Source: Mogibacterium sp. (lineage in GTDB: Bacteria; Bacillota; Clostridia; Peptostreptococcales; Anaerovoracaceae). From it: DNA of 64,000 nt. Where the stretch lies: positions 124,001 to 188,000 of the forward strand of contig JAFWHB010000032.1 in assembly GCA_017512145.1 (NCBI GenBank). The letters run 5' to 3'. The notes under the pieces are model-generated. The model had not been told where the DNA came from and searched no databases. It was given only the letters and a program-made list of their open reading frames with translations. The position numbers and the translations under genes were made by a program. Positions 1 through 64,000 of this stretch are shown one piece after another; position 1 is the first letter of the stretch; each line of letters opens with the position of its first letter.

Positions 1-2
1 GA

Positions 3-491
3 GCGTTCCTTGTCAATTTCTTCATTGATGAATTCAAGGGTACTCTCTTCAGACAGACCATGTTTGCTGAGTTTGAGAAGTTTGCACATGAGTATTCTGA
101 ACAAGGCGGCACTCTTACTGCAGATAATCTGAGCGATAAATACAATGAACTGAACTCAGAATACTATGGCGAATATGTTGACCAGGATGATATCATCAGA
201 TATGAATGGGCCAGGATACCGCACTTCTACAGGACGTACTATGTTTATCAGTACGCAACAGGATTCTCAGCAGCTAATGCCATAGCAAACAGGATCCTTA
301 CAGAAGGCAGATCTGCAGCTGATGAGTACAGGCAGTTCCTCAGCTCCGGATCTTCTGACTACCCTGTTGAATTGCTTAAGCTTGCAGGAGTTGATATGAG
401 CACACCGGGCCCGGTAGATTCAGCACTTAAGACCTTCGACAGATTGACCAAAGAACTTGAAGAGTATTCAAGGAGTAAGAGAGATGCCTAA
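3..491 (+). CDS. Oligoendopeptidase F-like M3 metallopeptidase, C-terminal part
   Basis: This is the last ~162 codons of a zinc peptidase whose start and HExxH active site lie upstream of the window. The reading frame is open from the first bases (AFLVNFFIDEF...). The segment HFYRTYYVYQYATGFSAA, followed by a short helical tail ending in TKELEEYSRSKRDA, is typical of the C-terminal lobe of oligoendopeptidase F (PepF). That family degrades short peptides in the cytosol. The stop codon overlaps the start of the next gene (ATGCCTAA), so the two are probably translationally coupled. The family call is good, but the exact subfamily cannot be fixed without the N-terminal half. Confidence 0.8.
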   Translation, partial: AFLVNFFIDEFKGTLFRQTMFAEFEKFAHEYSEQGGTLTADNLSDKYNELNSEYYGEYVDQDDIIRYEWARIPHFYRTYYVYQYATGFSAANAIANRILTEGRSAADEYRQFLSSGSSDYPVELLKLAGVDMSTPGPVDSALKTFDRLTKELEEYSRSKRDA

Positions 492-1290
492 GAAAGTTTT
501 CATATTCAGGAACAACAAAGACAATTCCCAGATTGCGTATAATGAGCTGGTCGGGATTTTAAAAAAGCGTGATTACGAGATACTTCCGGAATGCTCTGAG
601 GATGCAGATTATCTTGTCTGCATCGGCGGAGACGGAACATTCCTGAGCTTCATACATAAATGCAGATTCCCTTCTGCTCCTGTAATAGGCATCAACACCG
701 GCCACCTGGGATTCTTTCAGGAGGCATCCCCGAATAACATCGAGAGAACTATAAACGACATTGAGAACGGCAGATACAAGATCCAGAATATCAAACCTGT
801 TCAGGGACGGATCGTCACACCTAAGAATGAATTCTACCGTATCGGTCTAAATGAGATCCTGGTAAGAGGCAATTTCTCACATGTCTCACAATTCTCGGTA
901 TCTATCGATGATACCAAGATACAGGACTTCTCGGGAGATGGAATCCTGATTTCGACACCTGTCGGATCAACAGCATATAACTATTCTCTTGATGGCGCTC
1001 TTGTTTCGCCGGACCTTGATGTCCTTCAGCTGACACCGGTTGCGCCTATGAATACAAATGCTTACAGATGCTTCCATTCGAGCATTCTCCTTCCGGCATC
1101 TGAGAAGATCCGTATCACAGGTACCGGGCGCAGCGCAAATGGAACAGTTATACTCTCCTTCGACGGAAGGACTCATGAGTTCAACAATGTAGAATACGTA
1201 GAAATCTCTCAGTCTGAAGACAAAGAGATCCACCTGATAAGAAGTGAGAATTACGACTACTGGAAGAAACTCAGCTCCAAACTACTATAA
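484..1290 (+). CDS. nadK: NAD kinase
   Basis: ATP-dependent NAD kinase (268 aa) that makes NADP from NAD in the cytosol. The phosphate-binding GGDGTFL motif is at residues ~48-54, followed by GINTGHLGFFQE and the substrate-site stretch TPVGSTAYNYSLDG. The length matches the compact Firmicute form. The frame is open further upstream to 457, but the ATG at 484 has AGGAG at 471-475 and overlaps the stop codon of the preceding peptidase gene, so I place the start there. Next comes the RluA-type gene with a 22 bp gap, so the three genes probably form one transcript. Confidence 0.95.
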   Translation: MPKKVFIFRNNKDNSQIAYNELVGILKKRDYEILPECSEDADYLVCIGGDGTFLSFIHKCRFPSAPVIGINTGHLGFFQEASPNNIERTINDIENGRYKIQNIKPVQGRIVTPKNEFYRIGLNEILVRGNFSHVSQFSVSIDDTKIQDFSGDGILISTPVGSTAYNYSLDGALVSPDLDVLQLTPVAPMNTNAYRCFHSSILLPASEKIRITGTGRSANGTVILSFDGRTHEFNNVEYVEISQSEDKEIHLIRSENYDYWKKLSSKLL

Positions 1291-1312
1291 GACAAGGAAT
1301 CAATAATAATTA

Positions 1313-2215
1313 ATGGCTAAATATGAACATATTGTAACTAACGAAGAAGTCGGTCTCACTATCAATCAGATCCTGAGAGCTAATTACAAATTCTCATCAA
1401 GGTTCAGGACCAAGATGAAGTATCAGTCTCTTGTAGACCTGAATGGTGTGCAGTCGCCCGGATACTTAAGACCTGAGGCCGGAGATGTTATCGGCGTAAG
1501 ATTGCCTGATGAGACCAGCGACTTCCCACCTGAAGATATCCCTCTTGATATCGTATATGAAGATGATGATCTGATCCTGATCAATAAACAGCCCGGAATA
1601 ATCGTTCATCCGACCAAGGGGCATCCTGACCATACCATCGCTAATGGCGTAATGAAATACATGGCCGATACACATCAGTCATTCAAGGTCAGATTCGCCA
1701 ACCGCATAGACATGGATACTACTGGCATCATCATCGTAGCTAAGAATGCCAACGCTCAGAACGATCTGTCTGATCAGATGAGACATAATGCTGTGGTCAA
1801 GAAGTATATAGCTCTTGTTGAGGGAACCGTTGAGCAGGATCACTTCACTATCGAGCTGCCGATAGGACGACCGACTCAGGAGTCTATAAGACGCGAGGTA
1901 ATGACAGACGGCGGCAAGAATGCGGTTTCGGAGGTCAGAGTCATAGAGAGGTTCGAATCCGCGAAGTTCGGACCGCATTCGCTCGTTGAAGTACTGCTCC
2001 ATACAGGGCGTACACATCAGATAAGAGTCCACCTTTCACATATCGGACATATCATAGCCGGTGATGAGCTCTACGGCGGCAGCACTGATCTTATTGGCAG
2101 GCAGGCTCTGCATGCATATCATATCGAATTCACCCACCCTGTCACGCGTGAATACATCACATTCGAAACCGATTACCCGGAAGATATCAGAAGAGCAATA
2201 GAAGAACTAAGATAA
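1313..2215 (+). CDS. RluA/RluD-family RNA pseudouridine synthase
   Basis: A 300-residue pseudouridine synthase of the RluA superfamily, which isomerises uridine in rRNA or tRNA. The catalytic loop is seen as RIDMDTTGIIIV (family pattern R-L/I-D-x-x-T-S/T-G, catalytic Asp in the middle). Other family marks are IINKQPGIIVHPTKG-like text at ~85-100 and GRTHQIRVHLSHIGH near residue 235. The N-terminal ~70 residues resemble a degenerate S4-type RNA-binding region. Which nucleotide it modifies cannot be told from sequence. It is the last gene of the peptidase-nadK transcript and is followed by a strong hairpin terminator. Confidence 0.9.
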   Translation: MAKYEHIVTNEEVGLTINQILRANYKFSSRFRTKMKYQSLVDLNGVQSPGYLRPEAGDVIGVRLPDETSDFPPEDIPLDIVYEDDDLILINKQPGIIVHPTKGHPDHTIANGVMKYMADTHQSFKVRFANRIDMDTTGIIIVAKNANAQNDLSDQMRHNAVVKKYIALVEGTVEQDHFTIELPIGRPTQESIRREVMTDGGKNAVSEVRVIERFESAKFGPHSLVEVLLHTGRTHQIRVHLSHIGHIIAGDELYGGSTDLIGRQALHAYHIEFTHPVTREYITFETDYPEDIRRAIEELR

Positions 2216-2220
2216 TTAAC

Positions 2221-2251
2221 AAGAAAGACCTTCGTTCAGAAGGTCTTTCTT
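2221..2251. terminator. Bidirectional intrinsic terminator between convergent genes
   Basis: A perfect 13-bp inverted repeat (2221-2233 with 2239-2251) around a 5-nt loop. Each stem begins with AAGAAAGACC, so the hairpin ends in a T-rich stretch on both strands. It sits between the RluA-type gene (+) and the DUF975 gene (-) and can end both transcripts. Confidence 0.85.
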
Positions 2252-2261
2252 AGTTATGTCA

Positions 2262-3107
2262 TTAATTATTGTCAGCCGGATCTAGTTTCTCCATCTCTCT
2301 GAAGGCGTCCTGGCCTGCATATCTGAATTTGGCAAAGCTGCCATTCTGAAGCAGTTCATAGAATACCGCCCTTCCGAGACAAATGTATCCGTGTGCGATA
2401 AAGACCGGGATCTCTGCAAGCATACCTATTAATACGATTGATGTCTGAGACAAATTGTATCTCATCACCAGATCAGATAATACCAGTGAAGGTGCATAAC
2501 CCAGCATCAGATACGGCAGATAGAATAACAGAAGCCTTACATAATTCATCCTGTTGCCGGTCATCATTATCTTGCTCTCGGACAGCACCTGCGTGATACC
2601 CTTTGATGGATCATCAGCCAGTATATAGAATGCCTGAGAGAAATTGATTGTTGCTATTATTCCCGGGATCACGAACAACATCGACCAGAACCCTACTATG
2701 AGGACCTGAACTATGAACAACGCCAGCGTCTTGCCGTACATGCTGAATCCCTCAGAAATGGCACGGTACTCGACTTTGCGGTTCCTTATATAAGTCAGAG
2801 TATACAGAGCCTCTCCGAATTTGAACACTCCGGTAAAAAACATCCCGTAGAAATACATGACAAGAGGCGTTCTAGGCATTACCTGAAGGAGCTGCCTGTC
2901 GTATGCTCCCGTTCTGCTCATTAAATCAACATTGGTGACAGGAAAGAAAATGCTCGCTGTCTCAGGGATCCAGTTGAGGAAGATGTAAATAATCATAACG
3001 CCAACAAGGAAACTCATAAGAGTTCCCTTGCTGTGGCTTCTACACTTAGTGATTATTCTTACGGGATGCTCCCGCACTATGTAGTGACCGTTGATATTAT
3101 CAGGCAT
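2262..3107 (-). CDS. DUF975-family integral membrane protein
   Basis: A 281-residue polytopic membrane protein with about six hydrophobic segments. The stretch FYILADDPSKGITQVLSESK followed by IMMTGNR is the hallmark of the DUF975 family of Gram-positive membrane proteins, whose function is not established. The N-terminus is basic and cytoplasmic in character. The gene starts only 3 bp after the pheT stop, so it is probably the last gene of a pheS-pheT transcript. I see no enzymatic motif. Confidence 0.8.
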   Translation of the reverse strand: MPDNINGHYIVREHPVRIITKCRSHSKGTLMSFLVGVMIIYIFLNWIPETASIFFPVTNVDLMSRTGAYDRQLLQVMPRTPLVMYFYGMFFTGVFKFGEALYTLTYIRNRKVEYRAISEGFSMYGKTLALFIVQVLIVGFWSMLFVIPGIIATINFSQAFYILADDPSKGITQVLSESKIMMTGNRMNYVRLLLFYLPYLMLGYAPSLVLSDLVMRYNLSQTSIVLIGMLAEIPVFIAHGYICLGRAVFYELLQNGSFAKFRYAGQDAFREMEKLDPADNN

Positions 3108-3110
3108 ATC

Positions 3111-5531
3111 TTATCTGAGCTCGGCCTTGCACTTATTGGCAAGAACCTTGATAATTCCGTTCATCTTCTTCTCAATCTGCTTGGAAGTCATTGTTGAGTC
3201 ATCATTACCTATCTTGAGGCTGAGCATGACAGACTTCTTTCCAGCAGGGATCTGCTTGCCGCGGTATTCCTCGACAAACTTGAGCTCCTTGACCATGTAC
3301 TTAATAGATTCCTTGATCTGTTCCCATGTAACAGACTCATCAACAAGCAGTGACAGATCCTGTTCAACAAGCGGATAAGTAGGAAGCTGCTGGTACTCAT
3401 TAGTTCTTGATGGGAACGGAACGAGCATTTCTGTATTGATCTCGAAAGCAGCTGCCTTGACATTCTTGATACCGGATTCTGTCAGAGCTGCAACGGAGAT
3501 AAGTCCGATAGAACCTATTACCTTCTTGCCGCTCAGTACATTGAGCCATACCTTCTCATCAGCCCATGATGGCTTATCTTTCTGCTTGAATGTAAGAGGC
3601 TCGAAGTGACAATATCCGGGCATTCCTTCGATAACGCCCTTGACTCTGTAGAAGAGCTCAGGAGCATTCTTTCCTGCTGCAACACCGGTTATAAGGTTCT
3701 TGTGAACAGGCAGAGTCTCTTCTTCAGTAGAAGGATGATATTCGCCCTTCTCGAATACCTGAGTGTTCTCGAAGATGCAGAATTCGTCAAAGTATCTCTC
3801 GTTCTTGTCAATTGCCTCGAGCATACCAGGGATCAGTGATGATCTGAGTATACCAAGCTCCGGTGCCGGAGGTGTTGCAAGTCTGATGCTGTTTGCAGTA
3901 TCGATCTTAGCTGCATGGATATACTTCTCGTCGATCCAAGGGTATGTGAAAATCTCATTGAATCCGCATCTGAAAGCGAGGAACTCTCTGAGCTTTCTTG
4001 TAAGATCTGCCTTGACCTGATTAACAGAGTGTTCGAAGCTGACTTTGAGTGGCTGCTTCTTGAAATACTCATATCCGATAAGTCTTGCAATATCTCCGAG
4101 TATATCATCGTGGATCGAAACATCACCTGTTGATCTCCATGTAGGTGCGATGCAGTGGTATACGCCATTGTCAAAGCTTACTTCATAACCGAGTCTGACA
4201 AGGATATCCTCGATCTCAGACTGTTCGATTACTTCTCCGAGTCTCTCATCAAGGAAGGCCTGTGTGATGTCAATAACAGCGTTCTCTGTCTTTACAGGAT
4301 AGCAGTCTGTGAAAGCCTTAATCTGGCACTCAGGATAAATCTCTTTAAAGAGCTCAAGTGCAAGAGCAACTCCGAGGTCTGCTCTCTGAGTATCGATGCC
4401 CTTCTCGTATCTCAGGGCTGCATCTGTCTTCTCATTGAAGTAGCTTGTAGTTCTTCTGATTCCAGGCGCAGTGAATACAGCAGCCTCGAGTACTATGGAA
4501 GTTGTTGTGTCGAGTACTGAATCTTTCTTGCCGCCCTTGATACCTGCAAGGTTCATAGGCTCTACTGTATCGCAGATGACAAGGTGATCAGGTGTCAGAT
4601 CAAGATCCTTCTCGTCAAGAAGAACCAGCTTCTCGCCCTCATGAGCAAGTCTGACAACTATCTTGTCGCCTTCGACATGAGTGCTGTCATATGCGTGCTG
4701 AGGCTGGCCTACAGCCATGAGAACAAAGTTAGTGATATCTACGAGCGCATTGATAGGTCTCATACCTCCATTGGTGATGAGAGTCTTCATCCATGCAGGG
4801 GATTCCTTTACGTAGACATTATCAATGATAGTAGCAGTGAATCTAGGACATCTGTCAGGTTCCTGAATCTCTACAGGATACTCAGGAAGTCCCTGTGGAA
4901 GCTGAGTCGGATACGGCTTGAGCGGAACCTTGTAAATAGCAGCCAGCTCTCTTGCAACTCCAAGATGGCCCCACAGATCAGGTCTGTTGGAAAGTGACTT
5001 GTTATCGACCTCAAGGATGACATCGTCAAGTCCGGCTACCTCTGCTACACACTGACCTACTTCACAATCGATACCAAGTTCAGTGAAGTCTACGATCTCT
5101 CTCTCGTCTGAAGGCGGGAAAATATCTCCAAGGTAGACTTCTGTCGCACCGCAGATCATTCCGTATGACTTCTCTCCTCTGAGCTTGGATTCCTTGATCA
5201 GAACAGGCTCGCCTTCGCCATGCCATACAACCTCAGCGCCAGGCTTGGATACACATACCTTGTGACCTTCTGTAAGGTTGGAACCTCCGCATACGATCTG
5301 CTTAAGCTCATCTTCGCCTACATCAACGATACAGACCTTGAGAGCGTCTGCGTTAGGATGTGCTTTGATCTCCTTGATCTCGCCTACTACGATATCGTGG
5401 AACTTGTCAGCAGTGTTGATTATATTCTCGACCTCTACAGTTCTCATTGTGAGGTCGTATGCGATCTGCTCATAAGTAAGATCCTTAGGCAGATCAACAT
5501 ATCTTTCCAGGAATTTAAGTGAAATATTCAT
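3111..5531 (-). CDS. pheT: Phenylalanine-tRNA ligase beta subunit
   Basis: Large subunit (806 aa) of the heterotetrameric phenylalanyl-tRNA synthetase. Visible domains are an EMAP/OB-type tRNA-binding domain (~40-150), the B3/B4 editing region containing RPDLWGHLGVARELAAIYKV, B5, and the C-terminal ferredoxin-like anticodon-binding domain (~715-806, starting near YPLVEQDLSLLVDESVTW). The length is normal for a full bacterial PheT. It follows pheS by 15 bp and the two are co-transcribed. No T-box leader was seen upstream of pheS. Confidence 0.97.
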   Translation of the reverse strand: MNISLKFLERYVDLPKDLTYEQIAYDLTMRTVEVENIINTADKFHDIVVGEIKEIKAHPNADALKVCIVDVGEDELKQIVCGGSNLTEGHKVCVSKPGAEVVWHGEGEPVLIKESKLRGEKSYGMICGATEVYLGDIFPPSDEREIVDFTELGIDCEVGQCVAEVAGLDDVILEVDNKSLSNRPDLWGHLGVARELAAIYKVPLKPYPTQLPQGLPEYPVEIQEPDRCPRFTATIIDNVYVKESPAWMKTLITNGGMRPINALVDITNFVLMAVGQPQHAYDSTHVEGDKIVVRLAHEGEKLVLLDEKDLDLTPDHLVICDTVEPMNLAGIKGGKKDSVLDTTTSIVLEAAVFTAPGIRRTTSYFNEKTDAALRYEKGIDTQRADLGVALALELFKEIYPECQIKAFTDCYPVKTENAVIDITQAFLDERLGEVIEQSEIEDILVRLGYEVSFDNGVYHCIAPTWRSTGDVSIHDDILGDIARLIGYEYFKKQPLKVSFEHSVNQVKADLTRKLREFLAFRCGFNEIFTYPWIDEKYIHAAKIDTANSIRLATPPAPELGILRSSLIPGMLEAIDKNERYFDEFCIFENTQVFEKGEYHPSTEEETLPVHKNLITGVAAGKNAPELFYRVKGVIEGMPGYCHFEPLTFKQKDKPSWADEKVWLNVLSGKKVIGSIGLISVAALTESGIKNVKAAAFEINTEMLVPFPSRTNEYQQLPTYPLVEQDLSLLVDESVTWEQIKESIKYMVKELKFVEEYRGKQIPAGKKSVMLSLKIGNDDSTMTSKQIEKKMNGIIKVLANKCKAELR

Positions 5532-5546
5532 TGTCAGCCTCCCTTA

Positions 5547-6584
5547 CTACTTGAACTGCTTGAGGAATCTAAGATCTGCGCTGTGGAAGAGTCTTACATC
5601 ATCTACTCCGTAACGCATCATTACCAGTCTGTCCAGACCAATGTTGGTATAGAATCCTGTCCATTCATCCGGATCAAGGTTAGCAGCTCTTAGTACATTA
5701 GGATGGATAACGCCACCAGGCATTACTTCGATCCAGCCATTATGGTTGCAGGCCTTGCAGCCTTTGCCTCCGCACAGGAGACATTCCATATCTATTTCGT
5801 AGCCAGGCTCTGTGAACGGGAAGAATCCTTCTCTCATTCTGACATTGACCTTGCGTCCGAATACCTTCTCAAGAATAGTCTCTATCATTACTCTGCCGGA
5901 GCTGAACGATACATTCTTGTCAACGATAAGAGCCTCATACTGGAAGAATGCTCTTTCATGTCTGGCATCGGTTGTCTCATTACGGTACACTCTGCCAGGA
6001 TAAACGAATCTTGCAGGAGCTCCATGCTCGAGAAGATATCTTACAGAACCACCTGTGAGGTGAGGTCTGAGACAAAGTCTCTCATTACCTCTCTTGTTCT
6101 CTGTTCCCTCCAGCCAGTAAGTATCCATTGATGCTCTTGCCGGGTGGTCTGCAGCAAAGTTGAGATTGTCGAAAGCGAACTTCTCGCTGCTGATATCATC
6201 TTCACTATATATTTCAAAGCCAAGGGATCTAAAGGCATCATTAAGGTCATAGCACATCTGTGTGATCGGATGAAGCGCGCCTTTACTCACTTCAATACCC
6301 GGAAGTGTGAGGTCGATCTCGCCTTCTACTACGGAAGCTTTGGCGACGAGCTCTTCTTCCTTCTCTTTGATTTTCTCTGCGAAAAGATTCTTTACCTCAT
6401 TGGCCTTCATTCCGACAGACTTACGCATGTCAGGGTCGAGACCACCGAGACTTTTGAGAACCTCCTGCAGAGAGCTCTTCTTTCCGGTAAGTTCCTTACG
6501 GATAGCCTCAAGAGCATCTCTGTCTGATGCAGAGCTGATCCGTTCGAAACCCTCCTTTCTTATCTGTTCGAGCTTTTCTAACAT
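5547..6584 (-). CDS. pheS: Phenylalanine-tRNA ligase alpha subunit
   Basis: Catalytic subunit (345 aa) that forms phenylalanyl-adenylate and charges tRNA-Phe. The N-terminal coiled coil (~1-90) is followed by the class II core: motif 2 is seen in DARHERAFFQYEALIVDK and motif 3 in GLDRLVMMRYGVDDVR near the C-terminus. A Cys-rich insertion, CLLCGGKGCKACNHNGW, is common in clostridial PheS. The ATG is preceded by AAGGAGG with good spacing. A likely sigma-A promoter lies about 60-80 bp upstream. Confidence 0.97.
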   Translation of the reverse strand: MLEKLEQIRKEGFERISSASDRDALEAIRKELTGKKSSLQEVLKSLGGLDPDMRKSVGMKANEVKNLFAEKIKEKEEELVAKASVVEGEIDLTLPGIEVSKGALHPITQMCYDLNDAFRSLGFEIYSEDDISSEKFAFDNLNFAADHPARASMDTYWLEGTENKRGNERLCLRPHLTGGSVRYLLEHGAPARFVYPGRVYRNETTDARHERAFFQYEALIVDKNVSFSSGRVMIETILEKVFGRKVNVRMREGFFPFTEPGYEIDMECLLCGGKGCKACNHNGWIEVMPGGVIHPNVLRAANLDPDEWTGFYTNIGLDRLVMMRYGVDDVRLFHSADLRFLKQFK

Positions 6585-6636
6585 TGGTAATTCCTCCTTA
6601 GCTTATTTATCTATTTCATTAAACATTGACTTATCA

Positions 6637-6666
6637 ATAGTATCACTATGCTTTGGACATTATCAA
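6637..6666 (-). promoter_or_regulatory. Putative sigma-A promoter of pheST
   Basis: On the minus strand, TTGATA (6666-6661) and TACTAT (6642-6637) are separated by 18 bp, each one base from consensus. The spacing and position fit transcription of pheS. Confidence 0.5.
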
Positions 6667-6701
6667 CAAAAATATGGTCTGATGTTGTGCTAAATAACAA
6701 A

Positions 6702-7826
6702 TCAATATACATCGTGTCCGCGATCGACCATACCTTTGCCGGTATAGATCTTAGGTTCCTCTTCTCCTCTGAGAACTCTCAGGGCTCCGGCAGCCATAGC
6801 TTCCTGCTCTACTTCATTTTCATAGATATATACAGGTGCGATCCATTCGACATATTCCTTGATTCCATCGATGAGTGACTGGAATCTTGTGTATCTGCCA
6901 GTGATCAGTATCGCATCGACCTGGCCCTTGAGAACAACGGCCATGGAACCCATGTACTTAACGATGTTATAGCCCATAGCCTCCCAGATGAGATTAGCCT
7001 GCTCATCTCCGCTCTTGGCTCTTGAATAGATCTCATCAGCATCAGATGTACCGAAGTGCGAAACGAAGCCTCCGGTGCCCGTGCAAAGCTTTCTCATGGA
7101 ATCTACTGTATGGTCTGCATGATGGTCCTCGATGTAATCAAGAACGCCCATAAGCGGCAGAGATCCTGTTCTTGTAGCGGTAAAAGGTCCGTCGCCGCCT
7201 GCGCCTTCGTTGCAGTCGATCTGACGGCCGCAATCATGTGCGGCAATAGTTATTCCGCCATCGATATGGGCAACAATGAGTCTGGACTTCTTGTAATCCA
7301 TTCCATTCAGCTTGCAATGCTTCATGGCTGTGCCGCGGAGATTAAGTGCATGAGACTCTGTTCTCCTTTCGATCTCCTTGACGCCTGTGATTCTTGCTAC
7401 ATTCGGGAATTCATCAACGCAGATAGGATCTACCATAAATAATCTTCCGCCATATCTTGTCTGCATTACCTTGGCAAGCTGCATACCAAGGACTGAAGGA
7501 TGGATCGTATGACCTACATTGTTCCTGATATCCTCAAGAAGCAGATCATTAGCCTCAAATGTTCCTGACGGTACAGGATAGCATCCTCCACCACGTCCTA
7601 CAAATGCATCAACATCACTGAGGTCTATATTGTTTTCAGCGACGAATTTGTCTATGACTTCGAGTCTGTAGTCCAGCTGATCATTTACATTCTTAAATGA
7701 ATTAAGGACTGATGCATCATGCGAAACAGAAGTCTCAAGGACTTTCCTGTTATCATAGAACAATGCAAGTTTAGTCGATGTTGAACCAGGATTGATCGTG
7801 AATATCTTGAATCTGTAATCTTTCAT
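6702..7826 (-). CDS. buk: Butyrate/branched-chain fatty acid kinase, copy 1
   Basis: ASKHA-fold acyl kinase (374 aa) that interconverts acyl-phosphate plus ADP with the fatty acid plus ATP. The N-terminal phosphate loop FTINPGSTSTKLALF is characteristic, as are GRGGGCYPVPSGTF and HIDGGITIAAHDCGRQID. The C-terminal VDAILITGRYTRF and the tail DRGHDVY are also kinase-like. Butyrate kinases are usually ~355 aa, so this one is near normal. The enzyme needs an acyl-phosphate made by phosphotransbutyrylase, and no such gene is in the window. A terminator-like hairpin lies just before it, so it may be expressed separately or by read-through. A second paralogue lies at 14461-15570. Confidence 0.9.
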   Translation of the reverse strand: MKDYRFKIFTINPGSTSTKLALFYDNRKVLETSVSHDASVLNSFKNVNDQLDYRLEVIDKFVAENNIDLSDVDAFVGRGGGCYPVPSGTFEANDLLLEDIRNNVGHTIHPSVLGMQLAKVMQTRYGGRLFMVDPICVDEFPNVARITGVKEIERRTESHALNLRGTAMKHCKLNGMDYKKSRLIVAHIDGGITIAAHDCGRQIDCNEGAGGDGPFTATRTGSLPLMGVLDYIEDHHADHTVDSMRKLCTGTGGFVSHFGTSDADEIYSRAKSGDEQANLIWEAMGYNIVKYMGSMAVVLKGQVDAILITGRYTRFQSLIDGIKEYVEWIAPVYIYENEVEQEAMAAGALRVLRGEEEPKIYTGKGMVDRGHDVY

Positions 7827-7844
7827 TAGTTCACCTCATATCGC

Positions 7845-7884
7845 AGTAAAATAATACAGTGGCGCCCATTCCCGGAGCCACTGT
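7845..7884 (-). terminator. Intrinsic terminator after the pyrophosphatase-like gene
   Basis: On the minus strand an 8-bp stem (7884-7877 with 7863-7856, ACAGTGGC type) is followed by ATTATTTT. It lies after the stop of the 7922-9727 gene and just before the buk start, so it can end the pgk operon or attenuate read-through into buk. A small palindrome, ACTGTATTACAGT, lies at 7893-7905. Confidence 0.65.
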
Positions 7885-7921
7885 TATTCGTAACTGTATT
7901 ACAGTCGGTCTCCGGTTGATC

Positions 7922-9727
7922 CTAGAAGATAAAGCTGCCGATCCTTGTAAAGGCCGGAATAAATGCAGCTGAAAAGATCAGCATCATTTTGATAAGTGTA
8001 TCAAGTGACTGAACCGCTGTATTCTCAAAATGTCTTCCTGAATTATTGATTGAGTTGATAACTATGAAACCTGCAACTACTGCTCCACCCAGGAAGGAAA
8101 TAAGCACATCAAGTCCGAAGAAAAGTCCTGTTACAGCAGGGGCTGCAACTGCAATAGCAGCAGGTACAAGAGTTCCTCTCAGAGAGCCTGTAGCGCCCTC
8201 TTCGTCTACTCTGCCGAGATTCCTGAGTGCTACATGGCCGGTAATGCGGACAGACTGAAGTGTCAGGCCGAAGAGAAGCATAACAATAGCAGCACCTCCG
8301 ATAAGGCCGGCAAATGACTTGATGCTGATGACATTAAGAGTTACAACCTGTGAAACATATGCAATCGCAAGCAGCATTGCTGCTGACGAAATCACTGTCA
8401 ATGTTGCTGTGTAGGATTTAACGCTGATGCCGGATCTTACTGAAGCCGACATAAGAGCATCAGAGACAGCTGTTTCAAGTTCTGATTCCTGATCTGTATC
8501 AAGGCTGATGATCTCGGAAGTGTTGCGGCTGAGAATGCTGAGGCCATAAACAGCAGCAATTGTAATATTGATCGAGCTGAATCCGACTGCTGCCAGAGCA
8601 ACTCCGTAATAACCGGCAAAATTGAATGTTACAGAAACAGCCGCAATAATCACAGCAGCATAAATAACTGTTGTGATCATTCCTGTTCCTAAATTGAATA
8701 TAACAGATGCATGTCTTCCGAGCATTCTGTCTGACTTGACGTTAGCAATATGGACCTTGCTGTCCTGTGAGAACAGCTTGGAAACCTCTCCAAGAATGAT
8801 GCCGGCAGCAATACCGGTACAGATCGTATAAGCATATACGAATGACTGGAGGATCATATTACTGAAATAGAAAGATATAGCACCTGTAAGTATACCTGAA
8901 GTAATTACAGGGACAGTCGATGAAGATGCAGGTCTTCCCGGACGTCCGCCTCTGTATACAAGAATGCCTATAACGGATGCTATGATACCGCAGGCAAGTA
9001 CGATCAATGGGAATTTAGCTGCTGAATCAGCTGTAAAGGTTGATGTGATACCTGAGGTTGCAACACCGACCTCGGCAAGCATGATAGCAGCGGCACCTGA
9101 AATCATAGTTGATTCAAGGATATCTGAACCAAATGCTGTAATAAAGCCATTGGCATCGGTAAAGTCTTCATCTGATGCAGCCATAGCGTAAGCCGCGGAA
9201 TACACAGATCCGCCCGAATTAAGGAACAGAGCGGAAGAAGAAGCACCAAGTGCCATTGCAAAAGCGGAACCGGAAAATGAGAATTTGTCATTGCCGATGA
9301 AAATCATGCTCAGAAGAAGCAGTGCGGTTCCGGCAATTATGAAGCCTTCGATTGCACCTGTTCTGTATGAAGCCTTCAAAGATGTAGTAATGTCTCCCTC
9401 TCCGGCTGCATTAACTGATGCAGGAATACCTGTAGAAGCACATCCGGATGAAACAATAACTGCTGCAAAGCAAATAACCGCTCCGATCAGGTACGCAGCG
9501 GTATTAATCCATGATGTTCCCACTCCAAGAGCTATCGCAATTATTACAACGAATAGAATTGTAAGCGGATACTGAAATCTTCTGTAATTAGCATTCCTTG
9601 TTCTGAGAATACCGATAAGCCTTGCTATACTGTCTCCCTTGCCTCTCCTGGTCCTGAGCCATGACTGCAGAACTATGGCAGCAAGAACAGCTGCAAGTAC
9701 GCAAAGTAAAACTAAAATCTTAAGCAT
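7922..9727 (-). CDS. Degenerate membrane pyrophosphatase-like protein (probable pseudoenzyme)
   Basis: A 601-residue, very hydrophobic protein with about 14-16 membrane segments. It aligns along its length with ion-pumping membrane pyrophosphatases (HppA, ~660-720 aa). Conserved scaffold pieces are visible: ALGASSSALF then GSDILES (family GLGASSIALF... GADLFES), YYGVALAAVGF (family YGiAlAAVGM), and SLDTLIKMM (family SLNILIKLM). The three catalytic regions are gone. DVGADLVGK is replaced by small residues, DAYGPIxDNAGG by AVYGLSILSRNTSEI, and the GDTVGDPFKDTSGP block is deleted. There is no frameshift or stop. The gene follows secG by 32 bp, so it is probably the last gene of the pgk-tpiA-secG transcript. 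Pyrophosphate hydrolysis is unlikely, and the true function is unknown. Confidence 0.75.
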   Translation of the reverse strand: MLKILVLLCVLAAVLAAIVLQSWLRTRRGKGDSIARLIGILRTRNANYRRFQYPLTILFVVIIAIALGVGTSWINTAAYLIGAVICFAAVIVSSGCASTGIPASVNAAGEGDITTSLKASYRTGAIEGFIIAGTALLLLSMIFIGNDKFSFSGSAFAMALGASSSALFLNSGGSVYSAAYAMAASDEDFTDANGFITAFGSDILESTMISGAAAIMLAEVGVATSGITSTFTADSAAKFPLIVLACGIIASVIGILVYRGGRPGRPASSSTVPVITSGILTGAISFYFSNMILQSFVYAYTICTGIAAGIILGEVSKLFSQDSKVHIANVKSDRMLGRHASVIFNLGTGMITTVIYAAVIIAAVSVTFNFAGYYGVALAAVGFSSINITIAAVYGLSILSRNTSEIISLDTDQESELETAVSDALMSASVRSGISVKSYTATLTVISSAAMLLAIAYVSQVVTLNVISIKSFAGLIGGAAIVMLLFGLTLQSVRITGHVALRNLGRVDEEGATGSLRGTLVPAAIAVAAPAVTGLFFGLDVLISFLGGAVVAGFIVINSINNSGRHFENTAVQSLDTLIKMMLIFSAAFIPAFTRIGSFIF

Positions 9728-9759
9728 AAACTATCTGTCCTGAACAGAAACAATTACGA

Positions 9760-9993
9760 TTAATTGAAAATAGCTACAATAGCAAGAGATATAACGATAT
9801 ATACGATAGCACAGACTGTTGTGATCTTAGCAAGAAGTGCATCATATCCTCTGCTCTTCTTCTTACCGAATAACTGCTCAGCACCACCTGCGATTGAACC
9901 TGACAGTCCGTCACTGTTACTTGACTGAAGCAGAATGCTGACGATAAGAATGATACTTGAAACAAGAAGAATTATCATTAAAGCTGTATGCAT
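9760..9993 (-). CDS. secG: Protein translocase subunit SecG
   Basis: Small membrane subunit (77 aa) of the SecYEG export channel. It has two membrane helices (IILLVSSIILIVSILLQ and TTVCAIVYIVISLAIVAIF) joined by the conserved cytoplasmic loop with SSNSDGLSGSIAGGAEQLFG. An in-frame ATG lies 12 bp upstream, but GGAGGAAGAC stands immediately before the ATG at 9993, so the shorter form is the likely start. It follows tpiA in the same direction, as in many Firmicutes. Confidence 0.92.
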   Translation of the reverse strand: MHTALMIILLVSSIILIVSILLQSSNSDGLSGSIAGGAEQLFGKKKSRGYDALLAKITTVCAIVYIVISLAIVAIFN

Positions 9994-10099
9994 GTCTTCC
10001 TCCATTAATTATAAATGTGATAAAAGTGTCCGACTCCGGAATTCCCGAAATCGAACACTTTACTATAACACCCTTTGAATTCAGTGTCAATGAATGCTT

Positions 10100-10861
10100 C
10101 TACTTAAGAGCATTAGCTGCATCAGCGATAGCAGCAAGATCATCTGCCTTAAGACTTGCACCACCGATGAGTCCGCCATTGATGTCAGGCTTTGACAGAA
10201 GATCAGCAGCGTTTGATGGCTTCATGCTGCCACCGTAGAGGATCAGCATCTGGTCAGCTACTTCATTGCTGTACATTCCGCCCATGACTCCTCTGATGAA
10301 TGCGCACATTTCCTCTGCCTGATCAGGAGTTGCAGTCTTGCCTGTTCCGATAGCCCAGATTGGCTCGTAAGCAATAACGACCTTAGCAACATCGGAGATA
10401 GGCATAGCTTCGAAATCTGCGATCAGCTGGCTTGCAACAAATGTCTGCTCACCCTGAGCTTCTCTGACTTCAAGAGACTCACCTACGCACAGGATCGGTG
10501 TGATACCTGCAGCGATAAGAGCCTTGAGCTTGAGGTTGACAGTCTTGTCTGTCTCGCCAAAATACTCTCTTCTCTCAGAGTGACCGACGATGCAGTAATC
10601 TACGCCGATCTCCTCGAGCATAGGAACGGAAATCTCGCCTGTGAAAGCTCCGGATGGCTCAAAGTGAACATTCTGAGCTCCGAACTTGATTCCGCTGCCG
10701 GCAAGTGCCTTACCGAGCTCGGAGAGCTGTGTGAAAGGTGCAAGAACAGCTACGTCCTCAGCATTCTCGAGATTCTTAGCCTTGATTTCTTCAGCGAAGC
10801 TTACTGCCTCAGCTGTAGTCTTATGCATTTTCCAGTTACCTGCGATGAGAAACTTCTTCAT
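10100..10861 (-). CDS. tpiA: Triosephosphate isomerase
   Basis: Glycolytic enzyme (253 aa) interconverting dihydroxyacetone phosphate and glyceraldehyde 3-phosphate. All active-site elements are present: GNWKMHKT (Asn, Lys) at residues ~8-15, the catalytic His in YCIVGHSERREYF, the catalytic Glu in VIAYEPIWAIGTG, and the phosphate-binding ILYGGSM and GGLIGGASL loops. It lies 23 bp after pgk and is followed by secG. The usual partner genes gpmI and eno are not next to it. Confidence 0.97.
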   Translation of the reverse strand: MKKFLIAGNWKMHKTTAEAVSFAEEIKAKNLENAEDVAVLAPFTQLSELGKALAGSGIKFGAQNVHFEPSGAFTGEISVPMLEEIGVDYCIVGHSERREYFGETDKTVNLKLKALIAAGITPILCVGESLEVREAQGEQTFVASQLIADFEAMPISDVAKVVIAYEPIWAIGTGKTATPDQAEEMCAFIRGVMGGMYSNEVADQMLILYGGSMKPSNAADLLSKPDINGGLIGGASLKADDLAAIADAANALK

Positions 10862-10884
10862 TGTTGTAATACCCTTTCTTGAAT

Positions 10885-12069
10885 TTATTTATCTTCGATG
10901 ATAGCGATTCCAGGAAGCTCCTTGCCTTCAAGGAATTCAAGGCTTGCGCCTCCGCCTGTACTGATGTGAGTCATTTTGTCTGCTAAACCGAACTGAGTTA
11001 CAGCAGCTGCACTGTCACCGCCGCCGATAACTGTTGTTGCATCAAGTTCAGCGAGACATTCTGCTACAGCCTTAGTTCCGACTGCAAAGTTCTCCATCTC
11101 GAATACACCTACAGGACCATTCCAGACAACAGTCTTAGCGGTCTTAAGTGTATCGCTGAAGAGCTTGATAGTAGCAGGTCCGATATCCATTCCCATTCTG
11201 TCATCCGGAATAGAATCAACAGGATAAACATCATATGGGGAATCATTAGCAAAGTCATAGGATGCAACTACGTCTACAGGAAGAAGGAACTTAACACCCT
11301 TCTCCTCTGCCAGTTTGAGGATATCTGATGCAAGACCGATACCTTCTTCGTCAAGAAGAGACTTACCGATCGAATATCCCTGAGCCTTGAAGAATGTATA
11401 TGCCATTCCTCCGCCGATGATGAGGATGTCTACTTTGTTAAGCAGGCTTGTGATGACCGAAATCTTGTCCTTGACCTTAGCTCCGCCCATGATTGCAGCG
11501 AAAGGTCTTTCAGGATCATTCACAGCTTCACCAAGGAACTTGAGCTCCTTCTCGATGAGGAAGCCTGAAACTGCAGGAATATAGTCAGCAATTCCTGTGG
11601 TGGATGCATGTGCTCTGTGGGAAGTACCGAATGCCTCCTGAACGAATATGTCTCCAAGCTCTGAAAGCTCACGTGCAAATTCAGGATCATTCTTCTCTTC
11701 TTCGGCGCGGTATCTTACATTCTCGATAAGCATTACTTCGCCGCCCTTGAGAGCCTTTGCAGCTGCCTTGACTGTATCATCAACAACTACATCAGAAGCT
11801 ACGAGCTTAACTTCCTTGCCAAGATACTCGCTGAGCCTCTTAGCTACAGGAGCAAGACTCATTTCAGGAACTGCTTTGCCCTTAGGTCTTCCAAGGTGAG
11901 ACATTATTACGATTGCTGCTCCGTCATCAATAAGATAGTTGATTGTCGGAAGAGCAGCTCTGATTCTGGTATCATCGGTAATCTTGCCGTCCTTGAGAGG
12001 AACGTTGAAGTCACATCTCATAACAGCAGTCTTGCCTGCCCAGTTAACGTCTTTGACTGTTTTCTTCAT
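10885..12069 (-). CDS. pgk: Phosphoglycerate kinase
   Basis: Glycolytic kinase (394 aa) making ATP from 1,3-bisphosphoglycerate. Signature [19 protein letters not shown] is at ~19-37. Nucleotide-site elements are [19 protein letters not shown] and the C-terminal GGGDSAAAV and [18 protein letters not shown]. It is the first gene of a pgk-tpiA-secG-pyrophosphatase-like transcript with its own promoter. A glyceraldehyde-3-phosphate dehydrogenase gene, often just upstream in Firmicutes, is absent here. Confidence 0.97.
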
Positions 12070-12119
12070 TTGGATTCTCCTTAAAGTTTATCCTTAAAAT
12101 TTATAATCATATCTATTTA

Positions 12120-12147
12120 ATCATAGACTCAGGATTTACAAAGTCAA
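12120..12147 (-). promoter_or_regulatory. Putative sigma-A promoter of the pgk operon
   Basis: Minus strand TTGACT (12147-12142) and TATGAT (12125-12120) with a 16-bp spacer, about 50 bp upstream of the pgk start. It lies downstream of the nitroreductase terminator. Confidence 0.6.
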
Positions 12148-12167
12148 GTATTACTTTTAAACAAATT

Positions 12168-12191
12168 GTGCCGTGCTTGAATACACGGCAC
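12168..12191 (-). terminator. Intrinsic terminator after the nitroreductase gene
   Basis: GTGCCGTG (12168-12175) pairs with CACGGCAC (12184-12191). On the minus strand the stem is followed by AATTTGTTT. It separates the nitroreductase transcript from pgk. Confidence 0.65.
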
Positions 12192-12233
12192 TTTCAAAAA
12201 ACAATTATTGAAAAACATTAAATAATAGTAAAA

Positions 12234-12902
12234 TCAGGACACCTTGATACCTGATGCAGCTTCGAAATGGTATTTGACTATGCCAAGATCGAGCTTGCTG
12301 AATGGTCCCGGGAAGGCTCTTACTTTGACCTTGTTGCCCTTGAGCTCGAACATGAATCTCTGCTGATCCATTGCTGTCGGAGCAAGCAGAGCCGCATTGA
12401 CACCCTTCCTGAACCAGATAGGATAATCTGCATCCCCAAGTACAACTTCATTGAATGCCTTTGACTTGTGTGGATGACCATCTTCATTGCCATAACCGAT
12501 CGCAATGACTGCTACGATCTTCTCGCCTTTGCCAATCTCGCACGCTGACGGAACCTTGCGGTATGTGCCGCCGACCCAGCATGTCCTGAGTCCCATCTGC
12601 TGTGCCTTGAGGACGACCTGCTCTCCGTAATAACCGCAGCGTTCTTCTATTGTGTCAGATTTACGTCCGATAAGGGCGATATAATTATTGACATTCCTGA
12701 AATTGCCGTAGTAAGTAATAAGCCTTACACCAAGGGAATTGAATGCCTTTGGTTCATTGAGGATAAGCTGCATATGCAGCCCGCTCTTGTTATTGAGCTG
12801 TTCGATGAATTCAGACAGCTCACTGACATGCTCTTCAGAGATTGGTTCGTCCTTAAAATCTCTGACAGAGTGTCTCTCACTCATTGCCTTCATTAAATCC
12901 AT
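12234..12902 (-). CDS. Nitroreductase-family flavoprotein
   Basis: A 222-residue FMN-dependent oxidoreductase-like protein. The N-terminal MSERHSVRDFKDEPIS is the classic FMN-contact RxSxRxF pattern of nitroreductases. The layout (CGYYGEQVVLKAQQMGLRTCWVGGTY, then VIAIGYG) resembles the TM1586-type branch, which often works as a single chain with a duplicated half. The substrate is unknown. The frame can begin at a GTG at 12911, but GAGGTG lies six bases before the ATG at 12902, so I use the ATG. The gene ends in its own terminator, so it seems independent of pgk. Confidence 0.85.
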   Translation of the reverse strand: MDLMKAMSERHSVRDFKDEPISEEHVSELSEFIEQLNNKSGLHMQLILNEPKAFNSLGVRLITYYGNFRNVNNYIALIGRKSDTIEERCGYYGEQVVLKAQQMGLRTCWVGGTYRKVPSACEIGKGEKIVAVIAIGYGNEDGHPHKSKAFNEVVLGDADYPIWFRKGVNAALLAPTAMDQQRFMFELKGNKVKVRAFPGPFSKLDLGIVKYHFEAASGIKVS

Positions 12903-12949
12903 GATTAGCACCTCATTTCAGCCTAGCAATAACTTTTTAATTGTAGAGC

Positions 12950-13585
12950 CTATTCAGCTGACAGACAAATACCTCTCAGACGGCATACAGAGCATTCGGG
13001 CTTCCTGGCATGGCATATCCTGCGGCCATGGAAGATCAGCAGATGATGCGCCCTTATCCACTGGTCTTCGGGGAGTCTCTGCATAAGGCTCTCTTCAGTA
13101 GCTGTAACATCCTTAGCGTCTGTAATACCTATTCTGTTTGCAACTCTGAATACATGTGTATCAACAGCGATCCTCGGTACACCAAATCCTTCGGCAAGTA
13201 CCACATTTGCAGTCTTCCGGCCGACGCCGGGAAGCGAAACAAGATCATCAAAGTTATCCGGCACGATGCCGTCAAACTTATCAAGGAGCATCTTTGAGAG
13301 CTTGATGATATTTGCTGACTTGTTCTTGTACAGACCTATGGTCCGGATGATGTCCTCAACATCTTCTCTGCTCGCCTGACTCAGAGCAGCAGGATCAGGA
13401 TACTTTGCAAACAGAGCCGGAGTTACCTTGTTCACACTGACATCAGTAGTCTGAGCTGAAAGAACAACTGCGACAAGCAGTTCAAATGTATCAACATGAT
13501 CAAGAGCGCACATTGCGTCAGGATGCATGAGCTCCAGTTCATAAATTACCTTGGGAATCAGTTCACTGCTGATAAGTTTACACAT
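12950..13585 (-). CDS. nth: Endonuclease III
   Basis: Base-excision-repair DNA glycosylase/AP lyase (211 aa) that removes oxidised pyrimidines. It has the helix-hairpin-helix LPGVGRKTANVV with the catalytic Lys, the catalytic Asp in VDTHVFRVANR, and a complete C-terminal [4Fe-4S] loop, C-x6-C-x2-C-x5-C (CHARKPECSVCRLRGIC). The length is normal. It is transcribed away from the GntR gene and probably together with the nitroreductase gene 48 bp downstream. Confidence 0.96.
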   Translation of the reverse strand: MCKLISSELIPKVIYELELMHPDAMCALDHVDTFELLVAVVLSAQTTDVSVNKVTPALFAKYPDPAALSQASREDVEDIIRTIGLYKNKSANIIKLSKMLLDKFDGIVPDNFDDLVSLPGVGRKTANVVLAEGFGVPRIAVDTHVFRVANRIGITDAKDVTATEESLMQRLPEDQWIRAHHLLIFHGRRICHARKPECSVCRLRGICLSAE

Positions 13586-13611
13586 ATTTTGAAAGATTTT
13601 CTTGTCTTACA

Positions 13612-13640
13612 TTGACAAATCAGGATGTCAATCTTATAGT
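13612..13640 (+). promoter_or_regulatory. Strong sigma-A promoter of the GntR gene
   Basis: TTGACA (13612-13617, consensus) and TATAGT (13635-13640) with an ideal 17-bp spacer. The expected transcription start is near 13647, which shows that the coding region cannot start at the upstream end of its open frame. Confidence 0.75.
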
Positions 13641-13652
13641 AATAGTGAAAGA

Positions 13653-13676
13653 TGTATACAATCATACAGATTGTAT
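13653..13676. promoter_or_regulatory. Candidate operator of the GntR regulator
   Basis: ATACAATC (13656-13663) and GATTGTAT (13669-13676) form a perfect 8-bp inverted repeat with a 5-bp spacer, overlapped by the palindrome TGTATACA at 13653-13660. It lies about 6-30 bp after the predicted transcription start, where bound protein would block transcription. Autoregulation by the adjacent GntR protein is an inference. Confidence 0.5.
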
Positions 13677-13722
13677 TTACACTATTATCTTAACACATTT
13701 CCAGATCAGCATGGTGAAAAAA

Positions 13723-14382
13723 ATGGATAGTTATTCAAATGACAAATCAAACCAGCCACTTTCGGCCGGACTTTACCAGGAAATCCAGAAAGACATCCTT
13801 TCCGGTGCTATACCTTCTGATTCCAAACTCACCGAAGCCGCTGTATGCAAGAGATACAACGTAAGCCGTACGCCTGTAAGGGAGGCTTTCAGGCAGCTTG
13901 AGGCAGACGGCCTTATCGAGAATATACCTAACAGAGGAGCCTTTGTTACGGGACTTACCCGCAGAGATATTTCGGATCTCTTTGATCTTCGCACATTGTT
14001 TGAGATCCAGGCTGTTGAATGGGCCATCAAGAGAATGTCTGCTGAGGACATTGATGCACTCAGAGAGACAGTAGAATTCATGGAATTTTATACACTCAAG
14101 GATGACATTGAGAAAGTCCTCTCATTCAACTCTCAGTTCCACAATATCATCTACGCAGGAACCAAGGACCGCATGATACAGAAGACTTTGTTTGCATACC
14201 AGTCATATCTCAAGCATTCAGCCCCTGCCAAGACCTTCACCGGTGATTATCTCAGAACTATCCTTGATGAACATAAGGCAATCTTTGCTGCTGTTGAGCA
14301 GAAGAATGTTGCTGCAGGACGCAAGGCTATGGAATATCACATGGAACAGTCCAAGCTCCGCAGGATTTCCAAGTATTTCTAG
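13723..14382 (+). CDS. GntR-family transcriptional regulator (FadR/FCD type)
   Basis: A ~219-residue regulator with an N-terminal winged helix-turn-helix (TEAAVCKRYNVSRTPVREAF, then RQLEADGLIENIPNRGAFV) and an all-helical FCD effector domain. That domain keeps the Asp/His-rich metal and carboxylate pocket features DLFDLRTLFEIQAVEWAI, FHNIIYAG and EHKAIFAAVEQKN. Family members sense small organic acids. The start is uncertain between ATGs at 13711 and 13723. I chose 13723, which has GGTG upstream. The gene converges on the reductive fermentation operon and shares its terminator, so it could regulate it or just itself. No direct evidence links the two. Confidence 0.88.
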   Translation: MDSYSNDKSNQPLSAGLYQEIQKDILSGAIPSDSKLTEAAVCKRYNVSRTPVREAFRQLEADGLIENIPNRGAFVTGLTRRDISDLFDLRTLFEIQAVEWAIKRMSAEDIDALRETVEFMEFYTLKDDIEKVLSFNSQFHNIIYAGTKDRMIQKTLFAYQSYLKHSAPAKTFTGDYLRTILDEHKAIFAAVEQKNVAAGRKAMEYHMEQSKLRRISKYF

Positions 14383-14407
14383 AGTTAACAAACTATTTAC
14401 ACATGAA

Positions 14408-14442
14408 GAAAAGCACGATCCGTAATGTGGATCGTGCTTTTT
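14408..14442. terminator. Bidirectional terminator between GntR gene and had operon
   Basis: AAAAGCACGATCC (14409-14421) pairs with GGATCGTGCTTTT (14429-14441) around a 7-nt loop, giving a T-run on either strand. It ends the GntR transcript and the long minus-strand fermentation operon. Confidence 0.85.
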
Positions 14443-14460
14443 CGATAATGTTGTTATTGT

Positions 14461-15570
14461 TTACTTAGGTTCAAAGTCGAATCCGCTGAATACTGGTTCT
14501 CCAGTGTATTCTCTGGTCTCCTCTTCTCCTCTCAGGACTCTGAGAGCGCCTTCTGCGAGAGCTTCCATTTCAAAGTCTCCGCCATATGCCTTGACCGGAG
14601 CTATCCAGCCTGCATATTTACGGATATTCTCTATGAATTCCTCGTCATTGCTGACACCACCTGTCATTATGATGGCATCGACTTTGCCCTCAAGTACGCA
14701 TGCGTAGGATCCGATATACTTCGCAAGATTGTATGCAAAAGCATCATAGACCAGTGAAGCCCATTTGTCTCCTGAGTCTCTCATCTTCTTGAGCTCTATG
14801 TTGTCATCTGTACCTGACAGTGACTTGAGACCTCCGGTCTTTGAAACAAGAGACTTGATGTCTTCAAAGCTGTATTCGCCTGAGGTGCACATCTTAGCAA
14901 ATGGAAGAAGCGGCACATAACCTGATCTGTTAGGCGCCATAGGTCCGTCACCATTGACTACATCATTGGCATCGACCATTCTGCCCTGCTTGTGTGCAGC
15001 GATTGAAAGACCTCCGCCCACATGACATACGATGAAGTTGCATTCATCATATCTCTTGCCGAGCTCTGCTGCCATGCGCCTTGCGACCTCTTTCTGGTTG
15101 AGGACATGCACATGTGATTCTCTGTAGATGCCCTTGATTCCGGATATCCTTGCTATATCTTCGAACTCGTCTACATCAGGCGGATCGATGACATATGCCG
15201 GCTTGCCAAGAGCTGTCGAGAATTCTCCGATGATCTGAGATCCCAGGACTGCCGGGTGATCTGCTATCCTTCCGGACATAGCATCTACGAGCATCTTCTG
15301 ATTTACAGGGAATATACCGCCGGGAGTCGATTCAAGACCTCCGGAGTAAGCTGCAAAGGCATCCATATCCCTGAGCTGGAAGCCATGGCTGTGAAGCACA
15401 GCCATGACCACACCTACTCTGAACGGACGCTGAGAGTTCACTGTAGGAAACTGCTTGAGAACCTCACGTTCATGAGAGATGTTTTCCTTGAATATGCACT
15501 TCTCATCTTCGAAGACAGCACACTTGGTCGATGTTGAACCAGGGCTGATAGTGAATATTCTATAACTCAT
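14461..15570 (-). CDS. buk: Butyrate/branched-chain fatty acid kinase, copy 2
   Basis: Second acyl kinase paralogue (369 aa), with FTISPGSTSTKCAVFEDEK at the N-terminus, CHVGGGLSIAAHKQGRMVD in the middle and VDAIIMTGGVSNDEEF near the C-terminus. It is the last gene of the had-acdB-etf operon, 14 bp after etfA, so it should be expressed with leucine- or aryl-type amino acid reduction. A role making ATP from an acyl-phosphate of the end product (for example isocaproyl or arylpropionyl phosphate) is possible. That would need an acyl-CoA phosphotransferase, which is not in the window. Diverged from copy 1 at 6702-7826. Confidence 0.9.
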   Translation of the reverse strand: MSYRIFTISPGSTSTKCAVFEDEKCIFKENISHEREVLKQFPTVNSQRPFRVGVVMAVLHSHGFQLRDMDAFAAYSGGLESTPGGIFPVNQKMLVDAMSGRIADHPAVLGSQIIGEFSTALGKPAYVIDPPDVDEFEDIARISGIKGIYRESHVHVLNQKEVARRMAAELGKRYDECNFIVCHVGGGLSIAAHKQGRMVDANDVVNGDGPMAPNRSGYVPLLPFAKMCTSGEYSFEDIKSLVSKTGGLKSLSGTDDNIELKKMRDSGDKWASLVYDAFAYNLAKYIGSYACVLEGKVDAIIMTGGVSNDEEFIENIRKYAGWIAPVKAYGGDFEMEALAEGALRVLRGEEETREYTGEPVFSGFDFEPK

Positions 15571-15584
15571 ATCTGTTACCTTGA

Positions 15585-16700
15585 TTAAGCTTCTGCTTTG
15601 GCATCCTTGATTGACTGGATCAGCAGAGGAACTACCTTGAAGAGATCTCCTACGATTCCATAATCAGCGATCTCGAACATAGGAGCGTTCTCATCCTTAT
15701 TGATTGCGATGATGTATTCAGACTCCTGCATACCTGCCTTGTGCTGGATAGCACCGGAAATACCAAGAGCGATATAAACCTTAGGATGTACAGTCTTACC
15801 TGTCTGTCCTACCTGATGGTCTGCTGTCATCCATCCTGCATCAACTACAGCACGGGATGATCCGACAACACCGCCGAGTACATCTGCGAGTTCCTCAGCG
15901 AGAGCGATACCGCCGTCAACGTCCTTAGCGATACCACGACCTACAGAAACGATATAGTCAGCACCGATGAGGTCGACAAGCTTCTTAGCAGCCTTTACTA
16001 CCTCTACTACCTCAGTGTGTACATCAGCTTCTGTAAGCTCGAAATCAGGATGTACGATCTCTACCTTCTTAACGCCTTCCTCATCGAAAGGTCTTCTCTT
16101 CATTACGCCCGGACGTACAGTTGCCATTGCAGGTCTGAATCTTGGGCATACGATGGTAGCCATGAGGTGTCCGCCGAATGCAGGACGTGTCATCTTGAGG
16201 TTGGTGTTTACATCGAACATCTTTGTCTCAAAGTTGGTGTTGTCTACATCAACGTTTGATCCTGTTCTCAGGAACTCAACATAACCGTTAAGATCTACGT
16301 CAAGATGTGTACAGTCTGCGCAAAGTCCTGTGTGAAGTCTTGCAGCACATCTAGGAGCGAGGTCTCTTCCGATGTGGGAAGCGCCGTAGATCATGATCTC
16401 AGGCTTGAACTCCTCTACTGCGTCAACGATGACTTTGGTATAAGCATCTGTAGTGTAATTCTTGAGGAGCGGGCTGTTGTATACATATACTCTGTCAGCA
16501 CCGTATCCGCCGAGCTCTGCTGCGATATCATCAACATCATCGCCAAGCAGGATTCCGCACAGCTCTACGCCGAGCTCATCAGCGAGCTTGCGGCCCTCAG
16601 AAATAAGTTCGAAAGTTGTAGGCATCATTTTGCCCTGACGCTGCTCACAGAAAACCCAAACGTTCTTGAAAGCAGCTATATCTGCACTGTTGTAAGCCAT
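15585..16700 (-). CDS. etfA: Electron transfer flavoprotein alpha subunit
   Basis: FAD-binding subunit (371 aa) of the electron transfer flavoprotein. The C-terminal FAD domain is clear: VSVGRGIAKDVDGGIALAEE, VVGSSRAVVDAGWM, HQVGQTGKTVHPKVYIALG and SGAIQHKAGMQESEYIIAIN. The N-terminal ~190 residues form the ETF alpha/beta-type domain. There is no added ferredoxin domain. With EtfB and the adjacent acyl-CoA dehydrogenase it probably forms an enoyl-CoA reductase complex. In related clostridial systems such complexes can bifurcate electrons to ferredoxin, but I cannot prove that here. It follows etfB by 15 bp. Confidence 0.95.
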   Translation of the reverse strand: MAYNSADIAAFKNVWVFCEQRQGKMMPTTFELISEGRKLADELGVELCGILLGDDVDDIAAELGGYGADRVYVYNSPLLKNYTTDAYTKVIVDAVEEFKPEIMIYGASHIGRDLAPRCAARLHTGLCADCTHLDVDLNGYVEFLRTGSNVDVDNTNFETKMFDVNTNLKMTRPAFGGHLMATIVCPRFRPAMATVRPGVMKRRPFDEEGVKKVEIVHPDFELTEADVHTEVVEVVKAAKKLVDLIGADYIVSVGRGIAKDVDGGIALAEELADVLGGVVGSSRAVVDAGWMTADHQVGQTGKTVHPKVYIALGISGAIQHKAGMQESEYIIAINKDENAPMFEIADYGIVGDLFKVVPLLIQSIKDAKAEA

Positions 16701-16715
16701 GTCAGTCCTCCTTTC

Positions 16716-17516
16716 CTAGATGATGTGCTTGCTTGTGAGCATATGAGCAAGCTTGTCAGTGGTTTCCTTGCCAGAGCCTTCGAGCATCATGCCAGGCTCC
16801 TTTACAGGAGGTGCGAATGACTTATAGATATTAGTCGGGGATCCCTTAAGACCGATAGTAGTTGCATCGATCAGCTCATGATCCTTGAGTGCGTCATAGT
16901 CCATGATAGTAAGAGGCTTATCCCAGCACTCGATTGTTCCGCGAACGTTCATATATCTTGGCTCGTTGAGCTCCTTGATACATGTGATCATGCATGGAGT
17001 GTGGACCTTGACTGTCATATATCCGTCTTCGAGCATTCTCTTGATTGTGAGAACATTGCCATCCTTCTTGACTTCGCCTGCATATGTTACCTGTGGCAGG
17101 TGGAGTTTTTCAGCAATCTGTGGTCCTACCTGAGCGGTATCTCCATCGATAGCCTGACGGCCTGCGATGATGATATCGTCATCATCAACACCATAAGTAT
17201 CGATAGCTGCAGCGATGATCTGAGATGTTGCATATGTATCAGATCCGCCGAACTGTCTTGCGGAGATCAGTACTGTCTCATCTACTCCCATAGCGAGAAG
17301 CTCTCTCAGCATTGGCTCAGCCTGCATAGGGCCCATTGTGAAAGCTACGACCTTGCAGCCATATTCATCCTTCAGTGAAAGTGCTTCCTCAACTGCGTTG
17401 AGGTCATCAGGATTGATGATGGTCTGCATTGAAGCACGGTTCAGAGTACCGTCTTCGTTCACTGCTACCTTACCGGAGGTATCAGGAACCTGCTTAACTG
17501 TTACCATTATTTTCAT
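16716..17516 (-). CDS. etfB: Electron transfer flavoprotein beta subunit
   Basis: Partner of EtfA (266 aa), binding AMP or a second FAD depending on type. The N-terminal KIMVTVKQVPDTSGKVAVNE, the nucleotide loop DDIIIAGRQAIDGDTAQVGP and the central YAGEVKKDGNVLTIKRMLE are characteristic. The start is an ATG preceded by AGGAGGTAAGGACA. It lies between acdB and etfA, the conserved order seen in clostridial acyl-CoA dehydrogenase complexes. Confidence 0.95.
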   Translation of the reverse strand: MKIMVTVKQVPDTSGKVAVNEDGTLNRASMQTIINPDDLNAVEEALSLKDEYGCKVVAFTMGPMQAEPMLRELLAMGVDETVLISARQFGGSDTYATSQIIAAAIDTYGVDDDDIIIAGRQAIDGDTAQVGPQIAEKLHLPQVTYAGEVKKDGNVLTIKRMLEDGYMTVKVHTPCMITCIKELNEPRYMNVRGTIECWDKPLTIMDYDALKDHELIDATTIGLKGSPTNIYKSFAPPVKEPGMMLEGSGKETTDKLAHMLTSKHII

Positions 17517-17534
17517 TGTCCTTACCTCCTTGTA

Positions 17535-18677
17535 TTACTTGAGAAGACCATTAGCTATTACGAGCTGCTGGATCTGTGATGTTCCTTCGAAGATCGAGAG
17601 GATACGAGCGTCTCTGTAAAGTCTCTCAACCTTGTACTCCTGGATATATCCATATCCGCCGTGGATCTGTACAGCCTTATAAGCGCATCTGTTAGCTGCT
17701 TCAGCTGCGAAGAACTTAGCCTTTGAGCAAGCTGCGCCTGCTTCAGGGTCATTAGCGTCCTTGAGAACTGCAGCGTGATATGTGAGCTGTCTTGCAGCTT
17801 CTACTTCTGCAGCCATCTCAGCGATCATGAAGCTTACGCCCTGGAAATCAGCGATTCTTCTGCCGAACTGCTTTCTTTCCTTTGCATATTTAACAGCTTC
17901 GTCAAGTGCGCACTGAGCAAGACCTACAGACATTGCAGCAACGCCGAGACGTCCGCCGTCAAGAGTCTTCATAGCATACTGGAATCCCTTGTGGAGAGGT
18001 CCGATCAGGCAGTCCTTGGTAACGACTACATCTTCAAATACTACGTCGCATGTAGGATATCCCTTGATACCCATCTTCTTCTCAGGTGCTCCGAGAGAAA
18101 CGCCAGGAAGATGCATGTCAACGATGAACATTGAGATTCCTCTTGAACCCTTCTGCTTGAGATCAGTCTTAGCGAAGATGATGATCCAGTCTGCCATTGG
18201 TGCTCCTGAAATGAAGCACTTACGTCCGTTGATTACATATCCATCTTCAGTCTCGATGGCTGTAGTTGTTGTTCCGCCGGCATCTGAACCTGCACCAGGC
18301 TCTGTAAGACCGAATACGAGAATCTTCTCTCCTCTTGCTACTGGAGGCAGATACTTCTTCTTCTGATCTTCATTTCCTGCGAGCATCAGAGGGCCTCCGC
18401 CGAGGGAGTTAGAAGTATTTGCATAGATAGAGAGAACAAGATCCTGACGTGAGAGTTCCTCATTCATGATTACGTATGAGAGATAGTCTCCGCCTGCTCC
18501 GCCGTATTCAGTCGGGATCTTGACACCCATGAATCCGTACTTAGCCATCTTGTTGTGCATATCCCAGTTGAACTCGCCAGTGGTATCGAGTTCTTCCTGC
18601 AGCTCTTTAGTGAACTCTGTCTCAGCGAACTGACGGAAGAGCTTCTGCTGCATGGCATGTTTCTTGTCAAGAATCAT
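17535..18677 (-). CDS. acdB: Acyl-CoA dehydrogenase / enoyl-CoA reductase
   Basis: FAD-dependent acyl-CoA dehydrogenase (380 aa) that would here reduce the 2-enoyl-CoA made by the dehydratase. It has the substrate/FAD motif FGLTEPGAGSDAGGTTTTA, the stretch VQIHGGYGYIQEYKVERLYR, and the catalytic-base Glu in SIFEGTSQIQQLV. The length is typical. In Clostridioides difficile the equivalent gene acdB lies beside had and etf genes, which is the reason for the symbol. Specificity (isocaprenoyl, cinnamoyl or other) is not visible from sequence. Confidence 0.92.
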   Translation of the reverse strand: MILDKKHAMQQKLFRQFAETEFTKELQEELDTTGEFNWDMHNKMAKYGFMGVKIPTEYGGAGGDYLSYVIMNEELSRQDLVLSIYANTSNSLGGGPLMLAGNEDQKKKYLPPVARGEKILVFGLTEPGAGSDAGGTTTTAIETEDGYVINGRKCFISGAPMADWIIIFAKTDLKQKGSRGISMFIVDMHLPGVSLGAPEKKMGIKGYPTCDVVFEDVVVTKDCLIGPLHKGFQYAMKTLDGGRLGVAAMSVGLAQCALDEAVKYAKERKQFGRRIADFQGVSFMIAEMAAEVEAARQLTYHAAVLKDANDPEAGAACSKAKFFAAEAANRCAYKAVQIHGGYGYIQEYKVERLYRDARILSIFEGTSQIQQLVIANGLLK

Positions 18678-18713
18678 ATATTCCTCCTTGGATTAAGATT
18701 TGAATTGAATATC

Positions 18714-19715
18714 TTATTGTGGAATCTCGTGGCTGCTCTTTCCCTGTGTAAGGACCTCATATATAGAATCAACTCCGCAGCGAGCCATTGATTCAGCAGC
18801 TTCTTCAGTGAAGAATGCCATATGAGGTGTATGCACGAAATTAACGAATGAACGGAGATATTTGAGTTTGAACCAAGGCATTCCTTCGGTCTTAACGATA
18901 TCTTCGTTGTGTGGAACATGGATAATTCCTGTTTCACCAGGGAATGCATCCATGAAGAGAGCACCGATCTTCTCGGTTTCCATGCCCTCGATGAGAGCAT
19001 CAACATCACAGAGCTCACCTCTTGCATTGTCGATGAGGATTACTCCATCCTTCATCTTAGCGATTGCTTCCTTGTTGATCATGCCCTTAGTAGATGGCAG
19101 AAGCGGTGTGTGGATTGTGATGATATCTGACTCTCTGTAAAGTGTGTCAAGATCAACATACTCTGCGATCTTTCTGACTTCATCGCTTTCGTATACATCG
19201 TTAGCGAGGATTCTGCATCCGAATCCGGTCAGAATCTTGCATACTGTAGCGCCGATCTTGCCTGTTCCCATGACACCGACTGTGAGTGAGCGCATTTCCT
19301 TGCCCATTTTGCCCTTGAGGGTGAAATCGTTGTCATCTGTGTTGTACATAGCCTTCTTGAACTTCCTGATGGAGATCAGCATAGCCATGATTGTATATTC
19401 AGCTACTCCGTTAGGAGCGTATGAACCGTTGCAAAGTCTGAATCCGAGCTTGCGTGCATATTCTACGTTCATGTGGTTGTAGCCGACGCATCTTGAAGCA
19501 AGAACCTGAACACCATATCCCTTAAGTGTGTCAAGTACTTCATTTGAATAATCCGACTGACCAAGTGTTGTTACACCGTCAGCTCCCTCAGCCATTGAGA
19601 CTGTTGAAGCATCAAGATTTGCCTGAGTTGATACAAGATCGATACCATACTCTTTGCACATGCTCTCGATAATCGGTTTTTCATCTGGTCTTACTTCATA
19701 AGCAGCAATTCTCAT
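18714..19715 (-). CDS. ldhA: D-2-hydroxyacid dehydrogenase (LdhA/FldH type)
   Basis: NAD-dependent D-2-hydroxyacid dehydrogenase (333 aa). It has a Rossmann motif GVMGTGKIGATVCK followed by the NAD-selective acidic residue in ILANDVYESDE, the substrate Arg in NARGELCD, and the catalytic His in VHTPHMAFFTEEA. In this operon it would reduce the 2-oxo acid from transamination to the (R)-2-hydroxy acid. Related enzymes act on 2-oxoisocaproate (LdhA) or aryl-pyruvates (FldH), and the sequence alone does not separate them. It follows the CoA-transferase gene by 72 bp. Confidence 0.9.
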   Translation of the reverse strand: MRIAAYEVRPDEKPIIESMCKEYGIDLVSTQANLDASTVSMAEGADGVTTLGQSDYSNEVLDTLKGYGVQVLASRCVGYNHMNVEYARKLGFRLCNGSYAPNGVAEYTIMAMLISIRKFKKAMYNTDDNDFTLKGKMGKEMRSLTVGVMGTGKIGATVCKILTGFGCRILANDVYESDEVRKIAEYVDLDTLYRESDIITIHTPLLPSTKGMINKEAIAKMKDGVILIDNARGELCDVDALIEGMETEKIGALFMDAFPGETGIIHVPHNEDIVKTEGMPWFKLKYLRSFVNFVHTPHMAFFTEEAAESMARCGVDSIYEVLTQGKSSHEIPQ

Positions 19716-19787
19716 TTCTTATTCCTCCATTAATACATGTAAGTTGTCTGAATAGTATGAAAAGTGGGCTAGTCCCAAATAATCTCG

Positions 19788-21032
19788 TTAGTCTCTGAGA
19801 GCCGGATCCATAGATACAGCAGCGCCATCTGCGATCATCTTGCTGATTTCTTCGTCTGTGTATCCGTACTGTGAAAGGATCTCTTCAGTGTGCTCTGCAA
19901 GATAAGGTCCCCTGTTGTAATCCGGAAGTCCGTTCTCTTTGAACATTACAGGAGGTCTTACAAGAGTACGCTTGTTGCCGTTTGAGTACTGCATTTCATA
20001 GAAGATGTCAGATGCCCATGCCTGCTTGTCGACAAGGAGTGCATCCCAGTTCTGAGCAACAGCATAAGGAATATCTGCTGCGTCAAGAACCTTGCACCAC
20101 TCATCGCAGTTCCTTGTCAGGAAGAGCTCGTTCATCCATGCAGAGAACTCTTTTCTGTTAGGTACGAGATTCTTCTGTGGGTAGTATCTTGCATCATCAG
20201 CCATCTCAGGATGTCCTACAGCATTCATGAATATCGGATAATGTCTGTCATACTGAGGCATTGCGATCTGCAGCCACTGGTCATCCTTGGTCTGGTAAAC
20301 CATTGTCAGAGGGTTGCCGTTCTCCCATCTTTCCATAGGGAATCTGCAGCTATCTGAACCATACTGGCTTGCCTGGAGCATCAGGGAAACGTCCCATACT
20401 GCACTGTGGAAGAGAGATACTACTACCTGATCTCCCTCACCTGTCATCTTAGCCTTGTAGAGAGCAGCGAGAACGCCAGCAGCAAGGTTCATAGCAACCT
20501 GATGGTCGCCGAAGCCCTGAACTGTGAGCATTGGTGTGCTTTTCTTGTCTCTCAGAGGTCCGAGGATTCCGCCACGAGCATAGAATGCTGTGAAGTCAAA
20601 TCCTGGAAGGTCCTTGTCCGGTCCCTTCTCGCCGTATCCTGAGATATAACCCATTACCAGTGATGGATACTTAGCATGAAGAGTATCCCAGTCGAGTCCT
20701 GCTCTCTTGAGAGGTCCCTGTCTCCAGTTGCAGATGAATACGTCTGCATCAGCAATCAGCTTCTCAAGAGCAGCTCTTCCTTCTTCTGACTTGGTGTTAA
20801 GAGCGATACATCTCTTGCCTGCATTCTCAAGGTCATATGAAGTGTTCTCTTTCTGATCGAGAGGACGGCCTTCATTAACTGCAGTGTATCTGAGAGGGTC
20901 TCCCATAGGAGCCTCAACCTTGATTACGTCAGCGCCAAGATCTGCAAGGAATCTTGCAGTGCAAGGAGCAGCGATAAAGGTAGCAAGCTCTACAACCTTT
21001 ACACCCTCAAGAGGTCTGCTAACATTACTCAT
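19788..21032 (-). CDS. hadA: Class III CoA-transferase (CaiB/HadA/FldA family)
   Basis: Family III CoA-transferase (414 aa). It has the typical N-terminus PLEGVKVVELATFIAAPCTARFLADLGADVIKVE (split by helix), GKRCIALNTKSEEGRAAL, and GFDFTAFYARGG, whose first Asp is the expected nucleophile. In reductive amino acid fermentation this enzyme moves CoA from the final acyl-CoA to the 2-hydroxy acid, so activation costs no ATP. It sits between hadC and ldhA. In C. difficile the order is ldhA-hadA-hadI-hadB-hadC; here hadI-hadB-hadC come first. Confidence 0.92.
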   Translation of the reverse strand: MSNVSRPLEGVKVVELATFIAAPCTARFLADLGADVIKVEAPMGDPLRYTAVNEGRPLDQKENTSYDLENAGKRCIALNTKSEEGRAALEKLIADADVFICNWRQGPLKRAGLDWDTLHAKYPSLVMGYISGYGEKGPDKDLPGFDFTAFYARGGILGPLRDKKSTPMLTVQGFGDHQVAMNLAAGVLAALYKAKMTGEGDQVVVSLFHSAVWDVSLMLQASQYGSDSCRFPMERWENGNPLTMVYQTKDDQWLQIAMPQYDRHYPIFMNAVGHPEMADDARYYPQKNLVPNRKEFSAWMNELFLTRNCDEWCKVLDAADIPYAVAQNWDALLVDKQAWASDIFYEMQYSNGNKRTLVRPPVMFKENGLPDYNRGPYLAEHTEEILSQYGYTDEEISKMIADGAAVSMDPALRD

Positions 21033-21054
21033 AAATAATTCCTCCTAGATGTTA

Positions 21055-22173
21055 TTAAAAAGTAAGCATGTCTCTGAAAGTCTCCAGGTTGGTTCTTACC
21101 TGTTCAAAGTGAACCATCTGTCTGTCAACTTCTACGAGTGCGAGCGGCAGATCTGCTTTTTCGCATGCTTTCTTGATCATTACGTAGTCGAATTCCTCCG
21201 GGTCACAGAACTTTGTCATAACTACTACGACGCCCTTAGCACCTCTAGCCTTAGCGGTATCAACGATCCACTGAACTCTAGGCTTCTTGACGTTGTAGAG
21301 TACTGAGCAGTTGTCCATGTTAGCGAACTTGACTGCAAGTGCCTGGAGTGGATCATCCATCTCAGGTGCGTCTGTTCTGTACTGACGGGACTGTGCTGCT
21401 ACATCATCTGCAACGATATGCATTCCGAACTCATCGAAGATCTCATTGAGCTGTGGAGCATCAGTGAGGATGCCGGATACAACAATGCCGATCTTCTCAG
21501 CTCCTGCAGCCTGCTTGTCAAGCTCAGCAAGGAACTCTTCAACAAGAGCTGTATGCTCTTCCTTTGTCATGAAGAATGCACTCTTGAAGATGTCGCTTCT
21601 CTCTGCTGCTGTGATCTCAGGATGAGCTGCGAGCATCTCGTCGGCTTTTCTCATAACTTCGTTGTGCTTGTTGTAGATCTTGATGGATTCAGAAAGAGCA
21701 GCAGGATCATACTTGCCGCCAAGCTCTTCAAGATCTCTCATGACTCTTTCATATCCAGCCTTAGTGAAAGCGATGCCGTAGTCAGGCTTTCTGTTCTGAG
21801 GATATGTCATAGGGATGAACTTGATATCTTCTACTGCATACTTCCAGTTCTCACCGAGAGTCTTGAGTGTATCGCAGAGTGAAGGGATAACAATTGCACT
21901 TGCACCCTTATATCCGCCCTTGATGCCCATCTCGAGGATCGACTGAACGATTGAGCAGAGGAATGCCGGGAAGTATTCCTTAGAACGGTTGAGCTCCATA
22001 TCAGCGCCCCAAGCTCCCATTGGAACGAATCCCATGGAATGGATAAGTTCTTCCGGTGTATATACAGGAGCTGTAAGAACTACCTTCTTACCTTCTGCAA
22101 GGTATTTTTCCATCTGCTTGCGAGGCGAAGTAGCGGCCTCGTGGAATTTCTTCAATGTATCCTGAACCATCAT
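21055..22173 (-). CDS. hadC: 2-hydroxyacyl-CoA dehydratase beta subunit
   Basis: Smaller subunit (372 aa) of an oxygen-sensitive [4Fe-4S] dehydratase of the HgdB/HadC/FldC family, which dehydrates (R)-2-hydroxyacyl-CoA through a ketyl radical. Family marks are MGFVPMGAWGADMELNR near residue 50, YFPAFLCSIVQSILEMG with a ligand-type Cys, IVIPSLCDTLKTLGENWKY, and FCDPEEFDYVMIKKACEKA at the C-terminus. Its start overlaps the hadB stop by one base (TAATG). A second ATG three bases later is better spaced from AGGAGG. Confidence 0.92.
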   Translation of the reverse strand: MMVQDTLKKFHEAATSPRKQMEKYLAEGKKVVLTAPVYTPEELIHSMGFVPMGAWGADMELNRSKEYFPAFLCSIVQSILEMGIKGGYKGASAIVIPSLCDTLKTLGENWKYAVEDIKFIPMTYPQNRKPDYGIAFTKAGYERVMRDLEELGGKYDPAALSESIKIYNKHNEVMRKADEMLAAHPEITAAERSDIFKSAFFMTKEEHTALVEEFLAELDKQAAGAEKIGIVVSGILTDAPQLNEIFDEFGMHIVADDVAAQSRQYRTDAPEMDDPLQALAVKFANMDNCSVLYNVKKPRVQWIVDTAKARGAKGVVVVMTKFCDPEEFDYVMIKKACEKADLPLALVEVDRQMVHFEQVRTNLETFRDMLTF

Positions 22174-23432
22174 TACGCCTCCTTAGATTCTTTGTTGCTC
22201 TCCATGATCTCGAAGAGACCCTGAACACGTGTATCATACTGAGCTTCGGAGAAGTTCCTTGGGTCAGCCTGGTCACCGTCAAAGCTTGTTACAGGAATGT
22301 TGCATTCCTTACCGATCTGGCGGCTCATCTCAGCCATGAATCCGGACCAGAGCTTGCATGAACGGTTGGTGTGAACGAGAAGACCTTCTACGTGGTTGTC
22401 CTTACAGAGTTTGATTCTCTTGTCTCTTGATTTCTCAAGGTTGATAGCGTTAGGAACGCTGCAGTAAGCTCTGATCATCTCGTCGAATGAGTTGTAGTCA
22501 AATCCGAAAGCATCAGCGTAGATAGTTGTTACCATGTTGATGCCTCTGTCCTTGAGACCTCTTGAAGTAGCTCTCAGATATGGCCAGCATGCGATACCCT
22601 CGAACATTACTCTGTGCTTCTCTTCAGCACGGAAAGTGCTCTCGCCCTTCTCGTGGTTCTGCTTATATTCCTTGAGAAGTGTTTCCATTGCTTCGCCGGC
22701 TTCTTCCTTACCTCTTGCTGTAACCATTACAGCCATGTGGTTAAGAAGATCGAATCCGTTGAATGGAGACGGTATGTATTTAGCCTGAGCAGTTGCTTCA
22801 AGCCAAGCACGGCTTGTTCTGCAGCTGAATCCTGTTACCTGCTGGAACTTGTCATCGTCCCACTTAAGACCAAAGAGATCCTCGAGCTGATGAACTGCAT
22901 CCCAGAACTGACCTGTTACATAGGCAACCTGAGCATCAGATACCTCATAGTCAGGGTTGAACGGGATATCGAGCATGATCATAGGAATGCCGAGTTCCTG
23001 TGAGAGGTTCTCATACCACTTGATCATGCAGTTGCAGATGTTGTTGCAGCAAAGCAGTACATCCGGCATAGCTACGTCCTGTTCAGGACATTCTTTGAGC
23101 TTTGCATATGCAAGGCTGATTCTAGCGTATGCACATATATCATTTGAATAGCCATCTGCCTCAGCAACTTCGCACATGCGCTCTCCGGCGCCTCTTGCTG
23201 CGATACCTGCTGCCTGGTTCTCAGGATAAGCTGTAGCAAGTCCGAGTGTTTCCGGAATTTCAACCGGGAAGTTACTTGATACCCATGCTACAGGTTTGCC
23301 CTGCTTCTTAGCTTCGATTGCTGTTGCAAATGCGTCTGAAGCGATCTTGCCCAGCTTGTACTTAGCTGAATTAGGATCGAGAGGCTTACGAGGCTTCTTG
23401 ACTTCTTCAGGCTTCTTGACTTCTTCTGCCAT
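22173..23432 (-). CDS. hadB: 2-hydroxyacyl-CoA dehydratase alpha subunit
   Basis: Larger subunit (419 aa) of the 2-hydroxyacyl-CoA dehydratase. Recognisable stretches are KQGKPVAWVSSNFPVEI, LLCCNNICNCMIKWYENL with cluster-type cysteines, PMIMLDIPFN, and NRSCKLWSGFMAEM toward the C-terminus. The N-terminus has a short duplicated unit EEVKKPEEVKKPRKP before the conserved domain. The frame opens at 23450, but AAGGAGGATGAA lies just before the ATG at 23432. It is separated from the activator gene hadI by ~150 bp holding a hairpin. The substrate could be 2-hydroxyisocaproyl-CoA or an aryl-lactyl-CoA. Confidence 0.92.
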   Translation of the reverse strand: MAEEVKKPEEVKKPRKPLDPNSAKYKLGKIASDAFATAIEAKKQGKPVAWVSSNFPVEIPETLGLATAYPENQAAGIAARGAGERMCEVAEADGYSNDICAYARISLAYAKLKECPEQDVAMPDVLLCCNNICNCMIKWYENLSQELGIPMIMLDIPFNPDYEVSDAQVAYVTGQFWDAVHQLEDLFGLKWDDDKFQQVTGFSCRTSRAWLEATAQAKYIPSPFNGFDLLNHMAVMVTARGKEEAGEAMETLLKEYKQNHEKGESTFRAEEKHRVMFEGIACWPYLRATSRGLKDRGINMVTTIYADAFGFDYNSFDEMIRAYCSVPNAINLEKSRDKRIKLCKDNHVEGLLVHTNRSCKLWSGFMAEMSRQIGKECNIPVTSFDGDQADPRNFSEAQYDTRVQGLFEIMESNKESKEA

Positions 23433-23550
23433 TTCATCCTCCTTAAACATTTTGTAAATTTGGACACAAATAGAGCCCTTAGTTGTTTAGCTCCATAAGA
23501 TAAAATGTCGTTACGGCACACGGCTTTAGTCCTATAGAGCCCTGTATTTG

Positions 23551-23583
23551 AAGCCGTCTTCTGTTGCAGCAGAAGGCGGTTTC
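23551..23583 (-). terminator. Hairpin between hadI and hadB (attenuator or weak terminator)
   Basis: AAGCCGTCTTCTG (23551-23563) pairs with CAGAAGGCGGTTT (23570-23582) around a 6-nt loop, with G-U pairs near the base. On the minus strand it is followed by CTTCAAATACAG, a poor T-run, so it may be a processing or partial-termination site rather than a full terminator. Confidence 0.45.
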
Positions 23584-24360
23584 TTACTTATTAAGTTGTC
23601 TGAATCCGTAGAGTGCGGCTCCTATAGCACCGAAGTACTGTGCCATAGGATCAAAGCTGATCTCAGTCTCGAGGTTCTTCTCAAGAGCGTGTCTTACAGC
23701 GCTGTTCTTTGCAACGCCGCCGGACATGCAGACTCTCGGGACCACTCCTGCTCTTCTGGCCAGAGCGCTGACTCTTGATGCAACACTTTCGCAGATGCCT
23801 GCAACAAGATCAGGCCTCGAAACGCCATTAGCAAGCTGACTTATTACTTCAGACTCTGCAAATACAGTACATGTGCTTGATATTGATGCAGGCTTCTCTG
23901 ACTTCGATGCACATTCATCAAGATCATCGATATCCATCCTGAGAATGTTCGCCATGACATCAAGGAATCTCCCTGTGCCTGCAGCACATTTATCGTTCAT
24001 AACAAAATTGGACATTCTGCCGCTCTCATTCAAAGTGATGATCTTGGCATCCTGTCCGCCTATATCTATTACAGTTCTCAGATCAGGAAATATGAATCTG
24101 CCGCCAAGTGCATGACAAGTGAGCTCACTTACTTCACCGTCAGCTCCTTCATACTTGTTACGTCCATATCCTGTAACAATGACGCGGGAAACATCATCTC
24201 TTGTATATGATGTTTCATTCCACAGATCCTGCAATGCTTCTTCAGGTCCTTCTGTTCCGAGTCCTCCGATTCTGAGGCTCTTAGCGATAATTCTTGAGCC
24301 ATCCTCCATGAGGATGCATTTGGATGTTGTAGATCCTATATCAATACCGAGTGTAAGCAT
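23584..24360 (-). CDS. hadI: 2-hydroxyacyl-CoA dehydratase activator (ATPase)
   Basis: Homodimeric ASKHA-fold activator (258 aa) that uses ATP to inject a high-energy electron into the dehydratase. The N-terminal phosphate loop GIDIGSTTSKCILMEDG, IDIGGQDAKII and the C-terminal MSGGVAKNSAVR form the nucleotide site. The two bridging [4Fe-4S] cysteines are seen in NDKCAAGTGRF and SSTCTVFAESEV. It is the first gene of the operon and lies divergent to a LysR regulator. Length and motifs are full, so it should be active. Confidence 0.94.
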   Translation of the reverse strand: MLTLGIDIGSTTSKCILMEDGSRIIAKSLRIGGLGTEGPEEALQDLWNETSYTRDDVSRVIVTGYGRNKYEGADGEVSELTCHALGGRFIFPDLRTVIDIGGQDAKIITLNESGRMSNFVMNDKCAAGTGRFLDVMANILRMDIDDLDECASKSEKPASISSTCTVFAESEVISQLANGVSRPDLVAGICESVASRVSALARRAGVVPRVCMSGGVAKNSAVRHALEKNLETEISFDPMAQYFGAIGAALYGFRQLNK

Positions 24361-24405
24361 TTTAACTGGTCCTGTAAATTTGTTATTTCTTTAACTGATA
24401 TATAA

Positions 24406-24434
24406 ATTGTTGCATTTTGTTAAATGAATGTCAA
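24406..24434 (-). promoter_or_regulatory. Putative promoter of the had operon
   Basis: Minus strand consensus TTGACA (24434-24429) followed after 17 bp by AACAAT (24411-24406). The weak -10 would suit an activator-dependent promoter. A 7-bp inverted repeat (GATGAGA at 24438-24444 and TCTCATC at 24478-24484) lies just upstream and may be the LysR site. Confidence 0.45.
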
Positions 24435-24486
24435 TGTGATGAGACCTATTCGTCGATGAAACATTTTGATGAATGAATCTCATCTA

Positions 24487-24515
24487 TTCCAAATCGTGCT
24501 GGATAGTGTTACAAT
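24487..24515 (+). promoter_or_regulatory. Putative promoter of the LysR gene
   Basis: TTCCAA (24487-24492), 17-bp spacer, and an extended -10 TGTTACAAT ending at 24515. It lies ~38 bp upstream of the LysR ATG and is divergent to the had promoter. Confidence 0.4.
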
Positions 24516-24552
24516 CAGATTCAGCATCATTTTTCATAGATATGGAGACATA

Positions 24553-25422
24553 ATGGATATTAGCAAACTGGAATTATTCTTTGCTGCAGCGAACAGTGAG
24601 AACTTCACTCAGGCAGCTGATAAATGCAATGTAGCACAGACTACAATGAGCAAATATATAGCCCAGCTCGAAGAAGAACTTGGAACTAAGCTCTTCTACA
24701 GGACATCAAGAGAATGCTTTCTGACTGAGGCCGGTCATACATTCTATGATGGTGCCAAAGAGCTCAAGAGAGATTATGAGAACCTGACTAAGAGTATTAA
24801 GAATGTTGCAGATAACGAGCTTATAATCGGTCTTTACGGGGAATTCTTCGATCTTTCAATGCTGTCTGACTTCAGGAATCTTCATCCGGAGATCGGACTG
24901 AGGGTTGCTTTTGACACCAAGGAGAACCTTCATGATCAGCTCAAGAGACGTAAGATACATGCTATTCTGATTCCTGATATACTGGTGAACAAATCTTTCG
25001 CAGATCCGGTCTTCCGCCCTATCAATATCATTTCCGGAGATGCATGCCTGTACTGCTCGCGTGAAGCGCTCGACAGATTCGGAAGTGTCGAGGCATTGAT
25101 AACAGAGCTTCCATATATAAGCAAAGCAAGCGAGAAGGAATACCATGAGTATTGCCGCAGGATCCTTTCAAGGAAGTACGGAGCCACTTTCAGAGATGTC
25201 ACCATAGTTGAATCAAGGGCAAGCCAGCAGCTTCTTATTGAACTGTCTCAGGGATTTGGCATAATGCTTAAGGCTGAGGCTGATGACAACGACCGTATGG
25301 TATCGTTCTCACTCAAGGATGAATTCAATGAGACACTACAGTTGTATTATTCCATAAGGCATGTGCCTACATGCCTGAGGACATTCATAGATTATGTTCA
25401 CAATACGGCTTTTTTCGACTAA
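24553..25422 (+). CDS. LysR-family transcriptional regulator
   Basis: A 289-residue LysR-type regulator with the N-terminal winged helix-turn-helix (LELFFAAANSENFTQAADKC then NVAQTTMSKYIAQLEEELG) and a periplasmic-binding-like effector domain from ~90. The frame is open to 24466, but TGGAG seven to ten bases before the ATG at 24553 and alignment with the family N-terminus fix the start there. It is transcribed divergently from hadI with a 192-bp shared control region, the usual geometry for a LysR regulator of the neighbouring operon. The effector is unknown; a 2-oxo or 2-hydroxy acid would be logical. Confidence 0.9.
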   Translation: MDISKLELFFAAANSENFTQAADKCNVAQTTMSKYIAQLEEELGTKLFYRTSRECFLTEAGHTFYDGAKELKRDYENLTKSIKNVADNELIIGLYGEFFDLSMLSDFRNLHPEIGLRVAFDTKENLHDQLKRRKIHAILIPDILVNKSFADPVFRPINIISGDACLYCSREALDRFGSVEALITELPYISKASEKEYHEYCRRILSRKYGATFRDVTIVESRASQQLLIELSQGFGIMLKAEADDNDRMVSFSLKDEFNETLQLYYSIRHVPTCLRTFIDYVHNTAFFD

Positions 25423-25429
25423 ATCAATA

Positions 25430-25459
25430 AGCACGGCCTGATGGCCGTGCTTTTCTTTG
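25430..25459. terminator. Intrinsic terminator after the LysR gene
   Basis: AGCACGGCC (25430-25438) pairs with GGCCGTGCT (25443-25451) around TGAT, followed by TTTCTTTG on the plus strand. The convergent M50 gene on the minus strand may use it too. Confidence 0.8.
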
Positions 25460-25480
25460 TCCTTATTATAATGAGGATTA

Positions 25481-26107
25481 TCAGAATAGTCCGAGAAGCC
25501 TCATGATCGCGGAGACTGCAGGTGTAATGATCATATCCGTAACATTGAGTACGATGAGTCCGAGCAGGATCCATGTACCATACTGATAGACCTTGTACCA
25601 CCAGTCGTATCTGTCGAGCTTGAACAGCTGAGTGACGATTCCCCATCCGTCAAGTGGCGGACATGGAATAAGATTGAATATCATCAGGACGATATTGATC
25701 ATGACAGCGTACATCAGGATCAGATATATGTTCTCTACAACTGCGGAGCCGCCTGTCTTGTAGTAAAGGTTCTCGCAGGCTTTTGCAGGAAATGAAAGGA
25801 GAACAGCCAGGATCAGGTTCATTGTTACACCTGCTATCGAAACAAGGAATTCGTCTCTCCTTCTGTTCTTATAATATCTTGGATCTATCTGAACAGGCCT
25901 TCCCCATCCGAATCCCACCAGCACCAGTGCAGCAAATCCAACCCAGTCGATATGGGCCAGCGGATTGATCGTAAGCCTTCCCTGAAGCTTTGGCGTAGGA
26001 TCTCCAAGCTTGTTAGACATCCATGCGTGAGCGAACTCATGCAGGCTGAGGCCGAGAATGATACCCGGCAGCATTAATAATTTGGTCAGTATTGTGTCGA
26101 TTGTCAT
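25481..26107 (-). CDS. Site-2 protease-like M50 family membrane metalloprotease
   Basis: A small zinc protease (208 aa) with five or six membrane segments. The zinc motif HEFAH sits in the first helix (GLSLHEFAHAWMSNKLGD) and the third ligand motif is NLIPCPPLDGWG (family NxxPxPxLDG). This short form lacks PDZ and CBS domains and matches the rhomboid-sized YwhC/Rip-type group widespread in Firmicutes. Its substrate is unknown. It is the last gene of the long ileS-to-cls run, following cls by 12 bp, with AGGAAGG before the ATG. Confidence 0.9.
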   Translation of the reverse strand: MTIDTILTKLLMLPGIILGLSLHEFAHAWMSNKLGDPTPKLQGRLTINPLAHIDWVGFAALVLVGFGWGRPVQIDPRYYKNRRRDEFLVSIAGVTMNLILAVLLSFPAKACENLYYKTGGSAVVENIYLILMYAVMINIVLMIFNLIPCPPLDGWGIVTQLFKLDRYDWWYKVYQYGTWILLGLIVLNVTDMIITPAVSAIMRLLGLF

Positions 26108-26119
26108 TATATTACCTTC

Positions 26120-27610
26120 CTACAGAATCTCAGTAAGGAGTCTTGAGATAGATTCCTTGAGTCTCTCGATGAGTCCTATATGGTCTCTGTCTTCCTGAGT
26201 GTATTCTCTTGATAATTCGAGGTCTTTCATGAACTGCTTATCCATCCGTTCAGTTACGTCTCTGTCGTAGATGAACGCATTGGATTCAAAGTTAAGTCTG
26301 AAGCTGCGGATATCCATGTTACAGGAACCTGCAGTACAGACTTCTCCGTCGACTGTCAGGGTCTTGGCATGCAAGAACCCATTCTCGTAAATAAAGATCC
26401 TGGCGCCTTCCCTGATCAGCTTGCCGGCATTGTAAAGAGTCGTCCTGTAAACAAACGGATGATCCGGAATACTCGGTATCATGATGCGGACATCTATTCC
26501 TGAACGGGCCGCCATTGCGAGAGCTTCGATCATCGGATTGTCAGGAACCAGATACGGTGTCTGGATATATATTCTCCGCCTTGCATTTGAGATCATCTTC
26601 AGCATTGCGAATTTGATTTCTTCTTTGTCTGATTCAGGTCCGCATGAGACTATCTGGATAGGAATATGACCTCTGTCAGGCTTATAAGCATATCTGAGAG
26701 ACTGCTCTACCAGATCTATCTTCTCCTTGGATGCATATCTCCAGTCCTGATAGAACCTCTCATTCAGGGCGGTCAGAGAGTTACCTCTGATCCTGAGCTG
26801 TGTATCTCTCCAGTAACCGAACTTCTTCTTGTAACCAAGATATTCCTTGGCGATATTGAAGCCTCCGATATATCCGTATCCGATCTCATTATCTATTATT
26901 GCGATTTTGCGGTGATTGCGGTAATTGATCCTGAAATACAGATTCCTGATCCTGGGCTTGAAGAAGAATGCGTACTGTCCGCCTGCTTCGCTGAATTTCT
27001 TAAGATCGCTCTTGCCTATGCCCCTGCTGCCGAGCGCATCAACAAGAAGTCTGACTTTGACACCTTCTTCAGCCTTCCTGGTAAGAAGGTCGATGAGCTC
27101 GTTACCTACAAAATCGTCTCTTACTATGTAATAGCATAGCTTTATGGAGTACTTTGCCTCGCTGATATCACGACAGAGCGTGGTGAACATTTCCTTGCCG
27201 TCATAAATGAGGTCTACACTGTCGTTATCCGTCATCAGAGAATTGGCATATTCAAGATTCATGCTTGCCATATCTATCCATTTGCGGACAGTATCTTCGT
27301 CTGATGAGCGTGCCCAGTCTCTTATAGTTGCCTTCTGCCATTCAAGAATGGACGATATTCCCTTCTGCTCATCTTCAGTCATCCTGAAGATCTGCTGCCT
27401 GGCTATATTCTGAGAAAGAATAATATACATGAACAGCCCGAATACAGGCAGTATGTAGAGAATCATGATCCATGCCATGATGGCTGAAGGAGATTTATTG
27501 GAGTCAAGAAAAATCAGTCCAAGTGCAATTACAAAGTTCAGCACATAGACCACGACCATTACATGTGAAAATGTGAAAAACTGACTGATATTACTCCATA
27601 ATTCTGCCAT
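26120..27610 (-). CDS. cls: Cardiolipin synthase
   Basis: Phospholipase D-superfamily enzyme (496 aa) joining two phosphatidylglycerols to make cardiolipin. Two N-terminal membrane helices (~15-60) are followed by two HKD motifs: HRKIAIIDNEIGYGYIGGFN and HAKTLTVDGEVCTAGSCNMD. The length is standard. It starts 6 bp after the miaB stop, with no strong ribosome binding site of its own (AAGGAAG lies ~14 bases away), so translation may depend on coupling. Its place downstream of plsX and plsY-gpsA puts three phospholipid steps in one transcript. Confidence 0.94.
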   Translation of the reverse strand: MAELWSNISQFFTFSHVMVVVYVLNFVIALGLIFLDSNKSPSAIMAWIMILYILPVFGLFMYIILSQNIARQQIFRMTEDEQKGISSILEWQKATIRDWARSSDEDTVRKWIDMASMNLEYANSLMTDNDSVDLIYDGKEMFTTLCRDISEAKYSIKLCYYIVRDDFVGNELIDLLTRKAEEGVKVRLLVDALGSRGIGKSDLKKFSEAGGQYAFFFKPRIRNLYFRINYRNHRKIAIIDNEIGYGYIGGFNIAKEYLGYKKKFGYWRDTQLRIRGNSLTALNERFYQDWRYASKEKIDLVEQSLRYAYKPDRGHIPIQIVSCGPESDKEEIKFAMLKMISNARRRIYIQTPYLVPDNPMIEALAMAARSGIDVRIMIPSIPDHPFVYRTTLYNAGKLIREGARIFIYENGFLHAKTLTVDGEVCTAGSCNMDIRSFRLNFESNAFIYDRDVTERMDKQFMKDLELSREYTQEDRDHIGLIERLKESISRLLTEIL

Positions 27611-27616
27611 TGTAAT

Positions 27617-28942
27617 TTAGATAACTTCCTTTCCTTCCAGGCTGAAAGTCTTACTCTCTGTTATCTCTACTCTGACTATATTTCCTATAAGCTCATCTGC
27701 CGGGCGCTCTGATGTGAAATTCACGAGCTTGAACCCGTCAGTTCTGCCGGCAAACGTATTATCTTCGTTCTTGCTGATACCTTCAGTGAGGACTTCAACG
27801 ACTTTGCCCTTATACTCAAGATTCTTCTCCAGACTGATCGCATTCATTACATCAACGAGTCTGTCGAATCTAGCATGCATTACATCTTCAGGAATCTGAT
27901 CCGTGAATTTGGCGGCAGGTGTTCCTTCTCTCGGAGAATATATGAAAGTGAAGGCAGAGTCATATCTTACAATACGGGCTATATCAAGGGTCTGCTCAAA
28001 GTCTTCTTCGGTCTCACCCGGGAATCCGACGATAATATCAGTAGACATGGTGATATCCGGAGCTGCAGCTCTCAGTTTGTCTACGATCTCGAGATATCTT
28101 GCCTTATCATAGTGCCTGTTCATGCGCTTCAGGACTCTGTCGCTGCCTGCCTGCACCGGAAGATGGATATTGTGACATAGCTTGTCACAAGTCCTGAAGC
28201 AATCGATCATCTTATCTGAGATATCCTTAGGATGAGATGTCATGAATCTGATCCTGAGGATTCCGTCAATATCATTGACAGCATGGATAAGATCAGCAAA
28301 GTCATGTCCTGCAGCATCCCTGTAAGAGTCGACATTCTGTCCGAGAAGCATGACTTCTTTGACTCCGTCCTGAGCAAGAGTCTCGATTTCACGAACGATA
28401 TCGCACATCATCCTGCTCTTCTCTCTGCCTCTGGTATAAGGAACAATGCAGTAGGTACAGAAATTGTTGCATCCGTAAGTGATGTTGACAAGAGCCTTGT
28501 GCTTGTACATACGCTTTGGCTTCATTTCATCTTCGTCAATAACAGGATTATTGTCTATTATCTGACGCTGCTTCTTCCCAGTCCTGATCCTGTTATTGAG
28601 GAGTTCAGGGAATCTGGCGATATTCTGTGTACCGAATACTATATCGACCCATGAGAACTGTTTGTTGATTCTTTCAACGATTCTAGGCTGCTGAGGCATG
28701 CATCCGCACACACAAAGGATGAAATCCGGATTGTTCTTCCGGATTTTCTTGAACTGACCGAGTACGCCGAAGAATCTCTTGTCAGCATTCTCCCGAACAC
28801 TGCATGTGTTGATTACAACAACATCGGACCTATATGGATCTTCTTCAAATTCATACCCCATGGCTTCGAGCAGACCTGCGATATTCTCAGAATCATGCTC
28901 ATTCATCTGGCAGCCATAGGTAATAATGTGGTATTTGTTCAT
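27617..28942 (-). CDS. miaB: tRNA-2-methylthio-N6-dimethylallyladenosine synthase
   Basis: Radical SAM methylthiotransferase (441 aa) that modifies A37 of tRNAs. The N-terminal UPF0004 domain holds the auxiliary-cluster cysteines in YGCQMNEHDSE, NTCSVRENADKRF and VCGCMPQQ. The radical SAM motif is C-x3-C-x2-C in GCNNFCTYCIVPYTRGREKS. A TRAM domain ends the protein (~375-441). The start abuts the stop of the plsY-gpsA gene. Confidence 0.96.
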   Translation of the reverse strand: MNKYHIITYGCQMNEHDSENIAGLLEAMGYEFEEDPYRSDVVVINTCSVRENADKRFFGVLGQFKKIRKNNPDFILCVCGCMPQQPRIVERINKQFSWVDIVFGTQNIARFPELLNNRIRTGKKQRQIIDNNPVIDEDEMKPKRMYKHKALVNITYGCNNFCTYCIVPYTRGREKSRMMCDIVREIETLAQDGVKEVMLLGQNVDSYRDAAGHDFADLIHAVNDIDGILRIRFMTSHPKDISDKMIDCFRTCDKLCHNIHLPVQAGSDRVLKRMNRHYDKARYLEIVDKLRAAAPDITMSTDIIVGFPGETEEDFEQTLDIARIVRYDSAFTFIYSPREGTPAAKFTDQIPEDVMHARFDRLVDVMNAISLEKNLEYKGKVVEVLTEGISKNEDNTFAGRTDGFKLVNFTSERPADELIGNIVRVEITESKTFSLEGKEVI

Positions 28943-30901
28943 TTATTGCAGTTCATCTTTCCTGCTCCTGGACATGAGCATTCTGAGAGCCTTCTCAGGT
29001 TCAAGCTCACCCTTGAGCACTTTATTTGTAACATTGCATATAGGCATATCTACATTATGCTTGGCAGCAAGTTCAGTTACTGCTTCGGCTGTGTAGTAGC
29101 CTTCAACTACAGAACCTACTCTCTTTACGGCATCTTCAGCCTCAAGTCCGAGACCTATAAGAAGACCGCATCTTCTGTTCCTTGAAAGATTAGTAGAGCA
29201 AGTAACTATCAGATCTCCGATACCCGAAAGTCCGGAGAAAGTATCTTTGTTAGCGCCCATTGCAACGCCGAGTCTGGTGATCTCATGGACCGCTCTTGTC
29301 ATAAGAGCTGCTCTTGCATTTGAGCCAAGCTTCATTCCATCAGAGATACCTGTTGCAATAGCAATTACGTTCTTTACAGCGCCTGCGATCTCTACGCCTA
29401 TCATGTCGTCCTGAGTGTAGACTCTGAACTGCTCTGACATGAAGACATCCTGGATCTCCTCAGCTGCAGCCTTATTCCTGGAGACAACTACTACTCCTGC
29501 AGGGAAATTCCTGACGATCTCTTCTGCATGAGATGGACCGGAAAGTGCTACATAAGTAGCTGATGGGATGGTTTCGACAGCTATTTCAGAGAGTCTCTTG
29601 AGAGTCTTCTGCTCGATACCCTTTGCAAGGTTGACTGCGATAACGCCATCTTCAAGATACGGAGCACACTGAAGAGATACTTCGCGGAATTTCTGGGTCG
29701 GTACTGCGAAGACAACTATGCTCTTGCCTCTTACAGCCTCCTTGATGTCGCTTGTGTATGTGATCCTGTCACTGAGAATGGCATAAGGAAGATAATGGTC
29801 ATTCATCCTTGTCTCTTTCATGAGCTCAATAGCCTTCTGATTACGGCCGTAAAGGGTTACATCGTGACCATTGTAAACCAGAAGATTGGCCATAGCAGTA
29901 CCGAATGATCCGTTACCGATGACAGCGATCTTCTTGCAGTCATCTCCGAGCTCAGGAATCTCAACTCCTGCGTAATAATCCATTGGTTCCGGTTCAGGTC
30001 TGACAGCCTCCTGGGTCTGTGCTCCTATAAGAGTCGCATCCTGTGTGGCTGCTGCAGCTACAGGAGATTCACCTGTCTCGATATCCTCGATCACCTGCTG
30101 ATCGGATTTGAGGGCATCCTTCTCTTCTGCCGTAAGTGGGTCATTGACAACTTTGACTTCTTCGGATTCCTTATTCTGATCAGCTTCCTGTTCAGGTTCT
30201 GAATCTGATTCTGCTTCGGCTGCAGGTTCTTCCGCATCTGCAGCAACTTCTGAAGCTACGTCATCAGCTTCATCCTCTGCCTGATTTCTGTCTCTGTGAC
30301 CGAGAGTAAGCGCCTTCTCCTGCCCCCTGAAGAGTCTGATGATATTAGGAATATGCATGAGTATCAGGAATACGGCAGCTCCCATTGCGAAATAAGTGCA
30401 GTCAGGATTGAACAGCCAGATAACTGCCGGATATGCAAGAGCTGCACTGATGGAGCAAACCGAAACCCTCCTTGTGATAATAAAGAATGCGGCTGCGACA
30501 AGCAGTGCAAGAACAGCGCTCTGCCAGTTGAGAGCAAGTGCAGCGCCAAGTGACGCAGCGACGCCTTTGCCTCCTTTGAACCCCAGGACAACCGGGAAGC
30601 AGTGTCCGATCACAACTGCTCCGAATGCTACCATTGCGCCAAGAACATCTCCGAGGAAATAACCTATCTTGACTGCAGTGAATGCCTTGAGTACATCAAC
30701 GATGAGAACTGCAATACCTGCCTTGAGGCCGATTACTCTCATTGTGTTTGTCATACCCGGGTTGCCGCTTCCTTCCTTGCGGATGTCAACGTGATACATC
30801 TTTCCGATAATGATAGCCGGGTTGATATTACCAAGAGCATAAGCGATAACACCAACAATTACGAGTTGTCTGATCATTTCATTTGTAAGGTTCAAAGTCA
30901 T
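28943..30901 (-). CDS. PlsY-GpsA fusion: glycerol-3-phosphate acyltransferase plus glycerol-3-phosphate dehydrogenase
   Basis: A single 652-residue frame carries two complete enzymes. Residues 1-~203 are PlsY, a polytopic membrane acyltransferase with its three motifs: GSGNPGMTN (44-52), GFKGGKGVA (107-115) and HIPNIIRLFRGQE (183-195). Residues ~204-320 are an acidic Glu/Ala-rich linker. Residues ~323-652 are NAD(P)-dependent glycerol-3-phosphate dehydrogenase GpsA, with VIGNGSFGTAMANLL, LSGPSHAEE, IAGAVKNVIAIATG (catalytic Lys) and GLSGIGDLIVTC. GpsA makes glycerol 3-phosphate, and PlsY acylates it with acyl-phosphate from PlsX, encoded upstream. PlsY has a cytoplasmic C-terminus in known topology, so the dehydrogenase would sit in the cytosol at the membrane. 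ATGA overlap with der. Confidence 0.93.
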   Translation of the reverse strand: MTLNLTNEMIRQLVIVGVIAYALGNINPAIIIGKMYHVDIRKEGSGNPGMTNTMRVIGLKAGIAVLIVDVLKAFTAVKIGYFLGDVLGAMVAFGAVVIGHCFPVVLGFKGGKGVAASLGAALALNWQSAVLALLVAAAFFIITRRVSVCSISAALAYPAVIWLFNPDCTYFAMGAAVFLILMHIPNIIRLFRGQEKALTLGHRDRNQAEDEADDVASEVAADAEEPAAEAESDSEPEQEADQNKESEEVKVVNDPLTAEEKDALKSDQQVIEDIETGESPVAAAATQDATLIGAQTQEAVRPEPEPMDYYAGVEIPELGDDCKKIAVIGNGSFGTAMANLLVYNGHDVTLYGRNQKAIELMKETRMNDHYLPYAILSDRITYTSDIKEAVRGKSIVVFAVPTQKFREVSLQCAPYLEDGVIAVNLAKGIEQKTLKRLSEIAVETIPSATYVALSGPSHAEEIVRNFPAGVVVVSRNKAAAEEIQDVFMSEQFRVYTQDDMIGVEIAGAVKNVIAIATGISDGMKLGSNARAALMTRAVHEITRLGVAMGANKDTFSGLSGIGDLIVTCSTNLSRNRRCGLLIGLGLEAEDAVKRVGSVVEGYYTAEAVTELAAKHNVDMPICNVTNKVLKGELEPEKALRMLMSRSRKDELQ

Positions 30902-32223
30902 TTGCGTTCACCTCTTCTCTCGTTCCATACAAATTTGATTGACGTTCCTTCGAAATCAAAGTTCTCTCTTATCTTGTTCTCGAGATATCTTGCATATGAG
31001 AAATGCATGAGCTCTCTGTCATTGATACTGAATGAGAACAGCGGTGGCTTGGTTCCTATCTGTGTCCCGTAATAGATCTTGAGTCTTCTGCCCTTATCTG
31101 ATGGCGGCTGCCTCATCATGACAGCGTCTTCAATGATACTGTTAAGCTTACCCGTTGTGATCCTTACCTGACGCGCATCAGCTATTCTTGCTGCGCGTTC
31201 GATTATGTCATAGATTCTGAGCTTGTTAAGGACAGAGACAAATACTACAGGTGCATAAGAAGCAAAGAGGAGTTCTGCTCTTATCTTGCGCTCATAATCA
31301 CGCATTGTATTGGTCTCTTTCTCAATGAGGTCCCACTTGTTGACGACTATCATCAGTCCCTTGCCGGCTTCGTGCGCATAACCTGCGATCTTCTTGTCCT
31401 GCTCTGTGAGTCCCTCGACAGCATCAAGCATCAGGATGCATATGTCACACCTTTCAATTGCCGCAATAGCTCTTACGACACTGTACTTCTCGATGGTGTC
31501 GTTGACCTTGCTCTTCTTACGAAGACCCGCTGTATCAATAAGAGTGTATTCTCTGCCCTGATAGGTAAATGGTGTATCAATAGTGTCTCTGGTAGTGCCG
31601 GCTATCGGCGAAACGATAACCCTGTTCTCCTTGGTGAGAGCATTGACCAGAGATGACTTGCCTACATTAGGCTTGCCGATGATAGCGATGTTGACCGCAT
31701 CATCACGGCCAAGATAATCATCTTCAGGAAACCCTGCAACGATCCTGTCGAGAAGATCGCCCATGTTGGTCATGTTGGCAGCACTGATGGCGATCGGATC
31801 ATCAAATCCAAGCTCAAAGAAGTCATAGAGTGCCTCATATGACCTGGATGGAGCGTCTACCTTATTTACTACGAGAATTATCTCCTTGCCAGTGCGCCTC
31901 AGCATCATAGCAACTTCTCTGTCAGCTGTTGTGATGCCTTCTTTGCCATCGACCATGAAAACAATGACATCAGCCATATCCATGGCTGTGACTGCCTGGT
32001 CTCTCATCTGAGCAAGAATCGTATCATCTGTCTTGACTTCGATACCGCCTGTGTCGATGACACCGAATTCCTTGCCGTTCCATTCTGCTTCGGCATAGAT
32101 CCTGTCTCTTGTGACACCCGGGATATCCTCAACGATAGCTCGTCTCTCGCCTATTATTCTGTTGAAAAAAGTTGATTTGCCTACATTAGGTCTGCCGACT
32201 ATGGCAAGAATAGGCTTACTCAT
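30898..32223 (-). CDS. der: Ribosome-assembly GTPase Der (EngA)
   Basis: Tandem-GTPase (441 aa) required for 50S assembly. The first G domain starts with AIVGRPNVGKSTFFNRIIG and the second (~175) with AIIGKPNVGKSSLVNALTK. Both have DTxG (DTGGIE, DTAGLR) and NKxD motifs. A KH-like C-terminal domain ends in RRGERK. The frame is open to 32253, but GGAGGGAATATTCG precedes the ATG at 32223 and the resulting MSKPILAIVGRP start matches the family. It overlaps the ftsY stop by 8 bp and ends in an ATGA overlap with the plsY-gpsA fusion. Confidence 0.96.
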   Translation of the reverse strand: MSKPILAIVGRPNVGKSTFFNRIIGERRAIVEDIPGVTRDRIYAEAEWNGKEFGVIDTGGIEVKTDDTILAQMRDQAVTAMDMADVIVFMVDGKEGITTADREVAMMLRRTGKEIILVVNKVDAPSRSYEALYDFFELGFDDPIAISAANMTNMGDLLDRIVAGFPEDDYLGRDDAVNIAIIGKPNVGKSSLVNALTKENRVIVSPIAGTTRDTIDTPFTYQGREYTLIDTAGLRKKSKVNDTIEKYSVVRAIAAIERCDICILMLDAVEGLTEQDKKIAGYAHEAGKGLMIVVNKWDLIEKETNTMRDYERKIRAELLFASYAPVVFVSVLNKLRIYDIIERAARIADARQVRITTGKLNSIIEDAVMMRQPPSDKGRRLKIYYGTQIGTKPPLFSFSINDRELMHFSYARYLENKIRENFDFEGTSIKFVWNERRGERK

Positions 32224-33112
32224 CGAATATTCCCTCCGCAAAATCATGTGCATTGAACGGGATCAGGTCATCAAGGCCTTCGCCAAGTCCAATGAATTTG
32301 ATCGGCATATCGAACTGGTCTGCGATGGTAATGGAAATACCGCCTCTTGCGGTACCGTCCATCTTAGTCAGTATTATGCCTGTTATATCTGAAATAGCTG
32401 AGAATTCCTCAGCCTGGCTTACTGCATTCTTACCTGTTGTTGCATCAAGTACGAGAAGGTTCTCTCTCGAAGCCTCTGGATACTCTCTGGAGATGACTTT
32501 GCTCATCTTCTCAAGCTCCTTCATGAGATTGACCTTGTTCTGAAGTCTTCCGGCTGTATCACAGATGAGGACATCTATGTTGTTGGACTTTGCCGACTGG
32601 ATAGCGTCATAGATAACAGCTGTAGGATCTGTTCCCTCAGCATGTCTTATGACTCTTACACCGACTCTGTCTCCCCAGGTCTGGAGCTGCTCAGCAGCAG
32701 CTGCACGGAAAGTATCCGCAGCCGCAAGCATGACAGTCTTGCCCTTCTTCTTGTACATGTGAGCAAGCTTGGCGATAGATGTTGTCTTGCCTCCTCCATT
32801 GATACCGATCATAAGGATAATCAGAGGATAGTCAGTAGACATCTTATTGCGCTCACCCTTATCCATCAGACCCTCGATGATGCCTGCAAGTTCTTTCTTG
32901 ATCTGCTTCTCTTTGATAATGTATCTCTCATTGATAGCAGTATCGAGTTCCTTCATGATCGCATCCGAAGTATCGATGCCGATATCCGACATTACAAGAC
33001 CTTCTTCGAGTTCTTCCATGAACTCAGGACCGAGATCCGGATTGTCGTAAATGGCATTAGTGATACTGTCGATGAATTTCCTGAAGGTGGATTTCTTATC
33101 AAATAGACCCAT
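32216..33112 (-). CDS. ftsY: Signal recognition particle receptor FtsY
   Basis: SRP receptor GTPase (298 aa) guiding co-translational membrane insertion. An NG domain without the long acidic N-terminal A region: N domain ~1-95, then P-loop GINGGGKTTSIAKLAHMYKK, DTFRAAAAEQLQTW, CDTAGRLQNKVNLMKEL and TKMDGTARGG. The compact form is usual in Clostridia. It lies 12 bp after smc and overlaps der. Confidence 0.96.
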   Translation of the reverse strand: MGLFDKKSTFRKFIDSITNAIYDNPDLGPEFMEELEEGLVMSDIGIDTSDAIMKELDTAINERYIIKEKQIKKELAGIIEGLMDKGERNKMSTDYPLIILMIGINGGGKTTSIAKLAHMYKKKGKTVMLAAADTFRAAAAEQLQTWGDRVGVRVIRHAEGTDPTAVIYDAIQSAKSNNIDVLICDTAGRLQNKVNLMKELEKMSKVISREYPEASRENLLVLDATTGKNAVSQAEEFSAISDITGIILTKMDGTARGGISITIADQFDMPIKFIGLGEGLDDLIPFNAHDFAEGIFDE

Positions 33113-33124
33113 AGTGATTACTCC

Positions 33125-36100
33125 TTATTCCAGGCCCTCAGCGTCAAATTCGTCTCCGAGCTTGAGTGAGAGCATTCTTGAAATGCCTTGTTCAGGCATG
33201 GTTACACCATAAAGTACGTCAGCATGCTCCATCGTAGCCTTCTGGTGTGTGATGAGAGCAAACTGTATATTATCGAACTTCTTCAGATAGTCTGAGAAGT
33301 GCTCAATGTTGACCTCGTCAAGTGCGGCCTCGACCTCGTCAAGGATGACAAATGGTGTAGGCTTGGCCTTGAGCACGGCGAACATAAGAGCTATAGCTGT
33401 CAAAGTCTTCTCACCGCCGGAAAGAAGATTGATGTTCTTGAGCTTCTTGCCAGGTGGCTGAGCGGTGATCTCGATACCTGATTCAAGAGGTCTTGTCTCA
33501 TCCTCAAGTCTCAGCTCTGCATATCCGCCGCCAAAGAGGTCCTTGAATGCCTCTTCGAAATTGATGACGACCTGATCGAAGTTCTCCTTGAACTTGGTTC
33601 TTATTGTTCTGTCCATATTGGAGATGATCTCTTCGAGCTCTGACATGGCTCTTGTAAGATCCTTCTCCTGGGTGGACATGAATTCATAACGCTTGCTGAC
33701 GGCTTTGTACTCTTCTATGGCGCTGACGTTGACATCGCCGAGCTCCGCAAGGCGGAGCCTGACTTCGCGGGATTCCTTATTGCCCTGAGTGATCGCGAAG
33801 TCAGGGGCTCTCATGTCGAGAGCCTCGGCGTACGATACCTCAAACTCATCCCACAATTTGTCCTTCTGAGTATCAAGAAGAGTCTCATTCCTTGCAGTCT
33901 TGACTTCAAGCTTGTACTTGTCATCACGCAGCTGCTCGACTTCTTCTCTGAGATTCCTCTGTTCAACATGAAGAGTATCGCTCTTGGCTCTGTTCTCCTC
34001 TGTATCCTTGGTGATCTGTTCGATCCTGCTCTCAAGATCTGATCTAAGAGTCTTGAGCTCAGCTTCCCTGTCGCTTGATCTCTCACCGCTGCTGAGAAGA
34101 TGAGCCTTGCGTTCTTCAAGATCAGCTACAGACTCATTATAATCTTCAAGAGCTGCCTCGAGCTCGGTCACAGTATCTCTTACACGCTCAATGATCTCAT
34201 TGCGCGCCAGAGACTTGGACTCGCTTTCACCTATTCTGACCTTGAGTGCAACGATCTTCTCATTATCATCCTCGATAACAGGCTTCAGCTCATCAAGTTC
34301 AGTCATAAGCATGTCGGCTCTGGCCTCGGAGTCTCTGTACTCCTGCTCAGCAGCCTCGATCTTAGCCTTGTAGTTGCTGATCATAGTATCAGCACGCTCT
34401 ATATCGCCGGCAATGGTTTCGAGTTCTTTTCTGTAGCGCTCGGCTGCGCCTGTATCCGCTGTTACAAGCTCTGCAGCATGATCCCTGTCTGCTTTAAGAA
34501 CGTTGTATTCGATCTCAAGATCAGTTACATGTCTCTTCTGGTTCTCGATTTCTTCATTAAGATCAGCCTCGCGCTGTCTCTCGGCAAGAATCAGATCTCT
34601 GAGTTCAGCGATCTTAGCTTCATAACCACTGATGGTCTCTGTAAGAGCGGTGATTTCCTTCTTGCGGTCGAGAAGATTAGCTGTCTTGTTAGCGTATTTG
34701 CCGCCTGTGATAGCACCGAAGGCGTTGATAACTTCACCGTCTACAGTTACGATCCTGAATCCGCCATTGATGATCTTGGACATTGCTACAGCATTATCCA
34801 TGGTATCAGCGATCACAACTCTGCATAGCAGATAATCGACAATATTACTGTATCTGTTATCTGCTGATACCATCTCAGATGCAATACCGAGGAAGCCGGC
34901 AGAATTCTTTGCTCTGTCGCTGACAGTTATCTTATCGGCCCTTACAGACTCCACAGGCAGGAATGTAGCCCTGCCGGCGCGGTTTGACTTGAGCCAGCTG
35001 ATAGCGGACTTTGCATCATTATCCTTCTCGCAGACGATATGCTGAAGAGCTCCGCCGAGAGCTGTCTCAATCGCAGTCTCATATCCCGAAGGAACTTTGA
35101 TAATATCCGAGACTGTACCGATTATTCCCGAAGAATGACGATGCATCAGCATTCTGACAGCATTGTTGTATCCCTCGTAGTTAGCCTCCATCTCCTCGAT
35201 GGTGCTCTTCCTGGCACTTGCCTTGTTGGATTTGACTGTGATCTCATCGATCTCACGGGAAATACCGGCAATATGATCCGTTGTCATGGATACATGACTT
35301 GCCATCTCCCGGATACGGGCCTTTTCAGACAGGAGCTCAGCTTCCTTGTCTCTTACAGCAGTTTCAAGTCTTTCAAGATTTGCCTTGTTCTCGGCATCAG
35401 TCTTATCACGGCTCTCATAATCCGCTTCAAGAGAATCTCTTCTGTCTGAAAGAGTCTTCTGATAGTTGGTGAGTGTATTGATCTCAGCATTCCTTGTAAC
35501 ATTCTGGTTGTTGATGGTAATCATCAGATCCTTGAGATTGTCTATCTCAAGTGAGAGTGATGATGACTTCCTGCTGTGATCATTGAAAATCATTACAGCC
35601 TGAGATAATTCATCTCTGACTGAATCCATTTCGGAATTGAGTTCTCTGTCACTTGCCTCAAGCTGCTCAAGTTCAGCTCTCTCTGAGCCAAGCTTGTCTT
35701 CGGCTGAGGTTATCTCACCTGCAAGTCTTGTGAGTTCTCTGTCTATACCGGTGATCTTCTCTTTGTTGAGTTCACCGCCGCTGGTGATCGTGTTGAGTTC
35801 TTCTATGATTCTGAGAAGCTCTGCATTTGAATTGCCATACTCTTCGCTCAGCTCTGCATCACGGAGTCTGGTATTCTCAAGAGATTCTTCAAGCTCTGCA
35901 AGACGATTGGCCGAAGCCTCGAGTCTCCTTGCAAGTTCTTCGAGCTCAAGCTTGCCTGACTCTACACCAGCAAGCAGATTATCAAGATTGTGTAGGATGA
36001 TATTGATGCTGAGAGTCTTATATCTCTCCCTTAATTCGAGATACTCTGTAGCTTTCTCAGAGTCTTCCTTGAGACCTCCGATACGGCTCTCTATCTCAGC

Positions 36101-36685
36101 TATGATATCTCTTACCCTCTCAAGATCGGACGAAGCTGCCTTGAGCTTGTTCTCTGCCTCTGACTTCCTTGTCTTATACAGTACAACGCCTGCAGCCTCT
36201 TCGAAGATCTGTCTGCGGTTCTCAGGCCTTGTGCTTACGATGTCAGCGATCTTGCCCTGACCGATAATAGAATATCCCTCAACACCGATTCCGGTATCCA
36301 TGAAGAGCTCTCTGATATCTCTCAGACGGCACTGATTGCCGTTGATAAGGTATTCGCTCTCACCGGATCTGAACATTCTTCTTGTTACAGCTACTTCGTT
36401 GTATTCAAGAGGAAGAATGCCCGTGGAATTGTCGATTACAAGAGTGACCTCTGCCATTCCGCGAGGTTTTCTGGTTGCAGTTCCCGCGAAGATAACATCC
36501 TGCATCTTGCTGCCTCTGAGCTGCTTGGAACTCTGTTCACCGAGTACCCATCTGAGAGCATCACTGATATTGCTCTTACCGCTTCCGTTAGGCCCGATAA
36601 TGCAGGTAATACCTTCATTCAGTTCGATAGTTACAGGGTCAGCAAATGACTTGAAGCCCTGCATTTCTATTCTCTTAAAATACAA
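33125..36685 (-). CDS. smc: Chromosome partition/condensin protein SMC
   Basis: Full-length SMC ATPase (1186 aa) for chromosome compaction and segregation. Walker A is in CIIGPNGSGKSNISDALRWV near residue 32, followed by ~330 residues of coiled coil. The hinge lies around 510-660 (GYNNAVRMLMHRHSSGIIGT onward), then a second coil. The C-terminal head has signature LLSGGEKTLTAIALMFA and Walker B FVILDEVEAALDEVN. It starts within 2 bp of the rnc stop. The rnc-smc-ftsY order is standard for Firmicutes. Confidence 0.97.
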   Translation of the reverse strand: MYFKRIEMQGFKSFADPVTIELNEGITCIIGPNGSGKSNISDALRWVLGEQSSKQLRGSKMQDVIFAGTATRKPRGMAEVTLVIDNSTGILPLEYNEVAVTRRMFRSGESEYLINGNQCRLRDIRELFMDTGIGVEGYSIIGQGKIADIVSTRPENRRQIFEEAAGVVLYKTRKSEAENKLKAASSDLERVRDIIAEIESRIGGLKEDSEKATEYLELRERYKTLSINIILHNLDNLLAGVESGKLELEELARRLEASANRLAELEESLENTRLRDAELSEEYGNSNAELLRIIEELNTITSGGELNKEKITGIDRELTRLAGEITSAEDKLGSERAELEQLEASDRELNSEMDSVRDELSQAVMIFNDHSRKSSSLSLEIDNLKDLMITINNQNVTRNAEINTLTNYQKTLSDRRDSLEADYESRDKTDAENKANLERLETAVRDKEAELLSEKARIREMASHVSMTTDHIAGISREIDEITVKSNKASARKSTIEEMEANYEGYNNAVRMLMHRHSSGIIGTVSDIIKVPSGYETAIETALGGALQHIVCEKDNDAKSAISWLKSNRAGRATFLPVESVRADKITVSDRAKNSAGFLGIASEMVSADNRYSNIVDYLLCRVVIADTMDNAVAMSKIINGGFRIVTVDGEVINAFGAITGGKYANKTANLLDRKKEITALTETISGYEAKIAELRDLILAERQREADLNEEIENQKRHVTDLEIEYNVLKADRDHAAELVTADTGAAERYRKELETIAGDIERADTMISNYKAKIEAAEQEYRDSEARADMLMTELDELKPVIEDDNEKIVALKVRIGESESKSLARNEIIERVRDTVTELEAALEDYNESVADLEERKAHLLSSGERSSDREAELKTLRSDLESRIEQITKDTEENRAKSDTLHVEQRNLREEVEQLRDDKYKLEVKTARNETLLDTQKDKLWDEFEVSYAEALDMRAPDFAITQGNKESREVRLRLAELGDVNVSAIEEYKAVSKRYEFMSTQEKDLTRAMSELEEIISNMDRTIRTKFKENFDQVVINFEEAFKDLFGGGYAELRLEDETRPLESGIEITAQPPGKKLKNINLLSGGEKTLTAIALMFAVLKAKPTPFVILDEVEAALDEVNIEHFSDYLKKFDNIQFALITHQKATMEHADVLYGVTMPEQGISRMLSLKLGDEFDAEGLE

Positions 36686-36686
36686 A

Positions 36687-37379
36687 CTAAATTACTCCCT
36701 TCGAAAGCGCATCTCTGGCAGCTGCCTGTTCAGCCTTGGATTTACTCTTACCTGTTCCTCTTCCGAGAACTTCGCTGTTGACTATTACTTCTATTGTGAA
36801 GGTCTTGTTATGATCCGGACCTGATTCAGATACAATGTTGTACTTCATCCTGAAATTGTGGTCCTTCTCCTGGAGCTTTTCCTGGAGGATCGTCTTATAA
36901 TCCTGACGGAGCTTGCCCTCTACAGCAAGTTCAATCTTATGTCTCAGAAGCGACAGAATGACTCTGCGGCCTTCTTCATATCCGCCATCGAGAATAATAG
37001 CACCTATGAGAGCCTCAAATGTATCAGCAAGGATAGAATCCTTGTGCCTTCCGCCTGTTGCTTCTTCGCCTTTTCCGAGATAGATATAATCCCCGAGGTT
37101 AATACTCCTGGCTACATCAGCTAGAGACTCCTCGCGAACGACATCCGCTCTGTTCTTTGACAAAGCACCTTCCGGAGCATCCTTCATTATAGTGAAAAGC
37201 TCTGCTCCGATAGCTGCGTCAACAAATGCGTCGCCTATGAATTCAAGACGCTCATTGTTCTCAGAATAGCTAAGCTTGTGTTCTGATGAGTATGAGCTGT
37301 GAGTCAGAGCGTTCTTAAGAAGCTCTTCATCCTTGAATTCATAGCCGATGACCTTAAGAAGTTCACTGACTTCTTTCAT
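36687..37379 (-). CDS. rnc: Ribonuclease III
   Basis: Double-strand-specific endoribonuclease (230 aa) for rRNA and mRNA processing. The catalytic signature is NERLEFIGDAFVDAAIG (family NERLEFLGDSVL), so the usual GDS is GDA here, with the metal-binding Glu and Asp kept. The second acidic site is in DTFEALIGAIILDGG. A dsRNA-binding domain occupies the last ~70 residues (DYKTILQEKLQEK to AARDALSKGVI). It lies between plsX and smc. Confidence 0.95.
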   Translation of the reverse strand: MKEVSELLKVIGYEFKDEELLKNALTHSSYSSEHKLSYSENNERLEFIGDAFVDAAIGAELFTIMKDAPEGALSKNRADVVREESLADVARSINLGDYIYLGKGEEATGGRHKDSILADTFEALIGAIILDGGYEEGRRVILSLLRHKIELAVEGKLRQDYKTILQEKLQEKDHNFRMKYNIVSESGPDHNKTFTIEVIVNSEVLGRGTGKSKSKAEQAAARDALSKGVI

Positions 37380-37397
37380 GTTGTTATTCTCCTGTCC

Positions 37398-38429
37398 TTA
37401 TTCTGCGGCGCTCTTTGCACTTGTGAAGAGCACCTCATTATCTTTAATTGCATCTGAAATCATGCCGGTTACATCATTCTTTACAAATGGTATAGCCTTG
37501 AGGATCGCATAGTATACCTCTGTCTCCTTGGAATTGCCGTGTATCTTGAGAACAGGGCCCTTGAGTCCGAGGATCGGAGCACCACCTACATCAGAATAGT
37601 CAAAGATCCTGACTATCTCCTTTATCTTGCCATATGCAAGAGCTGCGCCTAATTTGGCCAGAACGCCTTCTGTAAGTTTGTCCTTAAGCAGATGCATCAG
37701 AGTAAGAGCGGTACCTTCACTGCTCTTGAGGAAGATATTACCGGAGAAACCGTCTGTAACGACTACGTCGCATTCTGTCTCGGCAACGTCTCTGCCCTCA
37801 ATATTACCGTTGAAGTTGATGTCACTGGCATCAAGCAGCTTGTATGCTTCTTTGTGAAGTTCATCGCCTTTGCTCTCTTCGGCGCCGATATTGAGAAGCC
37901 TTACATCAGGATTCTCGACACCCTTGACTGCTTTGACGAAAATAGATCCCATGATTCCATTCTGAAGAAGGTACTCGGACTTGGCCTCAACACTGGCTCC
38001 GCAGTCAAGAAGAAGTGTTGTACCCTTGCCGTTAAGCTTAGGGAACCACGCAGCGATAGCAGGCCTTCTGATGCCTTTGATCCTGCCGATCGTTGTCAGA
38101 CCACCTGAAAGAAGCGCGCCTGTGCTGCCGCCTGAAATGAAGACGTCGCCTTCACCATTCTTGACCATATTCATTCCCTTGACTATGGTCGAATCTTTCT
38201 TCTTCCTGATGGCCATCGCAGGTGCTTCATGATTGCTGATGACCTCTGTAGCATTAACTACTTCGATGTTGATGCCTGTGAAGTTGCATTCCCTAAGGCA
38301 GTTATTGATCAGTTCTTCCGGTCCGACAATAACGATGGTCTCACTGATCTCAGCTGCAGCCTTGACTGCGCCCTTCACTATCTCCTGAGGAGCATTATCT
38401 CCTCCCATACCATCTATAATTATCTTCAT
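37398..38429 (-). CDS. plsX: Phosphate acyltransferase PlsX
   Basis: Makes acyl-phosphate from acyl-ACP (343 aa), the donor for PlsY. N-terminal MKIIIDGMGGDNAPQEIVKG, SGGSTGALLSGG at ~95 and VTDGFSGNIFLKSSEGTA at ~220 are typical. The frame opens at 38456, but AAGGAGGTAATA stands directly before the ATG at 38429, two bases past the rlmN stop. The acyl carrier protein and fabD genes that often follow plsX are absent here; rnc follows directly. Confidence 0.96.
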   Translation of the reverse strand: MKIIIDGMGGDNAPQEIVKGAVKAAAEISETIVIVGPEELINNCLRECNFTGINIEVVNATEVISNHEAPAMAIRKKKDSTIVKGMNMVKNGEGDVFISGGSTGALLSGGLTTIGRIKGIRRPAIAAWFPKLNGKGTTLLLDCGASVEAKSEYLLQNGIMGSIFVKAVKGVENPDVRLLNIGAEESKGDELHKEAYKLLDASDINFNGNIEGRDVAETECDVVVTDGFSGNIFLKSSEGTALTLMHLLKDKLTEGVLAKLGAALAYGKIKEIVRIFDYSDVGGAPILGLKGPVLKIHGNSKETEVYYAILKAIPFVKNDVTGMISDAIKDNEVLFTSAKSAAE

Positions 38430-38431
38430 TA

Positions 38432-39472
38432 TTACCTCCTTCGAAGCTGTCCGCATGCTGCATCTATGTCGCTGCCTAGTGTGCGTCTTATAGTTACAGC
38501 AATGCCTTTCTTCTCAAGAATATCTCTGAATGCTGTGATACTGCGTCCCTCCGCAGTCTTGTAATCTCTGCCGCTGACCTCATTGAGCGGAATCAGATTT
38601 ACATGTGTCAGCCAGCCTTTCAGACGGCCGGCTAACTCTTCAGCATTGTCCTTTGAATCATTGACATTACGAATCAGTGCATATTCGAATGTGATTCGCC
38701 TGTGCGTTATGTCTGTATATTCCCTGCAGGCTCTCATCAGAGCGTCATAATCATATGCCTTGGCAACAGGCATCGTGCGCCTTCGAATATTGTCATTCGG
38801 AGCATGCAGCGATACCGCGAGGTTGACCTGCGGGAAATCTTCGGCAAATCTTCTTATCATCGGAACGATACCGCATGTCGATACCGTGATGTTCCTCTGG
38901 CTAAGGCTAAATCCATCGGGTGAGTTGATCAGTCTTATAAAGCGTGCTACTTCATCATAGTTGTCGAAAGGCTCGCCCATTCCCATGATGACAACATGGT
39001 TAATGTTCTCACCAGTATGCCTGACCATCCTGAGGACTTCGCCAAGCATCTCACCGCCTGTAAGGTCTCTCGCCTTGCCATCCATTGTCGAAGCACAGAA
39101 TGTGCATCCCATCCTGCATCCGACCTGCGATGAAATACAGATGGAATTGCCATAGCTGTATTTCATGAAAACAGACTCGACCCTGGCTCCGTCTCTGAAT
39201 TCATAGAGACACTTGCGTGTCCCATCAGAAGCAGATACCTGCTCAAGTACTACTTCAGGCTGCCCTATATAATAACCTGATTCTTCGAGACGGTGTCTCA
39301 GGGCTGCAGGAACATTAGACATCTCGTCAAATGAGGCTGCACCCTTCGCAAGCCATCCGAATATCTGCTTTGCCCGGAACTTCTTCTCGCCGAGCGAGAG
39401 TATCAGTTCCTCAAGCCCGGCAAGTGAAAAGTCCAGTATGTTGATGTTGTGTGTGTTATTAGTATTATCCAA
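38432..39472 (-). CDS. rlmN: 23S rRNA/tRNA adenine-C2 methyltransferase RlmN
   Basis: Radical SAM methyltransferase (346 aa) that methylates A2503 of 23S rRNA and A37 of some tRNAs. The cluster motif C-x3-C-x2-C is in GCRMGCTFCASTMDGKARDL, with GEMLGEV following. The mechanistic C-terminal Cys is in IDAACGQLRRR near the end. It starts 2 bp after the ileS stop and abuts plsX. Confidence 0.95.
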   Translation of the reverse strand: MDNTNNTHNINILDFSLAGLEELILSLGEKKFRAKQIFGWLAKGAASFDEMSNVPAALRHRLEESGYYIGQPEVVLEQVSASDGTRKCLYEFRDGARVESVFMKYSYGNSICISSQVGCRMGCTFCASTMDGKARDLTGGEMLGEVLRMVRHTGENINHVVIMGMGEPFDNYDEVARFIRLINSPDGFSLSQRNITVSTCGIVPMIRRFAEDFPQVNLAVSLHAPNDNIRRRTMPVAKAYDYDALMRACREYTDITHRRITFEYALIRNVNDSKDNAEELAGRLKGWLTHVNLIPLNEVSGRDYKTAEGRSITAFRDILEKKGIAVTIRRTLGSDIDAACGQLRRR

Positions 39473-39474
39473 AA

Positions 39475-42400
39475 TTAGTTCTTCTCTACTGCGATACCAG
39501 TCTTGTGACCATTGATATCGAATTCCTGAAGTCCTGTCTTCTCTTCGATGCTGACTGCGATGGTCTCATCCATGATGAATGACTTGGAGTTCTCGATTGC
39601 AGCCTTGATCTCATCGTCTGCACAGACATAGATCCTGATTTCATCCATCATCTCGAAATCAGCCTGCTTACGGAGCTGCTGGATCTTGGAAATCATTTCT
39701 CTTACATATCCCTGCTCGATAAGTTCAGGTGTGAGAGTTGTGTCGAGAATGACGAATACATTGTTGTCCATTCCGACTACGAAGCCTTCCTTGGAGGAGA
39801 TTCTTACATCGAGGAGATCCTCAGTGATCTCATATGTCTCGCCACCGATCTCCATGCTGAGAGGACCCTCTGCGATCTTAGCAGTGAGTTCCTTAGCATC
39901 AGCCTGAGCGAGAGCCGCACCGAATGCCTTGACATTCTTGCCGAGAACCGGACCAGCTGCTCTGAAGTTTGGCTTAACCTGGAAGTTCATGTACTTGTCG
40001 AGATCATCCTCGAACTGGACTTCCTTAACATTCAGCTCTTCTGTGATCAGGCCTGTGAGGTCGCTGATAACTTCCTTGTATCTTCCGTCTACGATAACCT
40101 TTGAAAGCGGCTGTCTGACTTTGAGCTTTTCCTGCTCTCTTGTGCTGCGGCCGAGGTTAACGAGGGTCTTGACGAGGTCCATTCTCTCTTCAACCTTCTC
40201 ATCGATCAGGTCTTCCCTTGCCTCAGGATAGTATGCTGTATGAACAGTCTGCTCACCTGTCAGCTTGGTATAGATCTCATCAGAGATGAATGGAGCAACT
40301 GGAGCCATCATCTTAGCTACTCCTACGAGAACTTCATAAGTTGTAGCATATGCAGACTTCTTATCTGTTGTCATTCCCTCAGCGAAGAATCTTCTTCTTG
40401 CTCTTCTGATGTACCAGTTGGAAAGATCGCTGTCGATGAACTCACCGATAGCTCTTACTGTGTTCATGTGATCATAAACATCCATGTACTCAGTTGTGGT
40501 CTTGATCAGCTTGTTGTACTTGGAGATGATCCATCTGTCGAGCTCAGGTCTGTCTTCGTATGGAACGTCGAGCTGATCAGCCTTGATATCATCGATATTT
40601 GCATAGAGGCAGAAGAAGTTGTAAGTATTCCTGAGTGTGCTGAATACCTTCTTGATAACTTCCTTGACGCCCTCTTCGTCGAACTTGGTAGGTGTCCATG
40701 CAGGTGATCCGTATACGAGATACCATCTGACGGCATCAGCACCATACTTATCCATCATTTCAAATGGATTTACAGTGTTGCCTACGTGCTTGGACATCTT
40801 CTTGCCGTTCTTGTCAAGGATAAGGTCATTAACAAGTACATTCCTGTAAGGTGCACATCCCTTAACGATAGTCGAAATAGCCATCAGGGAGTAGAACCAT
40901 CCTCTTGTCTGGTCGATTCCTTCGCAGATGAAGTCTGCAGGGAAAAGCTCCTCATCGAATCTGTCAGCGTTCTCAAACGGGTAATGCCACTGTGCGAAAG
41001 GCATAGCTCCTGAGTCGAACCAGCAGTCCATTACCTCAGGAATCCTGTGCATGCTCTTGCCGCACTCAGGGCACTTGATTGTGATCTCGTCTACATACGG
41101 TCTGTGGAGCTCGATGGTCTCGTCGATATCCTGTTCAACATCATTGACGAGCTGCTCTCTTGATCCGACGCAGTGAAGGTGTCCGCATTCGCACTTCCAG
41201 ATAGGAATAGGTGTACCCCAGTATCTGGATCTTGAGATAGCCCAGTCCTTAACATCCTCAAGCCAGTTGCCGAATCTCTTCTCACCTACATATGGAGGGA
41301 ACCAGTTAACAGTATTGTTGTTGGCAACGAGCTCGTCTCTGAGCTTGGTCATCTCGATGTACCATGACTTGTTAGCATAGTAAACGAGCGGAGTTCCGCA
41401 TCTCCAGCAGTGAGGATATGCGTGCTCAAGCTTCTGCTTGGCATAGATCTTATCGTCCTGGGCAAGATACTTGATGATGTCTACATCAAGTCCGTCTTCC
41501 ATTACGAATCTGCCTGCCCAAGGTGTCTCTGTATAGCATCCTCTCTCGTCTACTGGCTGCATAACTGCAAGGTTGTACTTACGTCCGCAGTTGTAGTCGT
41601 CCTCACCGAATGCAGGAGCGGTATGTACGATACCGGTACCATCTTCTGTGCTGACGTAATCCATGCATGTTACGATGAAAGCTGCTTTGCCCTTCTCAGG
41701 TACGCAGAATGGTTCGAGCTGTTCATAAGTCCAGTACTCCATGTCAGAGCCCTTGACCTTCTCAACTACTTCGTATTCTTCCTTGCCAAAGGTCTTAGCT
41801 GCAAGAGCCTCTGCTACCCAGAGGAGGTTACCTTCGTTCTCGCCGCTCTTCATGAGGCACTTGACGTAGTCTACGTCAGGTCCGACTGTCAGGGCGATGT
41901 TGGATGCGAGTGTCCAAGGTGTTGTTGTCCATGCGAGGAAGTATTCATTGTCATGATCAACACCTGTACGTCTGAACTTACATGTAAGAGTGTTGACCTT
42001 GACATCCTTATAGCCCTGAGCTACTTCGTGTGAAGCAAGACCTGTTCCGCATCTTGGGCAGTATGGGAGAATCTTATAACCTTCATAGACAAGTCCCTTG
42101 TCAAAGGCATTCTTGATGATCCACCATCCTGTCTCGATGTAATCATTCTTGTATGTGATGTACGGATCGTCCATGTCAGCGAGATAAGCCATCTTGTCTG
42201 ACATGTCAGTCCACATCTGAGTATATGTGAATACTGATTCACGGCACTTCTCGTTGAATTCTCTGATTCCGTATTTCTCGATATTCTGCTTGCCGCTGAA
42301 TCCAAGCTGCTTCTCTACTTCGATCTCTACAGGAAGTCCGTGAGTATCCCAGCCTCCTTTTCTCTTGACTTGGAAGCCCTTCATGGTCTTATATCTGTTG

Positions 42401-42600
42401 ATGGAGTCCTTGAGGGTTCTTGCCATCATGTGGTGGATACCTGGCTTACCATTGGCTGTCGGAGGTCCTTCATAGAAAACGAATGAAGGTGCGCCTTCTC
42501 TTTCTTTAACGCAAAGGTCCAGAAGATCGATATCTGACCAGTGCCTTACTTGTTCGGACTGATACTCAGCTACGGGCTTGTCGGATAAGTTTTCAAACAT
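39475..42600 (-). CDS. ileS: Isoleucine-tRNA ligase, type 2 (IleRS2)
   Basis: Class I aminoacyl-tRNA synthetase (1041 aa) charging tRNA-Ile. The length, the N-terminal GPPTANGKPGIHHMMARTLK and the extended C-terminal half fit the eukaryote-like type 2 clade, not the ~920-aa type 1. The first signature, HxGH in most class I enzymes, reads GIHH here. The KMSKS motif is KMSKHVGN. The CP1 editing domain includes LAWTTTPWTLASNIAL and GWDTHGLPVEIEVEKQLG lies nearby. Cys-rich zinc-type stretches are CPRCGTG and CPECGKSMHRIP. It heads the long minus-strand run and has a ~100-nt leader with a stable hairpin. Confidence 0.95.
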   Translation of the reverse strand: MFENLSDKPVAEYQSEQVRHWSDIDLLDLCVKEREGAPSFVFYEGPPTANGKPGIHHMMARTLKDSINRYKTMKGFQVKRKGGWDTHGLPVEIEVEKQLGFSGKQNIEKYGIREFNEKCRESVFTYTQMWTDMSDKMAYLADMDDPYITYKNDYIETGWWIIKNAFDKGLVYEGYKILPYCPRCGTGLASHEVAQGYKDVKVNTLTCKFRRTGVDHDNEYFLAWTTTPWTLASNIALTVGPDVDYVKCLMKSGENEGNLLWVAEALAAKTFGKEEYEVVEKVKGSDMEYWTYEQLEPFCVPEKGKAAFIVTCMDYVSTEDGTGIVHTAPAFGEDDYNCGRKYNLAVMQPVDERGCYTETPWAGRFVMEDGLDVDIIKYLAQDDKIYAKQKLEHAYPHCWRCGTPLVYYANKSWYIEMTKLRDELVANNNTVNWFPPYVGEKRFGNWLEDVKDWAISRSRYWGTPIPIWKCECGHLHCVGSREQLVNDVEQDIDETIELHRPYVDEITIKCPECGKSMHRIPEVMDCWFDSGAMPFAQWHYPFENADRFDEELFPADFICEGIDQTRGWFYSLMAISTIVKGCAPYRNVLVNDLILDKNGKKMSKHVGNTVNPFEMMDKYGADAVRWYLVYGSPAWTPTKFDEEGVKEVIKKVFSTLRNTYNFFCLYANIDDIKADQLDVPYEDRPELDRWIISKYNKLIKTTTEYMDVYDHMNTVRAIGEFIDSDLSNWYIRRARRRFFAEGMTTDKKSAYATTYEVLVGVAKMMAPVAPFISDEIYTKLTGEQTVHTAYYPEAREDLIDEKVEERMDLVKTLVNLGRSTREQEKLKVRQPLSKVIVDGRYKEVISDLTGLITEELNVKEVQFEDDLDKYMNFQVKPNFRAAGPVLGKNVKAFGAALAQADAKELTAKIAEGPLSMEIGGETYEITEDLLDVRISSKEGFVVGMDNNVFVILDTTLTPELIEQGYVREMISKIQQLRKQADFEMMDEIRIYVCADDEIKAAIENSKSFIMDETIAVSIEEKTGLQEFDINGHKTGIAVEKN

Positions 42601-42636
42601 TCTGATTCTCTCCTATAAATTCTTATATTCTTACTT

Positions 42637-42674
42637 GTTCGTAATGCATCCGATCAGCTTGCGGGCATACGAAC
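42637..42674 (-). promoter_or_regulatory. Stable hairpin in the ileS leader
   Basis: On the minus strand GTTCGTA (42674-42668) pairs with TACGAAC (42643-42637), and inner TGCCCG/CGGATGCA-type pairs extend the stem with a bulge. No T-run follows and no T-box core (TGGNACCGCG) is present, so it is not a classical T-box. Role unknown. Confidence 0.4.
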
Positions 42675-42704
42675 ACATACTAAACCATTATTTCATAATA
42701 GGGT

Positions 42705-42710
42705 ATTCTA
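42705..42710 (-). promoter_or_regulatory. Putative extended -10 element of the ileS promoter
   Basis: Minus strand TGGTAGAAT gives an extended -10 (TAGAAT at 42710-42705). The -35 region about 18 bp upstream (GTGCAA) is poor. It would place the start of transcription near 42698. Confidence 0.35.
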
Positions 42711-42749
42711 CCATATTACACGGGCTTTTTGCACGTTATTTGCATATTA

Positions 42750-42778
42750 TTGACGGTGTGTTCTGAAGAGTATACAAT
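42750..42778 (+). promoter_or_regulatory. Sigma-A promoter of the RsuA-type gene
   Basis: TTGACG (42750-42755), 17-bp spacer, TACAAT (42773-42778). The expected start of transcription near 42785 leaves a ~22-nt leader to the ATG at 42807, which has GAGGAG upstream. Confidence 0.7.
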
Positions 42779-42806
42779 GATTGCAGTTTAATTAACGAGG
42801 AGCGAT

Positions 42807-43520
42807 ATGAGACTTGATAAATACCTGTCTGAAATGGGCTGCGGTACCCGTTCAGAACTGAAAAAGAACATCAAATCAGGGCTTGTCACCGTTGACGGCG
42901 TAGTTGTCAAAGACCCGGGAACCAAGGTTGCGGAGAACTCAGAAGTAACCTACCGCGGCGAGACTGTAACCTATGAAGAATACACCTACTACATGCTGAA
43001 TAAGCCTGCCGGTGTTATCAGCGCAAGCGAGGACAGCCGCGAGGAGACTGTTGTAGATCTTATTGATGAGACCAAGCGCAAAGACCTCTTCCCTGCCGGC
43101 CGTCTTGACCGCGATACTGAGGGGCTGCTGATCATTACAAATGACGGCGAACTCGCACACAGACTTCTGTCACCCAAGCATCATGTAGATAAGAAATACT
43201 TTGCCATTCTTGACGGAAAGGCAGATGATAACGATGTAGAGGTCTTCAGAGAAGGAATCGTCCTCCCGGATGGACTTGCCTGCCTCCCGGCAGATCTTGA
43301 CATTCTCTCTGTCGATACAGAATCTGAGACAAGCAGGATCGAGATCACTATCCGCGAGGGCAAATTCCATCAGATCAAGCGTATGTTCAGCGCCGTTGGA
43401 ATGGAAGTTATTTATTTAAAGAGACTGACAATGGGTCCTCTCAGTCTTGACCCTGACCTTGCTCCTGGTGAATACAGGAGACTTACAGATGATGAGATAT
43501 CTGTTCTTAAGTCTGTATAG
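42807..43520 (+). CDS. RsuA/RluB-family pseudouridine synthase
   Basis: A 237-residue pseudouridine synthase. The N-terminal S4 RNA-binding domain (MRLDKYLSEMGCGTRSELKK, then GLVTVDG) is followed by the catalytic domain, with MLNKPAGVISASED and the catalytic Asp in GRLDRDTEGLLIITNDG. The C-terminal ITIREGKFHQIKRMFSAVG is typical of the RsuA/RluB/RluE/RluF branch. Related Firmicute proteins modify 16S or 23S rRNA, and the target here is not determinable. It is divergent to ileS. Confidence 0.93.
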   Translation: MRLDKYLSEMGCGTRSELKKNIKSGLVTVDGVVVKDPGTKVAENSEVTYRGETVTYEEYTYYMLNKPAGVISASEDSREETVVDLIDETKRKDLFPAGRLDRDTEGLLIITNDGELAHRLLSPKHHVDKKYFAILDGKADDNDVEVFREGIVLPDGLACLPADLDILSVDTESETSRIEITIREGKFHQIKRMFSAVGMEVIYLKRLTMGPLSLDPDLAPGEYRRLTDDEISVLKSV

Positions 43521-43528
43521 ACACTACA

Positions 43529-43557
43529 TTGACTATATTAATCATTAAGTATAGAAT
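43529..43557 (+). promoter_or_regulatory. Putative sigma-A promoter of the acidic membrane protein gene
   Basis: TTGACT (43529-43534), 17-bp spacer, TAGAAT (43552-43557), located in the 78-bp gap after the RsuA-type gene. It suggests the small gene downstream can be transcribed on its own. Confidence 0.55.
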
Positions 43558-43598
43558 TCAAATCAATTAAACAGCTGATTGGTGAAGAAGGAATATAT

Positions 43599-44027
43599 AT
43601 GCCACTGATACTTCTCGGATTACTGTTAATAATAGGAATCGTGCTATATTCGATAGTCAGATACATGAACAGCGATGAAGAAGACCACCGCTCTGTTCGC
43701 GAGCGTTATCCTCACGCTTTCAGGCCCCGCGAGAATAAGGGCCCGGATTCATCCGGAGAAGATCAGGATGACACAATACATGCTAAGGGTTATGTAGATA
43801 CAGACAACCTGCGCGGAGATATCGATTATATGTTCAGGAACATCAAAGAAGATATCAAAGACAAGGCTAAACAGCACGGCATCGACCTTGATAAGTTCGG
43901 CAGAGATCCTCTCAAGCACAACCCATTCAGTGAGAATAAGTCTTCTGAAGATGATGACGATGACGAGCCGATAATCTTCCCTACAGACAATGTTGAGGCC
44001 GAGAAGAACAAACGTAACATCCACTAG
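43599..44027 (+). CDS. Uncharacterised small membrane-anchored acidic protein
   Basis: I do not recognise a family. The 142 residues begin with one hydrophobic helix (LILLGLLLIIGIVLYSIV, ~3-20), with no signal-peptidase-like site, so it is probably a membrane anchor. The rest is soluble, highly charged and mostly predicted disordered, with an acidic run SSEDDDDDEP near 115-125 and a possible amphipathic helix around DIDYMFRNIKEDIKDKAKQH. The start has AAGGAATATAT before the ATG. It has its own putative promoter and a strong terminator. Codon use resembles its neighbours, so it looks like a real gene. Confidence 0.7.
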   Translation: MPLILLGLLLIIGIVLYSIVRYMNSDEEDHRSVRERYPHAFRPRENKGPDSSGEDQDDTIHAKGYVDTDNLRGDIDYMFRNIKEDIKDKAKQHGIDLDKFGRDPLKHNPFSENKSSEDDDDDEPIIFPTDNVEAEKNKRNIH

Positions 44028-44030
44028 AAA

Positions 44031-44052
44031 ACGGGGCGCCTGCCCCGTCTTT
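44031..44052. terminator. Bidirectional terminator
   Basis: ACGGGGC (44031-44037) pairs with GCCCCGT (44042-44048). CTTTAATT follows on the plus strand and TTTTC on the minus strand. It ends both the acidic protein gene and the convergent radical SAM cassette. Confidence 0.75.
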
Positions 44053-45067
44053 AATTGTCCTTATTATGGATACAGTACAGCGACCTGTACATATTGCCTC
44101 CGGTGAAATAATTATATGATCTGCAGCCTGCGGCACAGTATCTTCCGTGTTCACATGTTCTGCAGGTTCCTTCAAGAAGATCAGTTGTGAATTTCCTGTT
44201 ATATGAGAAAGCATCAGGATCCTCCCAGATGCTCCTAAGAGACCTTTGTCTCAGATTACCCTCGATGAAATAGTCATCATACATCGACTCACATCCTCTG
44301 ATATTGCCTATGCTGTCGATTCCGATGCTCTCCAGGCCGGCCTTGCAGCCTCTGTATACGGCTGTCCCGTTTCTGTTGCCTCTGAGATATCCCTCTGACT
44401 CACCGAAGTAACCAATATTATCTGCTATACCGATCCTGACAGGATCATCAAGATGCTTCTCAACGAAGTGTATTACTTCGGCAAAATCAAACCTGTAGTC
44501 CATTCGGAGATTAGCTGCATTACCCATTGGCGAGCATGCCTGAAGCTGCCATGCGAAGATGCCGCTGTCTTTAAATATCTCATACAATTCATCCAGACAC
44601 CGGACATTACCACTGTTAAGTGTTGTAATGACTGAGGTATTGATTCCGGCAGATGTGAGCCTTTCAAGAGCAGTCAGCGCCCGGTCGTAGCTGCCGGCCT
44701 GCCTCAGTCTGTCATGGACTTCCCTTGTACCATCAATTGAAACAGATACTGACTGCACATTTATCCGCCGGAGAGTGTCTATCAGCTCGTCCGTAAATAC
44801 AAATCCATTGGTAATTATGTTCAGTTTGATTCCAAGATCTGTCAGAGACTTTGCAACTATATCCCAGTCAGGACGCATAAAAACCTCGCCACCGATAAGT
44901 GATACTCTCCGGCAGCCAAGTTCAGCAAGCTGACTGCATACATCAAGGCATTCTTCCGTGGTCAGCTCGTCAGGTCTTGCAGGCCCGGCTGCAGATCCAC
45001 AGTGTCTGCAGTTAAAGCAGCAGGCAAGCGTTATCTCCCATACGCATGACCTGAGACTGTAAGTCAT
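44051..45067 (-). CDS. Radical SAM/SPASM peptide-modifying enzyme (putative)
   Basis: A 338-residue radical SAM protein. The cluster motif C-x3-C-x2-C is seen in LACCFNCRHCGSAAG (the first of the two adjacent cysteines, then Cys, then Cys), followed by the SAM-binding SLIGGEVFMRPDW. The C-terminal SPASM domain is complete: C-x12-G-x4-C (CKAGLESIGIDSIGNIRGC), then C-x2-C-x5-C-x3-C (CRTCEHGRYCAAGC) and a final Cys near the end, enough for two auxiliary clusters. The frame continues upstream, but the ATG at 45067 overlaps the stop of the small peptide gene (ATGA) and gives a family-like N-terminus. The enzyme probably modifies that peptide. The reaction is unknown. Confidence 0.85.
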   Translation of the reverse strand: MTYSLRSCVWEITLACCFNCRHCGSAAGPARPDELTTEECLDVCSQLAELGCRRVSLIGGEVFMRPDWDIVAKSLTDLGIKLNIITNGFVFTDELIDTLRRINVQSVSVSIDGTREVHDRLRQAGSYDRALTALERLTSAGINTSVITTLNSGNVRCLDELYEIFKDSGIFAWQLQACSPMGNAANLRMDYRFDFAEVIHFVEKHLDDPVRIGIADNIGYFGESEGYLRGNRNGTAVYRGCKAGLESIGIDSIGNIRGCESMYDDYFIEGNLRQRSLRSIWEDPDAFSYNRKFTTDLLEGTCRTCEHGRYCAAGCRSYNYFTGGNMYRSLYCIHNKDN

Positions 45068-45285
45068 TCTGCATTCTCGCCAATTTTCTTGACTAGCTTG
45101 GCGCCTTCTTTGATGACGCCGGCAGGACTTGTATCTTTGATTAAATATTCGTCCCACATGTCAGGCCCTGCATATACAGCTTCGATATCCGGACCATTAT
45201 ATACGTCTTCGATCTCAGGAATATCGTGCGCAGCGGTTGTGATAGTATCCTTGAAGGAATCCGGGTATGATTTTCTGTCAGCCAT
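45064..45285 (-). CDS. Candidate modified-peptide precursor with VYxGPD repeats
   Basis: A 73-residue acidic peptide without cysteine. A tandem nine-residue repeat lies in the middle: VYNGPDIEA directly followed by VYAGPDMWD (pattern V-Y-x-G-P-D-x-x-x). It is preceded by a leader-like segment (DSFKDTITTAAHDIPEIED) and followed by a lysine-rich tail (KEGAKLVKKIGENAE). A near-perfect AAAGGAGG stands five bases before the ATG, and its stop overlaps the radical SAM start. Small size, strong translation signals and coupling to a SPASM enzyme suggest a RiPP precursor. No transporter or protease gene is adjacent, and I do not recognise the precursor family. Confidence 0.65.
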   Translation of the reverse strand: MADRKSYPDSFKDTITTAAHDIPEIEDVYNGPDIEAVYAGPDMWDEYLIKDTSPAGVIKEGAKLVKKIGENAE

Positions 45286-45328
45286 ATGAGCCTCCTTTCA
45301 TAAGGATCAGAACTCTTATTACGGCTAA

Positions 45329-45358
45329 ATTATATCACAGATATTATTGGGAAAACAA
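45329..45358 (-). promoter_or_regulatory. Promoter of the peptide/radical SAM cassette
   Basis: Minus strand TTGTTT (45358-45353), 18-bp spacer, and consensus TATAAT (45334-45329) inside an extended TGATATAAT element. The -35 overlaps the T-run of the pnp terminator. Confidence 0.6.
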
Positions 45359-45386
45359 AAACAGCCCGCCTGGTTAAAGCGGGCCG
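45353..45386 (-). terminator. Intrinsic terminator of pnp
   Basis: Minus strand GCCCGC (45384-45379) pairs with GCGGGC (45369-45364), then TGTTTTTGTTTT follows. It lies ~25 bp after the pnp stop. Confidence 0.8.
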
Positions 45387-45407
45387 TTATCGGTGTTTGT
45401 TATCAGA

Positions 45408-47525
45408 TTAGTCCTGTACGAGCTCTTTTCTGGACAGGTTGATTCTGTTCTGGTTGTCGATTTCTGTTACCTTGACAGTTACCTTGTCGCCGATGTTCAT
45501 AACATCTTCAACCTTCTCAACTCTGTGGTTAGCCATCTTGGAGATGTGGAGGAGTCCTTCCTTGCCAGGGAGGATCTCAATGAAAGCTCCGAAGTTCATG
45601 ATTCTCTTAACTTCGCCTTCATAAGTCTTGCCGACCTCAACATCTGCAGTGATGAGCTCGATCTCTCTCTTAGCAGCCTCAGCACTAGCCTGATCAACCG
45701 CATAGATAGCGATGAATCCGACATCATCATCAGAGATATCAATCTTAGCGCCAGTCTCTTCAACGATTCTGTTGACAGTCTTGCCTCCAGGTCCGATGAC
45801 GAGTCTTACCTTATCAGGATGTACTCTCATGCTGATAAATCTAGGTGCATATGGGCTGAGCTCCTTGCGTGGCTCAGGAATCTCTTCGAGCATGCTCTCA
45901 AGGATGTGAGCTCTGCCGACCTTAGCCTGATCAAGAGCCTGCTTGAGGATCTCTCTTGAAAGTCCGTGAACCTTGATATCCATCTGAAGAGCTGTAACGC
46001 CATCAGGTGTACCGGTTACCTTGAAGTCCATATCGCCGAGGAAGTCTTCCATTCCCTGGATATCAGACAGAATAGCAAACTTGCTGGAACCGTCTTCATT
46101 GAATCCCTCGATAAGTCCCATTGCGATACCGCTGACAGGCTTCTTGATAGGAACTCCGGCATCCATCAGTGCAAGGCATGAACCGCATGTGGAAGCCATT
46201 GAAGAAGAACCATTTGATGAAAGAACTTCAGAGACGACTCTGATTGCATATGGGAACTCTTCCTCTGATGGAAGTACAGGTACGAGAGCTCTCTCTGCAA
46301 GTGCGCCGTGTCCGATCTCTCTTCTTCCAGGTGATCTTGAAGGCTTAGCCTCGCCTGTGCAGTAACCCGGGAAGTTATACTGATGCATATATCTCTTGCG
46401 AGTTACGTCAGCATCGATTCCATCAAGATACTGAGCCTCGCTGAGAGGTGCAAGTGTGCAAACTGAAAGAACCTGAGTCTGTCCTCTCTTGAAGAGTCCT
46501 GTTCCGTGTGTTCTTGGGAGGAGACCTGTCTCACTCCAGAGAGGTCTGATCTCTGTAAGAGCTCTGTTGTCAGGACGAACGCCTTCTTCAAGGATTCTGC
46601 GTCTTACTTCTTCCTTCTTGATGTTGTAGAGAACTTCATCTACTTCAGCCATTCTGCCTTCGAATTCCTCAGCAAAATGTTCCTTGGTGTCTTCTGCAAC
46701 AGCATCCATGTTAGCAAGTCTCTCGAGCTTGTCAACTGTGTAGATAGCGTCTACCATCTTCTGTGTTGCATATTCTCTTACTGCTGCATCAACATCCTCG
46801 CCTGCCTTGAATACCTTGTAGGACTGCTTTTCCTTTCCTACCTCGGAGACGATCTCCTTGATGAATCTGCAGATATTCTTGATCTCTTCATGACCGAAGA
46901 GAATAGCCTCGAGCATCTGATCCTCAGGTACTTCGTTAGCGCCTGCCTCTACCATCATGATAGCTTCTTCGGTTCCGCATACTGTGAGGTTGATGTCAGA
47001 AACCTGTCTCTGCTCGAATGTAGGGTTTACAATGAACTCGCCGTCGATAAGACCAACAACAACGCCTGCTGTAGGGCCATCCCATGGAATATCAGAGATA
47101 GCGATGCAGATAGAAGTTCCGATCAGGGATGCGACTTCCGGCTGGCAGTCATAATCTACAGACAGAGCAGTAGCAGTTACTACTACGTCGTTCCTGTATC
47201 CCTTAGGGAAAAGCGGTCTGAGTGGTCTGTCGATCAGTCTTGATACGAGAGTAGCCTTATCTGTAGGACGACCCTCTCTCTTGATGTAACCGCCAGGGAT
47301 CTTGCCTACTGCATACATCTTCTCTTCGAAGTTACATGTCAGTGGGAAGAAATCCACATCCTGCTTAGGCTCCTTGCTTGCGCAGACAGTGCAGCTGACA
47401 ACTGTGTCGCCGTACTTAACTGTAGCCTGTCCGTTAGCCTGCTCTGCAAACTTGCCGATCTCTACCTCAAGCAGTCTGCCGCCCAGTGCTGTTCTGAATG
47501 TTCTGTAATCTGTAAATCTACCCAT
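45408..47525 (-). CDS. pnp: Polyribonucleotide nucleotidyltransferase
   Basis: Phosphorolytic 3'-5' exoribonuclease (~705 aa) of the RNA degradation machinery. Two RNase PH domains are present; the second contains SPGRREIGHGALAERAL and the active-site region GSSSMASTCGSCLALMDAGV. A KH domain (VRLVIGPGGKTVNRIVEETG) and an S1 domain (YEGEVKRIMNFGAFIEILPG) end the protein. The frame can start four codons earlier at a TTG, but the family N-terminus (MGRFTDYRTF) favours the ATG at 47525. It follows rpsO with a hairpin between them, the classic rpsO-pnp pair. Confidence 0.96.
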   Translation of the reverse strand: MGRFTDYRTFRTALGGRLLEVEIGKFAEQANGQATVKYGDTVVSCTVCASKEPKQDVDFFPLTCNFEEKMYAVGKIPGGYIKREGRPTDKATLVSRLIDRPLRPLFPKGYRNDVVVTATALSVDYDCQPEVASLIGTSICIAISDIPWDGPTAGVVVGLIDGEFIVNPTFEQRQVSDINLTVCGTEEAIMMVEAGANEVPEDQMLEAILFGHEEIKNICRFIKEIVSEVGKEKQSYKVFKAGEDVDAAVREYATQKMVDAIYTVDKLERLANMDAVAEDTKEHFAEEFEGRMAEVDEVLYNIKKEEVRRRILEEGVRPDNRALTEIRPLWSETGLLPRTHGTGLFKRGQTQVLSVCTLAPLSEAQYLDGIDADVTRKRYMHQYNFPGYCTGEAKPSRSPGRREIGHGALAERALVPVLPSEEEFPYAIRVVSEVLSSNGSSSMASTCGSCLALMDAGVPIKKPVSGIAMGLIEGFNEDGSSKFAILSDIQGMEDFLGDMDFKVTGTPDGVTALQMDIKVHGLSREILKQALDQAKVGRAHILESMLEEIPEPRKELSPYAPRFISMRVHPDKVRLVIGPGGKTVNRIVEETGAKIDISDDDVGFIAIYAVDQASAEAAKREIELITADVEVGKTYEGEVKRIMNFGAFIEILPGKEGLLHISKMANHRVEKVEDVMNIGDKVTVKVTEIDNQNRINLSRKELVQD

Positions 47526-47640
47526 TAATATTAACAACTCCTTCCTGTTAATGATAATTCTTACTCTTCTATGGGCATTAACTTAATGATTTATATAAAG
47601 CGGCACAATGAATGTACCGTTATATACGAGAATACAAGCA

Positions 47641-47668
47641 AAGCGGGAGTATGTTATGCTCCCGCTTT
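47641..47668 (-). terminator. Hairpin between rpsO and pnp
   Basis: Minus strand AGCGGGAG (47667-47659 side) pairs with CTCCCGCT (47649-47642) and is followed by TTGCTTG. The T-run is imperfect, so partial read-through into pnp is likely, as in the well-known rpsO-pnp arrangement. Confidence 0.65.
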
Positions 47669-47678
47669 ATGTCATCAA

Positions 47679-47945
47679 TTACTTTCTCAGTCCGAGACGT
47701 GCGATAAGGCTTCTGTATCTCTCGATGTCAGTCTCTCTCAGATACTTGAGAAGGCTTCTTCTCTGTCCTACCATCTTGAGAAGACCTCTTCTTGAATGGA
47801 AGTCCTTGTGGTGCTCCTTGAGGTGCTCGTTCAGATCATTGATTCTGTAAGTAAGAATAGCAACCTGTACCTCTGGGGAACCTGTATCACCCTCAGCGAT
47901 AGCGTACTCTTTGATGATTTCCTGTTTCTTTTCTTTAGTAAGCAT
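47679..47945 (-). CDS. rpsO: 30S ribosomal protein S15
   Basis: S15 (88 aa) binds 16S rRNA helices 20-22 early in assembly. The whole sequence is typical: [35 protein letters not shown] and [15 protein letters not shown]. An AAAAGGAG ribosome binding site precedes the ATG. The ~165-bp region upstream holds a possible promoter and a GC-rich, potentially structured leader. In several bacteria S15 represses its own mRNA through such a leader, and that is possible here. Confidence 0.97.
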
Positions 47946-48019
47946 AAAAAAATTCTCCTTTTCTCCAATTCACCCACTCTGCGTGACCGCCGGAGAAGCA
48001 AATCACTGCGGCGAGGGTA

Positions 48020-48047
48020 TATTTAGTATTTAGATGCGCGTACGCAA
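48020..48047 (-). promoter_or_regulatory. Putative rpsO promoter
   Basis: Minus strand TTGCGT (48047-48042), 16-bp spacer, TAAATA (48025-48020). The ~65-nt leader that follows has complementary CGCCG/CGGCG segments around 47990-48015. Confidence 0.4.
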
Positions 48048-48111
48048 CATCGGTATATTAACACGAATAGAATGTGTTGTCTATCATTTTTTTCTTAATT
48101 ATGCAGGTTTT

Positions 48112-49059
48112 TCAGCATCTTGATGCATGAAAGCTCATAGCCTGCTCGCAGTCGCGTCTGATCTGGTCAAAAAGATCTTCCTTGGAGCGGAATTTGCGCT
48201 CTCCTCTTGAGAAGTAATCAAAGTAGACCGTCACTTCACTTCCGTATACATCCTTGTCAAAGTCAAAGATATAAGTCTCTATGGTCTTGAGCTTGCCGTC
48301 ACTGACTGTCGGATTGACTCCGATATTGGAGATGCTGTTATAAACTGTCCCATCGAGCACTATTCTGCTGAAGTAGACCCCATTAGGAGGCAGCATCTGT
48401 CTTGCAGGTGCCGGAATATTGATCGTTGGTATTCCGTTCTTACTGCCGATATTCCTTCCGTGCTTAACTTCGCCGGTGAATGAATAAGGTCTTCCGAGAT
48501 AAGCTGCAGTTCTCTCCATGTTGCCGGTGCTGATCATCTCTCTGATGAGGGTTGAACTCACGACTTTGCCGCCTACTGTGACAGCATCGTGGATATGCAC
48601 ACCGATGCCGGCTTCCTCACATTCACGTATGAGCATGTCAGGTTTGCCCTCTGCCCTTGCTCCGTATGTATAGTTGAAGCCTACCGAAACATATCCTGCG
48701 TTCAGTTTGCCGATAATAATATTCTCGAAGAAAGCATGCGCTCTCATCTTCATGATAGTCTCGTCAAACGTAATATTGACAAGAATATCGAATCCCATTT
48801 CTTCTACGAGTTCGATCTTCTCCTGCTCTGTGCAAATGAGCTTGACTGCGTCAGGATCATCGTCAGACCTCTGAAGAATGAAATTGAACGGATGATTCGA
48901 GAATGTAAAGCAAAGAGACTTGAGGCCTCTTGCCTTAGCTGCATCGATCGCACCCTGCATGATGACCTTGTGTCCCACATGAAGACCATCAAAATTACCA
49001 AGTGCAACAGCTGTCTTATCTGTAAGATTAAGTTGATCTAAGTTAGTGTAAATCTGCAT
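48112..49059 (-). CDS. ribF: Bifunctional riboflavin kinase/FAD synthetase
   Basis: Makes FMN and then FAD from riboflavin (315 aa). The N-terminal nucleotidyltransferase domain shows AVALGNFDGLHVGHKVIM and FTFSNHPF. The C-terminal kinase domain has NGIPTINIPAPARQMLPPNG and SNIGVNPTVSDGK. The length is standard. It follows truB by 6 bp in the nusA-operon run. No FMN riboswitch precedes it. Flavin supply fits the flavoenzyme-rich metabolism in this window. Confidence 0.96.
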   Translation of the reverse strand: MQIYTNLDQLNLTDKTAVALGNFDGLHVGHKVIMQGAIDAAKARGLKSLCFTFSNHPFNFILQRSDDDPDAVKLICTEQEKIELVEEMGFDILVNITFDETIMKMRAHAFFENIIIGKLNAGYVSVGFNYTYGARAEGKPDMLIRECEEAGIGVHIHDAVTVGGKVVSSTLIREMISTGNMERTAAYLGRPYSFTGEVKHGRNIGSKNGIPTINIPAPARQMLPPNGVYFSRIVLDGTVYNSISNIGVNPTVSDGKLKTIETYIFDFDKDVYGSEVTVYFDYFSRGERKFRSKEDLFDQIRRDCEQAMSFHASRC

Positions 49060-49065
49060 AATTAT

Positions 49066-49956
49066 CTATCTGGTGATGACTTTGTGCGGAATCAGAGCGC
49101 CTCTCTCTATGATACCGATACCGAGAAACTCTGATCCTGCGTAAACGAGGTATGAGTCGCCGTCTCCGGAGATCCTGTATCCGGTGTTGGATGGATTTCC
49201 ATTGATAAAGGCGGTAACTCTGTTATCGTCAAGTGATACTCTGCCAAGTGAAGTAAGGGTCTGATCCATCGGAATTATAAGGTCTGAGATCTCTTCATCA
49301 GTCATTTCAATGATTCTTGAGATATCTACTGACTCTTCCGCCCTGAAAAATCCGGAACCTGTCCTTCTTAAGGATGTCATGACAGCACCGCAACCGAGAG
49401 CTCTTCCGATATCATCGCAAATGGTCCTGATATACGTCCCTTTGGAGCAAACGACATCAAATTCTATAGTTCCGCAGGCAATATCAAGACTGGTGATATC
49501 ATTGGAAAATATCGTGATCTCTCTTGACTTCAATTCGAAATCCCTGCCTTCTCTTGCAAGATCATAGGCTCTCCTGCCATTGACCTTGAGAGCTGAGTAT
49601 TTAGGCGGTATCTGAGAGACAACTCCGGTATACTCGGAAAATGCCTTCCTGACGGACTCTTCTGTAACTCCGGCAAAGTCATATGTTCCGGTTACTTCAC
49701 CTGTGACGTCAAGAGTGTCAGTTGTAATACCGAGCTTCATTCCTGCATGATAGGATTTGCGGTCGTTATCATAGTATTCGATGATACGGGTTGCTTTTCC
49801 TATACATACAGGCAAAACGCCCGTAGCCATTGGGTCGAGCGTTCCTGTGTGTCCTATCTTCTTAATATGAAGTCTGTGGCGGAGCTTGGCGCATATATCC
49901 TGCGAAGTCCAGCCTTCAGGCTTATCTATGTTGATTACTCCGTCTTTGAAAATCAT
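49066..49956 (-). CDS. truB: tRNA pseudouridine-55 synthase
   Basis: Modifies U55 in the T-arm of tRNAs (296 aa). The catalytic Asp is in KIGHTGTLDPMATGVLPVCI at ~35-55. YHAGMKLGITTDTLDVTG and CSKGTYIRTICDDIG are also family motifs. A short PUA-like C-terminal region follows (~235-296). It lies 8 bp after the nrnA stop. Confidence 0.96.
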   Translation of the reverse strand: MIFKDGVINIDKPEGWTSQDICAKLRHRLHIKKIGHTGTLDPMATGVLPVCIGKATRIIEYYDNDRKSYHAGMKLGITTDTLDVTGEVTGTYDFAGVTEESVRKAFSEYTGVVSQIPPKYSALKVNGRRAYDLAREGRDFELKSREITIFSNDITSLDIACGTIEFDVVCSKGTYIRTICDDIGRALGCGAVMTSLRRTGSGFFRAEESVDISRIIEMTDEEISDLIIPMDQTLTSLGRVSLDDNRVTAFINGNPSNTGYRISGDGDSYLVYAGSEFLGIGIIERGALIPHKVITR

Positions 49957-49964
49957 GTATTGTC

Positions 49965-50930
49965 TTATACTACTTCTATAAGGGCCGGAATGAGTTCTTT
50001 CTCAGCTTGTTCGAGCGGCAGATCGAATGAACATCCTGCAGCGAGCATATGCCCGCCTCCGCCGAATCTGGATGCGGCCTTCTCTACATTTGCATAGGTT
50101 CTGCCTCTGAGACTCGCGCGGACATTCTTCTCTGTCTCTTTGAATAAGCATGCGGCCTCAACACCGTCAATGCTCATTATTCTCTGGATGATACCTTCGG
50201 CCTCATCCATCGTGCATCCGAATTCCTTGAGAAGCTTCTGAGTAACTTTGCCTACTGCAAGCTTACCGTCTGCGTAGAAATCCAGATTGCCGAGGATCGC
50301 ACTCTCGAGCTTGAGAGCCTCCTTGGATCTTCTGTCATAAATAAGAGCACTGATGATCTTGGAGTTGAATCCCTCGACCTTGTATAAGTGACCTACTATC
50401 TCATGAGAGCGGCTGGTTGTGTTGGTATGCTGGAAATTGCCCGTATCAGTTGTAATCGCTGCAAAGATACAATTTGCTATATCCAGAGTGATCTCTGCGC
50501 CGAGATCCTTGATAAGTCTGTATATAATCTCACCTGTAGCAGCTGACTTAGGCTCTATCCTTGAAAAATCATACCTGATATCCTTAGCCGTCGTCGCATG
50601 GTGGTCGATACAGCCCTTGAGCCTGCCTCTTGCCCAGGCTTCCTCTCTTCCCGGAATCCTGCCAAGTCCGTTGCAGTCAAGCATCAGCGAAAGCTGAACG
50701 TCTTCAAGCACGCTGTCATCACTTGTGCAGCATCCGCACTCAAGAAAATCAAGATTCTTAGGTACGGGTTCGCTGATCATGACATAGGCATTCTTGCCGA
50801 GGCTCCTGAGAGCAAGACACAGAGCTGATGCCGAGCCAAGAGCGTCACCATCCATATTGACGTGCGGGAAAATGAGGATATCGTCCAGATCACTCATTAT
50901 TGTTGCAATGCTTCTGATAGTATCGTTCAC
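49965..50930 (-). CDS. nrnA: DHH-family phosphoesterase NrnA (oligoribonuclease/pAp phosphatase)
   Basis: A 321-residue DHH/DHHA1 phosphoesterase that degrades nanoRNAs and 3',5'-pAp in Firmicutes. Metal-binding motifs are FPHVNMDGDALGSA (HxNxDxD type), LMLDCNGLGR and CIDHHATT. The C-terminal DHHA1 domain ends in RFGGGGHMLAAGCSF. Its first codon overlaps the rbfA stop (ATGA). It lies in the usual place between rbfA and truB. Confidence 0.94.
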   Translation of the reverse strand: MNDTIRSIATIMSDLDDILIFPHVNMDGDALGSASALCLALRSLGKNAYVMISEPVPKNLDFLECGCCTSDDSVLEDVQLSLMLDCNGLGRIPGREEAWARGRLKGCIDHHATTAKDIRYDFSRIEPKSAATGEIIYRLIKDLGAEITLDIANCIFAAITTDTGNFQHTNTTSRSHEIVGHLYKVEGFNSKIISALIYDRRSKEALKLESAILGNLDFYADGKLAVGKVTQKLLKEFGCTMDEAEGIIQRIMSIDGVEAACLFKETEKNVRASLRGRTYANVEKAASRFGGGGHMLAAGCSFDLPLEQAEKELIPALIEVV

Positions 50931-51319
50931 TGTAAATCCCCGTCTTCCTCGTCGTCTTTGATATCAAGTGTCTGAAGAATCGAATCAATATGCCTGCCGT
51001 AATCCATTGATGAGTCAAGCTTAAATATGAGTTCAGGAGTGTATCTTAATTTGATATCTCTTGAAACCTGGCTTCTGAGAGCTCCCTTGGCTCTGTTAAA
51101 GCCTTCAAGGACTTCACTGTAGACCTGCTGCTTATCCTCGTCCGAAAGACAGACAGGCGAAACATAGACAGTAGCATAACTGCCGTCTCTGGTGACATCA
51201 ACACCAGTAATACTTATTATTCTTGAAGTAAGTCTCGGGTCCTTGGCTCCGTTGATCAGAAAAGCACTGATGCTCTTCTTGATCTCTTCACTGAGCCTAC
51301 CCTGTCTGTGTTTAGCCAT
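50927..51319 (-). CDS. rbfA: Ribosome-binding factor A
   Basis: Small KH-fold protein (130 aa) that helps mature the 16S rRNA 5' end and aids cold growth. Family marks are RLSEEIKKSISAFLINGAKD, SITGVDVTRDGSYATVYVS and LRYTPELIFKLDSSMDYG. An acidic tail (KDDEEDGDLQ) ends the protein. It follows infB by 12 bp. Confidence 0.96.
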   Translation of the reverse strand: MAKHRQGRLSEEIKKSISAFLINGAKDPRLTSRIISITGVDVTRDGSYATVYVSPVCLSDEDKQQVYSEVLEGFNRAKGALRSQVSRDIKLRYTPELIFKLDSSMDYGRHIDSILQTLDIKDDEEDGDLQ

Positions 51320-51331
51320 AGTTATCTTATG

Positions 51332-54244
51332 TTATCTCTTAATTTCTACCATGTTGAAGCATTCGATGATGTCACCAGGCTTAACATCGTTATACTTCTC
51401 TATTCCAAGTCCGCACTCATAACCCTGAGCAACTTCTCTTGCATCATCCTTGAATCTCTTAAGTGATGAAATCACGCCTTCGTGGATGACGATACCATCT
51501 CTTACGAGTCTGATCTGTGCGTTTCTCTTAACGATTCCTTCTGTTACATAGCAGCCGGCAACGACACCAACGTTAGGTACCTTGAATGTGTTCCTGACTT
51601 CTGCCTTACCAAGAACTTCTTCTTTGTATTCCGGATCGAGCATACCCTTCATAGCATCCTGGATCTCATCGATGATGTCATAGATGACTCTGTAAAGTCT
51701 GATTTCGACATCAGCGGCTGCTGCCTGGTTAGTTACAGCAGTTGTAGGTCTTACATTGAATCCGATGATGATAGCATTGGATGTCTCAGCAAGCATTACG
51801 TCAGACTCATTGATAGTACCAACGCCTGAGTGAATAACATTGATCTTGACCTCAGGTGTCTGGAGCTTTTCAAGTGATGTGATGATCGCGCCTACAGAAC
51901 CCTGTACGTCAGCCTTGACGATGAGGTTGAGTTCCTTAGCCTCGCCTTCCTGGATCTGTGAGAAGAGCTTGTCGAGAGTCATGCTTGCATTCTTTGCAAG
52001 GACTTCTTCTCTCATCTTCTCCTTACGGTTAGAAGCGATCTCTCTTGCTGTCTTGTCATCTCTTACTACATTGAATGCATCACCAGCAGCCGGAACATCG
52101 GAAAGTCCGAGGATCTCTACTGCTGTAGCAGGACCTGCCTTGCGGATCGGCTTGCCCTTGAAGTCTGTCATTACACGGATCTTACCGGATGTTGTTCCGG
52201 CAACAACGCTCTGTCCTGACTTAAGTGTTCCGTTGCTTACAAGAAGTGTTGCAACAGGACCCTTAGCCTTATCAAGTCTTGCCTCGATTACAGTACCCAT
52301 AGCGAGTCTGTTAGGATTTGCCTTGAGCTCGAGAACTTCTGCCTGGAGAAGGATCATTTCGAGAAGATCTGTGATTCCCTGTCCCTTCTTAGCTGATACA
52401 GGTACACAGATTACATCTCCGCCCCAATCCTCTACAAGGATGCCGTGCTCAGTGAGTTCCTGCTTGACTCTGTCAGGATTTGCACCAGGCTTATCCATCT
52501 TGTTGATAGCAACGATGATAGGAACGCCTGCAGCCTTAGCGTGGCTGATGGACTCAACAGTCTGAGGCATTACACCGTCATCAGCAGCTACTACGAGAAC
52601 TGCGATATCTGTGACCTGTGCACCTCTTGCACGCATGGTTGTGAAAGCTTCGTGTCCCGGTGTATCGAGGAATACGATTTTCTTGCCGTTGATCTCAACT
52701 TCAGAAGCACCGATGTGCTGTGTGATTCCGCCGGACTCACCTGCTGTTACGTTGGTATTACGGATAGCATCAAGAAGCGATGTCTTACCATGGTCAACGT
52801 GACCCATTACTGTGATGATAGGCGGACGAGGCTGAAGCTCGCTCTCTGTATCCTCACGAGTGTCGATACCAGGTTCTTCAATCTCAGGCTCTTCCTCGGT
52901 TACAACGATGTCGAGTCCAAGGTCTTCTGCGAGCATTTCGATTGCATCCTTATCAAGTGACTGGTTGATAGTAGCCATAACGCCCATCTGCATCATTGAC
53001 ATGATGATCTTGCTGACGCTGACCTCAGCCTGTTCGCTGAGACCTGCAACAGTGATAGGAGCTGTTACAGCGATTGTGCCCTCTGGAAGGAGTTCTTCAG
53101 CTGTAGGCTCTTCAACAGTCTTGGTCTTGTATTTCTTCTTGTGACGTTCCTGCTTTTCAAGTGCTCTCTCGTCATAGATGTTGTTGTTATTATTGCGGCG
53201 TCCGCCAGGACCATCCTCACGTCTGTCAAATCTTGACTGCTTATCCTTGTCCTTGTTATCGAAGAACTTCTTGCTCTTGCCCTTGGATGACTTGGAGCTT
53301 GCAGCAGGAGCTGCAGCTGCTCCGGAATTATCACGTGCAGGTCTTGACTGTGCAGGTTTTCTGCTGTCGCCGTCCTGATTACGGCCCTTTCCGCCGCGCT
53401 GGTCTCTCTGATCCTTATGATCTTCCTTACCCTTGCCGGATCTGCGGTCCTTATTATCTCTGTTCTCTCTATTGTCTCTGTTATCTCTGCCGCCCTTGCC
53501 GCCTCTTGATTCCTTGTTGTCATTCTGGAGGCTGGCCTTTCTTTCCTGCTGACGCTTCTTTAGCTCTTCAGCCTTCTTCTTCTCAGTTGCGGCATCAGAA
53601 ATCTTCTTGAACCTCATAGGCTTGCCTGGAGCATTTACATACTCTTCTTCAGGTTCTGGTGCCGGTGCAGGTCTGACTTCTTCCGCAGGGGCTGTCTCAG
53701 GCTCAGCAGGAGCTGCAGGTTCTGGTTTAACTTCTGCCTTAGGAGCTGGCTCAGCTGGTGCAGGCTCTGGCTGTGGTTCCGGTGCCGGTGCAGGCTCTTC
53801 TGCAGGCTTAGCAGGAGCAGCTGGTTCAGGCCTTTCCTCTGGTGCTGGCTCTTCTGCCTTGATTACCGGTTCCAAAGCTGCAGCAGGTGCATCTTGTGTT
53901 TCTGGCTCTGGAGTCTCTGCAGCAGGTGCAGCCTGCTCAGGTTCAGATTTCTCAGGAGCTACCGGCTTCTTAGGGATCACAGGCTTGCCCATTGGCATTC
54001 TTGACTTAGCAGCATCCTTATTGATGACAGGAGTAGCCTTGATCTTAGGCTTGCCACTTGCAGACTTGGCATCACCTGCATTTCCTTTCATCAGATTGAT
54101 TGTGCTGATAATTCTGTTGGCAGCAAAATCATCAATGCTGGCCTTAGCACTGCTGATTTCGATATCCATCTTGGATGCATAATCCTTAAGTTCCTGTAAT
54201 GTGATGTCAAGTTCTTTGATAAGTTCGCTAACTTTTTTTGACAT
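51332..54244 (-). CDS. infB: Translation initiation factor IF-2
   Basis: GTPase that places initiator tRNA on the ribosome (970 aa). The N-terminal ~60 residues form an IF2-N helix-rich unit. Then comes a long low-complexity region, first Pro/Ala/Glu-rich (~95-215), then very basic and Asp/Arg/Asn/Lys-rich (~230-370). The G domain starts with [16 protein letters not shown] near residue 480, with DTPGHEAF and [11 protein letters not shown] following. Domains II, C1 and C2 complete the protein to [20 protein letters not shown]. The linker is longer than in many Firmicutes. It follows rnpM by 11 bp. Confidence 0.97.
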
Positions 54245-54255
54245 TCATGTCCTCC

Positions 54256-54528
54256 TTAGTTGCTATTGAGAGCTGTCTCAATAGCCCTCTGAATCTCGTC
54301 TGTATTTGCTTTGCATTTCAGTATGCGGTTCCAGGCCTTGCGTTTGATCGAAAGCTGAAAGCATTCTTCACTCCTGCAGAGATATATGCCTCTGCCTTCG
54401 GACTTTGAACCTGCATCCGGAATGATATTTCCTTCTCTTACAGTGAACCTCATGAGCTCACTCTGAGGTCTTGACTGCTGGCAGCCAATGCATTTACGCA
54501 TCGGCACTTGTGTCTTTAGTCTCCTCAA
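54256..54528 (-). CDS. rnpM: YlxR/RnpM RNA-binding protein (DUF448)
   Basis: A 90-residue basic protein of the YlxR family, described in Bacillus subtilis as an RNase P modulator. The family core is clear: PMRKCIGCQQSRPQSELMRF near the N-terminus, then GRGIYLCRSEECFQLSIKRK. The upstream start is a TTG at 54528, which gives the usual short basic extension. An ATG at 54501 would give a shorter form. Either start overlaps the end of nusA. It sits between nusA and infB as in most Firmicutes. Confidence 0.92.
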   Translation of the reverse strand: MRRLKTQVPMRKCIGCQQSRPQSELMRFTVREGNIIPDAGSKSEGRGIYLCRSEECFQLSIKRKAWNRILKCKANTDEIQRAIETALNSN

Positions 54529-55624
54529 TTACATTACCCTCTTCTGAAGCATCGTCTGCATCTTCGTATTCATCAAATGCGAAGCCCATTTCTCTAAGCT
54601 GATCGTTGCTCTTGATATCGATCTTCCAGTTGCTGACTCTTGCAGCAAGTCTTACATTCTGGCCTTCTCTTCCGATAGCCAGTGAAAGCTGCTGCTCAGG
54701 AACAACTGCGGTTGCGGACTTCTCTTCTTCGTTGATATATACGCCCTCAACAATTGCAGGTCTGAGTACGTTGCTGATGAGTACAGCAGGATCTTCATCC
54801 CATACGATGATATCGATCTTCTCACCAAAGAGCTCATCTGTGATGTTCTGTACTCTTGTTCCTCTGTTACCAACGCATGCTCCTACAGGATCAACGTTCT
54901 CATCCTTTGAGTAAACAGCGATCTTAGTACGGGAGCCGGCTTCTCTTGCGATACCCTTGATCTCAACTGTTCCGTCAGCGATCTCAGGAATCTCAAGCTC
55001 AAACAGACCTCTTACCAGGCCAGGATGTGATCTTGAAAGAAGAACCTGAGGTCCCTTGTTGTCTTTCTTGACATCCATGACGTAAACCTTGATTCTGTCG
55101 CCAGGCTTGAAGGACTCAGTCTTGACCTGCTCTGATGTAGGTACTCTTCCTTCTGTTCTTCCAAGGGATACGAGCATTGTTCCGTTGTTGATCCTCTCAA
55201 CCTTACCTGTAACGATCTGTCCCTTCTTGCTGATGAACTCGTTGTAGGAATTGACTCTCTCAGCCTCTCTGTTCTTCTGTACGAAGACCTGCTTAGCTCC
55301 CTGAGCAGCGATCCTGTTAAAGTCCTTAGGATCGATCTGGTACTCAACAACATCGCCGATCTCATATTCTTCGTAGATCTCTCTTGCTTCTTCGAGTGAG
55401 ATCTGAGTCAGATCGTCTTCTACTTCCTCTACAACTTCCATACCCATAAGAACGGTAACATCACCATTCTCCATGTCGACCTCAACTCTTACATTGGATG
55501 CGCCGTAGTTCTTCTTATATGCATTCTCGATCGAATCCTTGATAGCTCCGATGATCTCCTCTTCTGAAAGATTCTTCTCTTTCTTAAGATCTGCAAATGC
55601 ATCCAGAAACTCTTTGTTCATCAT
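54494..55624 (-). CDS. nusA: Transcription termination/antitermination factor NusA
   Basis: RNA polymerase-binding factor (376 aa) for pausing, termination and antitermination. The N-terminal domain (~1-125) is followed by S1 (QIVTGKVERINNGTMLVSLG) and two KH domains (GACVGNRGTRVQNITDEL and LAIGREGQNVRLAARVS). An acidic tail lacks the extra repeats of proteobacterial NusA. It lies 8 bp after rimP. A hairpin in the operon leader may allow it to control its own expression. Confidence 0.97.
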   Translation of the reverse strand: MMNKEFLDAFADLKKEKNLSEEEIIGAIKDSIENAYKKNYGASNVRVEVDMENGDVTVLMGMEVVEEVEDDLTQISLEEAREIYEEYEIGDVVEYQIDPKDFNRIAAQGAKQVFVQKNREAERVNSYNEFISKKGQIVTGKVERINNGTMLVSLGRTEGRVPTSEQVKTESFKPGDRIKVYVMDVKKDNKGPQVLLSRSHPGLVRGLFELEIPEIADGTVEIKGIAREAGSRTKIAVYSKDENVDPVGACVGNRGTRVQNITDELFGEKIDIIVWDEDPAVLISNVLRPAIVEGVYINEEEKSATAVVPEQQLSLAIGREGQNVRLAARVSNWKIDIKSNDQLREMGFAFDEYEDADDASEEGNVIEETKDTSADA

Positions 55625-55632
55625 GTCCTCCC

Positions 55633-56109
55633 TTAGAATATTACTGCTAAATTTATCTTTGAAATCTTGTTCTCAGGTATTTCGATACGGTCCTTGCCGA
55701 CTTCGATAGTTACGATGCCGTTATCCTTGCCGACGAGTACACCGTCAAAATTCTTCTTGCCACTGATCTGTTCGTAAGTCTTGACTTCGACTTCTCTTCC
55801 GGCAAATCTGACATAGTCTGTGTCCTTGATGAGTTCACGGTCAAGACCCGGTGAACTTACTTCCAGGTTGTAGCTCCTGTCGATCAGATCGAGTTCATCA
55901 AGCTTGTCACTCAGGAATCTTGTGACATCTTCGCACTCTTCGATGCTAACATATTCGTTCTCAGCATCCATCGTCTTGTCGAGGAACACTCTGAGGATCC
56001 AGTCAGGACCTTCTTTCTTGTATACTATCCTGTAAATCTCAAGTTCCTTGCCATCAAGGTACCCATCGAGGATAGCTGCGACCTTCGCAGAAATGTCTTC
56101 TCTTGCCAT
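55633..56109 (-). CDS. rimP: Ribosome maturation factor RimP
   Basis: Assists 30S assembly (158 aa). Family text is VSIEECEDVTRFLSDKLDE and YNLEVSSPGLDRELIKDTDY, with an SH3-like C-terminal domain (VLVGKDNGIVTIEVGKDRIE). The frame opens at 56133, but GGAGAATATA precedes the ATG at 56109 and the conserved domain starts there. First gene of the nusA-infB operon. Confidence 0.94.
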   Translation of the reverse strand: MAREDISAKVAAILDGYLDGKELEIYRIVYKKEGPDWILRVFLDKTMDAENEYVSIEECEDVTRFLSDKLDELDLIDRSYNLEVSSPGLDRELIKDTDYVRFAGREVEVKTYEQISGKKNFDGVLVGKDNGIVTIEVGKDRIEIPENKISKINLAVIF

Positions 56110-56150
56110 TATATTCTCCGTCTTATAACGCAAAAAACTCCAAACATAAG

Positions 56151-56178
56151 CGAAAGAGTGGGATGTCCCACTCTTTCG
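56151..56178 (-). terminator. Strong hairpin in the rimP leader: PBP terminator or nusA attenuator
   Basis: A perfect 13-bp stem (56151-56163 with 56166-56178, CGAAAGAGTGGGA type) with a 2-nt loop. On the minus strand the following bases are CTTATGTTTGGAGTTTTTT, an interrupted U-tract. It lies after the PBP stop and before rimP, and downstream of a possible promoter, so it could work as an attenuator of the nusA operon. Confidence 0.75.
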
Positions 56179-56198
56179 GAGTTATAACTTACTGTATA

Positions 56199-56227
56199 TA
56201 TATAACATTATAAGTCTTAAAATGCAA
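56199..56227 (-). promoter_or_regulatory. Putative promoter of the rimP-nusA-infB operon
   Basis: Minus strand TTGCAT (56227-56222), 17-bp spacer, TATATA (56204-56199). If used, transcription would start near 56192 and the leader would contain the 56151-56178 hairpin. Confidence 0.45.
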
Positions 56228-56248
56228 GGACTTTATTCAAGTCAGTCC

Positions 56249-59200
56249 TTATCCCGCCGGTGCAGGTGTAGGTGTAGGTACTGGCACTATTGGTACTACC
56301 GGAGCCGATGGATCTATCGGCAGAACAGCACCAGGATTATTAGGATCTATCGGCAGGATGCCAGGCGGCAGTTCTTCTGGTTCAGGTTCAGGTTCTGGTT
56401 CTGGTGGTGCAGTGCCCTCCGTATACCAGTTGCCATCCCATGCGCGGAAGACATTATCAGGTCTGTCCTTATATTCGCCCTCCTTGGCCCTGTCGATCTT
56501 GCTTACGATCTTGCTCCAGAGTGCTGCTGCTTTGTCGGAGTAAGAATCCATCTGTACATTGTCATCCGTTCCGATCCACAGTGCAACAGAGTATGATGGT
56601 GTGAAACCATCGAACCAGATATCGTAACGGCTGTCGGTAGTGCCGGTCTTGCCGCCTACTTTGATACCCTTGACTGCAGCTGGTGATCCGATTCCGTCTG
56701 TAACGACGCTCTGAAGAACGTCAGTCATGATCCATGCAACACCAGGATTCAGAACCTTGAATTCCTCAGACTTTGCTTCAAGAAGAGTTCTTCCGTTGTT
56801 ATCTTCGACTCTTGTGTAGCATATCGGAGTATTGCGCTTGCCTCCGTTAGGGAAAGCAGCATATGCAAGCGACATTTCAAGCGGTGAAACTCCTTCTGAC
56901 ATTGCTCCGAGCGCGAGTGCCGCAAGGTTGACGTCATTGATTGGCTGACTCGTATCGTCGATTGCTGTCGTTATGCCAAAGCTCTTGAGCATATCCATCG
57001 AATATGCAATGCCGACCTGTGCAAGGATCTTGACAGCGCAGGTGTTGATCGACTTCTGAATCGCTGTCTTGAATGTGTTCTGACCGGAATAGCTCCTTGT
57101 TACATTCAGAGGCCATGTCTCGCCGTTGACCTTCATCTTCTCGTCGACAACTGTAGATGAAACAGTGATGTAATCACCCCAGTTGCTTGTACCCTGCTTG
57201 TCATAGCCGGTATCCTTGAATTTGAATGTCTCGCCCTTCTTCTGATACTCATACGACTTCTGAAGAGCTGCAGCATATACAGTCAGAGGCTTGATCGATG
57301 AACCAGGCTGTCTTGGATTGGTAGCTCTGTTGAAGAGCATCTCTCCATCGGCATTTCTAGTGCCCACCATGGCCTTGACCTTACCTGTTCCAACCTCAGT
57401 GATTACCATCGCAGCCTCAGGAACGACATCCTTCTTGTTGGTTCCAGGGAAGTTCTCGGACTTCTTGAACTGCTTGGTTATGACCTTCTGTGCCTGACTG
57501 TCGAGAGTCGAGTAGATTCTGAGACCCTTAGTGTAGATCAGTTTTGTCGCCTGTTCTTCAGTCAGGTCGTACTGATTCATGAGGTCTTTCTTGACTGTCT
57601 CGATCAGATAGTCCTTGAATGCGGAAGTTGTCGATGCTGAGCTGATTCCTCCCGGATTGATGAAATCTGCAAGAGGTCTTGTTGCAGCATCTTTCTGTTC
57701 CTGAGTTATATATCCCTGCTCGAGCATGAGCTGGAGAACGAGATTACGTCTTGCCTGAGAGGTATCGTTAGCATAGATACCCTTCTTGATCTTGGTCGTA
57801 TTCTCGCCTTCTTCAGTTACTACGAGCTGATATGATCCCGGAGCCTGAGGCAAAGCAGCCAGAGCTGCGCATTGCTCAAGGGTCAGCTCCTCAACGCTTA
57901 CCGAGAAGTACTTTCTAGCTGCTGTATCGACACCGTAGCACCCATAGCCAAGATAAATCGTATTCAGGTAAGCCGTCAGTATCTCTTCTTTACTCAGCTC
58001 CTGCTCGATCTCATAAGCGTAATACATCTCTGTGATCTTACGCTTGATCGATCTTACACTCTTGTCTTCCGGCAGGAATATGTTACGTGCAAGCTGCTGA
58101 GTGATCGTACTCGTGCCGCTGATTCTGCCGCCGTGGAATCTCTCAAGGATAGCTCCTATTATTCGTCTGAAGTTGAAGCCCCGGTGAGTCCAGAACGTCT
58201 TATCCTCAATTGCTATGAAAGCATTCTTGAGATTCTCAGGAAGCTGTTCATACGAGATGATCTGTCTGTTCTCGTTGTAATAGATCTCATCTATCAGGGT
58301 CTCCTGATCATCATATATATATGTACTTACAGCAAGTGTATCGTAGATCCTGCTTGGCTGGATCGGATCAGCCTTGCTGATAACATATGCAGTGTATCCT
58401 ACTCCTGCCAGGCCTCCGAGAATACAGAGGCTGATGAAGGTGATCATAAGAGCACGGACAAATGTCCAGAGCTTGCTTCTTTTTTTCTTTACTTTTCTGG
58501 CTTTGGTCTTAGTGGCCGGAGGGACTGGCCTGTTACCGCCTCCTGAGCCTCCTGAAGACTTAGGCTTGGCCTTGGTCTGCGAGACGGATTTTGAAGGAGC
58601 CTTGGCCTTAGCGGTACTCTTCGGCCGGTTCTTAGCAGCAGCCTTCTGCCTTGCCAGAGATTTAGACTTGTTATTCTTCATTGAAGGCACCGTTCCTGTA
58701 ACCTCCCTTAAATCGTTCTTATCAGCCTTAACTGCTTTGTCAGCGTTCTTGGCATTATTCGTGTCTGCTGAAGCCTCAGCATCACTGACTTCTGCTGCGT
58801 CCGGCTCAGGAGCAGCTTTCCATGAGGCAGCTTTGAGAGCACTTCTCTTTTTTTTGATTTTGAATGGATGATTGGCAGGCACAAATTCGTTGGCCTTAGC
58901 CATCTCAGCAAAAGCAGCCTGCTCCGCAGCCTTCTTCTCTGCAGCTCTTTCGAGCTTGATATCAAGATTAGTATTCCTGTCGCTGAACTTAGGCTCAAGT
59001 CCATAGATTATGTCTTCAGCCTCCTTAGGCTGATCGGAATGAGGCACAGGAACCGGAGGCTTGATAGCTCCAGGTACAAGGCCCTTGGCATTCCTTGACT
59101 TGAACATGCCGGAAGTAGCAGGATTATTGCTCTCTTCTTCGGTGATCTCGGCATCTACAATATTAAGAAGATCGATAATATCTTCATCGGAATACTCAAC

Positions 59201-59671
59201 AGGAGGCTCATCGATAGAAATATCAGCATTCTCGATCTTAACTTTAAGAACCTTGACATCAGGCTTAGGTTCAGGCTTAGGTTCAGCTTTAGGCTCAGGC
59301 TGAGACTTTGGTTCAGGTTCAGGCTCAGATGCAGGCTCAGAGACCGGTTCAGATGCATGAACAGGAATATCATCCTGATCTGTGAAGGCTTCTGCCTTCC
59401 TGAGGGCATCCGAAATATCCTCACGAACCATTGTCTTATAAAGCTCGTCAGTAGTTACAGTTCTTGTATTGCGAGAGAGTGTGTTATTGCTGCCAGCCGG
59501 ATCAGCAGTCTTACCGGATTCATTGCCAGATTTCCTGAAATCAAAGTCAAAGTCCAGATCCGCAGAATCATTCTTCCTGGATTGTCCATTATTAACGGAC
59601 ACATTGCGTCTGTCAGCAGTAACCGAACGAACGTTATTCTCTTGTTCAGATTTGTTATCCTTGTTGGTCAC
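56249..59671 (-). CDS. Class A penicillin-binding protein with long cytoplasmic N-terminal region
   Basis: Bifunctional peptidoglycan glycosyltransferase/transpeptidase (1140 aa). Residues up to ~400 are a cytoplasmic, low-complexity region with Glu/Pro repeats (~110-140) and basic Lys/Ala/Ser-rich segments. The membrane helix is LWTFVRALMITFISLCILGG (~404-425). The glycosyltransferase domain has EDKTFWTHRGFNFRR and STITQQLARNIFL. The transpeptidase has the nucleophile motif GSSIKPL, SIN in KSINTCAVK, and KTGTT. The C-terminal tail is Pro/Glu-rich then Pro/Val/Thr-rich. GTG codons at 59680 and 59671 are possible starts. AGGAG lies eight bases before the second. Most class A PBPs have only a short cytoplasmic end. 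Confidence 0.92.
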   Translation of the reverse strand: MTNKDNKSEQENNVRSVTADRRNVSVNNGQSRKNDSADLDFDFDFRKSGNESGKTADPAGSNNTLSRNTRTVTTDELYKTMVREDISDALRKAEAFTDQDDIPVHASEPVSEPASEPEPEPKSQPEPKAEPKPEPKPDVKVLKVKIENADISIDEPPVEYSDEDIIDLLNIVDAEITEEESNNPATSGMFKSRNAKGLVPGAIKPPVPVPHSDQPKEAEDIIYGLEPKFSDRNTNLDIKLERAAEKKAAEQAAFAEMAKANEFVPANHPFKIKKKRSALKAASWKAAPEPDAAEVSDAEASADTNNAKNADKAVKADKNDLREVTGTVPSMKNNKSKSLARQKAAAKNRPKSTAKAKAPSKSVSQTKAKPKSSGGSGGGNRPVPPATKTKARKVKKKRSKLWTFVRALMITFISLCILGGLAGVGYTAYVISKADPIQPSRIYDTLAVSTYIYDDQETLIDEIYYNENRQIISYEQLPENLKNAFIAIEDKTFWTHRGFNFRRIIGAILERFHGGRISGTSTITQQLARNIFLPEDKSVRSIKRKITEMYYAYEIEQELSKEEILTAYLNTIYLGYGCYGVDTAARKYFSVSVEELTLEQCAALAALPQAPGSYQLVVTEEGENTTKIKKGIYANDTSQARRNLVLQLMLEQGYITQEQKDAATRPLADFINPGGISSASTTSAFKDYLIETVKKDLMNQYDLTEEQATKLIYTKGLRIYSTLDSQAQKVITKQFKKSENFPGTNKKDVVPEAAMVITEVGTGKVKAMVGTRNADGEMLFNRATNPRQPGSSIKPLTVYAAALQKSYEYQKKGETFKFKDTGYDKQGTSNWGDYITVSSTVVDEKMKVNGETWPLNVTRSYSGQNTFKTAIQKSINTCAVKILAQVGIAYSMDMLKSFGITTAIDDTSQPINDVNLAALALGAMSEGVSPLEMSLAYAAFPNGGKRNTPICYTRVEDNNGRTLLEAKSEEFKVLNPGVAWIMTDVLQSVVTDGIGSPAAVKGIKVGGKTGTTDSRYDIWFDGFTPSYSVALWIGTDDNVQMDSYSDKAAALWSKIVSKIDRAKEGEYKDRPDNVFRAWDGNWYTEGTAPPEPEPEPEPEELPPGILPIDPNNPGAVLPIDPSAPVVPIVPVPTPTPAPAG

Positions 59672-59762
59672 AAAAGTCACTCCTGTATTGAATAATCTAT
59701 TAGGAAAAGCTTGAAAATAGGCTAATTGGTACTTCTCAACACTTTGTCCATTATATTAGCAT

Positions 59763-59768
59763 ATTATA
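59763..59768 (-). promoter_or_regulatory. Extended -10 promoter element of the PBP gene
   Basis: Minus strand TGTTATAAT gives a consensus TATAAT (59768-59763) with the TGn extension. No good -35 was found. The remaining DNA between 59769 and 59904 shows nothing further. Confidence 0.45.
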
Positions 59769-59904
59769 ACACAATATATGGAAAATGTTCCTATTACAGC
59801 AACAATAATTGGTGTTTTTACCTGCATTTTGTTAAGTGGCGATAACAATATATCCGTATACTAATCCTCAATTCTTCTGAAATCTCTCACGTAGACATAA
59901 ACAA

Positions 59905-59938
59905 GCAAAAAAAGCACATCCTCATTAAGAGAATGTGC
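59905..59938 (-). terminator. Intrinsic terminator of the metal-resistance operon
   Basis: Minus strand GCACATTCTC (59938-59929) pairs with GAGGATGTGC (59923-59914) around a 5-nt loop, followed by a seven-T run. It ends the ArsR-HMA-ATPase transcript. Confidence 0.88.
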
Positions 59939-59962
59939 CTGCTTGAACTGTTTGATTCAGTA

Positions 59963-61879
59963 TTATTTACTGAGCATTCTCATGGAATTCAGGATACAGA
60001 TAACTGCAACACCTACATCTGCAAAGACTGCAGCCCACATGTTTGCTATTCCTATCGCGCCAAGAATCAGACATGCAAACTTTACAAAGAGCGCGAAGAC
60101 TATATTGGCCCTGGATATACTCATTGTCTTGCGTGCTATCCTGATCACAGCAGGAATACGTGAGAGCTTGTCATCCATTATGACGATATCCGCTGCCTCT
60201 ATAGCTGCATCGGATCCAAGAGACCCCATGGCAATACCAACATCAGCTCTTGACAGGACCGGTGCGTCATTGATTCCATCACCTATGAAAGCGAGCTTTC
60301 TGTCATTCGAAGAGCCTTCATCGCCTGAGATCTCAGCCAGAAGGTCTTCGACAGCCTTGACCTTGTCAAGCGGCAGAAGTCCGGCTTTGTAGTCGCTGAT
60401 ACCAAGCTCACTGGCAACCTGCGCTGCAACCTTCTCGGAATCGCCCGTCAGCATAACGATTCTGCGGACATTCTCGGCAAAGAGATCAGCTATTGCCTTC
60501 TTGGCCTCTGCCTTAGGCATATCAGCAACTATTATAGTGCCTATATATTTGCCGTTCCTGGCAACATAGCAGTATGTACCGGCAGCTTCAACGATATCTT
60601 CTTGTATCTCAATGCCATTCTCTTCAAAGAATCCTCTGTTGCCCACACAAATCAGGTCTCTGCCGACCTTTGCGCTGATGCCCTTGCCGGCAAAGTTCTG
60701 CTCATCTTTGACCTTGGATGCCGGATATGGCTTGTCACATGCCTGAACGATAGCTGCTCCTATAGGATGTGTGGAGCCGGCTTCAACAGCTGCGGCATAC
60801 CTGATGATATCCTCGGTTGAATACCCATTGGCAGCATCTATCATGCTGACCTTGAACTTACCCTCCGTAAGAGTACCTGTCTTGTCCGTAACGATGGTGT
60901 CAAGCTTTGACATCATCTCGAGGTAGTTGGAGCCTTTGACAAGAACTCCCTCTCTTGAAGCAGCTCCTATTCCGCCGAAGAATGCAAGCGGAACAGAGAT
61001 TACAAGAGCACAAGGACATGAAATTACAAGGAACGTGCAGGCTCTGAGCACCCATGTGCCGAATTCAGCTGCAAAGTGTCCTGAGATAAGTGGCGGTATG
61101 AAAGCCAGCAGCACAGCTCCGATAACTACAGCTGGTGTGTAGTAGCGTGCGAACCTTGTGATTAAGTTCTCTGTACGGGACTTCTTGGAAGCGGCATTCT
61201 CGACCATCTCAAGTATCTGAGCGACTGTCGAGTCATCATACTCCTTGCGTGCCTCAACTCTTAAGAGCGTATCCCCATTGATACATCCTGAGATGACATC
61301 GTCACCTGTTCTGACAGATCTAGGCATGGATTCGCCCGTAAGTGCCGATGTATTGATCAGGCCTTCACCTTCAATGACTACTCCATCTGTAGGGATCTTC
61401 TCTCCCGGCTTGATGACGAGAATGTCACCGACTTCAATGTCATCAGGGTCGATGACCTCAATGCTCCCGTCCTCTTCCTCTCTGTTGGCAAAGTCAGGCG
61501 CAATACTCATAAGTTCTGATATGGCACCACGGGATTTGCCGACTGCATAGCCCTGGAAGAATTCACCGACCTGATAGAAAAGCATTACAGCAACGGCTTC
61601 ATGAAGCTCACCGCAGCCAAACGCTCCGACGGTCGCCAGTGTCATAAGGAAGCTCTCATCGAACATCTGACCATGCGAGATCCCAAGGAAGCATTTCCTG
61701 ATGACATCCTGACCTACGATGAAATACGGAACAAGCCATGGTATGATCATCCAGTAGCTGTGAGCAAAGCTCTCAGGTATAACGTGAGTATGCTCAAGTA
61801 CGATCAGAAGAACGAAGAGAACAAAGGCTATTATGATCCTTGTCAGATCTTTTTTCTGTCTTTTCGTTAAACCAGACAT
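59963..61879 (-). CDS. P1B-type heavy-metal-exporting ATPase (CadA/ZntA-like) without HMA domain
   Basis: ATP-driven metal exporter (638 aa) of the P1B class, probably for Zn, Cd or Pb. The metal site is CPC in FLVISCPCALVISVPLAF. The phosphorylation site is DKTGTLTEGKF, the actuator motif is SALTGESMP, the nucleotide-domain marker is HPIGAAIV and the hinge is GDGINDAP. About eight membrane helices are expected. It lacks the N-terminal HMA metal-binding domain that most family members carry. A separate HMA protein is encoded just upstream. Start at the ATG, with GAGGAA eight to ten bases before it; a TTG lies one codon earlier. Confidence 0.92.
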   Translation of the reverse strand: MSGLTKRQKKDLTRIIIAFVLFVLLIVLEHTHVIPESFAHSYWMIIPWLVPYFIVGQDVIRKCFLGISHGQMFDESFLMTLATVGAFGCGELHEAVAVMLFYQVGEFFQGYAVGKSRGAISELMSIAPDFANREEEDGSIEVIDPDDIEVGDILVIKPGEKIPTDGVVIEGEGLINTSALTGESMPRSVRTGDDVISGCINGDTLLRVEARKEYDDSTVAQILEMVENAASKKSRTENLITRFARYYTPAVVIGAVLLAFIPPLISGHFAAEFGTWVLRACTFLVISCPCALVISVPLAFFGGIGAASREGVLVKGSNYLEMMSKLDTIVTDKTGTLTEGKFKVSMIDAANGYSTEDIIRYAAAVEAGSTHPIGAAIVQACDKPYPASKVKDEQNFAGKGISAKVGRDLICVGNRGFFEENGIEIQEDIVEAAGTYCYVARNGKYIGTIIVADMPKAEAKKAIADLFAENVRRIVMLTGDSEKVAAQVASELGISDYKAGLLPLDKVKAVEDLLAEISGDEGSSNDRKLAFIGDGINDAPVLSRADVGIAMGSLGSDAAIEAADIVIMDDKLSRIPAVIRIARKTMSISRANIVFALFVKFACLILGAIGIANMWAAVFADVGVAVICILNSMRMLSK

Positions 61880-61903
61880 CAATATGATTCCTCTGAAATG
61901 TGA

Positions 61904-62125
61904 TTATTTCAATACTACCTTGCAGTCCGGCTCAACCTTGGCAATGCACTTGACTGCTTCCTGAACGACCTGATCAAAAACTGCGTCTTCAGCATCGATC
62001 ATCATCTTCTGTGTAAGAAAGCTTACTGATGCGTCATTTACTCCGTCGAGTTTCTTGATAGCTTCTTCCATCTTAGCTGCACAATTAGCGCAATCGAGAT
62101 CGATGAGTTTAAATTTCTTCTTCAT
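61904..62125 (-). CDS. Stand-alone heavy-metal-associated (HMA) domain protein
   Basis: A 73-residue ferredoxin-fold metal-binding protein. The metal loop DLDCANCAAKMEEAIKKLDG has the two cysteines of the C-x-x-C motif. The residues in front (DLD rather than GM) resemble the HMA domains of Zn/Cd ATPases more than copper chaperones. VNDASVSFLTQKMMID completes the fold. It lies between the ArsR gene and the ATPase gene and probably supplies the ATPase with metal, or acts as the regulatory domain missing from it. Confidence 0.88.
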   Translation of the reverse strand: MKKKFKLIDLDCANCAAKMEEAIKKLDGVNDASVSFLTQKMMIDAEDAVFDQVVQEAVKCIAKVEPDCKVVLK

Positions 62126-62146
62126 TTCAGTGTCTCCTTATCTCTA

Positions 62147-62461
62147 CTATTCTTCAATATGTTCCTTGCCCATTGCGATTATCGTCTTGACATGATCATC
62201 ATCAAGGGAGTATTTGATGGACTTGCCTTCGCGTCTTGACTTGATGAGCTTAGCAGTCTTAAGAGCCTTGAGCTGATGCGAGACAGCAGACTGATTCATC
62301 TCGATATCTTCGCATATCTCTGTTACGTTCTTCTCTCCGTCGAACAGATCATACAGGATCTTGATCCTTGTGGAATCTGCGAACATCTTGAAAAGATCCG
62401 CAAGTTCAAGGAGTTCTTCCTCGCGAAGATCTCTGATCATATAGTCATTCTTTACGGCCAT
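62147..62461 (-). CDS. ArsR/SmtB-family metal-sensing repressor
   Basis: Winged-helix repressor (104 aa) of the ArsR/SmtB family. The DNA-recognition region is VTEICEDIEMNQSAVSHQLK and a wing follows (SRREGKSIKYSLDDDH). The C-terminal helix has DDDHVKTIIAMGKEHIEE, matching the Asp-x-His...His-x-x-Glu layout of zinc-sensing alpha-5 sites in CzrA/SmtB. No N-terminal CxC cadmium site is seen. A palindromic operator lies over its predicted transcription start, so metal should relieve repression of the whole three-gene operon. Confidence 0.93.
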   Translation of the reverse strand: MAVKNDYMIRDLREEELLELADLFKMFADSTRIKILYDLFDGEKNVTEICEDIEMNQSAVSHQLKALKTAKLIKSRREGKSIKYSLDDDHVKTIIAMGKEHIEE

Positions 62462-62510
62462 CTCTTACCCCTTTCTGTCGAATAAATCAAGAAACAATTG
62501 AACGTTCTTT

Positions 62511-62541
62511 CATATGAATATATTATCATATGTTCATTATA
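62511..62541 (-). promoter_or_regulatory. Promoter and operator of the metal-resistance operon
   Basis: A perfect inverted repeat CATATGA (62511-62517) / TCATATG (62526-62532) with an 8-bp AT spacer, typical of ArsR-family sites. A consensus -10 TATAAT (62541-62536, minus strand) lies next to it, so the operator covers the transcription start. TGAACATATG-type half-sites extend the symmetry. Confidence 0.7.
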
Positions 62542-62575
62542 ATGCAAGCCATAATCATGATTAATTATTGAAACA

Positions 62576-62611
62576 TAAAAAAAAAGCGCACTGCACTTTA
62601 ATGCAATGCGC
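62576..62611 (-). terminator. Intrinsic terminator of the aldo/keto reductase gene
   Basis: Minus strand GCGCATTGCA (62611-62602) pairs with TGCAGTGCGC (62595-62586) around a 6-nt loop and runs into ten T residues. Confidence 0.88.
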
Positions 62612-62624
62612 TAATCTATCTGAC

Positions 62625-63776
62625 TTATTCGAATTTGGCTGCTACCTTCTTGAGGAGTTCTCTTATCTCAAGATACTGCGGGCAGACGCTCTCGCACATA
62701 CCGCACTCGATGCAGTCACTTGCCTTGCCGCTTCCCTCTGCTATGATAGTGTCATAATTACTCCAGTCAAGAACCTGATCAAAGAGGACCTTCCTGTTGT
62801 ATACGTTGAACATGCCCGGAATCCTGATATTCATCGGGCACTGATTCTCTTCGATGCAGTATCTGCATGCTGTGCAAGGAACAGCTCCCATGGATCCGAA
62901 TACTTCAGCTACCTTGAATACAGCGTCAAGCTCGGCAGCGCTCAGCTGCTCGAAATCGCCGTCAGCCTTGGTAAAGGTAGCGATATTGTCCTCCATCTGC
63001 TCCATATTGCTCATTCCCGAAAGGATCATTTCCATGCCTTCGAATCCTGCGGCAAATCTCAGAGCGTATCCTGCATTGCTGCAGCCTGAGCCTGTCTCGC
63101 TGCGAAGATCGTCAAGGATTTTCTGTGCTGCATCAGGCAGATTAACAAGGCTGCCGCCTCTTACAGGTTCCATAACGATTACAGGCTTGTTATGCTTGCG
63201 GCATACTTCGTAAACCTTGCGGCTCTCGTTGGTCAGACTCTCATAGTCAAAGTAATTGAACTGAATCTGAACGATCTCGACCTCAGGATACTCACTCAGG
63301 ATCTTGTCGAGGACTACAGCCTTGTCATGGAATGAAAGGCCGACGTGGCGGACTTTGCCCTCAGCCTTGAGAGCAAAAGCTGTCTCATAAGCATTGCACT
63401 TCTTGAAGAATTCGAAGTTCTCAGCATTCTGAGCGTGCATCAGATAAAAATCGAAATAATCAACGCCGCATGCCTCGAGCTGGCTCTGGAAAAGAGGTCT
63501 GATGTCCTCTTCTGACTTGAAATATTCGTCTGTAAGTTTATTTGTAAGAAGATACTCGCTCCTTGCATGGCGTGATGTCAGGCAGTCCCTGATAGCAAGT
63601 TCGCTGAGACCGTTGTGATATCCATGAGCTGTGTCAAAGTAATTGAAACCACACTCGATAAAGCGGTCTACCATCTTGCAAAGGTGCTCGTTATCGATCT
63701 TATCACCTGTCATAGGAAGGCGCATCATACCAAATCCGAGATGCTTCTTGATTTCCGGAAATTCTCTGTTAAACAT
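62625..63776 (-). CDS. Aldo/keto reductase with C-terminal 4Fe-4S ferredoxin-like domain
   Basis: A 383-residue oxidoreductase of the aldo/keto reductase superfamily. The barrel has the tetrad residues in FDTAHGYHNG (Asp, Tyr), LLTNKL (Lys) and FYLMHAQN (His). The C-terminal ~90 residues carry two cysteine motifs, CTACRYCIEENQCP and CIECGMCESVCPQ, expected to bind [4Fe-4S] clusters. Such fusions are common in anaerobic Clostridia and usually lack a known substrate. It ends in a strong terminator and is preceded by the end of a transporter gene. Confidence 0.9.
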   Translation of the reverse strand: MFNREFPEIKKHLGFGMMRLPMTGDKIDNEHLCKMVDRFIECGFNYFDTAHGYHNGLSELAIRDCLTSRHARSEYLLTNKLTDEYFKSEEDIRPLFQSQLEACGVDYFDFYLMHAQNAENFEFFKKCNAYETAFALKAEGKVRHVGLSFHDKAVVLDKILSEYPEVEIVQIQFNYFDYESLTNESRKVYEVCRKHNKPVIVMEPVRGGSLVNLPDAAQKILDDLRSETGSGCSNAGYALRFAAGFEGMEMILSGMSNMEQMEDNIATFTKADGDFEQLSAAELDAVFKVAEVFGSMGAVPCTACRYCIEENQCPMNIRIPGMFNVYNRKVLFDQVLDWSNYDTIIAEGSGKASDCIECGMCESVCPQYLEIRELLKKVAAKFE

Positions 63777-63859
63777 TTATATTTCCCCCTTCTGTATATC
63801 TGCAATATTCTGAATAATATCAGTTATATAGTTCTTAAGCAATGATGGTTATTGAAGAA

Positions 63860-64000
63860 TCAGTATATACCGAGATTCTTGAATATCAGCAGCCAGACGA
63901 ACAGTGTTATGCACGATACAGGTGTTGAAAGCATTATCGCGCTGCCGGCTATTTCGGCATCACTGTCAAGTGAGACTGCCATTGGATATGTGGATACTGC
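63860..64000 (-). CDS. AEC-family (auxin efflux carrier-like) transporter, C-terminal fragment
   Basis: The last 46 codons of a gene that continues past the window edge. The translated end (PMAVSLDSDAEIAGSAIMLS, then TPVSCITLFVWLLIFKNLG) matches the final two membrane helices of AEC-family permeases, which often export organic acids. The fragment is short, so the family call is tentative. Confidence 0.55.
   Translation of the reverse strand, partial: AVSTYPMAVSLDSDAEIAGSAIMLSTPVSCITLFVWLLIFKNLGIY

Follow-up and report, generated by a model that had tools for sequence, protein, structure and literature searches.

A VYxGP motif beside a SPASM radical SAM enzyme in Clostridia: a candidate tyrosine-centred protein tag

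A short repeat peptide encoded directly before a radical SAM enzyme raises the question of what the enzyme may do to the peptide, and whether the outcome would be a secreted natural product or something else. We analysed such a pair in a 64,000-nucleotide stretch of DNA from Mogibacterium sp., a gut-type bacterium; this stretch is here called the window. An earlier note on this DNA had described it as a minimal RiPP operon with a cysteine-free precursor of unrecognised family. We compared the pair with homologous loci, with curated enzyme families and with the known splicease systems.

Results

The peptide and enzyme genes form a two-gene unit

The genes for the 73-aa peptide and the 338-aa radical SAM/SPASM enzyme lie on the minus strand and overlap by ATGA, with the enzyme starting at 45067 and the peptide ending at 45064 (Table 1). 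The signals listed in the earlier note were found again: besides this overlap, they comprise a near-perfect ribosome binding site, AAGGAGG, 5 nt ahead of the peptide ATG, and an extended -10 element recognised by consensus match. The terminator hairpin of the pnp gene lies just upstream of this element, and the unit thus has a promoter region of its own. A terminator had also been claimed to follow the enzyme gene. A GC hairpin is indeed present, but it has only four T, and the terminator scan assigns a terminator to the opposite strand; termination at this hairpin is plausible. Positions 43599-44027, convergent with the enzyme gene, encode a 142-aa protein that has a membrane segment at its N-terminus and an acidic C-terminus; it bears no relation to the pair as far as we could see.

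Table 1. Positions of the two-gene unit and its signals in the window
Feature	Position	Strand	Evidence
Putative substrate peptide, 73 aa, two VYxGPD tags (Y29, Y38)	45064..45285	-	ORF; homologous motif proteins beside enzyme at 16/16 readable loci
Tag copy 1, VYNGPD (residues 28-33)	45187..45204	-	IEDVYNGPD context recurs in L011 (PAEIEDVYNGPD)
Tag copy 2, VYAGPD (residues 37-42)	45160..45177	-	Dominant form among 53 clade A sites
N-terminal element KSYPDSF, counterpart of the clade's KxYP element	45253..45273	-	Sequence comparison
Radical SAM/SPASM enzyme, 338 aa, without N-terminal RRE-sized domain	44051..45067	-	Pfam/NCBIfam, tree, predicted fold
Shine-Dalgarno AAGGAGG, 5 nt before peptide ATG	45291..45297	-	Sequence
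Extended -10 promoter element TGATATAAT	45329..45337	-	Sequence; consensus match only
Terminator hairpin of upstream pnp gene	45360..45388	-	Terminator scan; separates pnp from two-gene unit
GC hairpin after enzyme gene, possible shared terminator	44031..44048	.	Four T only on - strand

The open reading frame confirms a 73-aa peptide with a tandem nine-residue repeat, VYNGPDIEA and VYAGPDMWD, which places the two tags nine residues apart. Among 200,000 shuffles of the peptide, two VYxGPD copies occurred in none and one copy in 26. Judged by its sequence here and at the homologous loci, the motif is not a product of chance. The peptide shows neither a signal sequence nor a lipobox by eye, and it (P0002) matched no NCBIfam family and nothing above the Pfam gathering cutoff. 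A pattern search of the genome to which the window belongs gave no other convincing tagged protein; the remaining matches, named by eye, were a ribosomal-protein-L13-like protein, a carbohydrate-enzyme-like protein and one unlikely frame.

The motif accompanies the enzyme at homologous loci

The enzyme belongs to a group of 18 homologues (clade A, the window's included) with 52-65% identity, some of them fragments. They were collected by similarity to the window enzyme, often from short contigs; all come from Clostridia, and the source of several is a named metagenome assembly of gut or rumen. Clade A is patchy: the first 350 genomes searched of the window's family gave two matches beyond the window's genome, and in two other families 5 of 9 and 6 of 16 genomes carry such an enzyme. 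IMG/VR gave no close relatives, and phage records yielded three matches only, at 24-25% identity. Neighbouring genes could be read at 16 of the 18 loci (L006 and L054 are cut by contig ends), and a motif gene adjoins the enzyme gene at every one of the 16. At 15 loci the motif gene precedes the enzyme gene and at one it follows (L020, seen in L083); three loci have a second, downstream motif gene (L069, L070, L086). Enzyme homologues without a peptide gene, which would speak against a pair, were found at none of the readable loci. This association strongly supports the substrate-enzyme pairing proposed earlier, and the motif next to a clade A enzyme is likely its target. The radical SAM gene at L009:7983-8504 has an in-frame gap in its middle and encodes 173 aa; the gap may be a genuine deletion or an artefact of assembly.

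The clade A motif reads [V/L/I]Y[A/N/G][G/S/A/T]P. We counted 53 sites, with 7 look-alike matches left out and with Tyr and Pro fixed by the search pattern. Position -1 is Val (45) or Leu (5), with Ile, Thr and Ala in the remainder; position +1 is Ala (46), Asn (4) or Gly (3); position +2 is Gly (43), Ala (5), Ser (4) or Thr (1); and Asp or Glu is commonest at +4. Because Tyr and Pro are constant, as set by the pattern, and the other positions vary, Tyr would be the likely target, which agrees with its earlier listing among the plausible ones. In 16 sites of related precursors a Cys occupies position -2 (CVYAGPE), so that the description as cysteine-free holds for the window peptide and not for the family. 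Among 192 background genes, taken from the window and from related regions, matches outside the precursors were single chance occurrences in unrelated proteins. We discounted two matches, FYMPPE in the L010 kinase and YGVP in the core of the L009 hydrolase, since they belong to the folds of those proteins.

Most stand-alone clade A precursors have in common a [K/R]xYP element near the N-terminus (KKYPDIH, KRKYPDNF, KKNYPETF, KKYPRIF, KKYPGIF, KKYPKSR; KSYPDSF in the window), which is a possible recognition sequence. Basic amphipathic stretches (SKLKKIFGK, LLKRLLGGIFQKR, GIFRKK, IRRLFRKK) lie near one end of many tagged proteins (L010, L009, L011, L019, L021, L022, L052) and possibly serve in recognition or membrane contact.

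The tag is carried by unrelated proteins

Stand-alone repeat proteins carry two tag copies in the window, five in L011 and seven in L022. Other repeat proteins end in a zinc ribbon (L019 with 10 copies, L023, L056), and copy numbers in the repeat proteins range from 1 to 10. At a locus from the window's own genus (L010), a Ser/Thr kinase bears the tag ILYASPD on its C-terminal tail, again with an ATGA overlap; the tagged kinase lies beside AAA ATPase and DUF2201 genes, and its best relative in the genome that contains the window lacks a tagged tail. An ADP-ribosylglycohydrolase in L009 bears a tail with four tag copies. In L007 the gene for a tail-less ADP-ribosylglycohydrolase lies two genes ahead of the pair formed by a 94-aa VYATPD protein and the enzyme. 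With kinase, hydrolase and zinc-ribbon carriers, VYxGPD resembles a tag for protein modification more than it does an ordinary antibiotic peptide.

The enzyme is related to TIGR04103 and TIGR03913

The enzyme has the radical SAM motif CxxxCxxC (C16, C20, C23) and seven SPASM cysteines conserved in the alignment (C241, C259, C302, C305, C311, C315, C332); PF04055 and PF13186 score above the Pfam cutoffs, and the full SPASM domain reported earlier is thus corroborated. The best curated models for the enzyme (P0001) are TIGR04103 and TIGR03913, both below cutoff (TIGR04103, 258 bits versus 725); TIGR04133 scores 146 bits versus a cutoff of 425. The earlier note's unrecognised precursor remains so in the libraries searched, and the enzyme lineage can be recognised through TIGR04103 and TIGR03913.

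We placed the enzyme in a tree of 52 sequences, all fetched by similarity to it and with four outgroup rows only, so that the outer branches are thinly sampled. Clade A (support 100/99), a second Clostridial group, clade B (100/100), and a TIGR04103/TIGR03913 group (100/99) are united at 99/98, the branching order of the three having no firm support; a further group C is supported at 100/99. The mycofactocin maturase and the other outgroup enzymes fall outside the A/B/TIGR04103 group. W173-Q174-x-Q176, M181-G-N183 and G219-Y220 are common to A, B and TIGR04103/TIGR03913, mostly replaced in group C and for the most part missing in the remaining radical SAM enzymes of the comparison. A structure predicted from a five-sequence alignment (mean pLDDT 74.7, pTM 0.80) suggests a radical SAM fold that has no distinct domain at its N-terminus, with PqqE, SkfB and SuiB as the nearest solved folds.

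Discussion

The best explanation, which we hold to be evenly balanced between right and wrong, is that a splicease-like, leader-independent enzyme acts at the Tyr of the VYxGP tag. The peptide would be the tagged substrate and the downstream gene would encode its dedicated radical SAM enzyme, which would recognise V-Y-(A/N/G)-G-P-(D/E) directly and need no leader-binding partner from another gene. Each tag copy would be acted on, with radical excision of a tyramine equivalent from Tyr-29 and Tyr-38 (-135.0757 Da per motif) and rejoining of the backbone. We propose tyramine excision because the enzyme is akin to PlpX-type spliceases. In favour of splicing are this kinship, the fact that the proven PlpXY tag (PMC10533398) has the form LYGLP, and the YAAP motif in clade B; splicing is weakened by Ala or Asn after Tyr, by a PlpY-like partner not having been found, and by the low family score. 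A cleaved and exported peptide would be a less likely product than a protein or tag that is modified and stays in the cytosol.

The strongest alternative, somewhat improbable in our estimate and yet a serious contender, is that the enzyme modifies the VYxGP Tyr by another radical reaction and the backbone is not excised. Candidates for such a reaction are a Tyr crosslink (C-C or ether), Tyr decarboxylation or desaturation, and epimerisation. Ala or Asn, not Gly, follows the Tyr, and SPASM enzymes catalyse many chemistries, with the mycofactocin maturase acting on a Val-adjacent Tyr (PMC8326336); in our tree, however, that maturase and the other outgroups lie outside the A/B/TIGR04103 group. 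The nearest folds likewise belong to enzymes that make C-C or thioether links, but the constant crosslink partners offered by the motif are limited to Pro and, mostly, Asp or Glu, and the likeness of the predicted fold to PqqE, SkfB and SuiB does not discriminate between reactions. Thioether formation as the common reaction was rejected, since most sites have no nearby Cys.

Improbable is a conventional RiPP pathway, in which the modified peptide would be freed from a leader and leave the cell as a small bioactive product. The clade A neighbourhoods that we read, several of them on short contigs, showed neither an exporter nor a leader peptidase, and the tags are fused to kinase, hydrolase and zinc-ribbon proteins; these two observations render the label of a minimal RiPP operon doubtful, while its core, a short precursor beside a maturase, stands. 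The two-gene layout itself would suit such a pathway, the KxYP element could be a leader, and in clade B some precursors have a GG leader and are accompanied by C39-type transporters. That the motif protein is an unmodified adaptor or regulator of the enzyme we consider very improbable: modification of the motif is predicted from sequence, but one to ten repeats, a constant Tyr and unrelated carriers are typical of substrates, not adaptors.

Were splicing at the VYxGP Tyr correct, backbone beta-amino acid formation would extend to a new motif, XY[A/N]GP, and an enzyme acting, on present evidence, without a PlpY-like partner would make a simpler protein tag. Another reaction would represent a new modification of Tyr, with a substrate logic that the sequences already define. 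In either case, the tagged kinase and ADP-ribosylglycohydrolase suggest that signalling-type proteins of Clostridia are among the targets of radical SAM chemistry. A tentative extension, unlikely on balance, is that of a transferable cytosolic tag system that places an alpha-ketoamide in the backbone of signalling proteins, or modifies their Tyr in another new way, and does not yield a natural product; equally tentatively, the Ser/Thr kinase, the ADP-ribosylglycohydrolase and the zinc-ribbon proteins would be the signalling carriers, and the modification would be regulated or reactive. Our literature search found no YGPP or YGTP motif named together with radical SAM enzymes, and an earlier description is possible; a search on splicing with kinase-fused tags gave nothing relevant. 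Scott et al. 2022 reportedly described widespread ribosomal beta-amino acids and may cover some of these clades.

Comparison with known systems

TIGR04103, which we take to be the same family as IPR026482, is the best-scoring curated family for the window enzyme, and the WQxQ, MGN and GY residues occur in both. PlpX, a member of IPR026482, excises tyramine at Xaa-Tyr-Gly (PMC11002830). PlpXY splice tags have the form PIRPLYGLPI or PIRPGYGLPI, and ketoamide formation by PlpXY occurs without a leader (PMC10533398). A genuine TIGR04103 member, a Nostoc enzyme (L048, 853 bits), lies beside a Nif11 precursor ending in IALYGLPPELF, with a 71-aa protein in the PlpY position. The window system resembles these in its short Tyr-centred substrate motif (theirs LYGLPPE and PIRPLYGLPI). 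It differs in the enzyme score far below cutoff and in the partner: tblastn with the L048 partner, which could miss a diverged RRE, gave no convincing match to a PlpY-like gene in the window or in clade A or B loci. The window peptide, unlike PlpX substrates, has no Nif11 or nitrile hydratase leader. Whereas known splice sites are Xaa-Tyr-Gly, clade A has Ala or Asn after Tyr and Gly at +2, with Gly directly after Tyr in only 3 of 53 sites and the window tags reading VYNGPD and VYAGPD. Some clade A carriers, in contrast to those of PlpX systems, are cytosolic-type proteins.

The second-best curated family, the TIGR03913 GDL-motif (DUF1843 peptide) maturases, belongs to the same larger clade. 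Its peptides are also short, with Y[G/A/M] near the N-terminus (LYGGAM, PYGVAI, MYMATM, LYAAGI), but they have no Pro at +3 and occur as two or three tandem GDL/DUF1843 peptides, and the enzymes are about 470-520 aa long. Clade B (about 40% identity) forms a supported joint group with clade A and likewise has YxxP repeats, of the YGYP, YGVP/YGIP or YAAP type; one protein has seven YAAP repeats, and Ala after Tyr thus occurs in a related clade. Its enzymes differ in being mostly about 480-550 aa, Lys or Leu usually precedes the Tyr, and the motifs sit on chagasin-type (peptidase inhibitor) proteins or on peptides of exported type. Three clade B enzymes (L076:8345-9292, L077:7293-8240, L078:2536-3486) follow large repeat proteins with 10 KYGYP, 9 YG[V/I/A]P or 7 YAAP copies, respectively. 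The L077 protein has a Pfam chagasin (I42) domain and the L078 protein is similar at its N-terminus by eye; all three could be protease inhibitors bearing modified repeats. In the RiPP-like loci L073, L074 and L075, GG-leader peptides with repeated PLYGI/KYGV cores lie near the enzymes, together with bacteriocin-type C39 peptidase/transporter genes named from sequence by eye.

Group C comprises TIGR04133/TIGR04134 (rSAM_w_lipo) and Clostridial relatives. It is more distant (about 30% identity), its substrates are lipoproteins and its enzymes do not have the WQxQ/MGN residues; it resembles clade A in an adjacent substrate gene with a V/E/M-Y-G-P/T-P motif. Its lipoproteins carry VYGPPE[Y/W]F, VYGPP or YGTP beside TIGR04133-like enzymes, those of L015 and L016 matching TIGR04134. 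In Clostridia, small lipoprotein-like VYGPP-repeat proteins precede TIGR04133-like genes (L008, L032, L033, L037, L039, L041-L043, L046); the two tested, from L008 and L032, had no NCBIfam match. Within the VYGPPE[Y/W]F type, VYGPPEYFE closely matches VYAGPEYFE of clade A. On sequence comparison, the feature common to A, B, C and TIGR04103 loci is a Tyr-centred, YxxP-like motif encoded beside the enzyme gene.
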